A DNA stretch of 64,000 bases, from the NCBI GenBank assembly GCA_013288345.1, contig JABDCA010000013.1, forward strand, positions 1 to 64,000, given 5' to 3'. Under the pieces are notes generated by a model. The model was not told the DNA's origin. It searched no databases and saw nothing but the letters and a program-made list of their open reading frames with translations. A program made the translations under genes and the position numbers. Numbering within the stretch: the stretch's first letter is position 1; every line of letters begins with the position of its first letter. The stretch is from Bacteroidota bacterium (GTDB lineage Bacteria; Bacteroidota; Bacteroidia; JABEUT01). Of the stretch, positions 1 to 64,000 are shown piece after piece.

Positions 1-789
1 TGTAAACTCAATAGGCGATAACCAGTTGGTTAAGAAATCGGCAGTGATACTTACAATAACATCAGCTTTATCAAATGAATAAGCCGGAATCATTGCTTTA
101 CCAAAAGAAGCTTCGTTTGCTTTCCTCATTCCAGAGAAAGAAACAGCATCCCATGTAATATGTTTTGCAGTTGAATATTTTTCAGTAAAATCAGCTATTA
201 TTTTTTTGGTAGAAGGGCTTATAATGGTAGATGTAAGTATCCTTATGTTTCCACCTTTTGCAGCAACATCAGTTAACTTAGCTGTAATTTCTTTATCTAC
301 ATTTTCCCAGGTTGCTTTTTTACTTCCGATCTGAGGATTTTTTAACCTTTCGGAATTATATAATGATAAAACAGAAGCTTGTACCCTTGCATTAGCAGCG
401 CCCATGGTAACAGGCGATTTTGGGTTACCTTCTATTTTAATTGGCCTGCCATCGCGGGTTTTAACCAACACGCTGCAATAATCTTGTCCATCGAAATAAG
501 TAGAAGCATACCAGTTGTCAATACCCGGAGTTACTTCTTCAGGCTTAATAACATAAGGAATAGTTTTTACTACCGGTGCCTCGCAAGCTGCCAATGAAGC
601 AGCAGCAACGCTAAAGCCAAGGTATTTCAAAAAATCCCTGCGCGAAGTAGAAGAAGTATTCAGGCCTTGTTTGCCTAAAAATTCATCAATAGGAACTTCC
701 TCTGCAAATTCTTTGTTCTTAGCTTTTACAAAACCCGGAGCCTCGGTTAATTCTTCGAGTCCTTTCCAGTATTTTTTTTCGTTTGCCAT
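1..789 (-). CDS. actB: Alternative complex III molybdopterin-oxidoreductase/Fe-S subunit ActB-like, N-terminal part (C-terminus off window)
   Basis: Manual reverse translation from ATG at 789: MANEKKYWKGLEELTEAPGFVKAKNKEFAEEVPIDEFLGKQGLNTSSTSRRDFLKYLGFSVAAASLAACEAPVVKTIPYVIKPEEVTPGIDNWYAST...; TAT-like RRDFLKYLGF signal; directly downstream of a multiheme ActA-like gene. Open at the window edge, so absent from the ORF track. Confidence 0.85.
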   Translation of the reverse strand, partial: MANEKKYWKGLEELTEAPGFVKAKNKEFAEEVPIDEFLGKQGLNTSSTSRRDFLKYLGFSVAAASLAACEAPVVKTIPYVIKPEEVTPGIDNWYASTYFDGQDYCSVLVKTRDGRPIKIEGNPKSPVTMGAANARVQASVLSLYNSERLKNPQIGSKKATWENVDKEITAKLTDVAAKGGNIRILTSTIISPSTKKIIADFTEKYSTAKHITWDAVSFSGMRKANEASFGKAMIPAYSFDKADVIVSITADFLTNWLSPIEFT

Positions 790-790
790 A

Positions 791-831
791 ATATGAGCTG
801 TTGGCTATTAGCTATTAGCTTTTAGCTGGTT
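791..831. repeat. Tandem 7-nt word array (AGCTATT-like) between actA and actB
   Basis: agctgtt|ggctatt|agctatt|agctttt|agctggt read directly. Confidence 0.75.
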
Positions 832-839
832 ATTATTTA

Positions 840-2108
840 TTAATAATGACATTTTCCGCATTCCAGTCCACCCATGTCGGCTTCGGTAACTTTCTTGTCT
901 TCGCCAAAGTTCTTTTTAATTGCCTGGTGAAGCTTGGTGTAGTAGCCATTGCCTTCCATTTGTACAGGGGTTTCGCGGTGACAGTTGATACACCATCCCA
1001 TGGTAAGCGGAGCAAACTGCTTGTCGGTAGTAAATGTTTTTACATCGCCGTGGCATTTTTCGCATTCTACTTTACCTACCACTACGTGTTGTGAGTGGTT
1101 AAAGTAAGCGAAGTCAGGAAGCGCATGAACGCGGTTCCACTGCACAGGGTGCGGAGGATTGGTATAATCTGCCTTAGCAGGATCCCATCCAACTGCATAA
1201 TATATTTTAGCAATTTCCTTTTGGTAATCAGGGTTTGAACCTTGTATACCTTTATGGCAGTTCATACACACATTAAGTGTAGGAATACCCGCTACTTTTC
1301 CTTTTTCAGCGCCCGAGTGGCAATACAAACAAGCAATAGCATTATCGCCTGCGTGTACTTTGTGCATAAAGTTAATAGGCTGCGAAGGCTGGTAACCCGG
1401 AGTTACGTCGATGCCCCATAAATATTCCCACCCGTAAACGGTAGAAACAGCGAAGAAGAAAATGCAGATAACTGCAAATTTTGTTTTGTGGTGATATATC
1501 CAATGCTTAATGTCTCCCCAAACGCCTCTTTCTTCAGTAGGTTTTTCTCCATCTTTTTGGTCAACTACTGTTTGTAATGATTTGCGAACGGTACGAAGTA
1601 CAGTTACAATAACTGCAAGGATACCTATTATAATAAGTATGCCCCAACCACCTCCGCCTTTCTTTTCGCCTGTACTTGTACCACCACCAGTTGCAACGGT
1701 TGTAGTATCAGGGCCAGGTGCTTTTGGCGGAGCAGCTATGTAAGCAATAACATCATCTATTTGAGCATCGGTCAATGTACCATCAAAAATGGTCATTGCA
1801 GTGCTGTTATTATCAGCGTAAACTTTGTTGGCGTATGCATCGCCCGATTTCCTGAGAGCGGCGTTGTTCTTTATCCATTTGTGCATCCACTCAGCAAAAG
1901 GCTGAGGTACCCTTTTGGTAACTCCATCCAAGCCGGGGCCCGTAATTTTGTTTGTCCCCAAACTGTGGCAAAGCGCACAATTGGCTTTAAAGACTTTCTC
2001 CCCATTCGCGAGGTCTGCAGCATGTAATAAATTAGGAGAAGCGAGCGTAAGAACAAACGCGAGGAAAGCTACTAACGACTTCTGTAGCTTTTTACAAGGC
2101 ATATTCAT
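840..2108 (-). CDS. actA: Multiheme cytochrome c, alternative complex III ActA-like with N-terminal monoheme cytochrome c domain
   Basis: Six CxxCH motifs (CALCH, CLYCH, CMNCH, CEKCH, CINCH, CGKCH). N-terminal cytochrome c class I domain, internal TM helices, C-terminal multiheme domain. ORF extends to 2171 but MNMPCKKLQKSLVAFLAF at 2108 is a more plausible start. Confidence 0.85.
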   Translation of the reverse strand: MNMPCKKLQKSLVAFLAFVLTLASPNLLHAADLANGEKVFKANCALCHSLGTNKITGPGLDGVTKRVPQPFAEWMHKWIKNNAALRKSGDAYANKVYADNNSTAMTIFDGTLTDAQIDDVIAYIAAPPKAPGPDTTTVATGGGTSTGEKKGGGGWGILIIIGILAVIVTVLRTVRKSLQTVVDQKDGEKPTEERGVWGDIKHWIYHHKTKFAVICIFFFAVSTVYGWEYLWGIDVTPGYQPSQPINFMHKVHAGDNAIACLYCHSGAEKGKVAGIPTLNVCMNCHKGIQGSNPDYQKEIAKIYYAVGWDPAKADYTNPPHPVQWNRVHALPDFAYFNHSQHVVVGKVECEKCHGDVKTFTTDKQFAPLTMGWCINCHRETPVQMEGNGYYTKLHQAIKKNFGEDKKVTEADMGGLECGKCHY

Positions 2109-2222
2109 ATATAGGAGTAATTTTTTTCTAATCGCCGCCAAAGGTAAAAGAAAATTACAATTCCGTGACAAAAATTTTAACAGTTTTTTAACGTATTTTT
2201 CACCTCGTTCGTCGCTCCCCTT

Positions 2223-2843
2223 TTAAGCCATAGGAATGGCCTTCAACTCATATCCTTCACTTGCTAGAAATTCAAGCGATTTAGGGAGTAAATGGGGTAT
2301 CTTATCTTTGGCCTTTATACTATCATGAAAAACGATAATTGAACCCGGCCGGGTGTATCGTTTTACTAAATCGAAGCAGTTTTCGGCACTTAACTCCTTA
2401 TCATAGTCCATACTCAGCACATCCCAAAAAATCATTTTGTATTCTTTCTTAAGCCGCCTGAATTGTTTCAACATTATCCTGCCGTATGGTGGCCTGAATA
2501 AATTGGACTTAACTACCCCCGCACATTTATTTACATTATCGGTATATTCCTTCACCGAACTCCTCCAACCATCAATATGGTTAAAGGTATGATTGCCGAA
2601 GGAATGGCCTTCGCTTATTATACGCTGAAATACATCGGGGTGCTTTTGCACATTATCGCCTACACAAAAAAAAGTGGCTTTGGCCTTGTATTCTTTTAAA
2701 ATGTCAAGCACTAAAGGAGTCGCCTCGGGTATCGGGCCATCATCGAAGGTGAGGTAAACTATTTTTTTGTCTTTGTCAGGAATCCTGAAAACGCCCCCGG
2801 GATATAATACTTCTGCTATGCGTGGGATTCTTGCTTTAGACAT
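2223..2843 (-). CDS. Polysaccharide deacetylase family protein (NodB homology domain)
   Basis: VYLTFDDGPIPEATPLVLDIL, ATFFCVGDN, GHSFGNHTFNH, FRPPYGR motifs. Confidence 0.92.
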   Translation of the reverse strand: MSKARIPRIAEVLYPGGVFRIPDKDKKIVYLTFDDGPIPEATPLVLDILKEYKAKATFFCVGDNVQKHPDVFQRIISEGHSFGNHTFNHIDGWRSSVKEYTDNVNKCAGVVKSNLFRPPYGRIMLKQFRRLKKEYKMIFWDVLSMDYDKELSAENCFDLVKRYTRPGSIIVFHDSIKAKDKIPHLLPKSLEFLASEGYELKAIPMA

Positions 2844-2856
2844 CAGTTCTCATTTT

Positions 2857-2892
2857 ACCACTTAGACACTAAGAACATTTAGTTTCACTAAG
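2857..2892. repeat. Left 36-nt inverted repeat flanking the GxxExxY gene
   Basis: accacttagacactaagaacatttagtttcactaag; 26/36 identical to the reverse complement of 3311-3346. Confidence 0.8.
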
Positions 2893-2896
2893 ATAA

Positions 2897-3307
2897 TTAT
2901 TGTTTAGCAAGTTTAGAAAATTCTGCTGTTACCAGCGGCACCAATTGTTCAGTTATATTCTCACAATGAAAATTTATAAGAAGCCCCTTGGGCTTTCCAC
3001 TAAGCTTTAAATAGGATAATAATTGAGCCTCATAAAGTGGAATCATAATTTCAACAGCTTTTAGCTCTACTATTATCAGATCATTCACCAACAAATCCAA
3101 CTTTAACATTCCACCTAAGTCTTTATTCTTGTATTGAACTGGAACATATACTTGAGATTGAACTGAAAACCCGTTATTCTTTATTTCATCTATGAGGCAT
3201 GCCTCATAGACTGATTCCAATAAACCCGGGCCAAGATGTTTGTGCACTTCAATAGCCGAACCAACTATTTTGTAAGCAATATCGTTAATATATTTCTGCG
3301 TAACCAT
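2897..3307 (-). CDS. GxxExxY protein (PD-(D/E)XK nuclease-like family of unknown function)
   Basis: IVGSAIEVHKHLGPGLLESVYEACLIDEI...LKLDLLVNDLIIVELKAVE: GxxExxY signature and nuclease-like D...ELK. Confidence 0.92.
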   Translation of the reverse strand: MVTQKYINDIAYKIVGSAIEVHKHLGPGLLESVYEACLIDEIKNNGFSVQSQVYVPVQYKNKDLGGMLKLDLLVNDLIIVELKAVEIMIPLYEAQLLSYLKLSGKPKGLLINFHCENITEQLVPLVTAEFSKLAKQ

Positions 3308-3310
3308 TGG

Positions 3311-3346
3311 CTTAGTGTTTCTTAGTGGACTCAGTGCCTTAGTGGT
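3311..3346. repeat. Right 36-nt inverted repeat flanking the GxxExxY gene
   Basis: cttagtgtttcttagtggactcagtgccttagtggt; see 2857-2892. Confidence 0.8.
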
Positions 3347-3358
3347 TATTCTAGCATT

Positions 3359-4735
3359 TTATATCCACTGTAGTATCAGATCGGGGAAGAGTCCGAGTAA
3401 AATGGTAAGCAGTGTAGTGATGAATAAAACAGTACGGTGCAGTCCCCCAACAGTAATAGGTATGCTCGATTGTTCCGGCTTAAAGTAAACTGCAATAATT
3501 ACTCTGAAATAATAAAACACTCCGATTAGTGCAGCTATAACAGCAAGCAATACCAGGCCGGTGTTATGTGTGGCAATAGCATTCTGGAAGATGTAATATT
3601 TACCAAAGAAACCGGCTGTAGGCGGAATACCTGCTAGCGACAGCATAGCCACCACCATTACAAAACTTAAAAACGGATTTGTTTTGGCAAGGCCCTCAAA
3701 TGCGCCAAAGTCTTCTCTGCCTGAATTACGCGCCACCATATAAAGCACCGTAAATGCAGTAATAGTAGATATAGAATAGGTAAGTGTATAATAAAGTATA
3801 GCGCGGCCCGAAGCATCACCATTCATAGATACGATGGCAATAGCAAGGTAGCCGGCATGTGCAATGCTTGAATAAGCAAGCATACGCTTTACACTGTTTT
3901 GGCGTACTGCAGTAATATTGGCAATAAAGAGTGTAAGTACTACTATCCACCACAATACATTTGCCCATTGCGAAATCATATCAGGGAAGCAGATATAGAA
4001 CAAGCGGAAGAAAGCGCCGAAGGCGGCAGTCTTTACCACTGTGGCCATATAGGCAGTTACAGGTGTTGGTGCTCCGTCGTATACATCGGGTGCCCAAAAA
4101 TGGAAAGGAACCAAAGATGCTTTAAAGCAAAGCCCAACCAGTAATAATAATATGCCTATCAGCACCATACCCGGTTGTTGGTGTGTAGCTATGCTTTGCT
4201 GTATGGTATGTAAATCGAACGAACCCGATACACCATAAATGAGTGTGATACCAAAAAGTAAAAAGCCGGTTGCAAAGGACCCCATCAGGAAATATTTGAA
4301 GCCCGCTTCGTTAGAAAGTATGTTGCCCTTATCGCTTGCTGCAAGTACATAGGCCGAGAGTGATAATATTTCAATACCCAGGAAAAGCATGGTAAGGTTA
4401 TTATACGAAACCATAGATACCGCACCTACCAATGAAAATATTACCAATGCAAAATGATCGGTTGCACTGGTCTCTTGCAAAAAGTAATTACGCGCCATCA
4501 TAAACCATAAAAAGGCAATGATGATTATAGAACGCGAGAATGCAATAGCATAATGGTTAAAGTCCAACATACTGCTGAACCATGGCTGCGGATTTGAATT
4601 ATAATCGGCTGAAGTAAAATAGAAAGCCGCGGCAAGGCCCACAAGGATAACAGGGAACAAGCCTTTACGGAAACGTAATATCTGCGCGAAGAGCGTCAGT
4701 ATACCAAGACCAGAAAGTATTATCAGAGTTATCAT
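3359..4735 (-). CDS. nuoN: NADH-quinone oxidoreductase subunit N
   Basis: Proton-conducting antiporter-like membrane protein (FKASLVPFHFWAPDVYDGAPTPVTAYMATVVKTAAF), last gene of the nuo run. Confidence 0.95.
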   Translation of the reverse strand: MITLIILSGLGILTLFAQILRFRKGLFPVILVGLAAAFYFTSADYNSNPQPWFSSMLDFNHYAIAFSRSIIIIAFLWFMMARNYFLQETSATDHFALVIFSLVGAVSMVSYNNLTMLFLGIEILSLSAYVLAASDKGNILSNEAGFKYFLMGSFATGFLLFGITLIYGVSGSFDLHTIQQSIATHQQPGMVLIGILLLLVGLCFKASLVPFHFWAPDVYDGAPTPVTAYMATVVKTAAFGAFFRLFYICFPDMISQWANVLWWIVVLTLFIANITAVRQNSVKRMLAYSSIAHAGYLAIAIVSMNGDASGRAILYYTLTYSISTITAFTVLYMVARNSGREDFGAFEGLAKTNPFLSFVMVVAMLSLAGIPPTAGFFGKYYIFQNAIATHNTGLVLLAVIAALIGVFYYFRVIIAVYFKPEQSSIPITVGGLHRTVLFITTLLTILLGLFPDLILQWI

Positions 4736-4752
4736 AGTTTCAGTTCGTTCCT

Positions 4753-6195
4753 TTAATTACCACTTAACAATTTCGTTACGGCAGGTTCACTCACCTTCAA
4801 AAATATATTTGGCCAAATACCAATTACAATCACCATTATAAGTAACGGAATAAGTACTGCTTTTTCGTTCGGGGTAAGGTCAAGGAATTTTTCGGTTTCT
4901 ACCGAAGTTTCTCCTAATGTGGTACGCTGGTAAGTACGGAACATATATACAGCGCCTAATATTATAGTAAAGCCACCTACCACTGCCATAACCGGTTTGT
5001 AAATATAAATTCCGTTGATGAGTAAAAACTCACCTACAAAACCATCGGTCAGCGGCAATGCTACTGCACCTAATGTAAGGATAAGAAATGCGGTTGCAAA
5101 GAAAGGAGCTTGTTGGCGTATGCCACCCATTGAACCAATTTTGCGGGTATTGGTGCGGCGCTGAAGAATATCTACAATAAAGAATAAGCCCACCACATTT
5201 ATACCGTGGCTGAGCATTTGTATAATACCACCCTGTACACCAATTGCATTACCTGCAAATACACCGGCAGCTATTAGGCCAACGTGTGCGATAGATGAAT
5301 ACGCAATAAGTCGTTTTATATCGCTGCGGGTAATCGCTATAATAGAAGCATAAATTACACCAATGATTGCTAGCCACATAGCATAGTCGCCATACTGGCT
5401 TAAAGCCAAAGGTAGGGTTGGAAGTATCCAGCGGATCACTCCGTAAATACCCATTTTTAACATAATACCCGAAAGCAACATAGTGCCCTGTGTAGGCGCT
5501 TCAGTGTATGTATCGGGCTGCCAGGTATGTAAAGGGAATACTGGCATTTTAATACCAAATGCCAAAAAGAAGAACAGGAATAATATGCCTTGTGTAGGTG
5601 CATCGAGTGAACGGCCTGCTCTGTACAACTCACCAATTTCGAATGTATGTGATGCTGTGTGCAGGTATAAATACACCAATGCAACCAACATGAACAAACT
5701 ACCCGCAAGCGTATAGATGAAAAACTTAAGCGTTACCCTTACTCTATGTTCACCGCCCCAAAGCAGGCAGATAAAATAAATTGGAATAAGAGCCAACTCC
5801 CAGAAAATGTAAAAGAGAAAACCATCAAGGGAAACGAAAACACCGATGAGAGCCATTTCCATAAACAGGATGAGCGAATAGAAAACAGGTGTGCGTGTTT
5901 CGCTTTGCACTACCGAAAGAATAATAAGCGGAACTAAAAAGGTTGTAAGTAACACCATCAGCATAGATATACCATCCATACCAATTTTAAAATTAATGCC
6001 CAGTGAAGCTATCCATGGAATATTGGTTACATATTGGTAATCGCCCGAGGTTGGGAACTGCAGGAAAGTAACGAGGCAAAGCACAAATGTTATTAATGAT
6101 GCTGTAATAGCAAATCGTTTGCCATACTTGCGCGGAACGAACAACTGCGCAATGGCTGCAATTAAAGGAATGAGTATGAGTATTGCAGTCTGCAT
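4753..6195 (-). CDS. nuoM: NADH-quinone oxidoreductase subunit M
   Basis: FGIKMPVFPLHTWQPDTYTEAPTQGTMLLSGIMLKMGIYG; order L-M-N. Confidence 0.96.
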   Translation of the reverse strand: MQTAILILIPLIAAIAQLFVPRKYGKRFAITASLITFVLCLVTFLQFPTSGDYQYVTNIPWIASLGINFKIGMDGISMLMVLLTTFLVPLIILSVVQSETRTPVFYSLILFMEMALIGVFVSLDGFLFYIFWELALIPIYFICLLWGGEHRVRVTLKFFIYTLAGSLFMLVALVYLYLHTASHTFEIGELYRAGRSLDAPTQGILFLFFFLAFGIKMPVFPLHTWQPDTYTEAPTQGTMLLSGIMLKMGIYGVIRWILPTLPLALSQYGDYAMWLAIIGVIYASIIAITRSDIKRLIAYSSIAHVGLIAAGVFAGNAIGVQGGIIQMLSHGINVVGLFFIVDILQRRTNTRKIGSMGGIRQQAPFFATAFLILTLGAVALPLTDGFVGEFLLINGIYIYKPVMAVVGGFTIILGAVYMFRTYQRTTLGETSVETEKFLDLTPNEKAVLIPLLIMVIVIGIWPNIFLKVSEPAVTKLLSGN

Positions 6196-6198
6196 AAA

Positions 6199-8109
6199 TT
6201 ACATCATCTTAAAAAATATCATTAGCACTACTCCCACTACCATTACAAAAATGTAAAAGTCAACATTACCGGTTTGCAACTGACGCAATAAGCCGCCGGC
6301 CCAGTTCACAAAAGTGCCTGTCTTGTTTACAATACTATCTATAAACCTGCTTTCAACAATGCTTTCCAAAAAGCCGGAAATTCTATCTAATGGCTTGGTG
6401 ATGACTGCACTATAAATTTCATCTACATAATATTTGTGGTAAAGTAAATTTTGCACTGCAGGTAATTTTTGACTTTCAGGTACAGGAACTTCTTTGTTCT
6501 TGCTGTATTTCATATAGGCCCAGCTAATAAATAGAACAGCTGCAATTACGGCAACTATCATCAATGAAATTTCGGAAACTGAAGAAGAGCCTGTTTCGGC
6601 AGAAAACATTTTTATAGGTGAAGCAGAGAATACCGGTTCTAAAAATTCATCGATTCGGTTTGAACCACCCAGGAATGTAGGTATGCCTACAAAGCCACCA
6701 ATAGCAGAAAGCACTGCCAATACCATAAGTGGAACGGTCATGATTTTCGGAGATTCGTGTGCATGTACTTTATCGCCCCCACGGAAGCTACCCATAAATA
6801 CAAGGAAGTAAAGGCGGAACATATAGAAGGCAGTCATCATGGCGCCAACTAAACCTAAGAACCAGAATAATTTATTGGAAGCATACGCATGTGCCAGAAT
6901 ATCATCTTTCGAGAAGAAGCCCGAGAACGGAGGTATACCTGCAATAGCAAGTGTTCCTATTAAAAAGGTTATCCAAGTAATAGGCATTTTAGATTTCAGT
7001 CCACCCATTTTACGAATGTCCTGTTCGCCACCCAAACCATGTATTACACTACCAGCACCCAGGAACAACAGCGCTTTGAAGAAAGCGTGTGTCATTACGT
7101 GAAACACCGAAGATGAGAATGCACCTACACCAAGGGCAAGGAACATATAACCCAATTGGCTAACCGTAGAATAGGCCAGCACTTTTTTAATATCGTTTTG
7201 TGTGAGCGCAATAGTTGCAGCAAATACAAGTGTAATGGCTCCTGTTAATCCTACCACAAACATACTTGTTGGGGCAAGTGCATACAACACACCCGAACGC
7301 GCCACCATATAAATACCCGCGGTAACCATAGTTGCAGCATGTATAAGTGCCGATACAGGAGTCGGACCCGCCATTGCATCGGGCAGCCAGGTGTATAATG
7401 GTATTTGTGCGCTCTTACCCATTGCACCTACAAATAATAATAAGGTAATGGTTGTTATTACTGCATCGCCGGAGAAGAATCCGTTTGCATGCGAGAAGAC
7501 AGTTTTGTAATCGGTGCTGCCAAAGGTTTTAAATATCAGCAACATGCCGATTAAGAAACCAAGGTCACCAATACGGTTCATGATGAATGCTTTTTTAGCA
7601 GCATCGTTGTACGATTTATTTTTGAACCAGAAACCAATGAGCAAATAAGAACAAAGCCCTACACCTTCCCAACCTACAAACATGAGTAAGTAGCTGGAGC
7701 CCATAACGAGCATGAGCATAAAGAATATAAAGAGGTTGAGGTAAGCGAAGAAAATATTCTGGTTCTCATCGTCGTGCATGTAACCAACTGAGTAAACATG
7801 TATGAGGAAACCTACACCGGTAATTATGAGTAAGAATATAGACGAGAGCGGATCAATTAAAAAATTAAATGAAGCTTTAAAAGTTCCGGCAGTTATCCAA
7901 TCTGCAATATGCACTTCGGTAGCGCTTCCATCAGCAGGAAGGTTGAAGAATATGATAAGCGCAACAACAAAAGAAGCCAGCAAAGCGCCACAAGCAATTA
8001 AACCTGTAAGGCCTTTAGACAACCTTTTATTAAGCAAGGCAATAATTACAAACCCTATTAAAGGGAACAGTGGAATTAAGCCTGCCGTTTGTTGTATTAT
8101 ATCTTTCAT
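6199..8109 (-). CDS. nuoL: NADH-quinone oxidoreductase subunit L
   Basis: GWEGVGLCSYLLIGFWF, GKSAQIPLYTWLPDAMAGPTPVSALIHAATMVTAGIYM. Confidence 0.97.
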   Translation of the reverse strand: MKDIIQQTAGLIPLFPLIGFVIIALLNKRLSKGLTGLIACGALLASFVVALIIFFNLPADGSATEVHIADWITAGTFKASFNFLIDPLSSIFLLIITGVGFLIHVYSVGYMHDDENQNIFFAYLNLFIFFMLMLVMGSSYLLMFVGWEGVGLCSYLLIGFWFKNKSYNDAAKKAFIMNRIGDLGFLIGMLLIFKTFGSTDYKTVFSHANGFFSGDAVITTITLLLFVGAMGKSAQIPLYTWLPDAMAGPTPVSALIHAATMVTAGIYMVARSGVLYALAPTSMFVVGLTGAITLVFAATIALTQNDIKKVLAYSTVSQLGYMFLALGVGAFSSSVFHVMTHAFFKALLFLGAGSVIHGLGGEQDIRKMGGLKSKMPITWITFLIGTLAIAGIPPFSGFFSKDDILAHAYASNKLFWFLGLVGAMMTAFYMFRLYFLVFMGSFRGGDKVHAHESPKIMTVPLMVLAVLSAIGGFVGIPTFLGGSNRIDEFLEPVFSASPIKMFSAETGSSSVSEISLMIVAVIAAVLFISWAYMKYSKNKEVPVPESQKLPAVQNLLYHKYYVDEIYSAVITKPLDRISGFLESIVESRFIDSIVNKTGTFVNWAGGLLRQLQTGNVDFYIFVMVVGVVLMIFFKMM

Positions 8110-8430
8110 CTATCCTTTAAGCCTGTTTAACACATCAATATCTACCGACTTGGTGTTGCGGTACATTACTACCAATATGGCAAGCCCCACTGCAATTTCT
8201 GCAGCAGCTACCGCCATAGTAAAGAACACAAATACCTGCCCTGCTGCATCGCCATGGTAGGCCGAAAAAGCAACGAGCAATAAGTTGGTAGCATTCAGCA
8301 TCAACTCGATAGACATAAATATGATAATGGCATTACGCCTGAAAAGCACACCCATTACACCAATGCAAAACAAAGTTGTGCTTAGTATAATGAACCAATC
8401 TAAAGGGATGCCGTGTATATTCTGTTGCAT
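8110..8430 (-). CDS. nuoK: NADH-quinone oxidoreductase subunit K
   Basis: Short 3-TM protein with [15 protein letters not shown]; probable start [12 protein letters not shown] at 8430. Confidence 0.93.
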
Positions 8431-8434
8431 AAAA

Positions 8435-8944
8435 TTATTTGATATCCTTTTTACCAAGCATTACTGCGCCAACCATTGCTGCTAAAAAAAGTATCGACGA
8501 TACTTCAAATGGCAATAAAAACTGGTGGAATAATACTTCTGCAAGGTTTTCAATAAGTCCTTTGCCGCCCTGGTAAGGTGTGGCAATAGCATTGTCGGCT
8601 GCTTTTAATGAGCCCACAATAACAATAAGCAACAGGCCGCTGGTAATTACAGCAGCAAATTTCAAATAAGGATTTTTATGCGGTTCGGTTTCTTTGTTCA
8701 GGTTAAGTAACATAATAACAAACAGGAACAGCACCATAATGGCGCCTGCGTAAACAATAATATTTACAATGGCTATGAACTGGGCATTAAGTAAAATGTA
8801 TTCGCCGGTAATGGCAAAAAAGGCAAGTACTAAATAAAGTACACTGTGCACCGGGTTTTTGGTAAACACCACCATAAGGGCCGAAAGGACAGCAAAGAGG
8901 CCAAGCACAAGGAAGAGATACTTTTGTAAATGATCCTGGGTCAT
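8435..8944 (-). CDS. nuoJ: NADH-quinone oxidoreductase subunit J
   Basis: [53 protein letters not shown]. Confidence 0.94.
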
Positions 8945-9540
8945 GCCTTGAGCGATTTAGTGTACACCTGGTTGTGAGCATATTCCGGGTGCTTTTTAAA
9001 CTCTGCTACTTCTTTGGTCTGGCGCTTAGATACGTCTATGCGTTTATCCTTATCCATTGGCTCAACCAATTTATCTTTTCCGTGTACAAAACCTGCACGT
9101 GCATAATCGGTAAGTACCATTTCGTCGGTCAAAAATATAGCTTCCTTAGGGCAGGCTTCTTCGCAAAGGCCACAGAAGATGCAACGGAGCATATTTATTT
9201 CGTATATCTCTGCGTATTTTTCTTCGCGGTATAAAGCTTCTTCTCCTTTTTTGCGTTCTGCCGCAACCATGGTAATGGCTTCAGCAGGGCAGGCCACGGC
9301 ACAAAGTCCGCAGGCAGTGCAGCGTTCAGCTCCGTTCTCATCACGCTTTAATACATGGTGCCCACGGTAAATAGGTGCAAATTCGCGTTGCTGTTCAGGG
9401 TATTGTATAGTAACTTTCTTTTTAAAGAAGTGCCTTAGGGTTATGGCCATACCGCCCAAAATTGCAGGTATGTAGATGCGCTCCATGAACGTCATCTTTT
9501 TATTTACCGCAATTTTCGATCGTGTTGTAAGCGCTTGCAT
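8941..9540 (-). CDS. nuoI: NADH-quinone oxidoreductase subunit I (2x[4Fe-4S])
   Basis: CTACGLCAVACPAEAI and CIFCGLCEEACPKEAI ferredoxin motifs. ORF extends to 9576; start uncertain. Confidence 0.94.
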   Translation of the reverse strand: MQALTTRSKIAVNKKMTFMERIYIPAILGGMAITLRHFFKKKVTIQYPEQQREFAPIYRGHHVLKRDENGAERCTACGLCAVACPAEAITMVAAERKKGEEALYREEKYAEIYEINMLRCIFCGLCEEACPKEAIFLTDEMVLTDYARAGFVHGKDKLVEPMDKDKRIDVSKRQTKEVAEFKKHPEYAHNQVYTKSLKA

Positions 9541-9551
9541 CTCTCTTTTTA

Positions 9552-10589
9552 TTAATGAATCCTGCCAAATATCCACATTAACGTGCCTGTGAATGCTACG
9601 TTAAATATAGACAAAGGTATTAAAACTTTCCAGCCTAAATTCATAAGCTGATCGTAACGGAAACGTGGTAAGGTCCACCTTACCCACATAAAGAAAAATA
9701 TGAAGAAAAATATTTTTGAGAAGAGGAAAACAATACCCAAAATAGCGCCAAAATTATCGGATAAGCCAAGCCTGTCGATAAACGGCATGTGGTAACCGCC
9801 AAAGTAAAGTGTAGCAATAATGGCCGATGAAATGAACATATTAATGTATTCGGCAAAAAGGTAAAAACCCAGTTTCATACTACTATATTCGGTATGGTAA
9901 CCGCCAATAAGCTCTGAATCACTCTCTGGCAGATCGAAAGGTGTACGGTTGGTTTCGGCAAAAGCGCAAATTAAAAATATGATGAAACCTACAGGTTGGT
10001 AAATAATGTTCCAGTGCCAGCCTGTTTGCATGGCTGCAATTTTGTTCAGGCTGAGTGTGCCCGTGTGCATTACCAAAGCAATAATGGCAAGGCCCATAGC
10101 AATTTCGTAGCTTATCATTTGCGATGATGCACGCAATGCACCCAGTAATGAGTATTTGTTGTTCGATGCCCAGCCGCCAATCATAATGCCATACACACCG
10201 ATAGATGTGATAGCCATAATATAAAGTATGCCGATGTTAATATCGGTTACCTGCAGCGGGTACACATTGCCGCCAATATGCAACGAACCGCCCCATGGAA
10301 TTACCGCACCGGTAACACATGAAGTGAACATAGCAATACTCGGGCCAAGTATAAAAAGGAACTTGTTCGATACATTCGGAATAATTTCCTCTTTCATGAA
10401 CATTTTTAAACCATCGGCAAGCGGTTGCAAAAGTCCGAATGGCCCTGCACGGTTTGGCCCGAGCCTGTCCTGCATAAAAGCAGCTACTTTACGCTCAGCA
10501 TAAGTAGAATACATGGCAATTACCAGCGAAATGGTAAAGACTATAAGAACAAGTAAGGCTTTATATATGAGGAATCCTGTAAAAGTCAT
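9552..10589 (-). CDS. nuoH: NADH-quinone oxidoreductase subunit H
   Basis: TYAERKVAAFMQDRLGPNRAGPFGLLQPLADGLKMFMKEE, FAETNRTPFDLPESDSELIGGYHTEYSSMKLGFYLFAEY. ATG at 10589 preferred over TTG at 10601. Confidence 0.96.
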   Translation of the reverse strand: MTFTGFLIYKALLVLIVFTISLVIAMYSTYAERKVAAFMQDRLGPNRAGPFGLLQPLADGLKMFMKEEIIPNVSNKFLFILGPSIAMFTSCVTGAVIPWGGSLHIGGNVYPLQVTDINIGILYIMAITSIGVYGIMIGGWASNNKYSLLGALRASSQMISYEIAMGLAIIALVMHTGTLSLNKIAAMQTGWHWNIIYQPVGFIIFLICAFAETNRTPFDLPESDSELIGGYHTEYSSMKLGFYLFAEYINMFISSAIIATLYFGGYHMPFIDRLGLSDNFGAILGIVFLFSKIFFFIFFFMWVRWTLPRFRYDQLMNLGWKVLIPLSIFNVAFTGTLMWIFGRIH

Positions 10590-10599
10590 AATTAAATAC

Positions 10600-10704
10600 A
10601 AATATCGAATATCGAATATTGAACTCTGAATTTCGAAGTCACAAAAACCATCACGGCACTATTGTCTTTCATTTCGTTATTGGATATTCAGTATTCGATA
10701 TTGG
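10600..10704. repeat. Imperfect palindromic intergenic element (TCGAATA-word type)
   Basis: Left arm caaatatcgaatatcgaatattgaactctgaatttcgaagtcac; right arm is an inverted, diverged copy ending gttattggatattcagtattcgatattgg. Confidence 0.75.
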
Positions 10705-11691
10705 TTATTTCTGTTCTGGCTGATTTGATTCCGGTAATTTTTTAACAAGGTGTGCATGTCCCATCTTCAACTCTTTCAAATGCTCGTAATGGTTTTGTGC
10801 AATAACCGACTTGTCATCAATATGGGTTGGCTTTTCTATTACCCAGTCTGCTGTTTTCTTCTTATCGAAACGGCACTCGTTGCAGATAAAGTTCTCTACC
10901 TCATCGTTCTGGTCCTTGCGGGCCGATACTTTTAATATCTCTTCACCCTGGTACCATACAATAGCCTTACCGCAGCATTTTTTGCAATCGCGGTGGGCAT
11001 CCATTGGTTTCACGTTCCATATACGGCTTTTAAAGCGGAAGGTCCTGTCAGTCAGCGCACCCACAGGGCATACATCTATTACGTTACCCGAAAAATCGTT
11101 GCCTACTATATTCTGTATATAGGTACTTATTTCAGCCACATCACCACGATTCATTACGCCATGCACACGCTTGTCGGTAAGCTGTTCTGCCACGCGTACG
11201 CAACGGTAACAGAGTATGCAACGGGTCATAGTGAGTTTTATCTTATCACCTATATCTATCATTTCGAACTTGCGGCGGCCAAACTCATAACGAGTCTTTT
11301 CCAAGCCGTGTTCGTAACCTAAGTCTTGTAATTTACATTCGCCTGCCTGGTCGCATATAGGGCAATCTAACGGGTGGTTAATCAGCAGAAACTCAACCAC
11401 TCCCTTACGGGCTTCAAGTACTTCAGGTGAGGTCATGTTTTGTACCACCATACCATCTTGCACGGGGGTAGAACATGATACTACCAGTTTTGGCATAGGG
11501 CGGGGGTCTTTGGTAGAACCGGCTGCCACTTTTACGAGGCATGTACGGCAATAACCACCTGTTTGTTTGAGCTTGCTGTAATAACACATTGCAGGCGGAG
11601 CGGTCTTCCCTCCTATCATACGGGCAGCATTCAGTATAGTTGTACCGTCTGGTACTTCTATTTCAATGCCGTCGATGGTTACTTTAGCCAT
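10705..11691 (-). CDS. nuoG: NADH-quinone oxidoreductase subunit G, short form without molybdopterin domain
   Basis: CYYSKLKQTGGYCRTC 2Fe-2S ligands, HPLDCPICDQAGECKLQD, CILCYRCVRVAEQ; 328 aa. Confidence 0.9.
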   Translation of the reverse strand: MAKVTIDGIEIEVPDGTTILNAARMIGGKTAPPAMCYYSKLKQTGGYCRTCLVKVAAGSTKDPRPMPKLVVSCSTPVQDGMVVQNMTSPEVLEARKGVVEFLLINHPLDCPICDQAGECKLQDLGYEHGLEKTRYEFGRRKFEMIDIGDKIKLTMTRCILCYRCVRVAEQLTDKRVHGVMNRGDVAEISTYIQNIVGNDFSGNVIDVCPVGALTDRTFRFKSRIWNVKPMDAHRDCKKCCGKAIVWYQGEEILKVSARKDQNDEVENFICNECRFDKKKTADWVIEKPTHIDDKSVIAQNHYEHLKELKMGHAHLVKKLPESNQPEQK

Positions 11692-11840
11692 ATAAAAAGG
11701 TTAGCGGGGCAAATATAATAAATAGTTGAAAGTGGTTAGGGGTAAGTAAAAATTCACCCATTTTATATTTAGTAATGGGACAGATATTGTTTCATGAACA
11801 AGAATGTTTTGTATATTTACAATACTAATAAGAAAATAAA

Positions 11841-12074
11841 ATGCTTGGGTTTATTCTTATATTAATTGTTTTAATTATTTCTTCGGGAATCCAAGTTATT
11901 GATTCCTTTAAAAATGGTTTTGTATTAAAAGACACAACTAAAATAAAGCCTTTATTTAAGAAGAACTTAAGCCTATTTGATAATTCTACTGGAAATTTCT
12001 ATTATAGAGTATATGATAATTACAATTATTATTACTACCCTCCCTTAAGTTCAAGATACTACTTGTCTCTTTAA
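11841..12074 (+). CDS. Small membrane-anchored protein, paralogue of 12196-12372
   Basis: N-terminal hydrophobic helix then GFVLKDTTKIKPLFKKNLSLFDNSTGNFYYRVY, closely matching the next small ORF. Confidence 0.65.
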   Translation: MLGFILILIVLIISSGIQVIDSFKNGFVLKDTTKIKPLFKKNLSLFDNSTGNFYYRVYDNYNYYYYPPLSSRYYLSL

Positions 12075-12195
12075 TAATTCAATCGCACAATCAATCATCA
12101 ATTACTTCTGCATAAACAGAGTTTTTTTGATATTTCGGTATTGATAAGTCGAATGAGCTTATAAAATCAGAACACAAACATTTAACTAAAAAAAG

Positions 12196-12372
12196 ATGCC
12201 ACATTTGATAATATACATCTTAGCATGTATCGGCATAGTAATCCATGTGCAACGCCCAGCTTTTATACTGCGTGATAGCACAAGGACTCAGCCTCTGTTT
12301 AACAAAACAATGAGGTTGTTTGACTATGCGACAGGAAGCTTTTACTTTAGAGAGTACGGAATGCACTCTTAA
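12196..12372 (+). CDS. 58-aa membrane-anchored protein, paralogue of 11841-12074
   Basis: Manual translation: MPHLIIYILACIGIVIHVQRPAFILRDSTRTQPLFNKTMRLFDYATGSFYFREYGMHS*. Below ORF-track cutoff; followed by a hairpin/T-tract. Confidence 0.65.
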   Translation: MPHLIIYILACIGIVIHVQRPAFILRDSTRTQPLFNKTMRLFDYATGSFYFREYGMHS

Positions 12373-12386
12373 GAAAAGTATTTCTC

Positions 12387-12421
12387 ATAAAAGCGCGGGT
12401 GTTTGTCCGTGCTTTTTTATT
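12387..12421 (+). terminator. Rho-independent terminator
   Basis: aaaagcgcgg gtgtttgt ccgtgctttttt stem-loop with T-tract. Confidence 0.7.
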
Positions 12422-12422
12422 T

Positions 12423-13067
12423 CTATCTGTTTGCTTTTTCCCATATTTCCCACCCCTTATTTGAGTCAGGGTTATTTGCTAATTTCCTTGGAAACACGTG
12501 ATGAAACAATACTAGTAGTTTATTATCATTTTCTTCAAACCGATAAACAGTGTATGTTCCAAAATGACCTTTAAATTCTCCATCATTTATGTAATGATAT
12601 CTCCCGTGAGCAACCATCTTGTTCGTTTCATTAAATTCTATTAAGGCTGTTACTTGGGCATTATTATCTTTCCAATACTCAGCCGCAACTGAAAAAGCAT
12701 TTTCACCTAAATATTTTATTTTGATTGAAAGACCGCAGTTTTGTTCTACCATACCTCCATTCTCTTTATCCCCTGTATTATCCTGTCCCATATCAATTCT
12801 TTTATAATCACCTTCTATTTTAGAGTAATATTTCAACAAATCCTGTTGTTTATTCAATCTTTGAAAATAAAGCACAAAAACCGCACTGACAATACCAGTC
12901 GATAGCCCAACAAAAACAGAAATAGAAATTGGAAACCTATCGCTTATACATTTACAAATAAATTCAAGGATAACGATAATTACAAGTACTGCAATACAAA
13001 TAAAAATTGTGTCCTTTTCCCAATTCTGAAAATTTGATTTCGTAGGTTTTATATTATTCTTAAACAT
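12423..13067 (-). CDS. Hypothetical membrane protein (two N-terminal TM helices plus soluble domain)
   Basis: 214 aa; hydrophobic segments TIFICIAVLVIIVILEFI and ISVFVGLSTGIVSAVFVLYF. Starts 10 nt after the 67-aa ORF upstream. Confidence 0.65.
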   Translation of the reverse strand: MFKNNIKPTKSNFQNWEKDTIFICIAVLVIIVILEFICKCISDRFPISISVFVGLSTGIVSAVFVLYFQRLNKQQDLLKYYSKIEGDYKRIDMGQDNTGDKENGGMVEQNCGLSIKIKYLGENAFSVAAEYWKDNNAQVTALIEFNETNKMVAHGRYHYINDGEFKGHFGTYTVYRFEENDNKLLVLFHHVFPRKLANNPDSNKGWEIWEKANR

Positions 13068-13077
13068 TAGGAATGAA

Positions 13078-13281
13078 TTACTTAGATATGCTTATAAGGT
13101 CATCTTTATTAACAATTCTACAAATTCTTTGAAATGTATGCGGGACATTTTTGTTTAGTGAAAAATATTGGCTTCGTAGAAATTCAATGGCTTCGAGCCG
13201 CTCAACAAAAGACTTTTCTTTCCAAAAAACAATATCTTCTTTTTTATCTTTATTGGTGGTTATTTTAAGTTCTCTTTCCAT
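13078..13281 (-). CDS. Small antitoxin-like protein (FWxxxSxxERLxAxExLRxQY type)
   Basis: DIVFWKEKSFVERLEAIEFLRSQYFSLNKNVPHTFQRICRIV resembles small ORFs commonly paired with nucleotidyltransferase-type toxins; recognised from memory. Confidence 0.55.
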   Translation of the reverse strand: MERELKITTNKDKKEDIVFWKEKSFVERLEAIEFLRSQYFSLNKNVPHTFQRICRIVNKDDLISISK

Positions 13282-13522
13282 ATTATAAAGATACTAAATT
13301 AAGCCCGGATACCGTTTCGGTAATTACTAAATTAGTGGGGTAAATGCGCTTTGCAATTTTTCTTAGCAATTCCATGCAATATGCTGATTATCAATAATTT
13401 ACATAATTAATTGATTACCAGTGAATTAGCTGTTTTATTGTAAATCATTGTTATTAACAATGGAGGGGCTGTCAATAAAGGGGTTCAGAGGGGGCTTATT
13501 GTTCTTTTCTATTGTTAATTTT

Positions 13523-13640
13523 CCTCCCCCTTCCCCCTCCAGCGGGGGACAAAGAACTTTGCGGCCTTTGCGCCTTTGCGAGACGCATTTCGACAAGCTC
13601 AGTGTGACACTAAGCCCCTCCTTTGGAGGGGTTGGGGAGG
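13523..13640. repeat. Composite of four short dispersed-type repeats
   Basis: cctcccccttccccctccagcgggggac; ctttgcggcctttgcgcctttgcgag (9-nt words); tttcgacaagctcagtgtgacac; cccctcctttggaggggttggggagg, back to back. Confidence 0.7.
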
Positions 13641-13663
13641 CCGACCGATTTGTCTTAACTTTG
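13632..13663 (+). promoter_or_regulatory. Bacteroidota-type promoter (TTG - 21 nt - TAACTTTG) upstream of MBL gene
   Basis: TTG at 13632-13634, TAACTTTG at 13656-13663, ATG at 13668; matches TTG-N17-23-TAnnTTTG. Confidence 0.55.
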
Positions 13664-13667
13664 CCCT

Positions 13668-15170
13668 ATGTTCAAGATAAGCTATATATGCCATGGGGCC
13701 ATGCTGATAGAGGCCGATGGCCTGAAGATGGTAACGGACCCCTGGTTAAAGGGCTCTGCTTATTGCGGGCAGTGGCATTTGTTCCCCAAGCCAGTTGATT
13801 ATACTCCGGCGCTTAATGCTGACTATATACTATACTCTCATGGTCATGAGGACCACTGCCACCCTGAAAGCCTTGCCCTGTTTGACAAAACGGCTAAGGT
13901 GTTCTTCCCCTATAGCTGGTACGATGGCGCCAAAGACTTCTTTGCCGATATGGGTTTTAAGCATGTTACCGAAACCATCAACGAAAAGAGCTACCGCCTG
14001 AATGATACTACCAGCGTTACTTATTTCTCGAACAACCTCGATAATGTAATAGTAATAGAGCATGGCGATGAGGTATTGGTAGATGTGAACGATGCCCTGC
14101 ACTCCGCACCACAGTTGCTGATCGAGAAGATTGCAGCCAAAATAACAGCCCGGTGGAAAAAGATTGATTATGTTTTTTCGAGTTACGGTGGTGCATCGTA
14201 CTTCCCGAACTGCTTTAAGTTCAAAGGCAAGGATGATGTGGAGATTGCAAAGACAAGGGAGTTGTTCTTTTTAAATAACTTCTGTAAAATAGTAGCCCTG
14301 CTCAAACCCCGCTATGCTGTGCCCTTTGCCAGCGACTTTGTGTTGCTCGATGATAACCAGCGCTGGATGAACGAGACCAAGTTCCCACGAAATAAAATAG
14401 CGGCATACTTTAAGATCTATATGGGTGATACGCCTACAAACACTGAGGTTATAGACATGTATCCCGGAGATTATATAGAGAATGGAAAGTTCGATCTGTC
14501 ATCGCCATACCGCCCAAGCATAAGGCCCGAGGGCCTTACCCACTTGATTGATGAAGAATACAAAGTAGAAATTGCTGAGAAGAAAAACCCTAAAAAGATA
14601 AGTGAAACAGAAGCAGAAACCTTATTCAACAAGCTAAAGGAGCATGTGCAGAACAAACTTTATATAATACCCGAAGCAAAAAGAAGGGATATAAAATATG
14701 CTATACAGCTTACTGATTACAGTGATCCGGTATATTGTATTATTGACTTAAAAAGTGAAAAATCGAAAGTCTATAAAGCAACTGAACTTGAAAAAGGCTG
14801 TATATTAACTATCAGGTTGAGGAGTGAAACACTTTTGTTTTCGTTAGACAACGAATGGGGTGGCGATGCTATAATTATAGGCTACGGCTGCGAAGTGGAG
14901 GTATTTGAATTGAGCACCATTGAGCAAGGATTAGATAATTTGTGTGTGAGGCTCATTACCAATTACCCTAATACTAAAGAGTATCTGATGAGGGTGCCAT
15001 TCCGTGCAATGAAGTATTTAATGACGGATTCAATAAAGCGCCAAAGCCTTGTAAGCGGCATTAAGTTTACTGACCCCAAGCTAAGTGACAATATGTTGTG
15101 GTTATCGAAAACCAAATGCCAGATATGTAATGCCTGCAACCTGCCGGAGCAGTTGCCGCTACTTAGCTAA
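13668..15170 (+). CDS. Metallo-beta-lactamase fold hydrolase (UlaG/CMAH-like) with long C-terminal extension
   Basis: ISYICHGAMLIEADGLKMVTDPW, YILYSHGHEDHCHPESL (HxHxDH variant); C-terminus CQICNACNLPEQLPLLS. Confidence 0.8.
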   Translation: MFKISYICHGAMLIEADGLKMVTDPWLKGSAYCGQWHLFPKPVDYTPALNADYILYSHGHEDHCHPESLALFDKTAKVFFPYSWYDGAKDFFADMGFKHVTETINEKSYRLNDTTSVTYFSNNLDNVIVIEHGDEVLVDVNDALHSAPQLLIEKIAAKITARWKKIDYVFSSYGGASYFPNCFKFKGKDDVEIAKTRELFFLNNFCKIVALLKPRYAVPFASDFVLLDDNQRWMNETKFPRNKIAAYFKIYMGDTPTNTEVIDMYPGDYIENGKFDLSSPYRPSIRPEGLTHLIDEEYKVEIAEKKNPKKISETEAETLFNKLKEHVQNKLYIIPEAKRRDIKYAIQLTDYSDPVYCIIDLKSEKSKVYKATELEKGCILTIRLRSETLLFSLDNEWGGDAIIIGYGCEVEVFELSTIEQGLDNLCVRLITNYPNTKEYLMRVPFRAMKYLMTDSIKRQSLVSGIKFTDPKLSDNMLWLSKTKCQICNACNLPEQLPLLS

Positions 15171-15176
15171 ATAAAA

Positions 15177-15205
15177 AATCCCCTTACGGTTAAGCAAGGG
15201 GATTT
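15177..15205. terminator. Bidirectional terminator between convergent genes
   Basis: aaatcccctt acggttaagc aaggggattt with flanking A/T tracts. Confidence 0.75.
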
Positions 15206-15224
15206 AAAATAAAACAAAACACTA

Positions 15225-17753
15225 TTACATAGCAGCAGCGTCAGCATGCTTGCTGAAATCAATTGGTATAATAAGCTTGAAGCTTATATTTCTTCCCATG
15301 TTAAACACACCTACTCTGTCGGTAGTATAGTTAACAGGCAAATATTTAAAGCGGCTCATATAATCCATATACCCGAGGTTGGTAAGGTTATTGCACATAA
15401 TATACAGTTCGCAGAATTTATGTCCCTTCGACATTAGATCGCCGCCAACACCTATATTAAACAAAGTATACCCTTTGGTAGCCGAAGTACTTGCAGCATA
15501 CTCAAAAGGTGTTGAGGCAGTATTTAAGCCTGTGTATATAGCATATTGCTCATATATTTTGCTCTGCTCAGAATAGTTTGCCATACCTACTTTTACGTAA
15601 GCATCCTTTATGCATTTACCAATGTTCTTAATATGGAACTTAAGGTCGGCAATGAACCTGTTTGGTGGTACAAAAGGCAGGTACTTGGTAGAATCGCTTA
15701 TGCCATTCAATTGCCCGTTTACCATGCTGTATGACAAATTCAGGTCAACCCATGATAAGCTTGTAGGGTGAATATCTAAGGATACTTCACCACCATTAAG
15801 GGTAGCAGAAGTCTGTGCATATTTATATACAGGTGCTGCTCCTAAACCAACTGCGTTAAGGCTGTTGTTAATAGAATCGCCACCCGACGCACTAAACAAA
15901 CCCTTTGCATATATATAGTCGGTAAGGTTGTTATTGAACACATTCAGTTCGAAGGTTACATCCTTAGAGTTTATTCCGAAGGTGAAATCCTCTTCCACAT
16001 TTGTTTCCGGTTTCAAGGTAGGGTCTCCAATTTCGTAAACTACTGTACCATCATGAACACCATTCGCACCGCATTCGGCTACGTTTGGTGCTCTCCATCC
16101 CTGTGCAACATTACCTTTTACATAAACTAATTTGGTAATATCGTAAGTAGCTCCAATGCTCCACGACATACCGCTGAAATGCGAGGTAAAACCTTGAAAC
16201 TCGTGGAATGAATTAGGATCATTTGGTTGTGCAGGTTCTTGTGTGGTTGAATCTATCCAATGGTCGATACCATTGAATGTACGTGCATCGTACCTTATAC
16301 CTCCGCTCAGGTAAAACTTGTCGCTCAGTTTTTCATTGGCAATTGCAAAACCACCAATAGTTAAGTAGTTATAGTTTGGTATAAGCATTAATGTGCCTAA
16401 ACTTTGCGAAGCCTGGTAAACACCATTGGTTCCGGCTGAGAAGTTAAAGCCACCCATTTGCGGAGATACATAACGCAGATCGTATGTAACTGCATTCGAG
16501 TAGTAGTAAATATCAGGAGTATTAGGCATGGTAGGGTCGTTGGTTTCCTGCCTTTGATTCTTTTGGTAAGAGAAGATGGCGGCAATATGTCCGTCGCCAA
16601 CAGCAATGTTGTTATCCCAAACCAATTTGGTGTGCTGTATGTGCTGGTAAATTACCAAAGGGGTGTACGACATGAATTCCTGGTTGGTTGGAAGTTCGTA
16701 GAACGGTGCGCCACCGTTAACATCGGGATATGAAAATATTTGTGCCATTTTTCCCGATGCAGAATCTCTGGTACCATCTACAATACCTGTCCACATGCTA
16801 AAATAGCTGGCATGTAATTGGGTATAGCCCCATTTGCGGTGAATACCAATAGTTGCATCGGTATTGAAATTGCTAAACTGGCTGTTCAGCACATAACCAT
16901 CGTAAGGGTTTTGATACGCGTGTGCCATGGTATTATCAATACGAGCGCTCCATGAAATACCGTTGTTCGATGTTCCTGCCATATGGGCCATATTATTAAT
17001 AAGGCCATTATTGGTTTGGTAGTTGAACAATACATCGCCTTCGGTTTGTCCGTTTGGCAAAGCTTGTTCAGGTATCAGGTTTATTACACCCGATATAGCA
17101 TCGGAGCCATAAGCAAGTGAGCCAGGGCCTTTTAATATTTCATATCTGTTCACTGCATCAGGGTCAGCTTCAATACCAAACTCGTCAAACCAGGGTTGGT
17201 CAACTTGTTCTACACCATCATTTATGGTTAGTACACGGTTATAACCCAAACCACGTATTACAGGTTTTGCAATACTTTGTCCGTCGGTCATAGCCGATAC
17301 ACCCGGAGTTTGTGCAATAGCATCAATTACATTGGTCGATGAATTTTCGTTGAGATAATCTTTAGTTACTTCAGTTATTGCCTGTGGGGTATGTTGCAGG
17401 CTTGTTGCTCCCGATGTTCCGGTTACCACTACTTCGTGTTCTTCCACTTCCGATTCTGAAAGTGCAACGTTGAATGTGGTAGTGCCTTCAATCTTTACTG
17501 CCACTGCCCTATCGGTATAGCCAAGCATTTGTACCTCTACCAAAAAAGTTCCGCTCGGTAAATTACTCATGGTGTAGTTACCACTTGCATCGGTTTGTGC
17601 AGCTTGCTTTAAATCGGCAATATAAATTACGGCTCCAGGTAAGCCTCCGTTGTTGGCAGTATCAATAATTTTTCCGGTAAGCACATTTTGTGCAAACGTT
17701 GTAAGGCCTGCAAATAAAAAAGCAATAAATAGTAATGTCTTAGAAGTTCTCAT
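15225..17753 (-). CDS. TonB-dependent receptor with N-terminal carboxypeptidase-regulatory-like domain
   Basis: TGKIIDTANNGGLPGAVIYIADLKQAAQTDASGNYTMSNLPSGTFLVEVQMLGY, plug QTPGVSAMTDGQSIAKPVIRGLGYNRVLTINDGVEQ, beta-barrel C-terminus. Confidence 0.93.
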   Translation of the reverse strand: MRTSKTLLFIAFLFAGLTTFAQNVLTGKIIDTANNGGLPGAVIYIADLKQAAQTDASGNYTMSNLPSGTFLVEVQMLGYTDRAVAVKIEGTTTFNVALSESEVEEHEVVVTGTSGATSLQHTPQAITEVTKDYLNENSSTNVIDAIAQTPGVSAMTDGQSIAKPVIRGLGYNRVLTINDGVEQVDQPWFDEFGIEADPDAVNRYEILKGPGSLAYGSDAISGVINLIPEQALPNGQTEGDVLFNYQTNNGLINNMAHMAGTSNNGISWSARIDNTMAHAYQNPYDGYVLNSQFSNFNTDATIGIHRKWGYTQLHASYFSMWTGIVDGTRDSASGKMAQIFSYPDVNGGAPFYELPTNQEFMSYTPLVIYQHIQHTKLVWDNNIAVGDGHIAAIFSYQKNQRQETNDPTMPNTPDIYYYSNAVTYDLRYVSPQMGGFNFSAGTNGVYQASQSLGTLMLIPNYNYLTIGGFAIANEKLSDKFYLSGGIRYDARTFNGIDHWIDSTTQEPAQPNDPNSFHEFQGFTSHFSGMSWSIGATYDITKLVYVKGNVAQGWRAPNVAECGANGVHDGTVVYEIGDPTLKPETNVEEDFTFGINSKDVTFELNVFNNNLTDYIYAKGLFSASGGDSINNSLNAVGLGAAPVYKYAQTSATLNGGEVSLDIHPTSLSWVDLNLSYSMVNGQLNGISDSTKYLPFVPPNRFIADLKFHIKNIGKCIKDAYVKVGMANYSEQSKIYEQYAIYTGLNTASTPFEYAASTSATKGYTLFNIGVGGDLMSKGHKFCELYIMCNNLTNLGYMDYMSRFKYLPVNYTTDRVGVFNMGRNISFKLIIPIDFSKHADAAAM

Positions 17754-17853
17754 AATAAATGTAATTTGTATTTGTGCTAATATTCCAACTCATGTACTAA
17801 TGCACACAAGCAATCCGCATTCCTGTAAAAGAGAATGCGCCTACAAAAAATAA

Positions 17854-18444
17854 TTAGCTAAATAGAGGCGGATGCCAGATAGCAGAACTATGGTATAGTG
17901 CTGCCATATTCACTGCATGAGAATAATGTACAGTATACGTAACATCGGGAGACATTACATTAACTTTATTAATAGGCAGGTATTCGTTTTGAAAAGCTGA
18001 AATAACGCTTTCCACATTTTTATTGCTCTTGGTATTATCGGCAGGGAAAATTTGTTTCACAAAATCATTCAATGCTTTTACCCACTGCGTTTCGTTCTTG
18101 TCGGCGTATACTTCAATAGCATAGTTATTACCTACTTTCGAAATACTTACCACGTCGTATAATTGTCCATTATCAGAAAATTCCTTGCCGCCTTCGGTCC
18201 ATGCCACTTTATTATAATCGGCTTTATTCATTACCAGTTTTTGCAACACTGTATTTTTATTCTTCATAGCTGTTGATGCGTATGACTTTGCATCTTTAGT
18301 AAGCATAAAGTAAACTATACGGTATCCTGCAAAATAATAGACCATAGCAAATAGCATTGTAACTGCTACAGTACGAATCCATATTGGTGTGTTTTTCAGC
18401 ACTTCTTTATTTCTTCTTGGCAGAATCTGCTTTATTTTCAGCAA
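17854..18444 (-). CDS. Hypothetical single-TM protein
   Basis: TM segment MLFAMVYYFAGYRIVYFML then soluble domain. ORF start overlaps the upstream gene; real start may be 18357. Confidence 0.6.
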   Translation of the reverse strand: MLKIKQILPRRNKEVLKNTPIWIRTVAVTMLFAMVYYFAGYRIVYFMLTKDAKSYASTAMKNKNTVLQKLVMNKADYNKVAWTEGGKEFSDNGQLYDVVSISKVGNNYAIEVYADKNETQWVKALNDFVKQIFPADNTKSNKNVESVISAFQNEYLPINKVNVMSPDVTYTVHYSHAVNMAALYHSSAIWHPPLFS

Positions 18445-20191
18445 TCATCCTCTCATCTATATAAACACACGACATGTCTACATAATTCATAGAGTTAGGA
18501 TATAAGGCCATAATTGGCCAACGAGTAAGGCTATAATTCTGATCGTACCAAAGCACAATAATAGGTGCATCGCTAATGGCTAACTGCTCAGCTTGTTGGA
18601 AATACTTATATGTTTCCTTCATAGTAGGAGCAGTAAGACCCATATCAATCAACTTATCGTATTCAGGGTTTTTGTAACGGGTAATATTGTAATACGAAGG
18701 TTGTCCTACAGAATCCGGTACGTTAGCAGCAAGGAACAACTGAAGAAAATCTACCGGGTTAGGGTAATCAGCAATCCAGCCTGACCTTATCATATCGTAA
18801 CGCATATACCTTGCATCTTCCAGTTTTTGGCTAAAGCTGGCAATGTTGAAATTGATGTGTACATTCAGGTTTGTCTCAATTTCTTTTTGCACTTCAAGTG
18901 CTACGCTTGTATTGATTCCACCACCACTATTAAGCTCGAGTGATATGGTTGGAAATTTCTTACCATCAGGAAAACCGGCTTCACTCAATAATTTCTTAGC
19001 AAGGTCAACGTTCAGCGAATCGCCTTTTATATTCGAAATATCATAATTATCTTCAGGGTTACTTGCATACATAAAGGTAGGCGGCGTTACACCATGCAGG
19101 CCCGGTGCAAAAGCCTCGCCTTGCAGTACTTCACTTACAATTTTGTTACGGTCTATGGCTAAACTAAATGCCTTACGCACTCTTATATCATTAAACGGAG
19201 CCTTTGCTAAATTGAACGCATAATATTGGGTCGACATTTCAGGCATACGCGCAAGCAAATACTTAGGTGGCCTGTGTTGGAAATCAGCAATCTGCTCTTC
19301 CACCATTTTATCAACCTGGGTTGAAGGAACACTTACTATATAATCAATTTTACCGCCTACAAATGCCTTGAATTCATCAGCCTTGGTAGGTATAAAACTA
19401 ACAAGCAACGAATCAATATACGGCAATTGGTTTCCTGCGCTATCAACCCTAAAGTAATTTGGGTTTGCTGTTAACACAATTCTGTTTGAATCACTAGCCG
19501 CATTATATATAAAAGGGCCTGTACCAAGGTGTAATCCCTTGCCATATTTTTCTACCGCTTCCTGCGCCAGTACAAAGCCACCAGGCCCGGCAAGCATATT
19601 TAAAAATATAGGGTTCCTTTTGGTAAGTTTTATCTGAATGGTTGAATCGTTAAGAACCTTTACTCCGCTAATGGTTGATGACGGTTTTCCTTTTTTGCTG
19701 TTCTCATAAAATTCATTGGCACCTTCAACCGCTGTTTTAAAGGTAATTGAAAACACTACGTTATCGGGAGTAGCAGTGCAAAGCTGCTCCATAGAATATT
19801 TAAAATCGTTGGCAGTTACCTTTCTTCCTTTGCCATTTGCAAAGCATGGGTCATCCTGAAAGGTTACGTTATTATTCAAGTGGAAGGTGTATAATGTTCC
19901 TGAAGCATCAACATCCCATTTTTTTGCAATATCGGCTACTACCGAAAGGTCACGCGGGTTGATCTTTACAAGGCCGTCATATATCTGGCAAGCAATGGTA
20001 TAAGAAACGTTATCGTAAATATAGTATGGGTAAAGGTCAAGAACAGGTGTACCTTCGTTTATGCGGATAGTGCCACCATAAAAGCGATTACCCTTGGCAA
20101 CCTTCTTCGTTTTTTGTCCACCAATGGAGTTACATGAGTAGTTGAAACACAAACCAAAACCAATAGCGAGGAACAATAAAATTCTTTTCAT
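18407..20191 (-). CDS. ABC transporter substrate-binding protein, family 5 (oligopeptide-type lipoprotein)
   Basis: Signal/lipobox LCFNYSCNS; GGTIRINEGTPVLDLYPYYIYDNVSYTIACQIYDGLVKINPRDLSVVADIAKKWDVDASGTLYTFHLNNNVTFQDD. Confidence 0.92.
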   Translation of the reverse strand: MKRILLFLAIGFGLCFNYSCNSIGGQKTKKVAKGNRFYGGTIRINEGTPVLDLYPYYIYDNVSYTIACQIYDGLVKINPRDLSVVADIAKKWDVDASGTLYTFHLNNNVTFQDDPCFANGKGRKVTANDFKYSMEQLCTATPDNVVFSITFKTAVEGANEFYENSKKGKPSSTISGVKVLNDSTIQIKLTKRNPIFLNMLAGPGGFVLAQEAVEKYGKGLHLGTGPFIYNAASDSNRIVLTANPNYFRVDSAGNQLPYIDSLLVSFIPTKADEFKAFVGGKIDYIVSVPSTQVDKMVEEQIADFQHRPPKYLLARMPEMSTQYYAFNLAKAPFNDIRVRKAFSLAIDRNKIVSEVLQGEAFAPGLHGVTPPTFMYASNPEDNYDISNIKGDSLNVDLAKKLLSEAGFPDGKKFPTISLELNSGGGINTSVALEVQKEIETNLNVHINFNIASFSQKLEDARYMRYDMIRSGWIADYPNPVDFLQLFLAANVPDSVGQPSYYNITRYKNPEYDKLIDMGLTAPTMKETYKYFQQAEQLAISDAPIIVLWYDQNYSLTRWPIMALYPNSMNYVDMSCVYIDERMIAENKADSAKKK

Positions 20192-20370
20192 AGTCTTCTA
20201 GACGGGGTGTTTTGCACAAAAATAATATTATACTGTGAATAATAGGTAAAAAAAGTGAATTTAGTGCCTTAAACACGAAAAAACAAAAAACTCTTTTAAA
20301 TATGGAATTAAGTTGTTAATATTGCACCGCTTAAGTAAGAGCCGATATTAATTAGAATTTTAGTTTTTTC

Positions 20371-20378
20371 TATATTTG
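20371..20378 (+). promoter_or_regulatory. TAnnTTTG-type -7 element (TATATTTG)
   Basis: tatatttg at 20371-20378, immediately before GTG start codons. Confidence 0.4.
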
Positions 20379-20386
20379 TGAACATA

Positions 20387-21193
20387 GTGAACAAGAACGT
20401 GATTAGGTTATTTATATACGTCAGCATATTTTTTGTGGGTATAGGCATATCTCATGCCGGAGTAATAGTACTCGAAGGAAATTACCAGGGTAAAAATCTA
20501 TATGTTCAGAACCCCTTTGCCAGCAGTGGTGTGGGCTTTTGTGCGTATGAAGTTTCTGTTAACGGCCAGGTAACAACCGATGAGGTAAACTCGAGCGCTT
20601 TTGAAATTGACTTTAAAAACCTTGGCCTTAAACAAGGCGATAAGGTAGTTGTAAAGATTGAACATAAGGACGATTGCACACCTAAAGTGCTTAACCCTGA
20701 AGTATTAAAACCAAAGAGTACCTTTACTATTGCAACCATTAGCGTAGATGCTAAAAGCAGCACACTTAAGTGGTCTGCTAAGGACGAAAGCGGTAAACTT
20801 ACATACGTAATTGAGCAGTTCAGGTGGAACAAATGGGTAAAAGTGGGCGAAGTAGATGGTATTGGAACCGCCGACCAACACGATTATCAGTTTAAGGTAT
20901 CACCTAATTCAGGTAAAAACAAATTCAGGGTAAAACAAATTGACTACACCGGCCAACCACGTATGTCGAACCCTACTGAGTTTAACTCGGACCAACCGGC
21001 AGTAAGCGAGGGGCCTGAGAGCGTAAAAGACTTTATCCAGTTCTCTACAGCTACTATGTACGAAATTTATGATGAGTATGGCAATATTGCCAAGAGAGGA
21101 TTTGGAGATAAGATAGATGTTACCGATCTTAAGAAAGGTATCTACTACCTTAACTACGATAACAGTATGACTCAGTTTGTAAAGAAGAAATAA
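20387..21193 (+). CDS. Secreted hypothetical protein with degenerate C-terminal sorting-like domain
   Basis: Signal peptide VIRLFIYVSIFFVGIGISHA; C-terminal YEIYDEYGNIAKRGFGDKIDVTDLKKGIYYLNYDNSMTQFVKKK resembles T9SS CTD. Start among GTG codons is ambiguous. Confidence 0.6.
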   Translation: MNKNVIRLFIYVSIFFVGIGISHAGVIVLEGNYQGKNLYVQNPFASSGVGFCAYEVSVNGQVTTDEVNSSAFEIDFKNLGLKQGDKVVVKIEHKDDCTPKVLNPEVLKPKSTFTIATISVDAKSSTLKWSAKDESGKLTYVIEQFRWNKWVKVGEVDGIGTADQHDYQFKVSPNSGKNKFRVKQIDYTGQPRMSNPTEFNSDQPAVSEGPESVKDFIQFSTATMYEIYDEYGNIAKRGFGDKIDVTDLKKGIYYLNYDNSMTQFVKKK

Positions 21194-21221
21194 TATTCAT
21201 TAAGCTATTTGAAAAACCCGA

Positions 21222-21249
21222 GACAAATTCTCGGGTTTCTTTTTTTAGA
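21222..21249 (+). terminator. Rho-independent terminator
   Basis: aacccgag acaaatt ctcgggtt followed by tctttttttag. Confidence 0.75.
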
Positions 21250-21259
21250 ACATCTTATT

Positions 21260-21667
21260 ATGATTAAAAAAATAGAACACCTGGGCATAGCAGTCAAGAA
21301 CATAAAAGATGCTAATGATGTTTACCATAAGCTACTAGGGACTGCTTCATACAAAACCGAAAAAGTAGAATCAGAAAATGTGCTCACGTCCTTTTTTAAA
21401 GTAGGTGATAGTAAGATAGAATTGCTTGAAGGAACATCAACCGATAGCCCTATAACTAAGTTTATTGATAAAAAGGGCGAAGGCCTGCACCATGTGGCAT
21501 TTGAAGTGGATGATATTGAAGCAGAAATGCAGAACTTAAAAAATCAAGGATTCACTCTATTATCTGATAAGCCCAAGCAAGGTGCCGATAATAAGCTTAT
21601 TTGCTTTGTGCATCCTAAAAGTGCCAATGGGGTGCTTATAGAGTTGTGCCAGGAGATAAAGAAGTAG
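21260..21667 (+). CDS. mce: Methylmalonyl-CoA epimerase
   Basis: MIKKIEHLGIAVKNIKDANDVYHKLLG, GEGLHHVAFEVDDIEAEMQNLKNQGFTLL; glyoxalase-fold. The longer ORF start at 21209 runs through a terminator. Confidence 0.9.
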   Translation: MIKKIEHLGIAVKNIKDANDVYHKLLGTASYKTEKVESENVLTSFFKVGDSKIELLEGTSTDSPITKFIDKKGEGLHHVAFEVDDIEAEMQNLKNQGFTLLSDKPKQGADNKLICFVHPKSANGVLIELCQEIKK

Positions 21668-21670
21668 CTC

Positions 21671-22315
21671 CTATCCTTCGAAATAATCGAACAGGCTTAC
21701 CTCTGCTGTGCAATGCAGGGTTTGTATGCCTATACTATCGGCTCCCTTTACATTATGAGCAATGTCATCAATAAAGAGAGTTAATGAAGGATCAAGCTTG
21801 TTTTCCTTAATAACATGCTGAAATATTTCCGCATCGGGCTTTCGCATACCCATTTTACACGAATAGTATTCTTTTTCGAACATTTGCTGCATCGCACCCG
21901 AGCCATGGGCCTCATCCATCATTTGCAATACAGCAGGCAGGTGTATATGGTTGGTATTGCTCAATAACAAAACCCTATACCTGTTCCTTAGTCGCTTTAC
22001 CAGTTCCACTTTTTCTTTCGGGAAGCCTATTAGCAGAGCATTCCATGCCTTATCTACCTGAGCCTCGGTAGTATGGGCAGGCAACCATTTAAGTACCTCG
22101 CTGCGAAAGCCGGATGGAGGTATGTTGCCTTTTTCAAACTCATCGAAAACACCATGTTGCACCTGCTGCGAATACTGTTTCTGAAAATCAGTTGCTCCAA
22201 GAGCTATAAACGCCTTTTGAGTAAGGGAATAATCAATATCGAACAGCACTCCACCCAGGTCGAAGATAACAGCTGTAATATTTTTACTTACTTTTTGGTT
22301 CATAGTAATGCACAA
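21671..22315 (-). CDS. HAD family hydrolase (phosphatase)
   Basis: AVIFDLGGVLFDIDYS, VLLLSNTNHIHLP, CKMGMRKPDAEIFQHVI, LFIDDIAHNVKGADSIGIQT. Confidence 0.9.
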   Translation of the reverse strand: MCITMNQKVSKNITAVIFDLGGVLFDIDYSLTQKAFIALGATDFQKQYSQQVQHGVFDEFEKGNIPPSGFRSEVLKWLPAHTTEAQVDKAWNALLIGFPKEKVELVKRLRNRYRVLLLSNTNHIHLPAVLQMMDEAHGSGAMQQMFEKEYYSCKMGMRKPDAEIFQHVIKENKLDPSLTLFIDDIAHNVKGADSIGIQTLHCTAEVSLFDYFEG

Positions 22316-22344
22316 ATCTTTAAATTCGCAATCTCAATTTTTCA

Positions 22345-22421
<77 letters not shown>

Positions 22422-22431
22422 ACATAATTAA

Positions 22432-22463
22432 GCACTTACGAGTTTCGTAGGTGCTTTTTTTAT
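22432..22463 (+). terminator. Terminator after tRNA
   Basis: agcacttacgagtttcgtaggtgcttttttt. Confidence 0.7.
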
Positions 22464-22699
22464 TATAGGTGTAGCTTATTGGTGTGCGATATTTCCTGAA
22501 ATCACGGATAAGAACTGGCTGCAAAGATAATGAATCGATACAAGATTTGGTTCGCTGCTCTAGCCGCCTGAGTGTGATTTATGCAAGATTCAATCTTACA
22601 AGTGTAACACTTCCAATTTCAAATGCAATAACCTTTGTACTGTAATTAATTTGAAATGTTTATTTAAGTCCTTAACAGATAGAATAAAGTATAATCAAA

Positions 22700-22912
22700 A
22701 TGAAAACACTAATTATAGCAGTATGTTTATTTGGAGCACTCTTAATGCAAGGGTGTGTTGCATACGTTGCGCCTTCAGGCGGATATTATCAAAGGGAAAA
22801 TTTTTGGTATTATAGAGATGGTGGCGGTGGCGAACATCGGGAGCATGGCAGGTACCACCACCCGGCAGAACAACACCATGATGAACCACACCATGATGAG
22901 CATAAAAAATAA
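22700..22912 (+). CDS. Small lipoprotein with His-rich C-terminus
   Basis: MKTLIIAVCLFGALLMQGC lipobox; C-terminal HREHGRYHHPAEQHHDEPHHDEHKK. Confidence 0.65.
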   Translation: MKTLIIAVCLFGALLMQGCVAYVAPSGGYYQRENFWYYRDGGGGEHREHGRYHHPAEQHHDEPHHDEHKK

Positions 22913-22939
22913 AATAAAAGCGTCCTATATTAAACTGGG

Positions 22940-22986
22940 AATCATAATCCATTGGTCATAGGTTCAAGTCCTACTGGGCCCATCAA
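22940..22986 (+). pseudogene. Degenerate 3' half of tRNA(CAT)
   Basis: aatcataatccattggtcataggttcaagtcctactgggcccatcaa matches the 3' half of the tRNA at 22345-22421 with four substitutions; no 5' half. Confidence 0.85.
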
Positions 22987-22989
22987 TAA

Positions 22990-23022
22990 AAAAGCACCCC
23001 GCAACATAGCGGGGTGCTTTTT
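22990..23022 (+). terminator. Strong terminator hairpin
   Basis: aaaaagcaccccgcaacatagcggggtgcttttttac. Confidence 0.8.
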
Positions 23023-23026
23023 TACT

Positions 23027-23263
23027 TTACAGGACAAGCCGCCCCAAAGCAGTTTTATGATAATGATCCTCAGATACCGATATCGTATCTAAAACAACTA
23101 CAGCCACTGTATGGGGGCTTGGATATATTTTCCGGAAATGATGAGTAAGCTTTTGTTTAATATTAACAGGGCTATATACATCCGATTCAACAATATTTCC
23201 GGCTGTCATTGTTTGCTGTTCGCCATTAATGGCAACAATGAATGTAGTAATCAGGTAATTCAT
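23027..23263 (-). CDS. Hypothetical 78-aa protein
   Basis: MNYLITTFIVAINGEQQTMTAGNIVESDVYSPVNIKQKLTHHFRKIYPSPHTVAVVVLDTISVSEDHYHKTALGRLVL; plausible composition, no motif. Confidence 0.4.
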   Translation of the reverse strand: MNYLITTFIVAINGEQQTMTAGNIVESDVYSPVNIKQKLTHHFRKIYPSPHTVAVVVLDTISVSEDHYHKTALGRLVL

Positions 23264-23374
23264 ATAATCTCTTTTGTAGGTATCATTCCATAAAACGCAT
23301 TACAAATATACTAAGCCCTTTTTTATTTTGCTTAAATTTACCTTATGAAATGCAAAACCACTTAAAGCAATAGC

Positions 23375-24088
23375 ATGAAGCCGATATTAATCATACTTAT
23401 ATCCCTGTTTACCCCTACTGCTTATGGGCAAAGTGGTGTAGCTGACAGTAACGGCTTTACCAATAAGGCAGAGGCAAAAAACCTTATTATGAATGGGTTG
23501 AAAGAGGGTAAGTGGGTGGAGTATTTTGACCAAAATCACCATCCTACAACTGATACTAATGTGGCATTCACTTATTATCTTTCTTGCTATAAAAAAGGAC
23601 AGCTTTATGGGATAGTAAGGGGTTACTATAGAAACGGACAGTTAAGCAGCGAGCACCCTTATAGCAATAATATATTAAATGGAGTTGAGAAGTGGTATTC
23701 TGCCAATGGCAAATTAGGAGAAGAACTCCCTTATATTAATGGCAAGAGAAATGGATTAGATAGAGAGTATTTTTGGAGTGGAAAGTTACATTCTGAGATA
23801 CCCTATGTCAATGGTAAAATAAATGGAGTAAGAAAGGATTATTATGAGAAAGGGGAGGAAGTGTCTGTTGAAGCACCATACACTAATGATACAGTAAATG
23901 GATTGGAGAAATTTTATTATGAAAGTGGAGCACTAGAGTCTGAGGAGCCCTACAATAATGGAAAACTAAATGGAATACAAAAGGAATATTACGAGAGTGG
24001 AAAACTAAAATCTGAAACCACGTATAGCGATGGAATAAAAGGGGCAACAAAGAATTACGATGAAAACGGCAATGAAATAAAGCAATAG
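23375..24088 (+). CDS. YwqK-family MORN-like repeat protein, secreted
   Basis: Repeats of about 23 aa: GYYRNGQLSSEHPYSNNILNGVEKWYSANGKLGEELPYINGKRNGLDREYFWSGKLHSEIPYVNGKINGV...; signal peptide. Confidence 0.88.
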   Translation: MKPILIILISLFTPTAYGQSGVADSNGFTNKAEAKNLIMNGLKEGKWVEYFDQNHHPTTDTNVAFTYYLSCYKKGQLYGIVRGYYRNGQLSSEHPYSNNILNGVEKWYSANGKLGEELPYINGKRNGLDREYFWSGKLHSEIPYVNGKINGVRKDYYEKGEEVSVEAPYTNDTVNGLEKFYYESGALESEEPYNNGKLNGIQKEYYESGKLKSETTYSDGIKGATKNYDENGNEIKQ

Positions 24089-24089
24089 C

Positions 24090-24443
24090 ATGAAGCCCTT
24101 CTTAATTATACTTATATTCCTTTCTTTTACTCTAACTGTTTATGGACAGGATTCACCTGTAATAGTTCGGCAACCTATTAATCTTGAGTCAAAGGTCGAT
24201 AGCTCAAAACTATTTATAATAGATATGAGTAATAATACTTTAATGATGCGATTCAATAATAAAACAACAACTTTTACCGATTTGAAACTACTTGACAATT
24301 TTATAAAGAATAACATTACGGAAATTATAAAAAAGCAATGTATCTTAAGATATAGTAGTAAGCAATCTTACGACAAAGTAAAAAAAGTCATTGCTATTTT
24401 TAATCAAAACAGTATTAAAGGCTATGAACTGATAACGAAATGA
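24090..24443 (+). CDS. Hypothetical secreted protein sharing leader/signal peptide with preceding gene
   Basis: MKPFLIILIFLSFTLTVYGQ versus MKPILIILISLFTPTAYGQ; 20-nt identical start context. Confidence 0.65.
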   Translation: MKPFLIILIFLSFTLTVYGQDSPVIVRQPINLESKVDSSKLFIIDMSNNTLMMRFNNKTTTFTDLKLLDNFIKNNITEIIKKQCILRYSSKQSYDKVKKVIAIFNQNSIKGYELITK

Positions 24444-24486
24444 AGTAAAGAAATAACTTAAAGCCTTTTAATCATATCAAATAAAA

Positions 24487-24516
24487 AAGCCCCACAATAC
24501 TGCGGGGCTTTTTAAA
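24487..24516. terminator. Terminator between convergent genes
   Basis: aaaaagccccacaatactgcggggcttttt. Confidence 0.8.
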
Positions 24517-24533
24517 TTAACTAACAAGAAATA

Positions 24534-24809
24534 CTATTTCTCGTCTTGTTTGTAACGGTAACCAAGTGCTTCGTGTAATGACTTTAAAGCAGCTTTGGTA
24601 TCAGCAATTGCTGCAGCTTTGTGTCCGCCAAAATCGTCTGGTGCCTTGTCCATATATTCCAAAGCATCCTTCATCGCATCAATAGCTTTTTCAATACGTG
24701 GGTGTTTCTTAGCTTCTTTTTGTTTTTCGTAATTGGTAAATGCTGTTGTTGCAAATACACCTACTGCAAATGCTAATACAATACTGCAGGTTAAGATTAG
24801 TTTTTTCAT
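24534..24809 (-). CDS. Hypothetical small secreted protein
   Basis: MKKLILTCSIVLAFAVGVFATTAFTNYEKQKEAKKHPRIEKAIDAMKDALEYMDKAPDDFGGHKAAAIADTKAALKSLHEALGYRYKQDEK. Confidence 0.75.
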   Translation of the reverse strand: MKKLILTCSIVLAFAVGVFATTAFTNYEKQKEAKKHPRIEKAIDAMKDALEYMDKAPDDFGGHKAAAIADTKAALKSLHEALGYRYKQDEK

Positions 24810-24877
24810 TGGGGTTTAATTTAATTGGTTATGAGGCAAAAATATTAAAAAAAACAAAAAAACCTATTATGGCAATC

Positions 24878-25654
24878 TTATTTATTAAAAGCCTTTAACC
24901 TAAGCTGGGTTATAACCCTTTTGGTAGAAAGCGGAAAATCGCCTTCCATCATCCAGTTATAATAAGATGGTTCGCTTTTAAATATTTCCATTACCGGTTT
25001 GCCCTTATGTTTACCAAAGTTAAAAACCTCTACACCTTTTTTATCTCGCACTATGCGGCCTGCCAGGTCAACATTATCGTTAACGGTAGAAAAGGTATGC
25101 AGGTATGCGGCATTGGGCTGCAGGGTATCGTACTTTTGCAATTGAGCCATTAGCACATCATAGGTAGCTCTTACATCAGCTTCGGCGCTATGCGCATTTT
25201 CTAATTCCTTACTGCAATAAAACCGGTAAGCGGCGGCAAGGGTGCGCTGTTCCATTTTATGGAATATGTTTTGCACATCAATACATTTGCGGTTCTGCAT
25301 ATCAAAGTCAAGTTCTACCCTCAAAAACTCTTCGACCAATAATGGAATATCAAACCTATTAGAGTTATACCCTGCTAAGTCGCAAGGGTCGATTATTTGA
25401 AACAGTTTCGATGAAAGATCTTTAAAAGTAGGAGCATCTTTTACATCTTTATCGAATATGCCATGTATGGCAGATGTTTCGGCCGGTATAGGAATAGTAG
25501 GGTTTACACGGAATGTATATACCTCTTCCTTTCCATCGGGCATTAACTTAAGTATCGAAATTTCTACAATCCTGTCCGAACCAATACTTATACCGGTAGT
25601 TTCAAGATCAATGAACGCGATTGGGCGATTGAGGCTTAGGTTTATTTTTGTCAT
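24878..25654 (-). CDS. DnaQ-like 3'-5' exonuclease (DEDDh)
   Basis: FIDLETTGISIGSDRIVEISILKL, AIHGIFDKDVKDAP, LAGYNSNRFDIPLLVEEF, NAHSAEADVRATYDVL. Confidence 0.93.
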   Translation of the reverse strand: MTKINLSLNRPIAFIDLETTGISIGSDRIVEISILKLMPDGKEEVYTFRVNPTIPIPAETSAIHGIFDKDVKDAPTFKDLSSKLFQIIDPCDLAGYNSNRFDIPLLVEEFLRVELDFDMQNRKCIDVQNIFHKMEQRTLAAAYRFYCSKELENAHSAEADVRATYDVLMAQLQKYDTLQPNAAYLHTFSTVNDNVDLAGRIVRDKKGVEVFNFGKHKGKPVMEIFKSEPSYYNWMMEGDFPLSTKRVITQLRLKAFNK

Positions 25655-27257
25655 TGGTTGGTGTGGGCGTTGGCTCTTGCGGCACCTGTGGCACCAGTAT
25701 ATAGTCTTTCACCGTCTCGGGCTGAAAAGAGCTAAGGTCCATAATTATAAGTTTATCCTTATAGGTAGGTAATCCTTTACTATCAATTGTCATGTCATAT
25801 ATACCAGGCATAAGCGCCATTACATAATGTCCGTTTTTTGTAGCTTTAAATAAAAGCGGGTCGGCATCTTTATTCTTAGGGTCCATAATGGCAATAGTTG
25901 CATCTACCGGCTTGGTAGAATCGGCGGTAATTATCCTGCCTCTTACAATAGCATACCGCTGATTATCGTGAAAAATAATACGGTATAGGTCAAAGTCGCC
26001 AAACCCATCGGGGTGTACCCTTGATATATAGGCTACGTGATGGTTCGATGTAAACGAAATACACCTGTCATCACCGGTAGTATTTACAGGGAAGCCAAGA
26101 TTTTGAGGAGCTGACCAGCTGTTGCTGTCAGTATTCATCCAGTGGCTTTTAAAAACATCAAAATCGCCCATAGTGCTATGCCCCTGCGACGAAAAATAAA
26201 GCGTACATTCATCTACATCTAGCCATGGAAAGTCTTCTTTGTAAGGTGAGTTTACTTTATTACCCAGGTTTTGTGGTGTGGCCCATCTTCCGTTAGGCAG
26301 TTTCCTGGTCATGTAAATATCTGTTTCGCCATAACCACCGGCTCTCATGCTTGCAAAAAAAAGTTCATTGCCATTTGGCGACACACTTCCAGAAGTTTCA
26401 AAGCCTGCGTTAATTGTATCGTTATACTTAATTGGCCTCGAAAAGGTATTGCCCTTACGTTCGCTGTAATAAATGTCGCCGAGTTCGTCAATGTGATCGA
26501 GGTATATTACCAATTCATTAGCAGTAGGGTTAAGGCCCACAGCTTCTTCATCGTCAGGCGTATTAACCTGTGTACCTATCGATTTTGCTTTTTGCCAAAC
26601 ACCATTTACAGCATGCGATATGTAAATATCGGAGGAATAGTATCCGTCAATTTCAGGATCTTGCGATGGGCCACCGGGGCGGCGTGTAGTAAATACCAGC
26701 ATCGATTCATCCTGACTTACAAACGGGTAATAATCCGGGTAAGGGGTATTAACCAGTTTCCCCAAATTTTCGAACGAAACATTTACCGGATATTTAACAA
26801 GCTGTATACCATTATTGCATTCTTCAATTTCTTTATCGGCCTTAATTTTATCGGCAGGATTTGCCTTTTCTTTAAACTTATTAAAGGCAGTAATAGCGCT
26901 GTTAAATTTATTGGCATAGTGGTATGCCTTACCTAATTCATACCACACTTCATTATCGCATTTGGGTTGCTTGGTTACCCATTCAAAATACTCAACAGCA
27001 TCTGCTTTGTTTACATTACTGTTTAAGTAGCACATTCCAAGTTTATAGTGATACTCGATATTCTTTGGGTCGCTTTTAATAAGTTCCTTGTAGCCCTTCA
27101 TAGCAGCAAGATAATTACCGTCTTTAAAGTAGCCACTCGCATCACGCGGGTCAACAAATTTCTGGGCAATGCTATATACCGGAAAAATAAAACCCACCAT
27201 AGCCATTATAGCTATACTGTGTTTATAAAATGAATTTATTTTTTTGGGTTTTCTCAT
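25608..27257 (-). CDS. TPR plus PD40 beta-propeller protein
   Basis: N-terminal TPR-like DPKNIEYHYKLGMCYLNSN; repeated propeller motifs (DESMLVFTTRRPGGPSQDPEIDGYYSSDIYIS, GNELFFASMRAGGYGETDIYMT). Confidence 0.88.
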   Translation of the reverse strand: MRKPKKINSFYKHSIAIMAMVGFIFPVYSIAQKFVDPRDASGYFKDGNYLAAMKGYKELIKSDPKNIEYHYKLGMCYLNSNVNKADAVEYFEWVTKQPKCDNEVWYELGKAYHYANKFNSAITAFNKFKEKANPADKIKADKEIEECNNGIQLVKYPVNVSFENLGKLVNTPYPDYYPFVSQDESMLVFTTRRPGGPSQDPEIDGYYSSDIYISHAVNGVWQKAKSIGTQVNTPDDEEAVGLNPTANELVIYLDHIDELGDIYYSERKGNTFSRPIKYNDTINAGFETSGSVSPNGNELFFASMRAGGYGETDIYMTRKLPNGRWATPQNLGNKVNSPYKEDFPWLDVDECTLYFSSQGHSTMGDFDVFKSHWMNTDSNSWSAPQNLGFPVNTTGDDRCISFTSNHHVAYISRVHPDGFGDFDLYRIIFHDNQRYAIVRGRIITADSTKPVDATIAIMDPKNKDADPLLFKATKNGHYVMALMPGIYDMTIDSKGLPTYKDKLIIMDLSSFQPETVKDYILVPQVPQEPTPTPTNDKNKPKPQSPNRVH

Positions 27258-27408
27258 TAACTCTTTACACCCTCCCTCAAATTATAGTTGAGAGGTATGG
27301 GATTATACAAAAATATAATTATTGCTAAGATAAGCGGTTTAATTATTACCTGTAATACTTAATGGCCTAATTTCAGTAATTCTTTTAAGTAAATGTTTCT
27401 TATTTAGT

Positions 27409-27493
27409 TGGGCGTTCCCCTCATGCCTCGGGTCGGGCTATCCGCTGCAAGTCCTCGCTACGCTGCGGGCTTTCCGCTACTATCCCTAACGCA
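27409..27493 (-). repeat. GCGTT-capped structured-looking intergenic element
   Basis: Minus strand: GCGTTAGGGATAGTAGCGGAAAGCCCGCAGCGTAGCGAGGACTTGCAGCGGATAGCCCGACCCGAGGCATGAGGGGAACGCCCAAC; ends GCGTT/AACGC complementary. Confidence 0.7.
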
Positions 27494-27646
27494 AAAAGCC
27501 ATGGCACGTGAGGTGAAGAGTACGTATGATAGGTAATGACACATAGATGCAACCAATTATTCGCGATGCGTTTATCTATTATGGAACTCATGAGGGCTAT
27601 GCCGTTGTGCCAAAGCCAAGTTAAATAATGTATTCGATTACTATTA

Positions 27647-29272
27647 TTAATGACCACCGTTACTGAGCGTGTCAACAGCAGTAACCTTCCAGGTGTATGG
27701 TGATAGTGTCAAAGCTTTTCGTATCTCTTTATATCCAGCATCAGCAGGCACTTCTATAATTTCGGTATAAAACTCCTTAGTATCGTTTTGGTACGATAAA
27801 GTATAACTTTTGCCGGGGGGCACTATTATGGTATAATCGCCTGTGCTTTTTACAGGCTTAAAATCGCCCACATTTGTACCGCTGGTATTATCTGTAGCTA
27901 CAATATGAACCCCATCGGGTAATATACTGCCTCCTGCTAAAAGTATTTGACCTTTAATAACTGTCAGTGGTTTTTCGCCCGAACTTGGCATAAGTATTTC
28001 GTATATATCATAGCCGCCGTTGCCCGTAGGCCTGTCAGAGCTGAAATATGCCCTTTTGCCATCGGTACTCAGTGAAAAATGGGTTTCGTTGCCCGGCGAA
28101 TTAACAGGGTATCCTAAATTAAAAGGTTCAACCCATTTGCCATTATCTAAAAGTTGGGTAAAAAATATATCATAGCCGCCTATGCCTGTATGCCCTTCCG
28201 AACTAAAAAAGAAGGTCTTCCCATCCACATGCATAAAAGGGGTTTCCTCATTGTAGGGTGTATTTATAGTCGACCCCAGATTAACTGCCTTGCTCCATTT
28301 GCCATTAGGTAACTTCACGCAGCGCCATATGTCTTTCCCACCAAAGCCATCGGGCCTTTCACTTACAAAGTACAAGGTATTGCCATCGGGCGAAACACAA
28401 ACATTAGTAGCATTGGGTGGGCTATTTATATCGCCTCCGGGGTCTTGCGGGGTATCCCAATGACTATCACCGGGGAAACTGGTCAGTACAGAATTGGTTT
28501 TACCATTATAACCTGTAACAAACAATTGTTGTCCGTCGGCTGAAATAAAAGAGCCTACATTTTCAACCATACTGTTCAACGACTTATCGAACAAATGAGC
28601 TGTTGACCATGTAGAATCACTTTTACGATTACTTATATATATATACGAATGCCCGCTTTCATCATTAGCGCCTATAGGCCTGTCGGATGTAAAAATGATG
28701 GAGTTTTCATCGGCAGCTACGAGCGGATTATAATCAGAATATCCTGTGTTAATACTATCGCCTGTGTTAATGATTCTGGCACTATTTGGGGCCATTACAA
28801 ACATTCTGGCATTGCTGCATTGCTCTATTCTGTGATCAATTTCTGCCAGCGAATCTTTAGCCAGAACATATTGCCTGTATGCTTTAAAACTGTTTATAGC
28901 TTCACCAAACCTGCTGATATAATGGTAGGCCATTCCTAAATAATAGTAAGTACTACGTGGGGCTGCTACTTGCTGCGGACTTGCAGAAACATACTGGGCC
29001 GATATATCCTTTTGTGCCCTTTCAAAATACCTGACAGCTAAATCTCTTTTATTGGTTAAGCCTAAATAGCAACAGCCTATTTTATAGCTGATGTTAGCAC
29101 TTGATGAGTCTGTATTATAGGCACGGGTAAAGCATTGAAGCGCCTGCGCATATTTTTTTTGCAGCAAAAGGCCATTACCCTGAGAAAAATCCTTCCCATA
29201 TCCCCCTTTGTCCTGAGCACAAGCACCAGCATACATTAACACTAAAAAAAGCACTACATATATACGCCGCAT
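27647..29272 (-). CDS. TPR plus PD40 beta-propeller protein (paralogue of 25608-27257)
   Basis: SANISYKIGCCYLGLTNKRDLAVRYFERA; NSIIFTSDRPIGANDESGHSYIYIS, GNTLYFVSERPDGFGGKDIWRC, KRAYFSSDRPTGNGGYDIYEI. Confidence 0.88.
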   Translation of the reverse strand: MRRIYVVLFLVLMYAGACAQDKGGYGKDFSQGNGLLLQKKYAQALQCFTRAYNTDSSSANISYKIGCCYLGLTNKRDLAVRYFERAQKDISAQYVSASPQQVAAPRSTYYYLGMAYHYISRFGEAINSFKAYRQYVLAKDSLAEIDHRIEQCSNARMFVMAPNSARIINTGDSINTGYSDYNPLVAADENSIIFTSDRPIGANDESGHSYIYISNRKSDSTWSTAHLFDKSLNSMVENVGSFISADGQQLFVTGYNGKTNSVLTSFPGDSHWDTPQDPGGDINSPPNATNVCVSPDGNTLYFVSERPDGFGGKDIWRCVKLPNGKWSKAVNLGSTINTPYNEETPFMHVDGKTFFFSSEGHTGIGGYDIFFTQLLDNGKWVEPFNLGYPVNSPGNETHFSLSTDGKRAYFSSDRPTGNGGYDIYEILMPSSGEKPLTVIKGQILLAGGSILPDGVHIVATDNTSGTNVGDFKPVKSTGDYTIIVPPGKSYTLSYQNDTKEFYTEIIEVPADAGYKEIRKALTLSPYTWKVTAVDTLSNGGH

Positions 29273-29382
29273 ACTGCGACAAATGTACGTTTTTGGATGT
29301 AAAAAAGCAGGTTATAGGTTAAAAAACTTTCCTTATAGTCTAAAGGGCTTTCATCTCTAAGCATTCGATATTCCAAAATTAT

Positions 29383-29390
29383 TATTTTTG
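29383..29390 (+). promoter_or_regulatory. TAnnTTTG-type -7 element (TATTTTTG)
   Basis: tatttttg 36 nt upstream of the 29426 ATG. Confidence 0.35.
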
Positions 29391-29425
29391 TTCCTCTTTT
29401 AAATAAAAGACCTTAACCATAAACT

Positions 29426-31387
29426 ATGAAAAAGCATATTTCTGTTCTTTACAGCACAATTCTTGTTCTGTCTTCTTTGTGCGCTAATGCCCAGGGACAT
29501 GACCCGCAAATATTGATGACAGTAGGAAACCAGCCTGTTACTTTACAGGAGTTTAAATCGATGTATTACAAAAACCTGTCGAAGGATTCTGTTAAAAGTA
29601 AAAAGGCATTAGACAATTATCTGGCCCTTTTTACCGATTTCCGTTTAAAAGTAAATGCCGCAATTGATGCTAAGCTCGATACCACTCCTTCTTTTAAGCA
29701 GGAAATGAACGAATACAGGCAAAAACTTGCTGAACAATACATGCGCGACCAGACTGTTGAGGACCAATTGGTTAAAGAAGCTTTTGACAGAATGCAGACC
29801 GATGTAAAAGTAAGCCATATACTTATAAAAGTAGCTACTGATGCATCTCCTGCCGATACACTGGCAGCTTATCAAAAAGCCTTGAAAATACGTGAGGAGA
29901 TCATTAAAAAACAAACCAGTTTTGAGGATGCTGCAAAGAAATATTCAACAGATGACCGTTCTGCCCTACATGGCGGAGAAATTGGCTATATAACCTCTTT
30001 AGAGACTTATTACCCATTCGAGAATGCAGTTTATGCTACTAAAGTTGGCGAAATTTCAATGCCGGTGCGCACCCAACTAGGTTACCATATTATTAAGGTT
30101 ACCGAAAGAAAGGCAGATGCAGGCCAGGTTTATGTTGCACATATCATGCTTCGTACCCCTCCTAAAATGACAGAAGCTGATTCGTTGAAAATTAAAGCAA
30201 AGGTTGATTCTATCTACACCCTCATCCAGAAAGGACAAGACTTTAGTGACCTTGCCAAAAAACTATCGCAAGACCCGTCATCGGCCAAAAAAGGTGGTAA
30301 TTTGTTCTGGTTTGGTGTGGGCAGAATGCCGGCATCGTTCGAACAAGCATCTTTTGGAATAAAAAATGTGGGCGATGTAATTGCACCTGTCCGCACACCT
30401 TACGGATGGCACATTATAAAATTATTGGGCAAAAAAGGCCCTGCTACATTTAACGACTCCGTTAAAGAAAGCTTAACAGCAAAGGTTCTTAAAGACGAAA
30501 GGTCGGAACTATCGGTTGCTGCATTGGTTAAAGAAATAAAGCAGAAATACGAGTTTAAGGAAGACCTTAAGGCAAAAGATGAATTTTATAAGGTTATTGA
30601 TTCTACCTTTTATGCTAATAAATGGACGGTTGATAAAGCCAAAGGCCTCACAAAAAACCTATTTAGCCTTGGTGGCAGAAACATTAGCCAGCAAGACTTT
30701 GCAGAGTTTTTGGCACACAACCAATTGCAAGGAGCAAAACATAGCGGAGAATATGCTGTAAACAAGCTTTATCCAAAGTTTGTTAAAGAAGAGTGTATGA
30801 AATTTAAAAATGATGTGCTGGAAAAAGAATACCCACCTTTTGCAGAAATGCTTACTGAATACAGGGATGGCATACTTCTTTTTGACATTACCGATAAAAT
30901 GGTATGGACCAAAGCTTTAAAAGACACAACAGGCTTAAAGGCATACCACGAAAGCCATAAGAACACTTATATGTATGGAGAACGTGCTGATGCAACCATA
31001 TTTACCTGCACCGATGAAAAGGTAGCTAAAGAGGTAAGAAAGCTTATTAAAGAAGGCAAATCAGATAAGGACATATTAGCCGCAGTAAATGCGAAAGATG
31101 CTAATGCTGCAAGCTTCCAAAGCAATACTTACGAGAAGAAAGATAATGCCATGGTTGATGCCAATTGGAAACAAGGTGTATCTGACAACCAGACTGTAAA
31201 TGGCAAAGTGGTATTTGTAGATGTAAAACAAATACTACAGCCAAGTCCTAAAAAACTTGACGATGTTAGGGGTATGGTTACTACCGACTACCAAAACTAC
31301 TTAATGACCCAATGGCTTACCGATTTGCGGGCAAAATATCCCGTAACTGTTGACCAAAAGGTACTAGCCCAGGTAATGCCACAATAG
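29426..31387 (+). CDS. Peptidylprolyl isomerase, parvulin/SurA type with two PpiC domains
   Basis: VSHILIKVATDASPADTLAAYQKALKI...HGGEIGYITSLETYYPFENAVYATKVGEISMPVRTQLGYHIIKVTERK and VYVAHIMLRTPPKMTEADSLKIKAK...KGGNLFWFGVGRMPASFEQASFGIKNVGDVIAPVRTPYGWHIIKLL. Confidence 0.94.
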   Translation: MKKHISVLYSTILVLSSLCANAQGHDPQILMTVGNQPVTLQEFKSMYYKNLSKDSVKSKKALDNYLALFTDFRLKVNAAIDAKLDTTPSFKQEMNEYRQKLAEQYMRDQTVEDQLVKEAFDRMQTDVKVSHILIKVATDASPADTLAAYQKALKIREEIIKKQTSFEDAAKKYSTDDRSALHGGEIGYITSLETYYPFENAVYATKVGEISMPVRTQLGYHIIKVTERKADAGQVYVAHIMLRTPPKMTEADSLKIKAKVDSIYTLIQKGQDFSDLAKKLSQDPSSAKKGGNLFWFGVGRMPASFEQASFGIKNVGDVIAPVRTPYGWHIIKLLGKKGPATFNDSVKESLTAKVLKDERSELSVAALVKEIKQKYEFKEDLKAKDEFYKVIDSTFYANKWTVDKAKGLTKNLFSLGGRNISQQDFAEFLAHNQLQGAKHSGEYAVNKLYPKFVKEECMKFKNDVLEKEYPPFAEMLTEYRDGILLFDITDKMVWTKALKDTTGLKAYHESHKNTYMYGERADATIFTCTDEKVAKEVRKLIKEGKSDKDILAAVNAKDANAASFQSNTYEKKDNAMVDANWKQGVSDNQTVNGKVVFVDVKQILQPSPKKLDDVRGMVTTDYQNYLMTQWLTDLRAKYPVTVDQKVLAQVMPQ

Positions 31388-31407
31388 GCATTTGAACATA
31401 GTATTTT

Positions 31408-31450
31408 ACCCCACCCCTATAAAATATTTTATGGGGGTGGTTTTTTTTTA
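31408..31450 (+). terminator. Terminator hairpin
   Basis: ccacccctataaaatattttatgggggtggttttttttt. Confidence 0.75.
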
Positions 31451-31456
31451 TATTTG
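31449..31456 (+). promoter_or_regulatory. TAnnTTTG-type -7 element (TATATTTG)
   Basis: tatatttg 18 nt upstream of the 31474 ATG; overlaps the T-tract of the upstream terminator. Confidence 0.4.
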
Positions 31457-31473
31457 TCACGTACATTTAAACT

Positions 31474-34400
31474 ATGAGTGAAAGAATACTAAGAGCCCTG
31501 ATGCAGCTTTTTGCAATTATTGCGAAAGCCGAATCAGAGGGAAACATAAAAGGAGCTGAAGTAGTTCGCTCTTTCTTAAAGGAGCAGCTTAACCAGGAAT
31601 TGGTTGAGCAGTACATCGTTCTGTACGAAAAATACCTTGAAGACCTTCACCAAACATCTAAGAAGAAAGACGGCAGCGAAAAGAGGTTATCTGTTAACTC
31701 AGTTAAAGTTCTTCGTATTTGTGCCGACATCAATAAAGAACTTGCCCAAAAGCAGAAGATCGTCGTACTCATTCGTTTAATTGAATTCGTAAACTCTGAA
31801 TCGGGTATATCTCCGCAAGAGTTGGAGTTTATTACCACAGTATCAGAAAGCTTTAATATTTCGACTGACGAATTTGCCTGCATCAAGGATTTCGTTGAAT
31901 CGGCATCGGGAAAACCAACTAATACAACTGAATTACTTTTAATTGACGGCAAAAGCGAAGCCACCGAGAAAGGCATCAGGCATATTTACTGCGAAGACTT
32001 AGAAGGAACCATTTGCATATTACACGTTACCAGTGTTAATATGTACGTTTTCCGCTACCTGGGTACTGCAACCATGTACCTTAACGGACAGGTTATCAAG
32101 CCATCGAAGGTTAACGTATTTAACCAGGGTGCATCGGTTCGTAACCCTAAGATACGCCCTATTTATTATAGCGACGTGGTTGGCGCTTTCTTAAGCAGCA
32201 AATCAACTTCAAAAGTTGTATTTGAAGTACAGCATATTGATTATTTTTTCAATAAAACAAAACAAGGCCTGCACGATATCAACCTTAAAGAGGAATCGGG
32301 GAAGCTTGTAGGTATAATGGGTGGTAGCGGTGCCGGTAAAAGTACCCTATTAAAAATATTGAATGGCCTTTCGGTACCTACCAAAGGTAAAGTACTTATA
32401 AATGGTATCAGCATACATTCTGACGACCGCACTATTGCCGGTCAAATTGGATATATACCTCAGGATGACCTTTTAATTGAAGATCTTACAGTTTTTCAAA
32501 ACCTTTTTTATAGCGCTAAACTTTCTTTCGGTAACCTCGACGATGAGGCTATAACCCAAAGGTGTAATGATGTATTAAGTGATATTGGCCTTTTTGAAGC
32601 CAGAGGACTTAAAGTAGGTAACCCACTTGAGCAAACTATTAGCGGTGGCCAGCGTAAGCGTGTTAACATAGCCCTTGAACTTATACGTGAACCGGGAATA
32701 CTGTTTGTAGATGAACCTACATCGGGCCTTTCTTCCAGGGATTCTGAAAATATAATGGATCTATTAAAAGAGTTGACCCTGAAGGGGAAACTTGTATTTG
32801 TAGTTATCCACCAGCCTTCGTCCGACATCTTTAAGATGTTTGATAAGCTATTCATTCTCGATACCGGTGGTTTCCCTATCTATTATGGTAATCCTATTGA
32901 TGCGGTAGTTTATTTTAAAACTATAAGTAACCAGGTAAATGCTACCGAAAGCGAATGCCAAACCTGTGGTAACGTAAACCCGGAGCAGATATTCAATATT
33001 ATTGATGCTAAGGTACTTGATGAGTATGGCGACCTTACCCGCAACCGTAAAATTTCGGCTCCGGAGTGGAACACCCATTTCTTAAAGAATTTCTCGCCAC
33101 CACCACACGAAGAAAAACATGAAAAGGTTCCTCCGGCAGGCTTTTCTATACCTACTATTTTAAGTCAGTTCAAAACATTTGTGGTAAGAGATGTATTATC
33201 AAAACTTACCAATACACAATACGTTGTAATTAACCTTATCGAGGCTCCTGTGCTAGCAGCTATTCTGGCAGGCTTAATGAGGTTCCGCAGCAGCGATGCG
33301 GCAAAAAGTTCAGGGTACATATTCAGGTCTAACGAAAATATACCAACCTACATTTTCATGTCGGTTATTGTGGCTCTCTTCCTTGGCCTTATGGTCAGTG
33401 CAGAGGAGATAATACGTGACCAAAGGATACGCAAGCGTGAAGCATTCCTTAACCTGAGTAAAGGCAGTTACCTTATTTCGAAGATACTTATCATGTTTAC
33501 TATTTCTGCTATTCAAATGGTTTTGTTTGTAGCGGTTGGTAATACTGTTCTCGATATTAAAGGAATGTGGCTAGACTATTGGTTAGTATTATTTAGCGTA
33601 TGTTGCTTTGCCAACTTGCTTGGACTTAATATATCGGCCAGCTTCAATTCTGCTGTTACCATTTATATTCTAATACCATTCCTTATCATACCACAGCTTT
33701 TATTAAGTGGTATCGTGGTAAAGTTCGACAAGCTTAATCCTGTATTTGCATCGCAAACAGAAGTTCCTTTTGTTGGTCAGGCAATGGCATCGCGTTGGGC
33801 ATACGAAGCGCTTAGCGTTGACCAGTTCAAGAACAACGAATACGAGAAGAAGTTTTACATATACGATAAGTATAAGAGCGTAGCCAACTTCCGTAAAAAT
33901 GAGTGGCTCACTGCAATGCGTAATGCCCTTGGTGATGTGCAAGGCAGTTACAAGAACCCGCAGATGCAGCAAAAAGTGAGCGATAATTTATTGCTCCTCA
34001 GAAATGAAATAACAAAACAAATGGCAATGCTGCCAACTATTCAATATACCTGCTTGGATAGTTTAACACCACAGCATTTTTCAGAAAGCGTTGTGGCTAA
34101 AACAACAACTTATTTTAATGCACTCAATGATAATTACGTTCAGCAGTATAATATTGTTGATGGCAAAGAGGATCAGCTTGTTCAAACGTTATCATCTACC
34201 GATGCAGCAAAAGCTGATTTTGATAAGTTGAAGGATAATTATGAGAATGATAACCTTTCGGACTTTGTTACCAACCATAACGACTTTACCCGTATTGTAG
34301 AAATTGACCATGAACTTATACAGCGCGCTGACCCTATTTATCTGGATCCTGCGAAATCTAGTTTCTTTGGTAATGCACATTTCTATGCACCAAACAAGCG

Positions 34401-34569
34401 TATGTTCGGCCAGTTATTCGATACCTACTGGGTTAACCTGGGCATTATTTGGGGTATGACAATTGCACTTGCCATTACACTTTATTTTGATGCACTGAAG
34501 AGCTTACTTCACTACATGTCAAAAATAAAACTGCCGTTTAAAATAGGCAGGCGCCGTGTTAAAGCCTGA
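31474..34569 (+). CDS. ABCG-like ABC transporter (ATPase plus permease) with N-terminal TerB-like and FHA-like region
   Basis: Walker A GIMGGSGAGKSTLLKIL, signature ISGGQRKRVNIALEL, Walker B ILFVDEPTSGLS; ABC-2 membrane domain; 1031 aa. Confidence 0.9.
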   Translation: MSERILRALMQLFAIIAKAESEGNIKGAEVVRSFLKEQLNQELVEQYIVLYEKYLEDLHQTSKKKDGSEKRLSVNSVKVLRICADINKELAQKQKIVVLIRLIEFVNSESGISPQELEFITTVSESFNISTDEFACIKDFVESASGKPTNTTELLLIDGKSEATEKGIRHIYCEDLEGTICILHVTSVNMYVFRYLGTATMYLNGQVIKPSKVNVFNQGASVRNPKIRPIYYSDVVGAFLSSKSTSKVVFEVQHIDYFFNKTKQGLHDINLKEESGKLVGIMGGSGAGKSTLLKILNGLSVPTKGKVLINGISIHSDDRTIAGQIGYIPQDDLLIEDLTVFQNLFYSAKLSFGNLDDEAITQRCNDVLSDIGLFEARGLKVGNPLEQTISGGQRKRVNIALELIREPGILFVDEPTSGLSSRDSENIMDLLKELTLKGKLVFVVIHQPSSDIFKMFDKLFILDTGGFPIYYGNPIDAVVYFKTISNQVNATESECQTCGNVNPEQIFNIIDAKVLDEYGDLTRNRKISAPEWNTHFLKNFSPPPHEEKHEKVPPAGFSIPTILSQFKTFVVRDVLSKLTNTQYVVINLIEAPVLAAILAGLMRFRSSDAAKSSGYIFRSNENIPTYIFMSVIVALFLGLMVSAEEIIRDQRIRKREAFLNLSKGSYLISKILIMFTISAIQMVLFVAVGNTVLDIKGMWLDYWLVLFSVCCFANLLGLNISASFNSAVTIYILIPFLIIPQLLLSGIVVKFDKLNPVFASQTEVPFVGQAMASRWAYEALSVDQFKNNEYEKKFYIYDKYKSVANFRKNEWLTAMRNALGDVQGSYKNPQMQQKVSDNLLLLRNEITKQMAMLPTIQYTCLDSLTPQHFSESVVAKTTTYFNALNDNYVQQYNIVDGKEDQLVQTLSSTDAAKADFDKLKDNYENDNLSDFVTNHNDFTRIVEIDHELIQRADPIYLDPAKSSFFGNAHFYAPNKRMFGQLFDTYWVNLGIIWGMTIALAITLYFDALKSLLHYMSKIKLPFKIGRRRVKA

Positions 34570-35768
34570 TGGGTTCAGTTCTGTCACAGAAAAAAGACTT
34601 TTTTAGTTATCTGGCTCAAACCAGCCCCGCACCACTTTCATTAGAAATTGCAAGTGCTAAAGGTGTTTGGTTAAAAGATATTTCAGGAAAAAAATACCTC
34701 GACCTAATTTCAGGCATTGCCGTAAGTAATCTCGGGCATAGCCACCCAGCGGTTCTAAAAGCCATAAAAAAGCAAGCCGATAAGCATACTCACATTATGG
34801 TGTATGGCGAATATGTGCAATCAACACAAGTTGCTTTTGCAAAAAAAATATGCAGCAAACTACCTAAGTCCCTCGATTCTGTTTACTTCGTTAATTCAGG
34901 TAGTGAGGCGGTAGAAGGTGCACTAAAACTTGCTAAACGCTATACAGGCAGAACAGGAATAATATCATTCAGCAAGGCATATCATGGTAGTACACATGGC
35001 GCATTAAGTGTAATGGGCGATGAAGCACTGAAGCAACCCTTCAGGCCACTTTTGCCGGGTGTAACCATATTGCCATTTGGAGATAAAGAAGAACTAAGTA
35101 ATATAACAAGGCACACCGCATGTGTTATTATTGAACCTATACAAGGTGAGGCGGGTGTGGTTGTTCCCATCAAATCATTTTTACAAGCGCTGCGCAAACG
35201 TTGTAACGAAACAGGAACGTTACTTATATTAGATGAGATACAAACCGGCTTTGGACGTACCGGGAAATTATTTGCTTTTGAGCATTTTGGAATTACCCCT
35301 GATATTTTAACAATAGGAAAGGCGATGGGTGGTGGTTTACCTTTAGGTGGATTTATAGCCAACAAAAAAATAATGTCTTCGCTATCTGATAATCCTGCAC
35401 TGGGCCACATCACAACTTTTGGCGGACATCCGTTGAGTTGTGCATCGGGCTTAGCTGCCCTTGATGTTCTGATAAATAAAAAACTTTTTGCTTCTGCCCT
35501 TAAGAAGGAGAAGCTATTCCGCTCTTTATTAAAAGACAAGTCAATTAAGGAAATACGCGGGATAGGGTTAATGCTCGCGGTTCAATTTAAGAGCGAAGAG
35601 TTGAACAAAAAAGTGATAGAAAACTGCATTAAAAACGGTATAATTGCAGATTGGTTTTTGTTCAGGCCCGATGCTATGCGGATAGCTCCGCCGCTGATTA
35701 TAACAGAACAGGAAATAAGACAAGCTTGTAAACTAATTCTCTTATCCATAAAACAATCTCTCTCCTAA
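34569..35768 (+). CDS. Class III aminotransferase (acetylornithine aminotransferase-like)
   Basis: VYFVNSGSEAVEGALKLAKRYTGRTGIISFSKAYHGSTHGALSVMG, LLILDEIQTGFGRTGKLFAFEHFGITPDILTIGKAMGGGLPLGGF. TGATG overlap with upstream stop. Confidence 0.93.
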   Translation: MGSVLSQKKDFFSYLAQTSPAPLSLEIASAKGVWLKDISGKKYLDLISGIAVSNLGHSHPAVLKAIKKQADKHTHIMVYGEYVQSTQVAFAKKICSKLPKSLDSVYFVNSGSEAVEGALKLAKRYTGRTGIISFSKAYHGSTHGALSVMGDEALKQPFRPLLPGVTILPFGDKEELSNITRHTACVIIEPIQGEAGVVVPIKSFLQALRKRCNETGTLLILDEIQTGFGRTGKLFAFEHFGITPDILTIGKAMGGGLPLGGFIANKKIMSSLSDNPALGHITTFGGHPLSCASGLAALDVLINKKLFASALKKEKLFRSLLKDKSIKEIRGIGLMLAVQFKSEELNKKVIENCIKNGIIADWFLFRPDAMRIAPPLIITEQEIRQACKLILLSIKQSLS

Positions 35769-35778
35769 ATCTATTCCC

Positions 35779-36456
35779 ATGAACATATTGATTGTTGAAG
35801 ACGAAAAATCGCTCGCCAAAGAAATGCAGACCTTCCTGAAGAATGAAGGCTATATATGCGACATTGCATATACCGGCAAAGAAGCTTCAGAAAAGATCTA
35901 TGTAAACCCTTACGATTTTTTATTGCTTGATCTGGGATTGCCTGATTACGAAGGATTAGATCTGTTAAAGGAAGCCAAAGAGGCGAACCAGGAAGCATCT
36001 GTAATTATTCTAACAGCCCGCGGAAGCACAGATGATAAGGTAAAGGGCCTTAACCTGGGCGCCGACGATTACCTTGCAAAGCCATTTTCACTGCTTGAAC
36101 TTACATCGCGCATGCAGGCTATTATACGCCGCAAACATGGCCTTAAGAAAAGCACTATGGATGTGCATGGCTTCACTGTTGATCTTACCAATCGTATCAT
36201 TTCATTTAAAACCACATCCATAAGCCTTACTAAAAAAGAATTCGATATTTTACAATACCTGCTTATAAACAAAAACCGTGTGGTTACCCGCGTACAGCTT
36301 ACCGAGCATATTTGGGATAATGCGCTTGAAGTAGATTACGATTCGAATTATGTTGATGTACATATAAAAAACCTGCGTAAAAAATTAGGCACCCATGCCG
36401 AGGTAGATTGGATTGAAACTGTGCGGGGTATTGGTTATCGCCTTACATTGCTGTAA
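35779..36456 (+). CDS. OmpR-family response regulator
   Basis: MNILIVEDEKSLAKEMQTFLKNEGY, LLDLGLPDYEG, ILTARGSTDDKVKGLNLGADDYLAKPF; winged-helix C-terminus. Confidence 0.95.
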   Translation: MNILIVEDEKSLAKEMQTFLKNEGYICDIAYTGKEASEKIYVNPYDFLLLDLGLPDYEGLDLLKEAKEANQEASVIILTARGSTDDKVKGLNLGADDYLAKPFSLLELTSRMQAIIRRKHGLKKSTMDVHGFTVDLTNRIISFKTTSISLTKKEFDILQYLLINKNRVVTRVQLTEHIWDNALEVDYDSNYVDVHIKNLRKKLGTHAEVDWIETVRGIGYRLTLL

Positions 36457-36473
36457 GCATATATAAAGGTACA

Positions 36474-37784
36474 ATGAAGCTGTATTATAAACTTACATTC
36501 ATAAATGCGTTCAGTCGTATTTTAATTATTGCAGCCTTCCTTGTTTTTGTACCCAGCCTTATTTATAAAGCTGCCATACTGCATACCGATTCGAACTTAG
36601 AAAAGAAAAAGACCCAACTCTTTCACATTATCGAAAAGAAAGGAATGGGTGAGTTTATGCAGGAGGAATCGGATAGCACCTATGCCGATTACACTATTTT
36701 TAAAGAGCGTTACGTATCTATAGAACGTGTTGAAGAAACCGAAGGAGATACAATCATCACCTCCCCCCGTGATATTGAAGGCGAAGTTTTAGAATACCGT
36801 ATTCTTAAGCATTATTTCCAGTACAAGCAAACCAAATACCTGTTAGAACTTGGTGAAAGCATACAGTATGTAAAGGACCTGAACCAGATATTACGCGAGG
36901 TTGCCCTTTACCTGTTACTTGTACTTATCACCGTTACCATATTGCTCGATCTTGGGGTTACACAATATTTACTGCGGCCATTGCAAAAAATTGAAACCAA
37001 GCTAATTGCTACGCGACACCCCGAAAAATTTGACTTTAGGCGAGTAAGTACTACTACTACAGACTTTAGATACCTGGATAATACCATTAGCGAAATGATG
37101 CGTAAAATTCAAAACGCATTTCATATAGAGAAAGAATTTATTGCCAATGTATCGCATGAGCTTCTTACCCCTATTTCTATACTGCAAACACGCCTTGAGA
37201 ATATGATCGAGGCCGGAACGCTGAACGAGGATGCTGAACAAAAAGTACTGGAATCGCAACGTACACTAGGCAGGCTAAAGCAAATTGTCCGTTCACTTTT
37301 ACTCATCTCACAAATTGAAAACAACCAGGCTCCCAAAGAAGATAGCGTAAATATTAACGAACTGGTAAAAGAAGTAGCCGAAGAAATTGAAGTACGTCTC
37401 GATGAAAAAAATATTTCGCTTGAATTAAACCTTACTGATTCATTCACCTACTCTCCCTGCAATCGTTCGTTGCTATTCACTATGCTATTTAATTTAGTGA
37501 ACAATGCGGTTAAGTATAACAACCAAAACGGTAAAATATTTATAACTGCTACAGTTGCAAAAAACGAATGCAGAGTATCGGTAAGAGATACCGGGAAAGG
37601 TATTCCACCGGAGAATATTGAATCAATATTTTACCGTTTCAAAAAATTCAACACTACTGAAGAGAGCTATGGACTTGGCTTAGCTATGGTAAAAACCATT
37701 GCCGACTTTCATAATATTGATATTGCGGTAGATTCGAAAGTAGATGAAGGCTCAACGTTTACTCTCCTATTTAAAGGTGCATGA
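36474..37784 (+). CDS. Sensor histidine kinase
   Basis: FIANVSHELLTPISILQTRLENM, NLVNNAVKYNNQNG, VRDTGKGIPPENIESIFYRFKKF, YGLGLAMVKTIADFH. Confidence 0.95.
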   Translation: MKLYYKLTFINAFSRILIIAAFLVFVPSLIYKAAILHTDSNLEKKKTQLFHIIEKKGMGEFMQEESDSTYADYTIFKERYVSIERVEETEGDTIITSPRDIEGEVLEYRILKHYFQYKQTKYLLELGESIQYVKDLNQILREVALYLLLVLITVTILLDLGVTQYLLRPLQKIETKLIATRHPEKFDFRRVSTTTTDFRYLDNTISEMMRKIQNAFHIEKEFIANVSHELLTPISILQTRLENMIEAGTLNEDAEQKVLESQRTLGRLKQIVRSLLLISQIENNQAPKEDSVNINELVKEVAEEIEVRLDEKNISLELNLTDSFTYSPCNRSLLFTMLFNLVNNAVKYNNQNGKIFITATVAKNECRVSVRDTGKGIPPENIESIFYRFKKFNTTEESYGLGLAMVKTIADFHNIDIAVDSKVDEGSTFTLLFKGA

Positions 37785-38587
37785 AACTGAAAGCTGATGA
37801 GCTGAAAGAGTTCCTAAATGAAAAATACGAGCTCTATAATAAGCCTGTTTTTATAGAGAGCGATCCGATTTTTGTACCGCATCAATTCACTAAAAAAGAA
37901 GATATAGAAATAGCAGCATTTTTTGTTGCCACACTGGCATGGGGCCAGCGCCCAACCATTATCCGTAACGGACTTAAACTTATGGAAACAATGGATAATG
38001 CACCTTTTGAGTATATAAGTCATTCTACCAAAAAAGATTGGGAAGCATTTTCAAAATTTGCCCACCGAACATTTAATGGAGTTGATGCTATGTACTTTAT
38101 ACAATCACTCCAGCATATTTATACTAAAAAAGGAGGATTGGAGAGAGCATTTATAGTTACAGCCCCTCCTAAATCCTCCCCAAAAGGGGAGGACTTGTGG
38201 AACGTGCTCGATATGAAGAATGGGTTGATGCAATTCCGCGAGATATTTTTAGGTACATACCCTGCAGGAAGAACAGCCAAGCATATTGCAGATGTAACAA
38301 GGAATTCATCGGGGAAAAGATTAAATATGTTTTTGCGCTGGATGGTCCGTAATGATAAACGCGGAGTAGATTTTGGTATTTGGAAAAACATTTCGCCTGC
38401 CCTACTCTATTGCCCTATCGACCTACATTCCGGTAGAGTGGCAAGAAAATTAGGCTTATTAAAACGTACACAAGATGATTGGAAAGCTGTGGATGAACTA
38501 ACGCAGAACTTGCGAAAATTAGACCCAAAAGACCCCATTAAATATGACTTTGCGTTGTATGGCTTAGGAGTGTTTGAGAAGTTCTAA
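37781..38587 (+). CDS. TIGR02757 family protein
   Basis: DPIFVPHQFTKKEDIEIAAFFVATLAWGQRPTIIRNGLKLMETMDNAPFEYI, MFLRWMVRNDKRGVDFGIW, PIDLHSGRVARKLGLL. ATGA overlap with kinase. Confidence 0.9.
   Translation: MKLKADELKEFLNEKYELYNKPVFIESDPIFVPHQFTKKEDIEIAAFFVATLAWGQRPTIIRNGLKLMETMDNAPFEYISHSTKKDWEAFSKFAHRTFNGVDAMYFIQSLQHIYTKKGGLERAFIVTAPPKSSPKGEDLWNVLDMKNGLMQFREIFLGTYPAGRTAKHIADVTRNSSGKRLNMFLRWMVRNDKRGVDFGIWKNISPALLYCPIDLHSGRVARKLGLLKRTQDDWKAVDELTQNLRKLDPKDPIKYDFALYGLGVFEKF
38161..38195. repeat. G/C-rich palindromic repeat read in frame within the TIGR02757 CDS
   Basis: agcccctcctaaatcctccccaaaaggggaggact; perfect 8-bp stem tcctcccc-aaaa-ggggagga (38174-38193), translated APPKSSPKGED. Confidence 0.75.
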
Positions 38588-39003
38588 TTACACTTGCAAC
38601 TATCCTTCATTGCAATATCTTTCACGTAGACAATACGTGCAATGCTATCATTTTCTATACAAATAACATTCAGCGTACGTCCCTTTTGAGTCTGGCCCGA
38701 GAAATTATACATTGGGTGCCGTTGATTAAAATCCTTGCTCTTCTTGCTATCTATTTTACCGTAAGTAAACGATTCTACCACTTCATCGCAGGTAATATGC
38801 TGACACTTCATTTCGCAAAGGGCAGTATCAGAATATTGAATGGTGTCCTTGGTTGCAAGCTGGTCGAGCTTTAACATGCCCGGCGTTAGATTTTTGCAAC
38901 CACGTGTACCGAACATAAAATAAACCCCAATGAGTCCCATTATAACACCGAACAAGTAAAGGCGTATCTTTCTCCAAATCTCCGACCTACCTTCGTTCAG
39001 CAT
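38584..39003 (-). CDS. DUF4258-like protein with N-terminal TM helix
   Basis: MKCQHITCDEVVESFTYGKIDSKKSKDFNQRHPMYNFSGQTQKGRTLNVICIENDSIARIVYVKDI. Confidence 0.75.
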   Translation of the reverse strand: MLNEGRSEIWRKIRLYLFGVIMGLIGVYFMFGTRGCKNLTPGMLKLDQLATKDTIQYSDTALCEMKCQHITCDEVVESFTYGKIDSKKSKDFNQRHPMYNFSGQTQKGRTLNVICIENDSIARIVYVKDIAMKDSCKCN

Positions 39004-39012
39004 ACCCGGTTT

Positions 39013-41223
39013 TTACTTCTTAGCGGTCAATACAAATGTATTGGCAGGAGTAGTAATTTGCGTAGAGGCAGGAGTAGCAATATGCTTTTGTCCTGATACA
39101 TTCAGTAAAGGCTTATAGTTCTTTATGCCGATATGCGGAGCAATAACCAAGGATACAATACTCATCAACTTAATTAATATGTTCATTGATGGGCCTGATG
39201 TATCTTTAAACGGATCGCCAACGGTATCACCGGTTACAGAAGCTTTGTGCGGTTCAGATTTTTTGAAGAATTTCTCGCCATTTATCTCAACACCTTTTTC
39301 AAACGATTTTTTAGCATTATCCCATGCACCACCGGCGTTCGATTGGAAGATACCCATTAACACACCGCTAACGGTAACACCTGCCAATAAACCACCTAAT
39401 ACTTCGGGGCCAAATGTAAAGCCCACAATAACCGGAACCAATAATGCAATAGCACCCGGCGCAATCATTTCGCGGATAGAAGCTTTGGTAGAAATAGCAA
39501 CGCACTTTTCGTATTCAGGTTTTGCTTTGTATTCCATAATACCCGGTATTTCGCGGAACTGGCGGCGAACTTCGGTAACCATATCCATAGCGGCACGGCC
39601 CACAGCAGCAATACATAATGAAGAGAAAATAAACGGTATCATACCACCAATAAATAAACCGGCCAATACATCGGCATGATAAATATCGATAGAAGTAATA
39701 CCTGCAACACCCACGAAAGCAGCAAATAAGGCTAACGATGTAAGTGCAGCAGATGCAATAGCAAATCCTTTTCCGGTAGCAGCGGTAGTGTTACCTACAG
39801 CATCCAGGTTATCGGTACGGCCACGAACTTCTTCAGGTAAACGGCTCATTTCGGCAATACCACCGGCGTTATCGGCAATAGGGCCGAATGCATCGATTGA
39901 TAATTGCATAGCTGTTGTTGCCATCATTCCCGCAGCAGCTATCGATACACCATATAAACCTGCAAAATAATAAGAGGTAACAATACCAAACGCCAACACA
40001 AGTATAGGAGCAACAGTAGATTCCATACCTACTGATAAGCCACCAATAATATTAGTAGCATGGCCCGTGCCCGATTGTTTAATAATAGAAAGCACTGGGC
40101 GCTTGCCCATAGCAGTGTAGTACTCAGTAATCATACTCATTAAAGTTCCTACTACTAAACCTGTAATGATTGAATAATAAACATCCATAGATGTGAACTG
40201 AACACCCCTGTGAATCATATCGGCAGGCAATAATATTTTAACTGCGAAATAAGCTGCAATGGCTGTCATAATTATTGACGACCAGTTACCCATGTTCAAT
40301 GCCTTTTGTACGCTGTCGGTTTCTTTGGTTATTTTAACAAACCAGCTACCCACAATAGAGAATATCAATCCTAAGCCTGCAATAAACATAGGGAGTATGA
40401 TTGGAGACAGTCCTCCGAAATTATCTTTCGAAGCATCAATTTCCTGGCCCAATACCATGGTAGCAAGTATAGTTGCCACATACGAACCAAATAAGTCAGC
40501 GCCCATACCGGCAACGTCACCTACGTTATCGCCTACGTTATCGGCAATGGTAGCAGGGTTACGAACGTCATCTTCAGGTATACCTGCTTCTACTTTTCCT
40601 ACTAAGTCAGCTCCTACGTCGGCAGCTTTAGTATAAATACCACCACCCACACGGGCAAATAATGCAATGGATTCAGCACCTAAGGAGAAACCTGCTAGTA
40701 CTTCAATAGCCCTTTTCATTTCGGGGCCGGTAATAACAGAACCTGCGGGAACAAATAATTGATAGAATACGATGAACAAACCGCCCAGACCAAGTATTGC
40801 TAAACCAGCAACACCCATACCCATAACAGTACCGCCTGTAAACGAAACCTTTAATGCTTTAGCCAAACTTGTACGTGCAGCTTGTGTGGTACGCACGTTT
40901 GCTTTGGTAGCAATGTTCATACCAATATAACCGGCGGTAGCCGATAATACTGCACCAATGCAAAATGCAATGGCAATAACAGGGCTCGAATCAGGAACTG
41001 TAGTACCTGCCCATGCTAATAAAGCAGCAGCCAACACAACAAAAATGCTGAGTATCCTCCATTCGGCTTTCAAAAAGGCCATAGCTCCTTTGGCTATATA
41101 ACCGGCCAGTTCTTTCATATTATCATCGCCAGCATCTTGTTTAACAACCCAACGGGAAGTTCCGAATGTGTATAACAAGGCAAGGGCACCAACTAAAGGA
41201 ATAATGTACAGGACGTTAATCAT
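39013..41223 (-). CDS. hppA: Membrane-bound pyrophosphatase, K+-dependent type (Na+ or H+ pumping)
   Basis: GGGIYTKAADVGADLVGKVEAGIPEDDVRNPATIADNVGDNVGDVAGMGADLFGSYVAT; GNTTAATGKG (Ala typical of K+-dependent class). Confidence 0.95.
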   Translation of the reverse strand: MINVLYIIPLVGALALLYTFGTSRWVVKQDAGDDNMKELAGYIAKGAMAFLKAEWRILSIFVVLAAALLAWAGTTVPDSSPVIAIAFCIGAVLSATAGYIGMNIATKANVRTTQAARTSLAKALKVSFTGGTVMGMGVAGLAILGLGGLFIVFYQLFVPAGSVITGPEMKRAIEVLAGFSLGAESIALFARVGGGIYTKAADVGADLVGKVEAGIPEDDVRNPATIADNVGDNVGDVAGMGADLFGSYVATILATMVLGQEIDASKDNFGGLSPIILPMFIAGLGLIFSIVGSWFVKITKETDSVQKALNMGNWSSIIMTAIAAYFAVKILLPADMIHRGVQFTSMDVYYSIITGLVVGTLMSMITEYYTAMGKRPVLSIIKQSGTGHATNIIGGLSVGMESTVAPILVLAFGIVTSYYFAGLYGVSIAAAGMMATTAMQLSIDAFGPIADNAGGIAEMSRLPEEVRGRTDNLDAVGNTTAATGKGFAIASAALTSLALFAAFVGVAGITSIDIYHADVLAGLFIGGMIPFIFSSLCIAAVGRAAMDMVTEVRRQFREIPGIMEYKAKPEYEKCVAISTKASIREMIAPGAIALLVPVIVGFTFGPEVLGGLLAGVTVSGVLMGIFQSNAGGAWDNAKKSFEKGVEINGEKFFKKSEPHKASVTGDTVGDPFKDTSGPSMNILIKLMSIVSLVIAPHIGIKNYKPLLNVSGQKHIATPASTQITTPANTFVLTAKK

Positions 41224-41299
41224 AATATATATAAGTTTAAAATGAGCTTTTTTAAAGGGCGCAAATATACATAATCAGTTGAAATTGAGAAAAAGAGGT

Positions 41300-41384
41300 T
41301 AAGATTGAGGTTGAGGTTAAGATTTTAATTAAGATTCAGGGGTGTTTTCCCTGAACCTTAACCTAAGCCTCAATCTTGCGTTAT
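41300..41384. repeat. Imperfect palindromic intergenic element (GAGGTTA-word type)
   Basis: aagattgaggttgaggttaag...ttcaggggtgttttccctgaaccttaacctaagcctcaatctt; inner ttcaggg/ccctgaa stem and outer 21-nt arms. Confidence 0.8.
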
Positions 41385-42373
41385 TTACCTAAAATATAAG
41401 CAAACATAAGCGGTGCTACTATTGTTGCATCCGATTCTATTATAAAGCGAGGGGTCTTATCACTCAGCTTACCCCATGTAATTTTTTCATTTGGCACTGC
41501 ACCTGAATAAGAACCATAGCTTGTAGTAGAATCAGATATCTGGCAGAAATATGCCCAGAAAGGGGTATCGGTCCTTTCCATATCCTGATATAACATAGGC
41601 ACCACACAAATTGGAAAGTCGCCTGCAATACCTCCACCAATCTGGTAGAAGCCAATGCCTTGACCCTTTGAATTCTTGGTATACCATTCAGCCAACCACA
41701 TCATATATTCAATACCCGATTTCATAATGCTGGGTTGCAGTTCTTTTTTAATGCAATACGAAGCAAAAATATTACCCATGGTAGAATCTTCCCATCCCGG
41801 AACAATAATTGGAATATTCTTTTCGGCAGCAGCCATCATCCAGCTATTCTTTACATCAATTTCGTAATGCTTTTTCATTACTCCTGAAAGCAAGAGTTCA
41901 TACATATATTCGTGTGGGAAATAACGCTTGCCAGTGGTTTGAGCCTTTTTCCATATTTTATGTATATGTTTTTGTATGCGGCGGAAAGCTTCTTCTTCAG
42001 GAATACAAGTATCGGTTACACGGTTAAAGCCATGCTCCAACAAATCCCATTCTTCGGCAGGTGATAACTGTCGGTAATTCGGAACCCTTTTATAATGGCT
42101 ATGTGCCACAAGGTTCATAATATCTTCTTCGAGGTTAGCGCCTGTACACGATATTATAGATACCATATCCTTACGGATCATTTCAGCTAATGATATGCCA
42201 AGTTCAGCAGTACTCATAGCGCCGGCAAGGGTAATCATCATTTTACCCTTTTTATCCATGTGCTTTATATAAGCTTTCGATGCATCTACAAGGGTTGCAG
42301 AGTTAAAGTGCAGATAGTTAGTATCGATAAACGCAGAAACAGGTCCTTTTTTCATGATTTTATAATTGCTCAT
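41381..42373 (-). CDS. Deoxyhypusine synthase family protein
   Basis: MITLAGAMSTAELGISLAEMIRKDMVSIISCTGANLEEDI, IPIIVPGWEDSTMGNIF, QIGGGIAGDFPICVVPML, ITWGKLSDKTPRFIIESDATIVAPLM. Confidence 0.9.
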   Translation of the reverse strand: MSNYKIMKKGPVSAFIDTNYLHFNSATLVDASKAYIKHMDKKGKMMITLAGAMSTAELGISLAEMIRKDMVSIISCTGANLEEDIMNLVAHSHYKRVPNYRQLSPAEEWDLLEHGFNRVTDTCIPEEEAFRRIQKHIHKIWKKAQTTGKRYFPHEYMYELLLSGVMKKHYEIDVKNSWMMAAAEKNIPIIVPGWEDSTMGNIFASYCIKKELQPSIMKSGIEYMMWLAEWYTKNSKGQGIGFYQIGGGIAGDFPICVVPMLYQDMERTDTPFWAYFCQISDSTTSYGSYSGAVPNEKITWGKLSDKTPRFIIESDATIVAPLMFAYILGK

Positions 42374-42649
42374 TAATTATTAAATATTTTTTAAGTATTC
42401 GCGAATATAAATTCACCATTATTATCTATTGATGAATTTATAATTTGAGTTGCAAAAATATAATAATACTGTAACCTGCATATTACCGATTTGGCTAAAC
42501 CCTTAAACAAGGCTGTAATACTTATAATGTTGCCATAATTATCCGATAAGAGCGAGTAAAAAATCATTTCGAACTGGTTTTCTTCATTATTCCTTCATTT
42601 TGGGGTTATAGTTTTGCTCTCATAAACTAACAATTAAATTTATACTGTC

Positions 42650-42859
42650 ATGAAAAAGTCAATCGTTATCCTCTCGTCACTGGTTCTTTTAGCTGGTGTT
42701 TCTTTTGGTCAAGAAAAGGCAGCTCCTGCTAAGCAAGAAGCTCCTAAGAAAGAAGTAAAAGCTGCTGACAGCAAAGATGCTAAAGCAACTAAGAGCACTA
42801 AGAAAGAAGCTGCTCCTAAGAAAGATGCTAAAGCTGCTGACAAGCCAGCTACCAAGTAA
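42650..42859 (+). CDS. Secreted Lys/Ala-rich low-complexity protein
   Basis: Signal MKKSIVILSSLVLLAGVSFGQ; mature EKAAPAKQEAPKKEVKAADSKDAKATKSTKKEAAPKKDAKAADKPATK. Confidence 0.7.
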   Translation: MKKSIVILSSLVLLAGVSFGQEKAAPAKQEAPKKEVKAADSKDAKATKSTKKEAAPKKDAKAADKPATK

Positions 42860-42873
42860 TTTATTTCTCACAG

Positions 42874-42916
42874 CAATAATAGAGGCTCTGCTTAATTGCA
42901 GGGCCTTTATTATTTT
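42874..42916 (+). terminator. Terminator hairpin
   Basis: aataatagaggctctgc ttaatt gcagggcctttattatt, 17-nt arms with two wobble pairs. Confidence 0.75.
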
Positions 42917-43024
42917 ATGTATTGCTCTCCAAGCCCCAAAACCGAGCATTTATTTGAATTTTACCCTTTTACCTACGCTAAATCCGATGAAAAGGACTAC
43001 TTTTGCAAATCTTTTTTCGAAGGC

Positions 43025-44956
43025 ATGATTTCATTAAATGGCATAACTGTAAGTTTTGGAGGGTCCTCACTCTTCGAAAACGTTAGTTTCCTGATCAATT
43101 CCAGGGACAGGATTGGCCTTGCCGGAAAAAATGGTTCGGGTAAGAGTACAATGCTAAAGCTTTTAGCTGATCAGCAAAGCCCAAGTGCAGGAAGTATTGG
43201 TAAACCTAAAGGTATTAAAATAGCCTACCTGCCGCAAGATATGGTTCACCAACATGGCAAAACCGTGTTTGAAGAAACTGCTACAGCTTTCAGTGAAATA
43301 CAACAACTTGAAAAGCGCCTGAGCGAAATAAACCACGAATTAGAAACACGAACTGATTACGAAACCGATTCATACTCGAACCTTATTACCGAAATAACCG
43401 ATATATCGCACCGCTTAGAGGTAATTGGTTCAGGTAATATGGATGAGGAAATAGAAAAAAAATTAAAAGGGCTTGGTTTTGAGCGCAGCGATTTTACCCG
43501 CGCTACTTCTGAACTTAGTGGTGGATGGCGTATGCGTATTGAATTAGCAAAATTGTTACTTCAAAAACCAGATGTGCTTTTACTGGATGAGCCTACCAAC
43601 CACTTGGATATAGAATCTATGCAGTGGTTGGAGGAGTTTATGGAAACTTACGAAGGCGCTTTGGTACTTATATCTCACGATAAAAAATTCCTTGATAACG
43701 TTACCACACGCACTATAGAAATATCGAACAAGAAAATATATGACTATAAAACCAATTACAGTCATTATTTACAATTAAGGCAGGAAAGGCGTGAACAGCA
43801 GGAAGCTGCGGCCAAAAACCAGCAGAAGATAATTAACAAAACCCAGATACTTATTGATAAGAACCGTGCCAAAGCCAGTAAAGCTGCATTTGCACAATCA
43901 CTTATTAAAAAGCTTGATAAAATGGAAATTGTAGAAGTAGATGAAGCCGATAACTCTGCTATCTACTTTAAATTCCCTCCTCCTGCGCATAGTGGCAACA
44001 TAGTGCTTACGGTAGAACATGCAGCTAAAGATTATGGCCCTAAGCATATATTTTCGGGTGCGAATTTTATTATTGAAAAAGGTGAGCGTATTGCTTTTGT
44101 AGGCCGTAACGGCGAAGGCAAAACCACCATGATGAAAATGATTGCCGGAAAAACTGATTTTACAGGCACTATAAAATTAGGGCACAGTGCACTAATGGGT
44201 TATTTTGAACAGGATCAGGCAGAAAAACTGGATACCAATAAAACAGTATTCGATACTATTGATGAATTAGCTGTGGGCGAAGTGCGTAGCAGAGTAAGAA
44301 ATTTACTGGGTGCATTTTTATTCAGTGGCGATGATATAGATAAAAAAGTACGTGTATTAAGTGGCGGTGAACGTGGAAGGTTGGCATTATGCAAACTTTT
44401 ACTGCAACCTTATAACCTGCTTATACTCGATGAACCAACTAACCACTTAGATATCCGTTCGAAGGATATTTTGAAACGTGCCCTGCTCGATTACCAGGGA
44501 ACAATGATCATAGTATCTCACGATCGTGACTTTTTAGATGGCTTAGTTCATAAACTTTATGAGTTCCGTGAAGGGCATGTAAAAGAACATTTATGTGATA
44601 TTAATGAATTTATGCGTAAGCGTAAACTCGAAAGGCTGAATGAATCGAAGCTGGCCCAGAAAACTAAAAAGGACGATAAAGTAACCAAGTCTGCACAGGT
44701 AGCTCCTGCACAACAAGAAGATTCAGGCAAAAAAATAAAACAACTTCAATCGAAGATAAATAAGATTGAAGAAGAGATTTCTGGCTTTGAGAAAAAAATA
44801 GCAGAGGCTGATAAGGTAATCAGCAACGCCGACTTTTACACTAAACCAGATTCGAACACATTTCTCGCCGAATATCAAGGCCTGAAATCAAAGCTTGAAG
44901 AAAAATTCAAGCAGTGGGAAGAGATATCTGCTGAGTTAGGTACACTGGCAGAGTAA
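43025..44956 (+). CDS. ABC-F family ATPase
   Basis: Two NBDs: GLAGKNGSGKSTMLKLL/LSGGWRMRIELAKLLLQKPDVLLLDEPTNHLD and FVGRNGEGKTTMMKMI/LSGGERGRLALCKLLLQPYNLLILDEPTNHLD. ORF upstream extension crosses a terminator. Confidence 0.93.
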   Translation: MISLNGITVSFGGSSLFENVSFLINSRDRIGLAGKNGSGKSTMLKLLADQQSPSAGSIGKPKGIKIAYLPQDMVHQHGKTVFEETATAFSEIQQLEKRLSEINHELETRTDYETDSYSNLITEITDISHRLEVIGSGNMDEEIEKKLKGLGFERSDFTRATSELSGGWRMRIELAKLLLQKPDVLLLDEPTNHLDIESMQWLEEFMETYEGALVLISHDKKFLDNVTTRTIEISNKKIYDYKTNYSHYLQLRQERREQQEAAAKNQQKIINKTQILIDKNRAKASKAAFAQSLIKKLDKMEIVEVDEADNSAIYFKFPPPAHSGNIVLTVEHAAKDYGPKHIFSGANFIIEKGERIAFVGRNGEGKTTMMKMIAGKTDFTGTIKLGHSALMGYFEQDQAEKLDTNKTVFDTIDELAVGEVRSRVRNLLGAFLFSGDDIDKKVRVLSGGERGRLALCKLLLQPYNLLILDEPTNHLDIRSKDILKRALLDYQGTMIIVSHDRDFLDGLVHKLYEFREGHVKEHLCDINEFMRKRKLERLNESKLAQKTKKDDKVTKSAQVAPAQQEDSGKKIKQLQSKINKIEEEISGFEKKIAEADKVISNADFYTKPDSNTFLAEYQGLKSKLEEKFKQWEEISAELGTLAE

Positions 44957-44969
44957 TTCCAATCTTTCT

Positions 44970-45476
44970 TTATTTCTTATCTGCACCGGTACTATCGGCC
45001 GGTATAAACAAAAGCGATATTGAATTTACACAATGGCGTGTATTGGTAGCCGTAAAGCCTTCGCCTGTAAATACGTGTCCTAAGTGAGCGCCGCAGTTGG
45101 CACATTCAATTTCAGTGCGCATTCCATCTGGGTCCGGTATCTTTTTCACTGAACCCGGAATTTCATCATCAAAAGCCGGCCAGCCACAATGTGCATCAAA
45201 TTTATTGCTCGACCTGTACAAAGGAGCACCGCAACGCTTACATACATAAGTGCCCTTGGCAGTAGTTGTTTCATACTTCCCTGTAAATGGGGCCTCGGTT
45301 CCCTTATCTACAATTACGCGTTCTTCTTCAGGAGTTAGTTTCCTGTATTTTTCTGAACCATGATGTTTTGTCGTATCCATTTTAGTTACGGTTTTATTAT
45401 TGTTACTTGGGTTTTGTTGCGAGCAGGCTTGCAGCGATGCTGCAATAAGTACTGCGGTAATTAATCTGTAGTTCAT
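44970..45476 (-). CDS. msrB: Peptide-methionine (R)-S-oxide reductase, lipoprotein form
   Basis: YVCKRCGAPLYRSSNKFDAHCGWPAFDDEIPGSV, CANCGAHLGHVFTGEGFTATNTRHCVNSISL; lipobox LQAC. Confidence 0.94.
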   Translation of the reverse strand: MNYRLITAVLIAASLQACSQQNPSNNNKTVTKMDTTKHHGSEKYRKLTPEEERVIVDKGTEAPFTGKYETTTAKGTYVCKRCGAPLYRSSNKFDAHCGWPAFDDEIPGSVKKIPDPDGMRTEIECANCGAHLGHVFTGEGFTATNTRHCVNSISLLFIPADSTGADKK

Positions 45477-45595
45477 TTTCGGTTATTTACAAAGATATAC
45501 GATACTTCAGCTCTGCTGGTTTTGTTAAAATATGTTATAAAGTTAGTCTATTTTGTTATTAGGGGTTTTATACATTTGATACTAATATTTACACT

Positions 45596-46414
45596 ATGAG
45601 GATAAAACTATTGCTGCTATTGCTAATTACCACAGTACTGGGTTGTAAACATGGGCCAAGCATAGAAGTGCGCGATGATTTCAAGAAAACCTTTGACGAA
45701 AATAATGTTAGTGGCTGCTTTGCAATGTATGACCTGAATAACAATAAGTACACTATTTACGATACTTCAGAATACAAGCAACAATTTCTGCCTTGCTCTA
45801 CTTTTAAAATTTGCAATACCCTTATAGGCCTCGAAACAGGAGTAATTCCTGATGAGAATTATATAATAAAATGGGATAGTGTGGTACGTTTTAGTGAGGA
45901 CTGGAACCAGGATCTTGATCTGAAGAGAGCTTTTAAGTATTCAGCATTTTGGTATTACCAGGAGCTTGCCCGGCGAGTTGGCGGCAAACGAATGAAGTAT
46001 TGGTTAGACACCACCCACTATGGAAACACAGACACATCGGGAGGTATCGATAAATTCTGGTTATATGGTGGCTTACGCATAAGCCCGCAACAGCAAATTG
46101 CTTTTTTAAAACGCGTACATGATGACAGTCTTCCGTTTTCGAAACGCAATATTGAAATACTCAAGAAAATAATGATAATAAAAGACACCACAAATTTTGT
46201 ACTAAGAGGAAAAACAGGGTGGGGATTTATAAATAATGTAGAAGTAGGCTGGTTTGTAGGCTATATTGAAGCCAACAACAATACCTACATTTTTGCAAAT
46301 TATATTCATTGCGATATGGCATTAAAAAACCCTGCATTTGAAGCTGCAAGAAAAGGAATTCCGCTTAAAATATTAAGCAGCCTTGGCATGACTCCAAAAA
46401 ACTTTACGTATTAA
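45596..46414 (+). CDS. Class D beta-lactamase-like (OXA-type) lipoprotein
   Basis: CSTFKICNTLIGLETGVI (SxxK), YSAFWYYQELARRVG, YGNTDTSGGIDKFWLYGGLRISPQQQIAFL, GKTGWG; lipobox VLGC. Confidence 0.85.
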   Translation: MRIKLLLLLLITTVLGCKHGPSIEVRDDFKKTFDENNVSGCFAMYDLNNNKYTIYDTSEYKQQFLPCSTFKICNTLIGLETGVIPDENYIIKWDSVVRFSEDWNQDLDLKRAFKYSAFWYYQELARRVGGKRMKYWLDTTHYGNTDTSGGIDKFWLYGGLRISPQQQIAFLKRVHDDSLPFSKRNIEILKKIMIIKDTTNFVLRGKTGWGFINNVEVGWFVGYIEANNNTYIFANYIHCDMALKNPAFEAARKGIPLKILSSLGMTPKNFTY

Positions 46415-46415
46415 T

Positions 46416-47534
46416 ATGGCCCTATACAATACCAGAAACCTGTATGTCGATTTTCTGCGTGGAGTTTCAATCATACTTGTTCTGTTATTGCATTTTGCTT
46501 TAGCCTATCACCTTAGCGATAGTATACTTGGCACTATCTTTTCTAAAAAAATAATTTCATCAATTGTAAGCAATGGCAATTATGGAGTAACCATGTTTTT
46601 TGTCATATCGGGTTTTCTCATCACCTCAAAATCGGTAGAGCGCTATAAAGTATTGGGCAATGTAAATGCTCTTAGTTTTTACCTGATGCGTTTTGCACGT
46701 ATAGTACCATCACTTTTACTTGTACTTGTTATTCTGGTACTTCTCAGCTTTACTCCAATGGATATATTTCACAATAGCCCCTCTAAAAATGTATCCATGT
46801 TCACCACTGTTCTTTCGGTACTAACCTTCTGGCATAATGTATTAATGGCAAAGGTTGGGTACTTTAATTACTGCATCAATATATTCTGGTCGCTATCGGT
46901 AGAAGAAGTATTCTATTTCACATTCCCCATTCTTTGTCTAATCTTTCGAAAAGAAAAATTTATTATTCCTGTATGGATTCTATTTATCATACTGGCTCCT
47001 ATATATAGGAGTTTCCACACAGATGATGAAATAATTGCACTCTATGGTTATTGGTCGTGTTTTGATGGAATTGCATTGGGATGTTGTGCTGCCTTGTTTG
47101 CAAAAAAATATAAGATAGAAGGGATGAAAGGAAAGTTTCTCAGCCTTTTTTCAATTGCATTAATTGCCATTACCTATTTCTATAGCGGCATAATGGATAA
47201 TGTGGTTTATGGAGTATCGTTGGTTGGTTTGGGGACTGCCCTATTACTAATTCAAACTTACAACAAACACGCATCGCCGTTATTTTCAAAAAACATACTT
47301 ACCAGAATCATTTGCTGGTTCGGTAAATGCAGTTACGAACTTTACCTGTTTCATATTGTTATACTGGCTTTAATGAAAACAATTGTTAGTCGTGAACAAT
47401 TGGGGCAATACAGTAAAGTACTATGGCTACTGGCATTTCTAATCATATCTGCTTTGCTGGCTGAAGTTATTTCATCTTACTATTCTGAGCCATTAAATAA
47501 AAGATTGCGAAAGCTTTATAGCCCGGCTACCTAA
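46416..47534 (+). CDS. Acyltransferase family 3 (OafA/YrhL-like) membrane protein
   Basis: NLYVDFLRGVSIILVLLLHFALAYHL, GNYGVTMFFVISGFLITSKSV, NIFWSLSVEEVFYFTFPIL. Confidence 0.93.
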   Translation: MALYNTRNLYVDFLRGVSIILVLLLHFALAYHLSDSILGTIFSKKIISSIVSNGNYGVTMFFVISGFLITSKSVERYKVLGNVNALSFYLMRFARIVPSLLLVLVILVLLSFTPMDIFHNSPSKNVSMFTTVLSVLTFWHNVLMAKVGYFNYCINIFWSLSVEEVFYFTFPILCLIFRKEKFIIPVWILFIILAPIYRSFHTDDEIIALYGYWSCFDGIALGCCAALFAKKYKIEGMKGKFLSLFSIALIAITYFYSGIMDNVVYGVSLVGLGTALLLIQTYNKHASPLFSKNILTRIICWFGKCSYELYLFHIVILALMKTIVSREQLGQYSKVLWLLAFLIISALLAEVISSYYSEPLNKRLRKLYSPAT

Positions 47535-47562
47535 TGTCAGAATCCCCATTACCTTTGCATAT

Positions 47563-48594
47563 ATGATAAAACGAATTCATTCAATTCTGCTGCTCTTAGT
47601 TTGTGCAGGAATTATTTTGCTTGCATCATGCAACAACAATCCCCTTAAAATAAATGTATCGGGTATTAATATACCTCCTGTAAAAATTGACAGGCTTGAA
47701 AAAGATATGTTTGCTATGCCGATAGATAGCATCAATAAATACACACCCATACTCGAAAAAAAATACGGAAGGTTTTACGATCAGTTTGTTATTGATGTAA
47801 TTAACGATGCAGGCATCAGAGATTCTACCTACAATGCGGGGCTAAGGCGTTTTGTTACCGATAAGGATATGCGGCATGTATACGATACTTGCGAAAAAAT
47901 ATATCCTGATATGTCCTTCCTAGAAAATGGTTTGACAGATGCATTCAAACATTTCAGATATTATTTTCCTGAACGGGCGTTACCCCGAATAGTAACTGCA
48001 ATAAGTGGCTTTAATTATGCACTTGCATACAAAGACAGCACATTGGCTATATCGCTGGACATGTATTTAGGAAAAAAATCGCCCTATTATATTATGTTGC
48101 GTTTCCCTGAATTTAAAATGCTGCACATGAGCAAAGATTATATGCTTTGCGATGCTGTTTATGGTTGGCTGCAAAGCGCTTTTAAGCCTAACGAAGATAA
48201 AAACGATATGCTTGCAGCAATAGTGCACGAAGGAAAAATAAGATACATGGAAGATGCTCTACTACCCGATATTGGCGATACCACCAAGATGTGGTACACC
48301 GGCAAACAACTGGCCTGGTGCAAAGAAAATGAATTTAATATGTGGGCATACCTAATTGAAAAACGAATGATCTATTCTACCGACCAAACCGATATTTTAA
48401 AATTTACCGACGATGGCCCGTTTACCGCTGCATTCAATCACGACTTCTGTCCATCTCGCGTTGGGCACTGGCTTGGCTGGCAAATAGTACGCAGTTATAT
48501 GAAGAACAACCGAAAGGTAAGCCTGGCACAATTAATGGCAGAAACGAATGCCGATAGAATTTTGCAAAAATCGGGGTACAAACCATCTAAATAA
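47563..48594 (+). CDS. gldB: Gliding motility lipoprotein GldB-like
   Basis: Lipobox ILLASC; IKIDRLEKDMF, ALPRIVTAISGFNYALAYKDSTLAISLDMYLGKKSPYY. Confidence 0.8.
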   Translation: MIKRIHSILLLLVCAGIILLASCNNNPLKINVSGINIPPVKIDRLEKDMFAMPIDSINKYTPILEKKYGRFYDQFVIDVINDAGIRDSTYNAGLRRFVTDKDMRHVYDTCEKIYPDMSFLENGLTDAFKHFRYYFPERALPRIVTAISGFNYALAYKDSTLAISLDMYLGKKSPYYIMLRFPEFKMLHMSKDYMLCDAVYGWLQSAFKPNEDKNDMLAAIVHEGKIRYMEDALLPDIGDTTKMWYTGKQLAWCKENEFNMWAYLIEKRMIYSTDQTDILKFTDDGPFTAAFNHDFCPSRVGHWLGWQIVRSYMKNNRKVSLAQLMAETNADRILQKSGYKPSK

Positions 48595-48604
48595 AAACAC
48601 ATTT

Positions 48605-49249
48605 ATGAATTTCTTTTCTGAAGCACTCGAAGCCTATATTGAAAACCATACTACTCCCGAACCTGAGGTATTGAAAGAGCTTAACCGCGAAACCCATGCG
48701 CATGTATTAATGCCCCAAATGTTATCGGGGCATTTGCAGGGAAGGTTTTTGAAAATGCTTACCTGTATGATACAGCCCAAACAAGTACTGGAGATTGGAA
48801 CTTTTACAGGTTATTCAGGTATTAGCATTGCTGAAGGATTGAAAGACGGAGGTACTATTCACACCATAGATATTAATGAAGAATTACTGGCTATGGTACA
48901 GAAGTATGTTAAAGAATCGGGAACTGAGAAAAAAGTAAAAACATATACGGGTAATGCATCGGAGATAATACCAACTATGAATTATGTTTTTGATATGGTA
49001 TTTATAGATGCCGATAAAAAGAATTATTCAAACTATTACGATATTGTTTTTGATAAGGTGCGTAAGGGTGGTTACATTATAGCTGATAATGTATTGTGGA
49101 GCGGTAAGGTGGTTGAAAAAGCCAGCAAGCCTGACGTTGACACTAAAGCCATTATGGACTACAACAACAAAGTAACTAGCGACCCACGTGTGGAAAATGT
49201 ATTAGTCCCTATTCGCGATGGGCTTATGATAGCACGTAAGTTAGTCTAG
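48605..49249 (+). CDS. Class I SAM-dependent O-methyltransferase
   Basis: QVLEIGTFTGYSGISIAEGLKDGGTIHTIDINEE, FDMVFIDADKKNYSNYYDIVFDKVRKGGYIIADNVLWSGKV. Start MNFFSEALEAY at 48605. Confidence 0.93.
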   Translation: MNFFSEALEAYIENHTTPEPEVLKELNRETHAHVLMPQMLSGHLQGRFLKMLTCMIQPKQVLEIGTFTGYSGISIAEGLKDGGTIHTIDINEELLAMVQKYVKESGTEKKVKTYTGNASEIIPTMNYVFDMVFIDADKKNYSNYYDIVFDKVRKGGYIIADNVLWSGKVVEKASKPDVDTKAIMDYNNKVTSDPRVENVLVPIRDGLMIARKLV

Positions 49250-49951
49250 TTATTCAGTAAACTTATACCCTACCCCTCTTATAGAGTGAAAGTGCTTTGG
49301 ATTTTTAGGGTCCTGTTCAAAGTATTTACGGAAGCTTACTATGTAATTATCTACCGTGCGGGTAGAAGGAGCCGTTTCGTAGCCCCAAACTTTTTCAAGT
49401 ATAGTATCGCGTGGTACAACCTCGTTTTTGTGATCTATCAATAATCTCAATAATTCTATTTCTCTTTTACTTATCTGCTGCTTTACACCATTGGGGGTAG
49501 CAATTTCATAGCTGAGAAAATTGATAGAGTTACCTCCAAAAGAAAATTTTTCATCGCCTTGTGCTGATGGTACAGAAGATGAAGTACGTTTAAGCAGGGC
49601 CTTTACCCTTAACAATAATTCCTCCAAATGAAATGGTTTAGCCAGGTAATCATCTGCACCTAATTTTAATCCTTTTATCCTGTCTTCCGCATCGCCACGT
49701 GCAGTTAGGAATAGTATAGGCGCATGCTTATCTACCTTCCGGATATTGGTGCATAGTTCAAACCCATCCATACCCGGCAGCATCACATCTAAAATAATAA
49801 GTGAATAATGCGAGCCTCTGAACTTCTGCCAGGCCGTCTCCCCATTATCATAGGCAGTAACTGTATAACCCTCCATTTCCAGGTTAAGCTTTATAACCGA
49901 TAAAAGGTTTTTTTCGTCTTCTATTAGTAGTATTGTGTCCTGTATTTGCAT
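49250..49951 (-). CDS. OmpR-family response regulator
   Basis: ILLIEDEKNLLSVIKLNLEMEGYTV, LIILDVMLPGMDGFEL, GLKLGADDYLAKPFHLEELLLRVKALLKR. Confidence 0.95.
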   Translation of the reverse strand: MQIQDTILLIEDEKNLLSVIKLNLEMEGYTVTAYDNGETAWQKFRGSHYSLIILDVMLPGMDGFELCTNIRKVDKHAPILFLTARGDAEDRIKGLKLGADDYLAKPFHLEELLLRVKALLKRTSSSVPSAQGDEKFSFGGNSINFLSYEIATPNGVKQQISKREIELLRLLIDHKNEVVPRDTILEKVWGYETAPSTRTVDNYIVSFRKYFEQDPKNPKHFHSIRGVGYKFTE

Positions 49952-50073
49952 AATTAAGGAAGACTTACACTGAATTATCTCTTATTTGATTTGGAATTGA
50001 AAGAAAAAAATTCCATATTTGCTGTAGAAATTAAAGCAAACATAATTAATAGTATTACACAATTCTTCCCCCT

Positions 50074-52260
50074 ATGAGAAAAATTACAAGTTTACTAATA
50101 GCACTCACAGCATTTTCGGGTGCAATTACAGCATCAACTGTCCCAGTGAATACAGCCCAACAAGTGGCGGCTAATTTTTACGGACAAAACTCGCCAAACC
50201 CTGTTTCGAGCATTACACTTGCTTATACCGAGACAGATAATTCGGGCAATGCAGTTTATTACGTATTCAATATCAATGGTACCGGTGGCTTTGTAATTGT
50301 ATCGGCCGACGATGCACTTCACCCTATTATTGGTTATTCGAATGAGCCAAGGGCTTATGTTGTTCCTACAAAAGGAACAAACTTTGATTTTTGGATGCAG
50401 AAGCGCAAAACAGAAATTATTGCTTGCAAGGCTTCTAATTTAAAAGCCACCCCCGATATAACTGACGAGTGGACTTCATATATTGCTAATAAGGTGCCAC
50501 TAAGTGTACAAAATAATATGCATAAAGCAACCCAAAAGCCTTTCCCTGCTTATAAAGTATCACATGGTGCAGCAGCTCAATCGCCTATTACTGCCTACTC
50601 AAAGGATGAACCGGGCACTCACCGTGTAACAAGTAACCCATTCCCTTCCAGCACAGCTTATCTGGTGCAAAGTATATGGAATCAAAGCAGCCCTTATAAC
50701 GCTTCTCCTACAACAGCACCTTATATATATAACAGTATGTGCCCTGGTCACTCGGTAACAGGTTGTGTAGCAACTACCATGGCTCAAATTATGAGGTACT
50801 GGCAGTACCCAACAAAGGGTACAAGTTCAAGTTCTTATTGCGATTGTACAGCTAGTGGAGACAAAACTCAATATGGTACATTATCTGTTAATTATGCCAA
50901 CATGACTTACCACTATGCTAATAACATGCCTTACAATCCTTCAAAAGCAACCGATGTTGATACATTAATGTATGATGCAGGCGTTAGTGTTGCAATGAAC
51001 TATGACCCAAGTGGAAGTGCTGCATATGTGATTACTGCTGATGCAGGCGGAGGGCCATGCGCACAAAAATCTTACCCTACTTATTTTGGTTATACCATTA
51101 ACATACTGCATGGCATGGATGCGACCAGCATGAGTGCAACCGCATGGCAAGATACGTTAGAAACAGACCTTAATAAAGGCAGGGTAATTGAATACGCTGG
51201 ACAGGCATCGGATGGCGGACATACATGGGTATGCGATGGTTACAATGCAAGCAACCAGTTCCACATGAACTGGGGTTGGGGCGGTGGTGATGACGGCTGG
51301 TATGCCCTCAATGCACTTACTCCTGCAGGCTCACTTGGTACCCAGCCTACTTTCAATTCAGGCCTTGAAGCTTTAATAGGAATTGTACCTCCAATTGCAA
51401 ACCCTACCTGTAAAGGTTCAGGTATTTGCGATACAGCAACTAACCTTCCTGCCAAAGCATATCTTACTTATTATTCTCCGGGTACAAATCAGTTTTGCAC
51501 TGGTACCTATGGTGACACCATTCAGCAAGTTGCCGAATATTTTGCCAACCCGGTTTGCAGTGGCTATACCATCGGTTCAGTATATGTTTACTTTTTTAAA
51601 GCTTCATCTAAAACAGTTGGAAGAACAGTTAATGTAAACATCTGGGATAATACCGGTGTAGGTGGAGCCCCTGGAAAAATATTAACCACAAAAGCAGTTA
51701 CGGTATCAAGTATTTCAACATCTGCTCCAACATTAGTTACGTTTGCAACAGCAGTGCAACCCACTACACCGTATTATGTAGGTGTTGATTATACAACTCT
51801 TGCAGCAGCTTATAAAACAGATACAATAGGCATAGTTACCGATACTTCAAATGAAGGTACCACAGCCACTGCATGGCAGTATGATGTTGCCGCAGCCTAT
51901 GGCTTAAACGGATGGACTCCTGCAAATAATGTATGGACAGGACTTAACGTATCTCATGCTATGTGGGCGAATTTATGTTCTCCACTTGATGTGCCTACCA
52001 ATGATTTGAGCGAAGCTGTTAAGCTTTATCCTAATCCTACTACAGGTATCGTTACTGCTGAAATTTCGTTAGAACAAGCTTCAGATGTGAATGTAGAAGT
52101 TTATAACACACTCGGTCAATTGGTGCAAAAAACACAATGGAACAGTGCATTGAACTCTACACATACGCTTGACTTATCCAGTCAATCACCTGGAATGTAT
52201 TTTATAAAAATGGTAACTGACAAATCAACCGTTACCAAGAAAATTATGCTGAACAGATAA
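50074..52260 (+). CDS. C10 (streptopain-like) cysteine peptidase with T9SS C-terminal sorting domain
   Basis: Spi/C10 prodomain-like N-terminus; GCVATTMAQIMRYWQYPTKG (catalytic Cys), GGHTWVCDGYNASNQFHMNWGWGGGDDGWYALN; C-terminal LYPNPTTGIVTAEI...GMYFIKMVTDKSTVTKKIMLNR. Confidence 0.95.
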   Translation: MRKITSLLIALTAFSGAITASTVPVNTAQQVAANFYGQNSPNPVSSITLAYTETDNSGNAVYYVFNINGTGGFVIVSADDALHPIIGYSNEPRAYVVPTKGTNFDFWMQKRKTEIIACKASNLKATPDITDEWTSYIANKVPLSVQNNMHKATQKPFPAYKVSHGAAAQSPITAYSKDEPGTHRVTSNPFPSSTAYLVQSIWNQSSPYNASPTTAPYIYNSMCPGHSVTGCVATTMAQIMRYWQYPTKGTSSSSYCDCTASGDKTQYGTLSVNYANMTYHYANNMPYNPSKATDVDTLMYDAGVSVAMNYDPSGSAAYVITADAGGGPCAQKSYPTYFGYTINILHGMDATSMSATAWQDTLETDLNKGRVIEYAGQASDGGHTWVCDGYNASNQFHMNWGWGGGDDGWYALNALTPAGSLGTQPTFNSGLEALIGIVPPIANPTCKGSGICDTATNLPAKAYLTYYSPGTNQFCTGTYGDTIQQVAEYFANPVCSGYTIGSVYVYFFKASSKTVGRTVNVNIWDNTGVGGAPGKILTTKAVTVSSISTSAPTLVTFATAVQPTTPYYVGVDYTTLAAAYKTDTIGIVTDTSNEGTTATAWQYDVAAAYGLNGWTPANNVWTGLNVSHAMWANLCSPLDVPTNDLSEAVKLYPNPTTGIVTAEISLEQASDVNVEVYNTLGQLVQKTQWNSALNSTHTLDLSSQSPGMYFIKMVTDKSTVTKKIMLNR

Positions 52261-52281
52261 AAGAACGTTTAAGAATAATTG

Positions 52282-52316
52282 AAAATCCCGGTCAGTAAAA
52301 CGATCGGGATTTTTTA
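52282..52316 (+). terminator. Terminator after C10 peptidase gene
   Basis: aaaatcccggtcagtaaaacgatcgggattttttattt. Confidence 0.75.
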
Positions 52317-52363
52317 TTTAAGCTTACTATCTCAATTCTATAGTTATAGACATAACAACTTAA

Positions 52364-53707
52364 TTATTTCCTAAGCCGCGGGTCCATGGCATCTGTAAGT
52401 CCCTCGCCCAATAAGTTATATACCGTAACGGTAATAAAAATTGCTATACCCGGAAAAATTGCCAGCCACCATGCCGTAGGTTTATAACGAGCTTCTGCCA
52501 GTAATGAACCCCATGTAAATGTATCAGCAGGAACTCCAATACCTAAAAACGATAATGTGGCCTCGGTAAGTATTGCACTGGCGATACCAAATGCAACAGC
52601 TATAAGCACAGGCGATAGTGCATTGGGCAATGCATGGCGGAAAATAGTGCGCACTTCTGAATAGCCCAGTGCATGTGCAGCTTCAATATATTCAAGGCTT
52701 CTTATTCGTAATAATTCAGCACGGGCAAAACGGGCAATGCCAGTCCAGGTAGTAGCGCCAATAACAAGCATAACCAACATTAGCGATGGCTTGGCAATAG
52801 CAACTATAGCTATAATAAGAAATAGTGTTGGAATGGAAATCATAATTTCTATACAGCGCGAAACAATAATATCCACAGGAATATTTATTTTTTTGCCCAG
52901 TATTGGTAAACGCTTAAATGGCAGAGCCAGAATATTACCTATTACAATTACAGCGATAAAAATAAGTAAGCTGAGTAGCAATTGTCCGAAGAGTGAGAGA
53001 AAAGAATGCGTCAGTGCATCGCTTAGTATGTATGAGCGCAAACCAAATGCGTAAAATATACCAAGCGCAAAAAACAGTAAATTAAATATCAAACTACTAC
53101 GTGATACTTTCAATCGTTCATCACCAAAATAGCCTGCAAGTGAGCCCAGTATTAAACCAATTAATGTGGCAATGCTCATAGATACAATGCCCACAAGCAA
53201 AGCAATGCGCGTGCCATATATCATGGCAGCAAATATGTCGTGGCCTAATTCATCAGTACCCAGCCAATGCCTCCAACGTTTCGATTTCACCTGTTGCTTA
53301 TCGAAGGGGCTTACAGAATGCACATTGGCCTCATCAATATTTTCAGGCAAGTAAGGTATAGGAGGAAATATGGACCATTTATAATTGAGTTTTTTCCATT
53401 CTACATTTTGCAATTCCGAGGGCCATTCGTTTATTCCCATAACCACAGTATATGACCTTAGTATAGGAAAGTAAACATGATTATTGTAATTACATACCAA
53501 TGGTTTTTCGTTGGCAATAAAATCAGCAAGCGATGCCAATGCAACCAAAAAGAAAACAACACGCAAGGAATACACTGCCAGCTTATTTTTCCTGAATTGC
53601 TTCTTAACCATCATCCAATAACTCTGCGAAGTACCTGCATTAGCAACCTGCTGCATTGCTTCATCAGCATACCGACTCGGATTTACTATTTTAGCTAGTA
53701 TGCTCAT
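52364..53707 (-). CDS. ABC transporter permease, OppC-like
   Basis: GTDELGHDIFAAMIYGTRIALLVGIVSMSIATLIGLILG; EAAHALGYSEVRTIFRHALPNALSPVLI. Start MSILAKIVNPSRYADEAM at 53707. Confidence 0.93.
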   Translation of the reverse strand: MSILAKIVNPSRYADEAMQQVANAGTSQSYWMMVKKQFRKNKLAVYSLRVVFFLVALASLADFIANEKPLVCNYNNHVYFPILRSYTVVMGINEWPSELQNVEWKKLNYKWSIFPPIPYLPENIDEANVHSVSPFDKQQVKSKRWRHWLGTDELGHDIFAAMIYGTRIALLVGIVSMSIATLIGLILGSLAGYFGDERLKVSRSSLIFNLLFFALGIFYAFGLRSYILSDALTHSFLSLFGQLLLSLLIFIAVIVIGNILALPFKRLPILGKKINIPVDIIVSRCIEIMISIPTLFLIIAIVAIAKPSLMLVMLVIGATTWTGIARFARAELLRIRSLEYIEAAHALGYSEVRTIFRHALPNALSPVLIAVAFGIASAILTEATLSFLGIGVPADTFTWGSLLAEARYKPTAWWLAIFPGIAIFITVTVYNLLGEGLTDAMDPRLRK

Positions 53708-53708
53708 T

Positions 53709-55136
53709 TCAGGCAGTGGCTTTTGTAAATGAAATTCTCGGATCGGCCATGGCATAAAGTATATCGGCAACCAAAGTACCCAGTAAGGTAAGCAAAGCAG
53801 CAAACATAACATCTGCAAACACTACCGGGTAATCGTTTGCAAGTAGTGCATTATAGCTTATTTGCCCCATACCGGGAATTGAAAATATTTGTTCGATAAC
53901 CACCGAGCCAGATAATAATAAAGGAAAAACATTTGCAAATAAAGTAATTACCGGCAGCAACGAATTACGGAAAGCATGTTTCCATATCACAACATTTTCC
54001 GAAAGGCCCTTTGCTTTGGCCGTACGTATATAATCTTGCCCAATTACATTTAGCATACCACCACGCATCTGGCGCGATATAAATGCAAGAGACGTATATG
54101 TCCAGCAAATAAGCGGTAGAATTAAGCGATATAAACCTTGTGTGATATGATACATGAACGGTGCATCGGAAGGAATAGGCGCAGCACCAGGTGCAGGAAA
54201 CCAGGAGAACCAATCGCCACCACAAAAGAAAATAATAAGCAAAGTAGCAATCCAGAAATTGGGCAGGGAATAGAGCATGAACAAACCCGATGTAGTTAAC
54301 TTCTCTCGTTTACTTCCTTTATTCACTGCAGCTTTTACTCCTATAGGTATAGCTATAAAATAAGCCAGCAGTATCGATATAAAGCTAATACCCATGGTCC
54401 ATTTCATGGCATCCCAAATTATGGGGCCAACAGGCCGCATATCCTGGTACGATAAACCAAAATCTCCCCTAAGGAAACTTACCAACCAATGATGATATTG
54501 GTTCCTGAAGCCATACCAGTGCATTACTGGTATGTATTTACGGTAAGGCGATTGGTTATCTATAATGTTTTTCTCGGCAGATTTTAAGGCGACTAGATTT
54601 GGTGTAAGCAATTGTAAAGAAGAATTGCTTTTGGAAATAACATTATCAAGTTTATTAAACAGTCCTGTTATTTTATCCTGATCGTAATTTATGTACAAAG
54701 AATTAACTACAGTCTTTGCACTAATAAGTTTATCAGCAATAGCACTGTCAGTTTTTATGCTATTCAACTTATCTTCAAACTGTTTAATTGAAGTATAATA
54801 CTTTGCTACATCCGGCCAATTACCATATATAAAAGCAATATGCTTGAGATTCTCTCTTACATCGGTTTTAGCAATATGGTATAAGGTATCGCTTGCAGTC
54901 GCATTAGTAATACTCAAATAAAATAGCGGCAGGTCGAGTCCGAGTTTGTGGCGTAATGAAAGATACGCGGACTCATCCACCAGGCCTTTTACCGACTGTC
55001 CTTCGCCTTGCTGTTTAGTTAATATGGTTTCAACAGGGTCGCCGGGTGCATTAATACCAATAATGAACGTGATGAGCGAAATAGCTATCAGCGTAGGAAT
55101 AAAAATAAATATCCGCTTAACTATGTACTTCAGCAT
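53709..55136 (-). CDS. ABC transporter permease, OppB-like, with large insertion after TM1
   Basis: IVKRIFIFIPTLIAISLITFIIG; RTAKAKGLSENVVIWKHAFRNSLLPVITLFANVFPLLLSGSVVIEQIFSIPGMG. Confidence 0.93.
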   Translation of the reverse strand: MLKYIVKRIFIFIPTLIAISLITFIIGINAPGDPVETILTKQQGEGQSVKGLVDESAYLSLRHKLGLDLPLFYLSITNATASDTLYHIAKTDVRENLKHIAFIYGNWPDVAKYYTSIKQFEDKLNSIKTDSAIADKLISAKTVVNSLYINYDQDKITGLFNKLDNVISKSNSSLQLLTPNLVALKSAEKNIIDNQSPYRKYIPVMHWYGFRNQYHHWLVSFLRGDFGLSYQDMRPVGPIIWDAMKWTMGISFISILLAYFIAIPIGVKAAVNKGSKREKLTTSGLFMLYSLPNFWIATLLIIFFCGGDWFSWFPAPGAAPIPSDAPFMYHITQGLYRLILPLICWTYTSLAFISRQMRGGMLNVIGQDYIRTAKAKGLSENVVIWKHAFRNSLLPVITLFANVFPLLLSGSVVIEQIFSIPGMGQISYNALLANDYPVVFADVMFAALLTLLGTLVADILYAMADPRISFTKATA

Positions 55137-55156
55137 GCGGAAGCGGGGTTACACAT

Positions 55157-56902
55157 TTAGTTATCTGCAGCGGCTTTAAAACCAGCCTCCCAGTAATAGG
55201 GGTTTATAGGCGACGGGTATGCGTTGGAATATTTTTTGTTGATGGCTATAAGGGCTTCCTGCGAGAACAGAAATATATAACTGCACTGTTCGTGCATAAT
55301 TACCTGCAAACGTTTTAACATTTGCGATTGCTTTGTTGCATCAAGCTCCACACGAATAGAATCGATAAGTGCATCAGAAGCATCGTTGCCAAAGCTGGTA
55401 AAGTTCGAACCTTTGTTAAGCGCAGAGCTAGTATAAAATATCTGTTTATAATCTTGCGGGCCTGGTTGTGTTACCCATCCGCCCATATACATTTCGAAAT
55501 TATGGGTTCTCAGGTTTTCTAAAAACACATTATTATCTTGCTCCCTTACATCAATAGTTATACCTACTTTACGGGCTTCTTCTTTAAATACCAGTCCCAC
55601 TTTTTTACGTTGCTCACTACCCGAAGGGCATAAATAATCAATAGTAAAGTCTGTTTTCTTTCCATCAATTACTTTATCGAGCACACCATCACCATCGCTG
55701 TCCTTCCATCCGGCAGCAGCTAACAGGGCTTTAGCTGTATCAATATTAAACGGATATGGTTTTATGGCATAGTTATAATCAGCAGAATCCATTGGAGATA
55801 TAACTCCCGTTACCTGTTGTGCATAGCCATAGTATATATCTTTAATAATGCGGGGTACGTCCATCAAGTAGGCAATTGCTTTGCGTGTATTTACATCTGC
55901 AAATTTTGGGTTCGTCATATTTATACCCAAATAGGAATACGCCATTCTCAGTGGCTGATAGGTATTAAAGTTCTTCATAAACTTATCTGACTTAGGCAGT
56001 TCAGCAAAGTCAGGTGGTTTAATATAATTTATTGCGTCAATGTTCCCGGCCTTTACCGAAACAAGTGCAGTGGTCATATCATTCACTGTTTGGTAAATAA
56101 GCTTTGAAGGGAATGCATCAAAGAAGCAATTGGTACCCTGTAGTGCATCACCCCACCAGTTAGTTTTCTTCTCCAGGGTAACACGCTGCCCCGTTACCCA
56201 TTGTGTAAAATGGTATGCGCCGCTGCCCGAAATATATTTCGGGTCACGTGAATATTTATCGGAATTATATGACTTAGCAAATGCAATCATTTTAGGATCA
56301 TGCGCAAGGCTTGTATCAGCCTGCATTTGCTTAACCGTAAAGCTCTCCATGTATTTATTCGTGTCGTACACATATTCAGGCATCACAAATATGTCGGTAC
56401 CGGTTGCTATAAGGGCAAGTGCATATTTTTCATTATATATAATGGTAAACTTTCGCGGGTTATCGGGATATAAAATTATATCGCCAACCATTTCGAAATA
56501 AGGTTTGTAGGGCTCATCATTTACCAATGGGTTTTTAATAACCTTCAAACAGAATTCTACATCTTTTGCTGTAACAGGTGTGCCATTATCCCATCTGGCT
56601 TCTTTCCTTAATTCGTAAGTAATGAGCATTCGCCCTGCAGCATCAATTTTTACACTCGGTATGCTGTCAGCTAAAACAGGAACCAGCTTAAGGGTTTTAA
56701 AATCGAAATTTAAAAGGGGCTGGAAAATATTATTATTGATATCGGGCGACACATTATCGCTGGCAAGGTACGGGTTAAGCGCACCAGCATCACCGAGTTC
56801 CCACAGAACTACTTCGGAATAATTTTTTTTGTAATTGGAACACGAATTGAAAGCCGTTGCGGCAAAAAGCAGAACAACAATAAAAAGTATGCTTTTCCTC
56901 AT
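55157..56902 (-). CDS. ABC transporter substrate-binding protein, family 5 (OppA-like lipoprotein)
   Basis: Lipobox AFNSC; LVPVLADSIPSVKIDAAGRMLITYELRKEARWDNGTPVTAKDVEFCLKVI. Confidence 0.93.
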   Translation of the reverse strand: MRKSILFIVVLLFAATAFNSCSNYKKNYSEVVLWELGDAGALNPYLASDNVSPDINNNIFQPLLNFDFKTLKLVPVLADSIPSVKIDAAGRMLITYELRKEARWDNGTPVTAKDVEFCLKVIKNPLVNDEPYKPYFEMVGDIILYPDNPRKFTIIYNEKYALALIATGTDIFVMPEYVYDTNKYMESFTVKQMQADTSLAHDPKMIAFAKSYNSDKYSRDPKYISGSGAYHFTQWVTGQRVTLEKKTNWWGDALQGTNCFFDAFPSKLIYQTVNDMTTALVSVKAGNIDAINYIKPPDFAELPKSDKFMKNFNTYQPLRMAYSYLGINMTNPKFADVNTRKAIAYLMDVPRIIKDIYYGYAQQVTGVISPMDSADYNYAIKPYPFNIDTAKALLAAAGWKDSDGDGVLDKVIDGKKTDFTIDYLCPSGSEQRKKVGLVFKEEARKVGITIDVREQDNNVFLENLRTHNFEMYMGGWVTQPGPQDYKQIFYTSSALNKGSNFTSFGNDASDALIDSIRVELDATKQSQMLKRLQVIMHEQCSYIFLFSQEALIAINKKYSNAYPSPINPYYWEAGFKAAADN

Positions 56903-56958
56903 CCGTTAAATTTGTTTGAGCAAATCTACAAAAATGAATGAACTATGCCTAATGCTAT

Positions 56959-59262
56959 TTAGCTGAGTATTTTAAGGTGGGCAAAGCGCAGAAGCAACTG
57001 TTTCTTTTCTCCGTTCTCGAACACTACTATTGCTTTGCTATTGGGGTATTGGCCCTCAATGGTTATCACTTCTCCAATGCCAAACCTATCGTGTTCAACC
57101 TTAGCACCGGCTTGAAGGCCTGTAAGGTGGCTATTATCAACCGGAGCACCGGCAGTTACTTTTTTAAGGCTCACCAGTCTTTTATTGGTTAGCGATATTG
57201 GCTTTTGTATCGGAGGTGTTACATTAAATACTTTCGGTGTCCTTGGGAATAATGACCCATAGGAATCATCCCGCGAATCGGGAGAATACGATGAACTTAT
57301 ATTTTCAACACATTCTGCAGGAATCTCTTCTAAAAAGCGGCTTGGCTCGCAGCTAAGCGAATTACCATAACGGTAACGGCTTATAGAGTATGATAAGTTG
57401 GCTTGTTTTTTGGCTCGGGTAAGCGCCACATAAAACAATCTTCTTTCTTCTTCCAATTCTTCGCGCGACATGATTGCCATTTGCGATGGGAAAAGATTTT
57501 CTTCAAGCCCGCCTATATACACATAATTAAACTCGAGCCCTTTTGCAGCATGTATAGTCATTAAAAGAACCTTATCAGCATCATGCTGTTCGTCTTCATT
57601 AATATCTTCGCTGGTAAGCAGGGCAATATCTTCCATAAACTTGTCGAGCGTAGGCACAGGCCCATCCTGATCTGCTTTTTCAGTAAAGTCTTTTAATCCA
57701 TTCAGCAACTCCTGAATGTTCTCCATACGGTTAACACCTTCGGGGGTGCGGTCCTGGTAAAGCTCTTTCATAATGCCTGTGTTCGAGGCAATATAATCGG
57801 CGAGTTTGTAAGCAGGATAGTCAGGTAAAAGAGCTACAAAGCTTTTTATAAGCGTAACAAACTCTTTTATTTTTTCAACGGCACGCATCTGTACCGGCAG
57901 GTTAAAGTCAGCAATGTTGTCCATCACCGTCCAAATGCTAACATCGTTATCGGCAGCAGCAACAATCATTTTATCGAATGTAGTATCACCAATTCCGCGT
58001 ACAGGATAATTGATAACCCTGCGCAAGGCTTCTTCATCGTGCTGGTTAATGGTCAGGCGGAAATAAGCCATCAGGTCTTTTATCTCCTTACGCTGATAGA
58101 AAGAAACACCGCCATAAATACGGTAAGGTATATTGAGTTTCCGCAAGGCTTCCTCTAAAGGACGGCTTTGTGCATTGGTACGGTATAGTATAGCAAACTC
58201 TTTATTGGCAGCATGTTGCGAAATACGCGTATCGAAAATAGATTGTGCTATTTGCCTGCCCTCTTCCGAATCGGTAAAGGAACGGGTGATGCGTATTTTC
58301 TCTCCGTCTTCGTTTGCTGTCCAAACTGTTTTTTGTAATTGATCACGGTTTTTAGCAATAACCTGATTGGCAGCACTCACAATAGTTTTGGTAGAACGGT
58401 AATTCTGTTCCAGCTTAAAAACCTGGGTATCGGCGTAATGCTTTTGAAAGTTGAGTATGTTCTGAATATTTGCTCCACGGAACGCATATATACTTTGTGC
58501 ATCATCGCCCACCACACATATATTAAGGTGTCTTGCTGCAAGCTGGCGCAATATCATGTACTGCGAAAAGTTAGTATCCTGGTACTCATCAACCAATATA
58601 TAACGGAACATGTCCTGGTACTTTAACAATGCCTCAGGATGATCGCGCAATAGTATATTGGTATTATAAAGCAGGTCATCAAAATCCATTGCTGCCGATT
58701 TGTACAGGCGCTTGTTGTATGTTTCAAATATCTGTCCGAAGTGCTCACGCCTTGCTGCCCTATCCTCATTCTGATAAGTAATATCAGCTAAGTATTCTTT
58801 TGGCGAAAGCAACATGGTTTTAAGTGTAGATATGCGGCCAAGCAAAGCTGATGCTTTATAGGCAGTATCATTCAACCCTAATTCTTTTACAATACTCTTA
58901 AGCAACGTTTTTGAATCGTCACTATCATATATGGTAAAGTTAGCGGGGTAACCTATTTTGCCTGCTTCTCGTCTTAGCAAACGTGCAAACACCGAGTGAA
59001 ATGTACCCATCCACAGGTCGCGGGCATTGTCGCCAATTAAATGCGCAATACGTTCTTTCATTTCGCGCGCTGCCTTATTGGTAAAGGTAAGCGACAGCAC
59101 GCGGTATGGATCAACACCATTATTTAACAGGTGTGCAATACGGTAAGTAAGTACCCTGGTTTTACCTGAACCGGCACCGGCAATAATCATTACAGGCCCT
59201 TCGGTAGTTGTTACCGCAGCGCGTTGTTCAGGATTTAAATCTGCCAAAAAATCGTTTTCCAT
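56959..59262 (-). CDS. UvrD/PcrA-like superfamily I DNA helicase
   Basis: LNPEQRAAVTTTEGPVMIIAGAGSGKTRVLTYRIAHLL, ILVDEYQDTNFSQYMILRQLA, VGDDAQSIYAFRGANIQNIL, LMTIHAAKGLEFNYVYI. Confidence 0.96.
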   Translation of the reverse strand: MENDFLADLNPEQRAAVTTTEGPVMIIAGAGSGKTRVLTYRIAHLLNNGVDPYRVLSLTFTNKAAREMKERIAHLIGDNARDLWMGTFHSVFARLLRREAGKIGYPANFTIYDSDDSKTLLKSIVKELGLNDTAYKASALLGRISTLKTMLLSPKEYLADITYQNEDRAARREHFGQIFETYNKRLYKSAAMDFDDLLYNTNILLRDHPEALLKYQDMFRYILVDEYQDTNFSQYMILRQLAARHLNICVVGDDAQSIYAFRGANIQNILNFQKHYADTQVFKLEQNYRSTKTIVSAANQVIAKNRDQLQKTVWTANEDGEKIRITRSFTDSEEGRQIAQSIFDTRISQHAANKEFAILYRTNAQSRPLEEALRKLNIPYRIYGGVSFYQRKEIKDLMAYFRLTINQHDEEALRRVINYPVRGIGDTTFDKMIVAAADNDVSIWTVMDNIADFNLPVQMRAVEKIKEFVTLIKSFVALLPDYPAYKLADYIASNTGIMKELYQDRTPEGVNRMENIQELLNGLKDFTEKADQDGPVPTLDKFMEDIALLTSEDINEDEQHDADKVLLMTIHAAKGLEFNYVYIGGLEENLFPSQMAIMSREELEEERRLFYVALTRAKKQANLSYSISRYRYGNSLSCEPSRFLEEIPAECVENISSSYSPDSRDDSYGSLFPRTPKVFNVTPPIQKPISLTNKRLVSLKKVTAGAPVDNSHLTGLQAGAKVEHDRFGIGEVITIEGQYPNSKAIVVFENGEKKQLLLRFAHLKILS

Positions 59263-59397
59263 TAGCTAATACCGTCTCTTTTTTTCGGAGTTTCAAAGGT
59301 AGTACTAAAGATGCAACGACTGATAAGATGTTAATAAATCTTGTATGAAATATTGAATTCTATAAATAGTTTTGTACCTGTAAATAACACAACCCTA

Positions 59398-60294
59398 ATG
59401 AAACGGTATCTCATTTTTCTTCCTCTCCTTTTTATTTTAGCCTGCAAGCACCATACCGATTCCAAGTACCCCGGCTACACAACAAAAAACGGAAAAGATT
59501 ATTATAAATATACCGACCTGGGTAACAGCCATAAGGAGCCTCGCTATGGCGATGTAATGGAGATAGAGATAAGCTATGCCAAAATGAACGACTCCATATT
59601 TTGGGATTCGCGCGATAATGGTTTCCCCTTTGCAGTTTTTCTTCCTTACGATACACTTAGGTCGGGCGGTACCTACCAACGAATTTTGCTTGGCTGCAAC
59701 GAAGGCGATAGTGTAAATTTTATAGTTCCGGCTGAAGATGTTTTCAGGGGTATATTACATTTATCACTACCCATATTTCTGCACAAAGGCGATATGATGA
59801 AAGTTCATACCCGTATAACCAGTATTATGAATGCAACACAATTTGCTGAAAAACAAAAGATAATAAGAGACTCCCGAAAAGATATGGACATACAGGAACA
59901 GTTAAACTTATTGCAGTATGTAACCGTAAATAATATACCCACAACTGCCAAGCAGGACAATGTTTATTTTGTATCGCTGCACTCCGGAACGGGTATTGAA
60001 GTAAAGAACAAAAGCACTGTAAGTATTGCCTATAAAGGGTATTTTTTGAACGGCCATGTATTTGATTCTGTTTCAGTTAAGTCGCCTTTGCAATTCAGGC
60101 TGGGCGATACGGCACAGGTAATAACAGGACTTGAAATTGGCATAAAAAAGATGCGTGAAGGAGAGAAAGCAAAAATTATTATACCTTCGCAACTCGCCTT
60201 TGGAGATAACGGGTCATCCACAGGAATTGTTCCGCCTTATACTTCTGTTATTTATGAAGTAACTATGCTGAAAGTAACCGACCCGGGAAAATAA
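59398..60294 (+). CDS. FKBP-type PPIase, lipoprotein (copy 1)
   Basis: MKRYLIFLPLLFILAC lipobox; VSIAYKGYFLNGHVFDSV...GLEIGIKKMREGEKAKIIIPSQLAFGDNGSSTGIVPPYTSVIYEVTMLKV. ORF extends to 59341. Confidence 0.92.
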   Translation: MKRYLIFLPLLFILACKHHTDSKYPGYTTKNGKDYYKYTDLGNSHKEPRYGDVMEIEISYAKMNDSIFWDSRDNGFPFAVFLPYDTLRSGGTYQRILLGCNEGDSVNFIVPAEDVFRGILHLSLPIFLHKGDMMKVHTRITSIMNATQFAEKQKIIRDSRKDMDIQEQLNLLQYVTVNNIPTTAKQDNVYFVSLHSGTGIEVKNKSTVSIAYKGYFLNGHVFDSVSVKSPLQFRLGDTAQVITGLEIGIKKMREGEKAKIIIPSQLAFGDNGSSTGIVPPYTSVIYEVTMLKVTDPGK

Positions 60295-60307
60295 ATTTAT
60301 CATTCTT

Positions 60308-61240
60308 ATGAAATACAACATGTTCAAATTAGGTTCTTACACTGTAGCTGCTGCATTACTACTTGCAGGCTGTAAAAGTGGTTCAAACGGCAGTTATTCT
60401 ACCGATGAAGCAACCGGTATTCAGTACCGTATTTTAAAACAAACCAATAGCGCTAACAAAGCATCTCTTGGTGGTGTTGCCCGTGTTACCATGATCGGTA
60501 AAACCGAAAAGGATTCTATTATCTATAATTCTGTTAAGCAAGGCGGCGATTCTCTCGGAACATTCAGGATACCGCTGAAAAAATCATTTAACGGCTGTCT
60601 CGAACAAGGCATTGCTATGTTGGCTGAGGGTGATAGCGCTGATTTTAAGATCAATGCTGATTCATTATACCTGTCAACCTTTAAAATGAAGAAGCTTCCT
60701 CCGTTTATTACACATTCGGGTAGCTTCATTACATTTTCTATAAAGCTTGTAAGTTTTGAAACCGAGAAACAAGCTACAGATGAACGTAACCAAATGATGG
60801 CAAAGCGCATGGCTGATATGCAGAAACGTAAAGGCCAGGAGCCTATTGATATTGCAAAATACTTAAGCGACCATAAATATACTGCTAAGCCAAGCCCTGA
60901 TAGTTTGTTCTTTTTAGCTACTGAAGGCAAGAGTGGTAAAGCCATAAAAGATGGTGATTCAGTATATGTAAAATATACACTATACAATCTTAATGGTGAT
61001 ATGCTTGAAACATCTGACCATGGCCCGGGCCGCAACTACTACCCTGTAGTTTACAGCGCCGATATGCACGTAATACGCGGATGGGTTGAAGCGCTTGGCA
61101 TGATGCACGACGGAGAAAAAGCAAAGGTGCTTTTGCCTTCGGCTATAGCTTATGGCCAACAAGGTTCAAGGTCAATTATGCCTTTTACACCACTGGTATT
61201 CGACCTGGAAATACTTAAGGTTACATCACCTAAAAAATAA
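60308..61240 (+). CDS. FKBP-type PPIase, lipoprotein (copy 2)
   Basis: LLLAGC lipobox; VYVKYTLYNLNGDMLETSD...GWVEALGMMHDGEKAKVLLPSAIAYGQQGSRSIMPFTPLVFDLEILKV. Confidence 0.92.
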   Translation: MKYNMFKLGSYTVAAALLLAGCKSGSNGSYSTDEATGIQYRILKQTNSANKASLGGVARVTMIGKTEKDSIIYNSVKQGGDSLGTFRIPLKKSFNGCLEQGIAMLAEGDSADFKINADSLYLSTFKMKKLPPFITHSGSFITFSIKLVSFETEKQATDERNQMMAKRMADMQKRKGQEPIDIAKYLSDHKYTAKPSPDSLFFLATEGKSGKAIKDGDSVYVKYTLYNLNGDMLETSDHGPGRNYYPVVYSADMHVIRGWVEALGMMHDGEKAKVLLPSAIAYGQQGSRSIMPFTPLVFDLEILKVTSPKK

Positions 61241-61248
61241 TTTATATA

Positions 61249-61280
61249 AACCCGGCTGATAACAGCCGGGTTTTTTATTT
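61249..61280 (+). terminator. Terminator between FKBP copies 2 and 3
   Basis: aacccggctgataacagccgggttttttattt. Confidence 0.8.
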
Positions 61281-61298
61281 CTATTAATTCCCTTTTAC

Positions 61299-62309
61299 AT
61301 GATTAAAAAACTGAGCCCTGTTATTGCATTACTTGGTTGCATTGCAATTACTGCTGCATCATTTGCACAAACGAAACCGGCTACTAAAGCTCCTGCAACA
61401 AAAACTGCTGCTGCTAAAATGCCTGCCAAACTTGCATTTACCAAGGACCCCGCAACCAAGGTTGAGTATCATTTTTATAAACATGCTTCAAAAGGCAAAA
61501 TGCCTTTAACAGCTAAAATGCCGGTTATGGGAGACTACGTTAGCATATCACTAATATATGCTACAGAGGATGACTCATTGATATTCGACTCACATAAAAA
61601 AGGCGGTGACTCAGCAGGTAATGTAAAATTAAAATTGCTAAAATCATTTGATGGCTGCCTTGAACAAGGTATTACCATGATGGCAATTGGAGACAGCGCT
61701 GCCTTTAGAATAAATACCGATTCGCTTTTCAATAAGTCTTTCCACATGCGTGGTGGCGTACCTCCGCAAATGCGTGGTTACAAAAACCTTGTATTTAAAA
61801 TTAAGCTGGTAAAAATGCAAACCGAGCAAGAAGTAATGGAGGAGCAGAAAAAGGCAATGGATGGTGTAAAACTGAAAGAAAAAGCATCGATAGCAAAATA
61901 TTTTGCCGACAGCAATATACATACTTCGCCTACTGCCGACAGCCTTTTTGTAATCAAACAGGTAGCAACGGCAAACAAGCTTATACAACCGGGCGATTCA
62001 GTATATGTAACCTATGTAGGTAAATTATTCAGCGGCAAAGTATTTGACCAATCAGCAGACCATCCTGGCGCACCCGGGTTTGCAACCGTAAATGGCAGGC
62101 CTGCACTTGCTATGGTTTATAGCCAGAGTATGCCGCTTATACACGCATGGGTAGAGGTACTTGGAATGATGCACGAAGGCGATAAAGTAACTATACTTGC
62201 ACCATCATCAATTGCTTATGGTGCACATGCTATGGGTCCGCTTATCCCTGCATATTCTCCGCTTCTATTCGATATGGAAGTATTGAAAGTGGTACCGGCA
62301 AAACAATAA
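61299..62309 (+). CDS. FKBP-type PPIase, secreted (copy 3)
   Basis: VYVTYVGKLFSGKVFDQSADHPG...AWVEVLGMMHEGDKVTILAPSSIAYGAHAMGPLIPAYSPLLFDMEVLKV. Confidence 0.92.
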   Translation: MIKKLSPVIALLGCIAITAASFAQTKPATKAPATKTAAAKMPAKLAFTKDPATKVEYHFYKHASKGKMPLTAKMPVMGDYVSISLIYATEDDSLIFDSHKKGGDSAGNVKLKLLKSFDGCLEQGITMMAIGDSAAFRINTDSLFNKSFHMRGGVPPQMRGYKNLVFKIKLVKMQTEQEVMEEQKKAMDGVKLKEKASIAKYFADSNIHTSPTADSLFVIKQVATANKLIQPGDSVYVTYVGKLFSGKVFDQSADHPGAPGFATVNGRPALAMVYSQSMPLIHAWVEVLGMMHEGDKVTILAPSSIAYGAHAMGPLIPAYSPLLFDMEVLKVVPAKQ

Positions 62310-62318
62310 TTAATACTC

Positions 62319-62354
62319 ACCCTAACCTCTCTCTATCAACTAGAAAGGGGTTGG
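62319..62354. repeat. Degenerate palindromic spacer element before FKBP copy 4
   Basis: accctaacctctctctatcaactagaaaggggttgg; outer CCTAACC/GGGTTGG arms. Confidence 0.4.
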
Positions 62355-62371
62355 AACAAAACAATAACACT

Positions 62372-62785
62372 ATGACACCTACAGGTACACCAGAACAAGC
62401 AGCCATTGCAAAATATATAGCAGAGCATGGTGCAAGTGCAATCCACGTTGAAAACAGCCTTTACATTCTTAAGAACACCCCTGGTAACGGAAAACCCGTA
62501 GCCAACGGAGATGAGGTTGAAGTTAAATACAAAGGCATGTTGCTTGATGGAAAAATATTTGACCAATCGGCCGACCATGGCGGGCCGGGAACCTTTAGTT
62601 TTACTTATAGCCAGGATGTGCCACTTATACAAGGTTGGATAAAAATAATTGGTAAAATGTGCGAGGGTGAAAAAATTACCGTACTTATTCCATCATGGAT
62701 GGCTTATGGCCAGCGTGGCGCCGGAGGACTAATTGGAGGAAACACGCCTTTGATATTTGAGATTGAAGTGGTGAAGGTAGTTTAG
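62372..62785 (+). CDS. FKBP-type PPIase, single domain, no signal peptide (copy 4)
   Basis: VEVKYKGMLLDGKIFDQSADHGG...GWIKIIGKMCEGEKITVLIPSWMAYGQRGAGGLIGGNTPLIFEIEVVKV. ATG at 62372 preferred over TTG at 62351. Confidence 0.92.
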   Translation: MTPTGTPEQAAIAKYIAEHGASAIHVENSLYILKNTPGNGKPVANGDEVEVKYKGMLLDGKIFDQSADHGGPGTFSFTYSQDVPLIQGWIKIIGKMCEGEKITVLIPSWMAYGQRGAGGLIGGNTPLIFEIEVVKVV

Positions 62786-62848
62786 AGCTTCCTTTTTCCA
62801 AACATATTAAACTCTATTCGGGAAAGAAGTGCCTATGGCACAAAAAAA

Positions 62849-62945
62849 GGGTAAGCTACTTACATCGCGCCGCTCAACCGTAATGCCCTTGCTTCCTTCC
62901 GAACCTGGGGGAGTTAAACAGGAGCTGGCCGTATAAGGCTTACCC
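62849..62945 (-). ncRNA. ffs: Bacterial small signal recognition particle RNA (4.5S-type)
   Basis: Minus strand GGGTAAGCCTTATACGGCCAGCTCCTGTTTAACTCCCCCAGGTTCGGAAGGAAGCAAGGGCATTACGG...GTAGCTTACCC then TTTTTTT. Conserved CAGG-TTCGGAAGGAAGCAAGGG apical domain; GGGTAAGC/GCTTACCC terminal helix. Confidence 0.93.
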
Positions 62946-62960
62946 GCCGCAAATGTATTA

Positions 62961-63602
62961 TTATTTATTAGTTGCAAGGCCGCTTTGCAGTAATGATGCT
63001 TTAAATTTTTCGGCATAGCGGGCAATAAGCTCGGGTGTAAATTCTTTCTCTTCGCCTATTCTGCTAATTATCTTATAGTTACTGAAAGATAAAATAGCCT
63101 TCTCAGATTGTTCGTTTGGTGAACCACTAATAACAAGTCCAAGTATGGGGATGTTTCTTTGCTTCAGCACTTGTAGAGTTAATAGTGAATGGTTGATACT
63201 GCCGAGGTAATGACGTATAACAACTATGGCTGAAGCCTGCAAGTGCTCTATTAAGTCAATAACCAGTTCTTTTTCATTCAAAGGAACCATTAGCCCACCG
63301 GCACCTTCAATAACAAGAGTGTCAGTAGTTATAGGTAGTTTAATGTCCTTTATATGTATTGTAATCCCCTCGGCGGCGGCGGCAGCATGTGGCGAAGCAG
63401 GCATTTCAAGTTTATATGCTTCTGGGTGAATTACAGATTTTTTATTTGACACGAGGCTCTTTACTAATTCAGAATCTGTTCCATCAGCAAATCCTGCTTG
63501 CACGGGCTTCCAGTAATCAGCGTGCAAAGCTTCAGTTATAACAGCCGAAACAATGGTCTTGCCTACATCGGTACCTATGCCGGTAATAAAAATGTTTTTC
63601 AT
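62961..63602 (-). CDS. bioD: Dethiobiotin synthase
   Basis: MKNIFITGIGTDVGKTIVSAVITEALHADYWKPVQAG, LVIEGAGGLMVPLNEKELVIDLI. Confidence 0.95.
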   Translation of the reverse strand: MKNIFITGIGTDVGKTIVSAVITEALHADYWKPVQAGFADGTDSELVKSLVSNKKSVIHPEAYKLEMPASPHAAAAAEGITIHIKDIKLPITTDTLVIEGAGGLMVPLNEKELVIDLIEHLQASAIVVIRHYLGSINHSLLTLQVLKQRNIPILGLVISGSPNEQSEKAILSFSNYKIISRIGEEKEFTPELIARYAEKFKASLLQSGLATNK

Positions 63603-64000
63603 TTTTTTAGCTCTGCTCCTATTACGTTCAATAATATATCCATTTCGTCAATGGTATTGTAAGCATGCAGGCAAACCCTTATCCGCTCCTTGCCTTTTGC
63701 AACCGTGGGACTCATTATGGGCCTTACATCCATATTGCGATCTTGTATAGCCAATGCCAGCTTCTTCACCTTTTCATTGCCCGGCATAATAAGGCTTTGT
63801 ATAGCACTATCGCTATCAATCCATTTGTGTGCATTATTTATTTTACTCCTGAAAAAGTTCATGCTCTTGAAGTATTTAATATTAGCATTCAGGCTTTTAA
63901 TTTCTTCAGCACTCTTGTCCAATAGCTTATATGCACATTCAATACTTACCAAACTATGCAGGGGTAATGATGTGGTATAAATAAATGAGCGGGCGTAATT
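63599..64000 (-). CDS. bioF: 8-amino-7-oxononanoate synthase, C-terminal part (N-terminus off window)
   Basis: Frame stays open to the window edge: NYARSFIYTTSLPLHSLVSIECAYKLLDKS...NMDVRPIMSPTVAKGKERIRVCLHAYNTIDEMDILLNVI; precedes bioD with 4-nt overlap. Confidence 0.88.
   Translation of the reverse strand, partial: NYARSFIYTTSLPLHSLVSIECAYKLLDKSAEEIKSLNANIKYFKSMNFFRSKINNAHKWIDSDSAIQSLIMPGNEKVKKLALAIQDRNMDVRPIMSPTVAKGKERIRVCLHAYNTIDEMDILLNVIGAELKK

Follow-up and report, generated by a model that had tools for sequence, protein, structure and literature searches.

The window analysed here, a 64,000-nucleotide stretch of a Bacteroidota genome (G000; 3.0 Mb, 87% complete), raises the question of why a small gene of the GxxExxY family sits alone between nuoN and a polysaccharide deacetylase gene, tightly bracketed by repeats. 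A first-pass annotation had described the GxxExxY gene as the sole ORF between these neighbors, had noted inverted 36-nt arms of four CACTAAG-like words each, and had read the whole as a minimal mobile cassette, either self-mobilising or mobilised in trans. Both the lone ORF and the arms were confirmed, and the features of the locus are as follows.

2897-3307, minus strand: GxxExxY ORF, 136 aa (PF13366, E 3.7e-37; TIGR04256, E 6.5e-39)
2857-2892, plus strand: array 3' of the GxxExxY gene (right end), spacing 8-9-10, with the words CACTTAG (2859-2865), CACTAAG (2867-2873), CATTTAG (2876-2882) and CACTAAG (2886-2892)
3311-3346, minus strand: array 5' of the GxxExxY gene (left end), inverted relative to the right-end array, spacing 8-9-10, with the words CACTAAG (3338-3344), CACTGAG (3330-3336), CACTAAG (3321-3327) and CACTAAG (3311-3317)
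2838-3353, no strand: whole inserted unit, 516 nt, missing where sister genome G006 has the syntenic nuoN-deacetylase junction
2851-2857, minus strand: candidate direct repeat TAAAATG outside the right end; weak, AT-rich, 1-nt overlap with the arm
3355-3361, minus strand: candidate direct repeat TAAAATG outside the left end; weak, includes the nuoN stop codon
2223-2843, minus strand: polysaccharide deacetylase (flanking gene; PF01522), a conserved nuoN neighbor in G003 and G006
3359-4735, minus strand: nuoN (flanking gene; TIGR01770)
13557-13580, minus strand: solo array of another class, three CGCAAAG words, spacing 8-9, no gene attached

The right array lies 4 nt past the stop codon and the left array 3 nt ahead of the start codon. 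The two arms, which a general repeat finder run on the locus missed, are identical at 26 of 36 positions. Dinucleotide shuffling of the 60-nt flanks, repeated 600 times, never gave more than 22. With at most 3 mismatches, the four-word 8-9-10 layout occurs 21 times in the G000 genome, and the reversed control pattern not once. The TAAAATG pair is only suggestive as a candidate target duplication at this cassette. At 10590-10740 of the window, about 120 nt missing from G006 include an inverted repeat of another kind (AATATCGAATATCGAATATTGAAC ... TATTCAGTATTCGATATTGG), and the hairpin in locus L244 is flanked by a similar motif; the repeat is perhaps a second dispersed family of the window's genome.

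We consider it fairly probable that the locus belongs, as a single copy, to a selfish DNA system that is widespread, has two parts and is organised like REP/RAYT. One part would be the cassette, in which a GxxExxY nuclease gene is enclosed by inverted word arrays acting as the ends of the unit. The other would be gene-less units dispersed in intergenic DNA, each made of the same two arrays opposed over a short loop. The main rivals to this two-part system are homing to fixed sites and mobilisation by an enzyme encoded elsewhere.

To see the locus against its family, we scored 122 GxxExxY loci from many phyla, including 80 named loci and 29 further Bacteroidota loci. The named loci represent the Bacteroidota, Planctomycetota, Acidobacteriota, Proteobacteria, Chloroflexi, Verrucomicrobia and Ignavibacteria, with one Methanosarcinales contig as the archaeal occurrence. 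A GxxExxY gene is present in 101 of 198 sampled Bacteroidota genomes. The inverted-repeat score was a local alignment of the upstream flank with the reverse complement of the downstream flank. A score of at least 15 was reached by 83.6% of the 122 loci, compared with 6.5% of 616 other ORFs of these loci and 13.9% of swapped flank pairs; raising the threshold to 20 gave 59.8%, 0.65% and 2.5%, respectively. De novo word finding recovered a single word shared by both arms, two or more times in each, at 80 of the 122 loci and in 2 of 470 control windows, usually with one spacing vector common to both arms. By either measure the repeats are far from equally frequent beside unrelated genes. Clear inverted arrays were wanting in about 16% of the 122 loci.

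The enrichment of inverted arrays, which the first-pass annotation had proposed to look for with CACTAAG in Bacteroidota, extends over several phyla, with words varying well beyond CACTAAG. Spacing vectors included 8-8, 9-9, 9-10, 8-9-10, 8-8-10, 9-9-10, 10-11-10, 9-11-9 and 10-13-10. G000 itself encodes two GxxExxY genes besides that of the window, both inside inverted arrays, with the words CACAGAT (spacing 9-10) and CACAGAG (8/9-9-10). Nearly all of the roughly fifteen GxxExxY genes in 11 members of its genus are likewise bracketed, by arms built from CACTAAG, CACAGAT, CACAGAG, CGCWGAT, CGCAAAG, CACGGAT, CACNAAA or CACGGAG. Bracketing by word arrays is a family-wide trait of GxxExxY, and both word and spacing are specific to the clade.

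Word and spacing, together the grammar of an array, follow the protein lineage. We counted label changes on a tree of 122 proteins and compared them with 1000 label shuffles; the tree is short (133 columns) with many open forks, and the clade statements rest on its better supported branches. The first spacing changed 19 times compared with 40.3 in shuffles (minimum 31), the seventh letter of the word 10 times compared with 22.0, and the whole word 56 times compared with 71.1. For most measures 0 of 1000 shuffles did as well, and for the third letter 3 of 1000. G000, G009 and G010 each have three cassettes of differing grammar, and each grammar fits its own protein clade. The GxxExxY gene and the repeat co-evolve.

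If the cassette is mobile, related genomes should differ by its presence, and the first-pass annotation had proposed a search of sister genomes for empty nuoN-deacetylase sites. They exist. Window positions 5-2837 and 3354-6573 align contiguously with G006 (L265, 13930-16723 and 16726-19953), the 516-nt segment between them being missing, and in G003 the deacetylase likewise lies directly behind nuoN. The second and third G000 cassettes are missing from the same gene junctions in one and seven relatives, so that presence and absence at the cassette boundary were seen for all three. Genes of the window's clade sit at other places in G009 and G010; in the latter (L151), a different gene (MTVKECVLNILKNEPNLSNQEIADKV...) sits behind nuoN.

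The most complete series comes from the genus of G180, at the junction of a methionine aminopeptidase gene (map) and a methyltransferase gene, both named from translations only. Among 28 genomes the map site was empty in 10, held cassette A in 9, cassette B in 6 and remnants in 3. Cassette B has a GxxExxY quite unlike that of A, and other words. In one remnant (L332) an apparent internal deletion left arrays and the gene end. On the flank tree of the 28 genomes these states change at least 13 times. At fixed sites the cassette is therefore gained, lost, replaced and left to decay as a unit. The 18 closest relatives of cassette B, found among 121 genomes, are all at that one map site, suggesting that transposition of the gene is rare or site-directed; frequent transposition of cassette B to new sites was not seen. 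The reading as a minimal mobile cassette thus stands as far as a unit of gain and loss is concerned, and free self-transposition is rarer than it implied. In L306 and L324, the site that has lost cassette A contains a further palindrome (CCTGCAAGGTTTTCAAAACCTTGTAGG with its inverse), which probably belongs to a distinct repeat family of the G180 genus.

Such fidelity to a site is what a homing-like selfish nuclease would show. It would cut the empty allele at one cognate site, host recombination would copy the cassette in, and decay and loss would follow; the arrays would be recombination or regulatory ends instead of transposition ends. The map site, with its empty, intact A, intact B, broken and deleted states and their repeated changes, is consistent with this, as are the confinement of cassette B to one site in 18 genomes and a cassette at the nuoJ-nuoK junction that is common to three species and absent in five. 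However, empty sites are without any array, and the window's clade occupies different sites within one genus. A homing endonuclease cassette with one cognate site is thus matched by cassette B in one genus, but not by the window's clade. Homing would also leave unexplained both the grammar that follows the protein and the dozens of dispersed gene-less array pairs described below, and we think it unlikely.

The company of arrays and genes was compared across genomes, many of which are metagenome assemblies and some incomplete. Within the genus, counts of 8-9-10 arrays are highest in the three members that encode a gene of the window's clade (21, 17 and 13, compared with 0-11 in the others; exact p 0.006). 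Among 198 Bacteroidota genomes, 26 of the 27 bearing CACAGAG arrays also encode a GxxExxY (base rate 101/198; p 6e-8), though two of the 27 (G048 and G201) resemble plain tandem repeats. Around the GxxExxY genes of other phyla (52 loci, 390 kb) there were 26 solo arrays of the locus's own grammar compared with 1.6 for the grammars of other loci. CRCNGAT arrays are the exception: G000 has the most (54), but its assembly, 87% complete, yielded no gene of the matching clade. An unusual local amplification was seen in G134 (C1:1636990-1681541), where 45 kb contain many array copies, CACAGAGTAGCACAGAGTACACACAGAG and its relatives, all in one direction.

Cases of this kind are what would be expected if the arrays were ends for some other recombinase encoded elsewhere, with GxxExxY a passenger or accessory factor. 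Gene-less hairpins occur where no matching-clade gene was found, of the CRCNGAT class in G000 and G007 and of the CACAGAG class in G166. Yet it is the GxxExxY tree that the grammar tracks across phyla, it is a GxxExxY that 26 of 27 array-bearing genomes encode, and no gene but GxxExxY lies between the arms. Mobilisation by another enzyme is accordingly quite unlikely in our judgement.

The gene-less copies fit the option of mobilisation in trans that the first-pass annotation had raised. The 54 matches to the CRCNGAT 9-9-10 pattern in G000 (reversed control, 0) are mostly inward-facing pairs about 3 nt apart. We read 38 paired elements of both classes with their flanks. Elements of the CRCNGAT class share a core of uniform length, about 73 nt, with extended ends AATRGAA...TTCYATT, and five sampled hairpins folded as DNA with z-scores of -3.5 to -7.3. 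Elements lie outside ORFs in 36 of 40 cases, and random windows from the same stretches do so in 15% (85% inside). The hairpins are polar: 25 of 27 elements pair an arm of type X with an arm of type Y. Complementarity between an element's own arms is 22.9/35 compared with 25.2/35 for swapped arms, so that each element was copied from a polar founder and did not arise from two independent sites. This lower value, which comes from every element having an X and a Y arm, also led us to reject selection for perfect hairpin pairing. In cassette L027 of G002 the gene starts beside X and ends beside Y. Target duplications gave no signal in the 38 elements (mean longest repeat 3.26 vs. 3.37 shuffled). 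One element is inserted into another in L243 (G000:C6:1964-4150), where at about 1001-1187 a CCACAGATTCACAGATT palindrome lies in the loop of a CRCNGAT hairpin.

That the elements are intergenic and the hairpins fold well would also suit a regulatory role, with the arrays an operator, attenuator or terminator-like structure that autoregulates the gene and a scattered regulon, and in some loci (e.g. L028) the upstream arm is at or over the start codon. Regulation does not account for whole units coming and going with both arms, for the founder polarity kept in the hairpins, or for the nesting in L243, and we find it very improbable. A chance or compositional artefact of AT-rich intergenic DNA has a negligible probability, as the shuffle and reversed-pattern controls were at or near zero and GC-rich words also form arrays (CGCCGAG in the Gemmatimonadaceae locus L087).

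The window protein passes the family cut-offs (PF13366, 127.7 bits with a cut-off of 22; TIGR04256, 132.9 bits with a cut-off of 35), and in an alignment of 71 GxxExxY sequences a full PD-(D/E)XK active site is invariant (E31, D71, E81-x-K83, Q95), with Y99 conserved at 90%. An AF2 model of the window protein (pLDDT 96.4) resembles in Foldseek Cas4 SSO0001 (4ic1; probability up to 1.0) and lambda exonuclease (6m9k and 1avq; 0.92-0.99), with E-values of only about 0.01. Weak Cas4 profile matches were present in 41 of the 71 members. A sequence search for solved homologues returned none. From the model, GxxExxY is predicted to be a small PD-(D/E)XK nuclease of the Cas4/RecB/lambda-exonuclease type. 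At 136 aa it has little room for a separate DNA-binding domain, which counts against our preferred reading.

Like Cas4, RecB-type nucleases and lambda exonuclease, GxxExxY has the predicted fold, the D..ExK..QxxxY residues and the weak Cas4 profile matches. Unlike Cas4, it is much shorter, has no invariant or near-invariant cysteine in the 71-sequence alignment that could serve an Fe-S cluster, and at the window locus has no CRISPR context. In one published case a GxxExxY gene beside a CRISPR-associated reverse transcriptase (RT-Cas1) was labelled cas4 by CRISPRone (PMC8934634, section 12), and surveys may confuse the two. Rpn/YhgA (transposase_31) proteins, also of the PD-(D/E)XK nuclease family, have been tied to DNA mobility (PMC5350276; preprint PMC10327210). 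They belong to a different Pfam family, PF04754, to which the window protein has no match.

Two other roles were considered and rejected. As an anti-phage defence protein the window protein found no significant PADLOC profile (best E only 0.012). Carriage by plasmids or phages is not indicated, with matches in 6 of 72,556 plasmids and 0 of 50,697 phages at the sensitivity used and none in PHROGs.

The closest parallel is the REP/REPIN and RAYT (TnpA-REP) system (Nunvar 2010, PMC2817692; Bertels and Rainey 2011, PMC3116915; Corneloup 2021, PMC8266576). There the gene is always between two inverted repeats that co-evolve with it, cognate repeats are abundant where the gene is present, and inverted doublets are the dispersed unit. 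Similarly, the GxxExxY gene lies between two inverted repeats, its arrays co-evolve with it, and its gene-less inverted doublets are intergenic, dispersed and hairpin-forming. The likeness in abundance is partial, as array number follows the cognate gene for the 8-9-10 and CACAGAG classes but not for CRCNGAT in G000. Unlike RAYTs, which are HUH Y1 transposases related to IS200/IS605, the protein matches only PF13366 and has a PD-(D/E)XK fold. Where a REP is a palindrome of 20-40 nt tagged GTAG/CGTC, the GxxExxY unit is an array of three to four spaced 7-nt words, and the spacing itself is clade-specific. By analogy, the GxxExxY system would work like REP/RAYT without being a member of it; enzyme and repeat architecture are unrelated. 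Like MITEs and insertion sequences with terminal inverted repeats, short gene-less copies share their ends with the gene-bearing unit, and L332 resembles an internal-deletion derivative; unlike them, GxxExxY units have neither a DDE transposase nor, in the 38 elements, a consistent target duplication.

How such a system might work can be outlined. Nuclease protomers would bind an array, one per word, and each clade would read its own word and spacing. The spacing of 8-11 nt is near one helical turn, suggesting that the protomers, one to each word, would line up along a single DNA face. The two inverted arms would then be brought together, in hairpins possibly as a folded single strand, an intermediate that the hairpins suggest. 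Cutting or trimming at the array ends would lead to loss of the unit or to its copying into another intergenic position, with no regular duplication of the target. The gene copy itself would mostly stay put at the few sites that tolerate it, as a rule directly after a stop codon and oriented with the operon. Cassettes are co-directional with both neighbors in 79% of cases, compared with 48% of control ORFs, and are never antisense to both, which fits read-through expression with selection, or an insertion preference. The gene would probably be expressed by read-through and serve the hairpins in trans.

We give about even odds to a bolder reading, in which a stand-alone PD-(D/E)XK nuclease, devoid of known transposase chemistry, reads modular arrays by a clade-specific code of word and spacing and so spreads its own gene and swarms of gene-less hairpins in the chromosomes of many bacterial phyla. 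If so, such elements would be a source of many unexplained short repeats in environmental genomes. In the open-access literature searched by family name and repeat sequence we found no description of the association of arrays with GxxExxY, which was mentioned only in passing. The link to the arrays gives the GxxExxY family a testable function and may explain many scattered intergenic repeats. It would mean that the REP/RAYT way of life arose a second time, independently and on the basis of a different enzyme, and the natural variety of words and spacings, set against protein sequence, is a ready data set on how a very small nuclease may read DNA.
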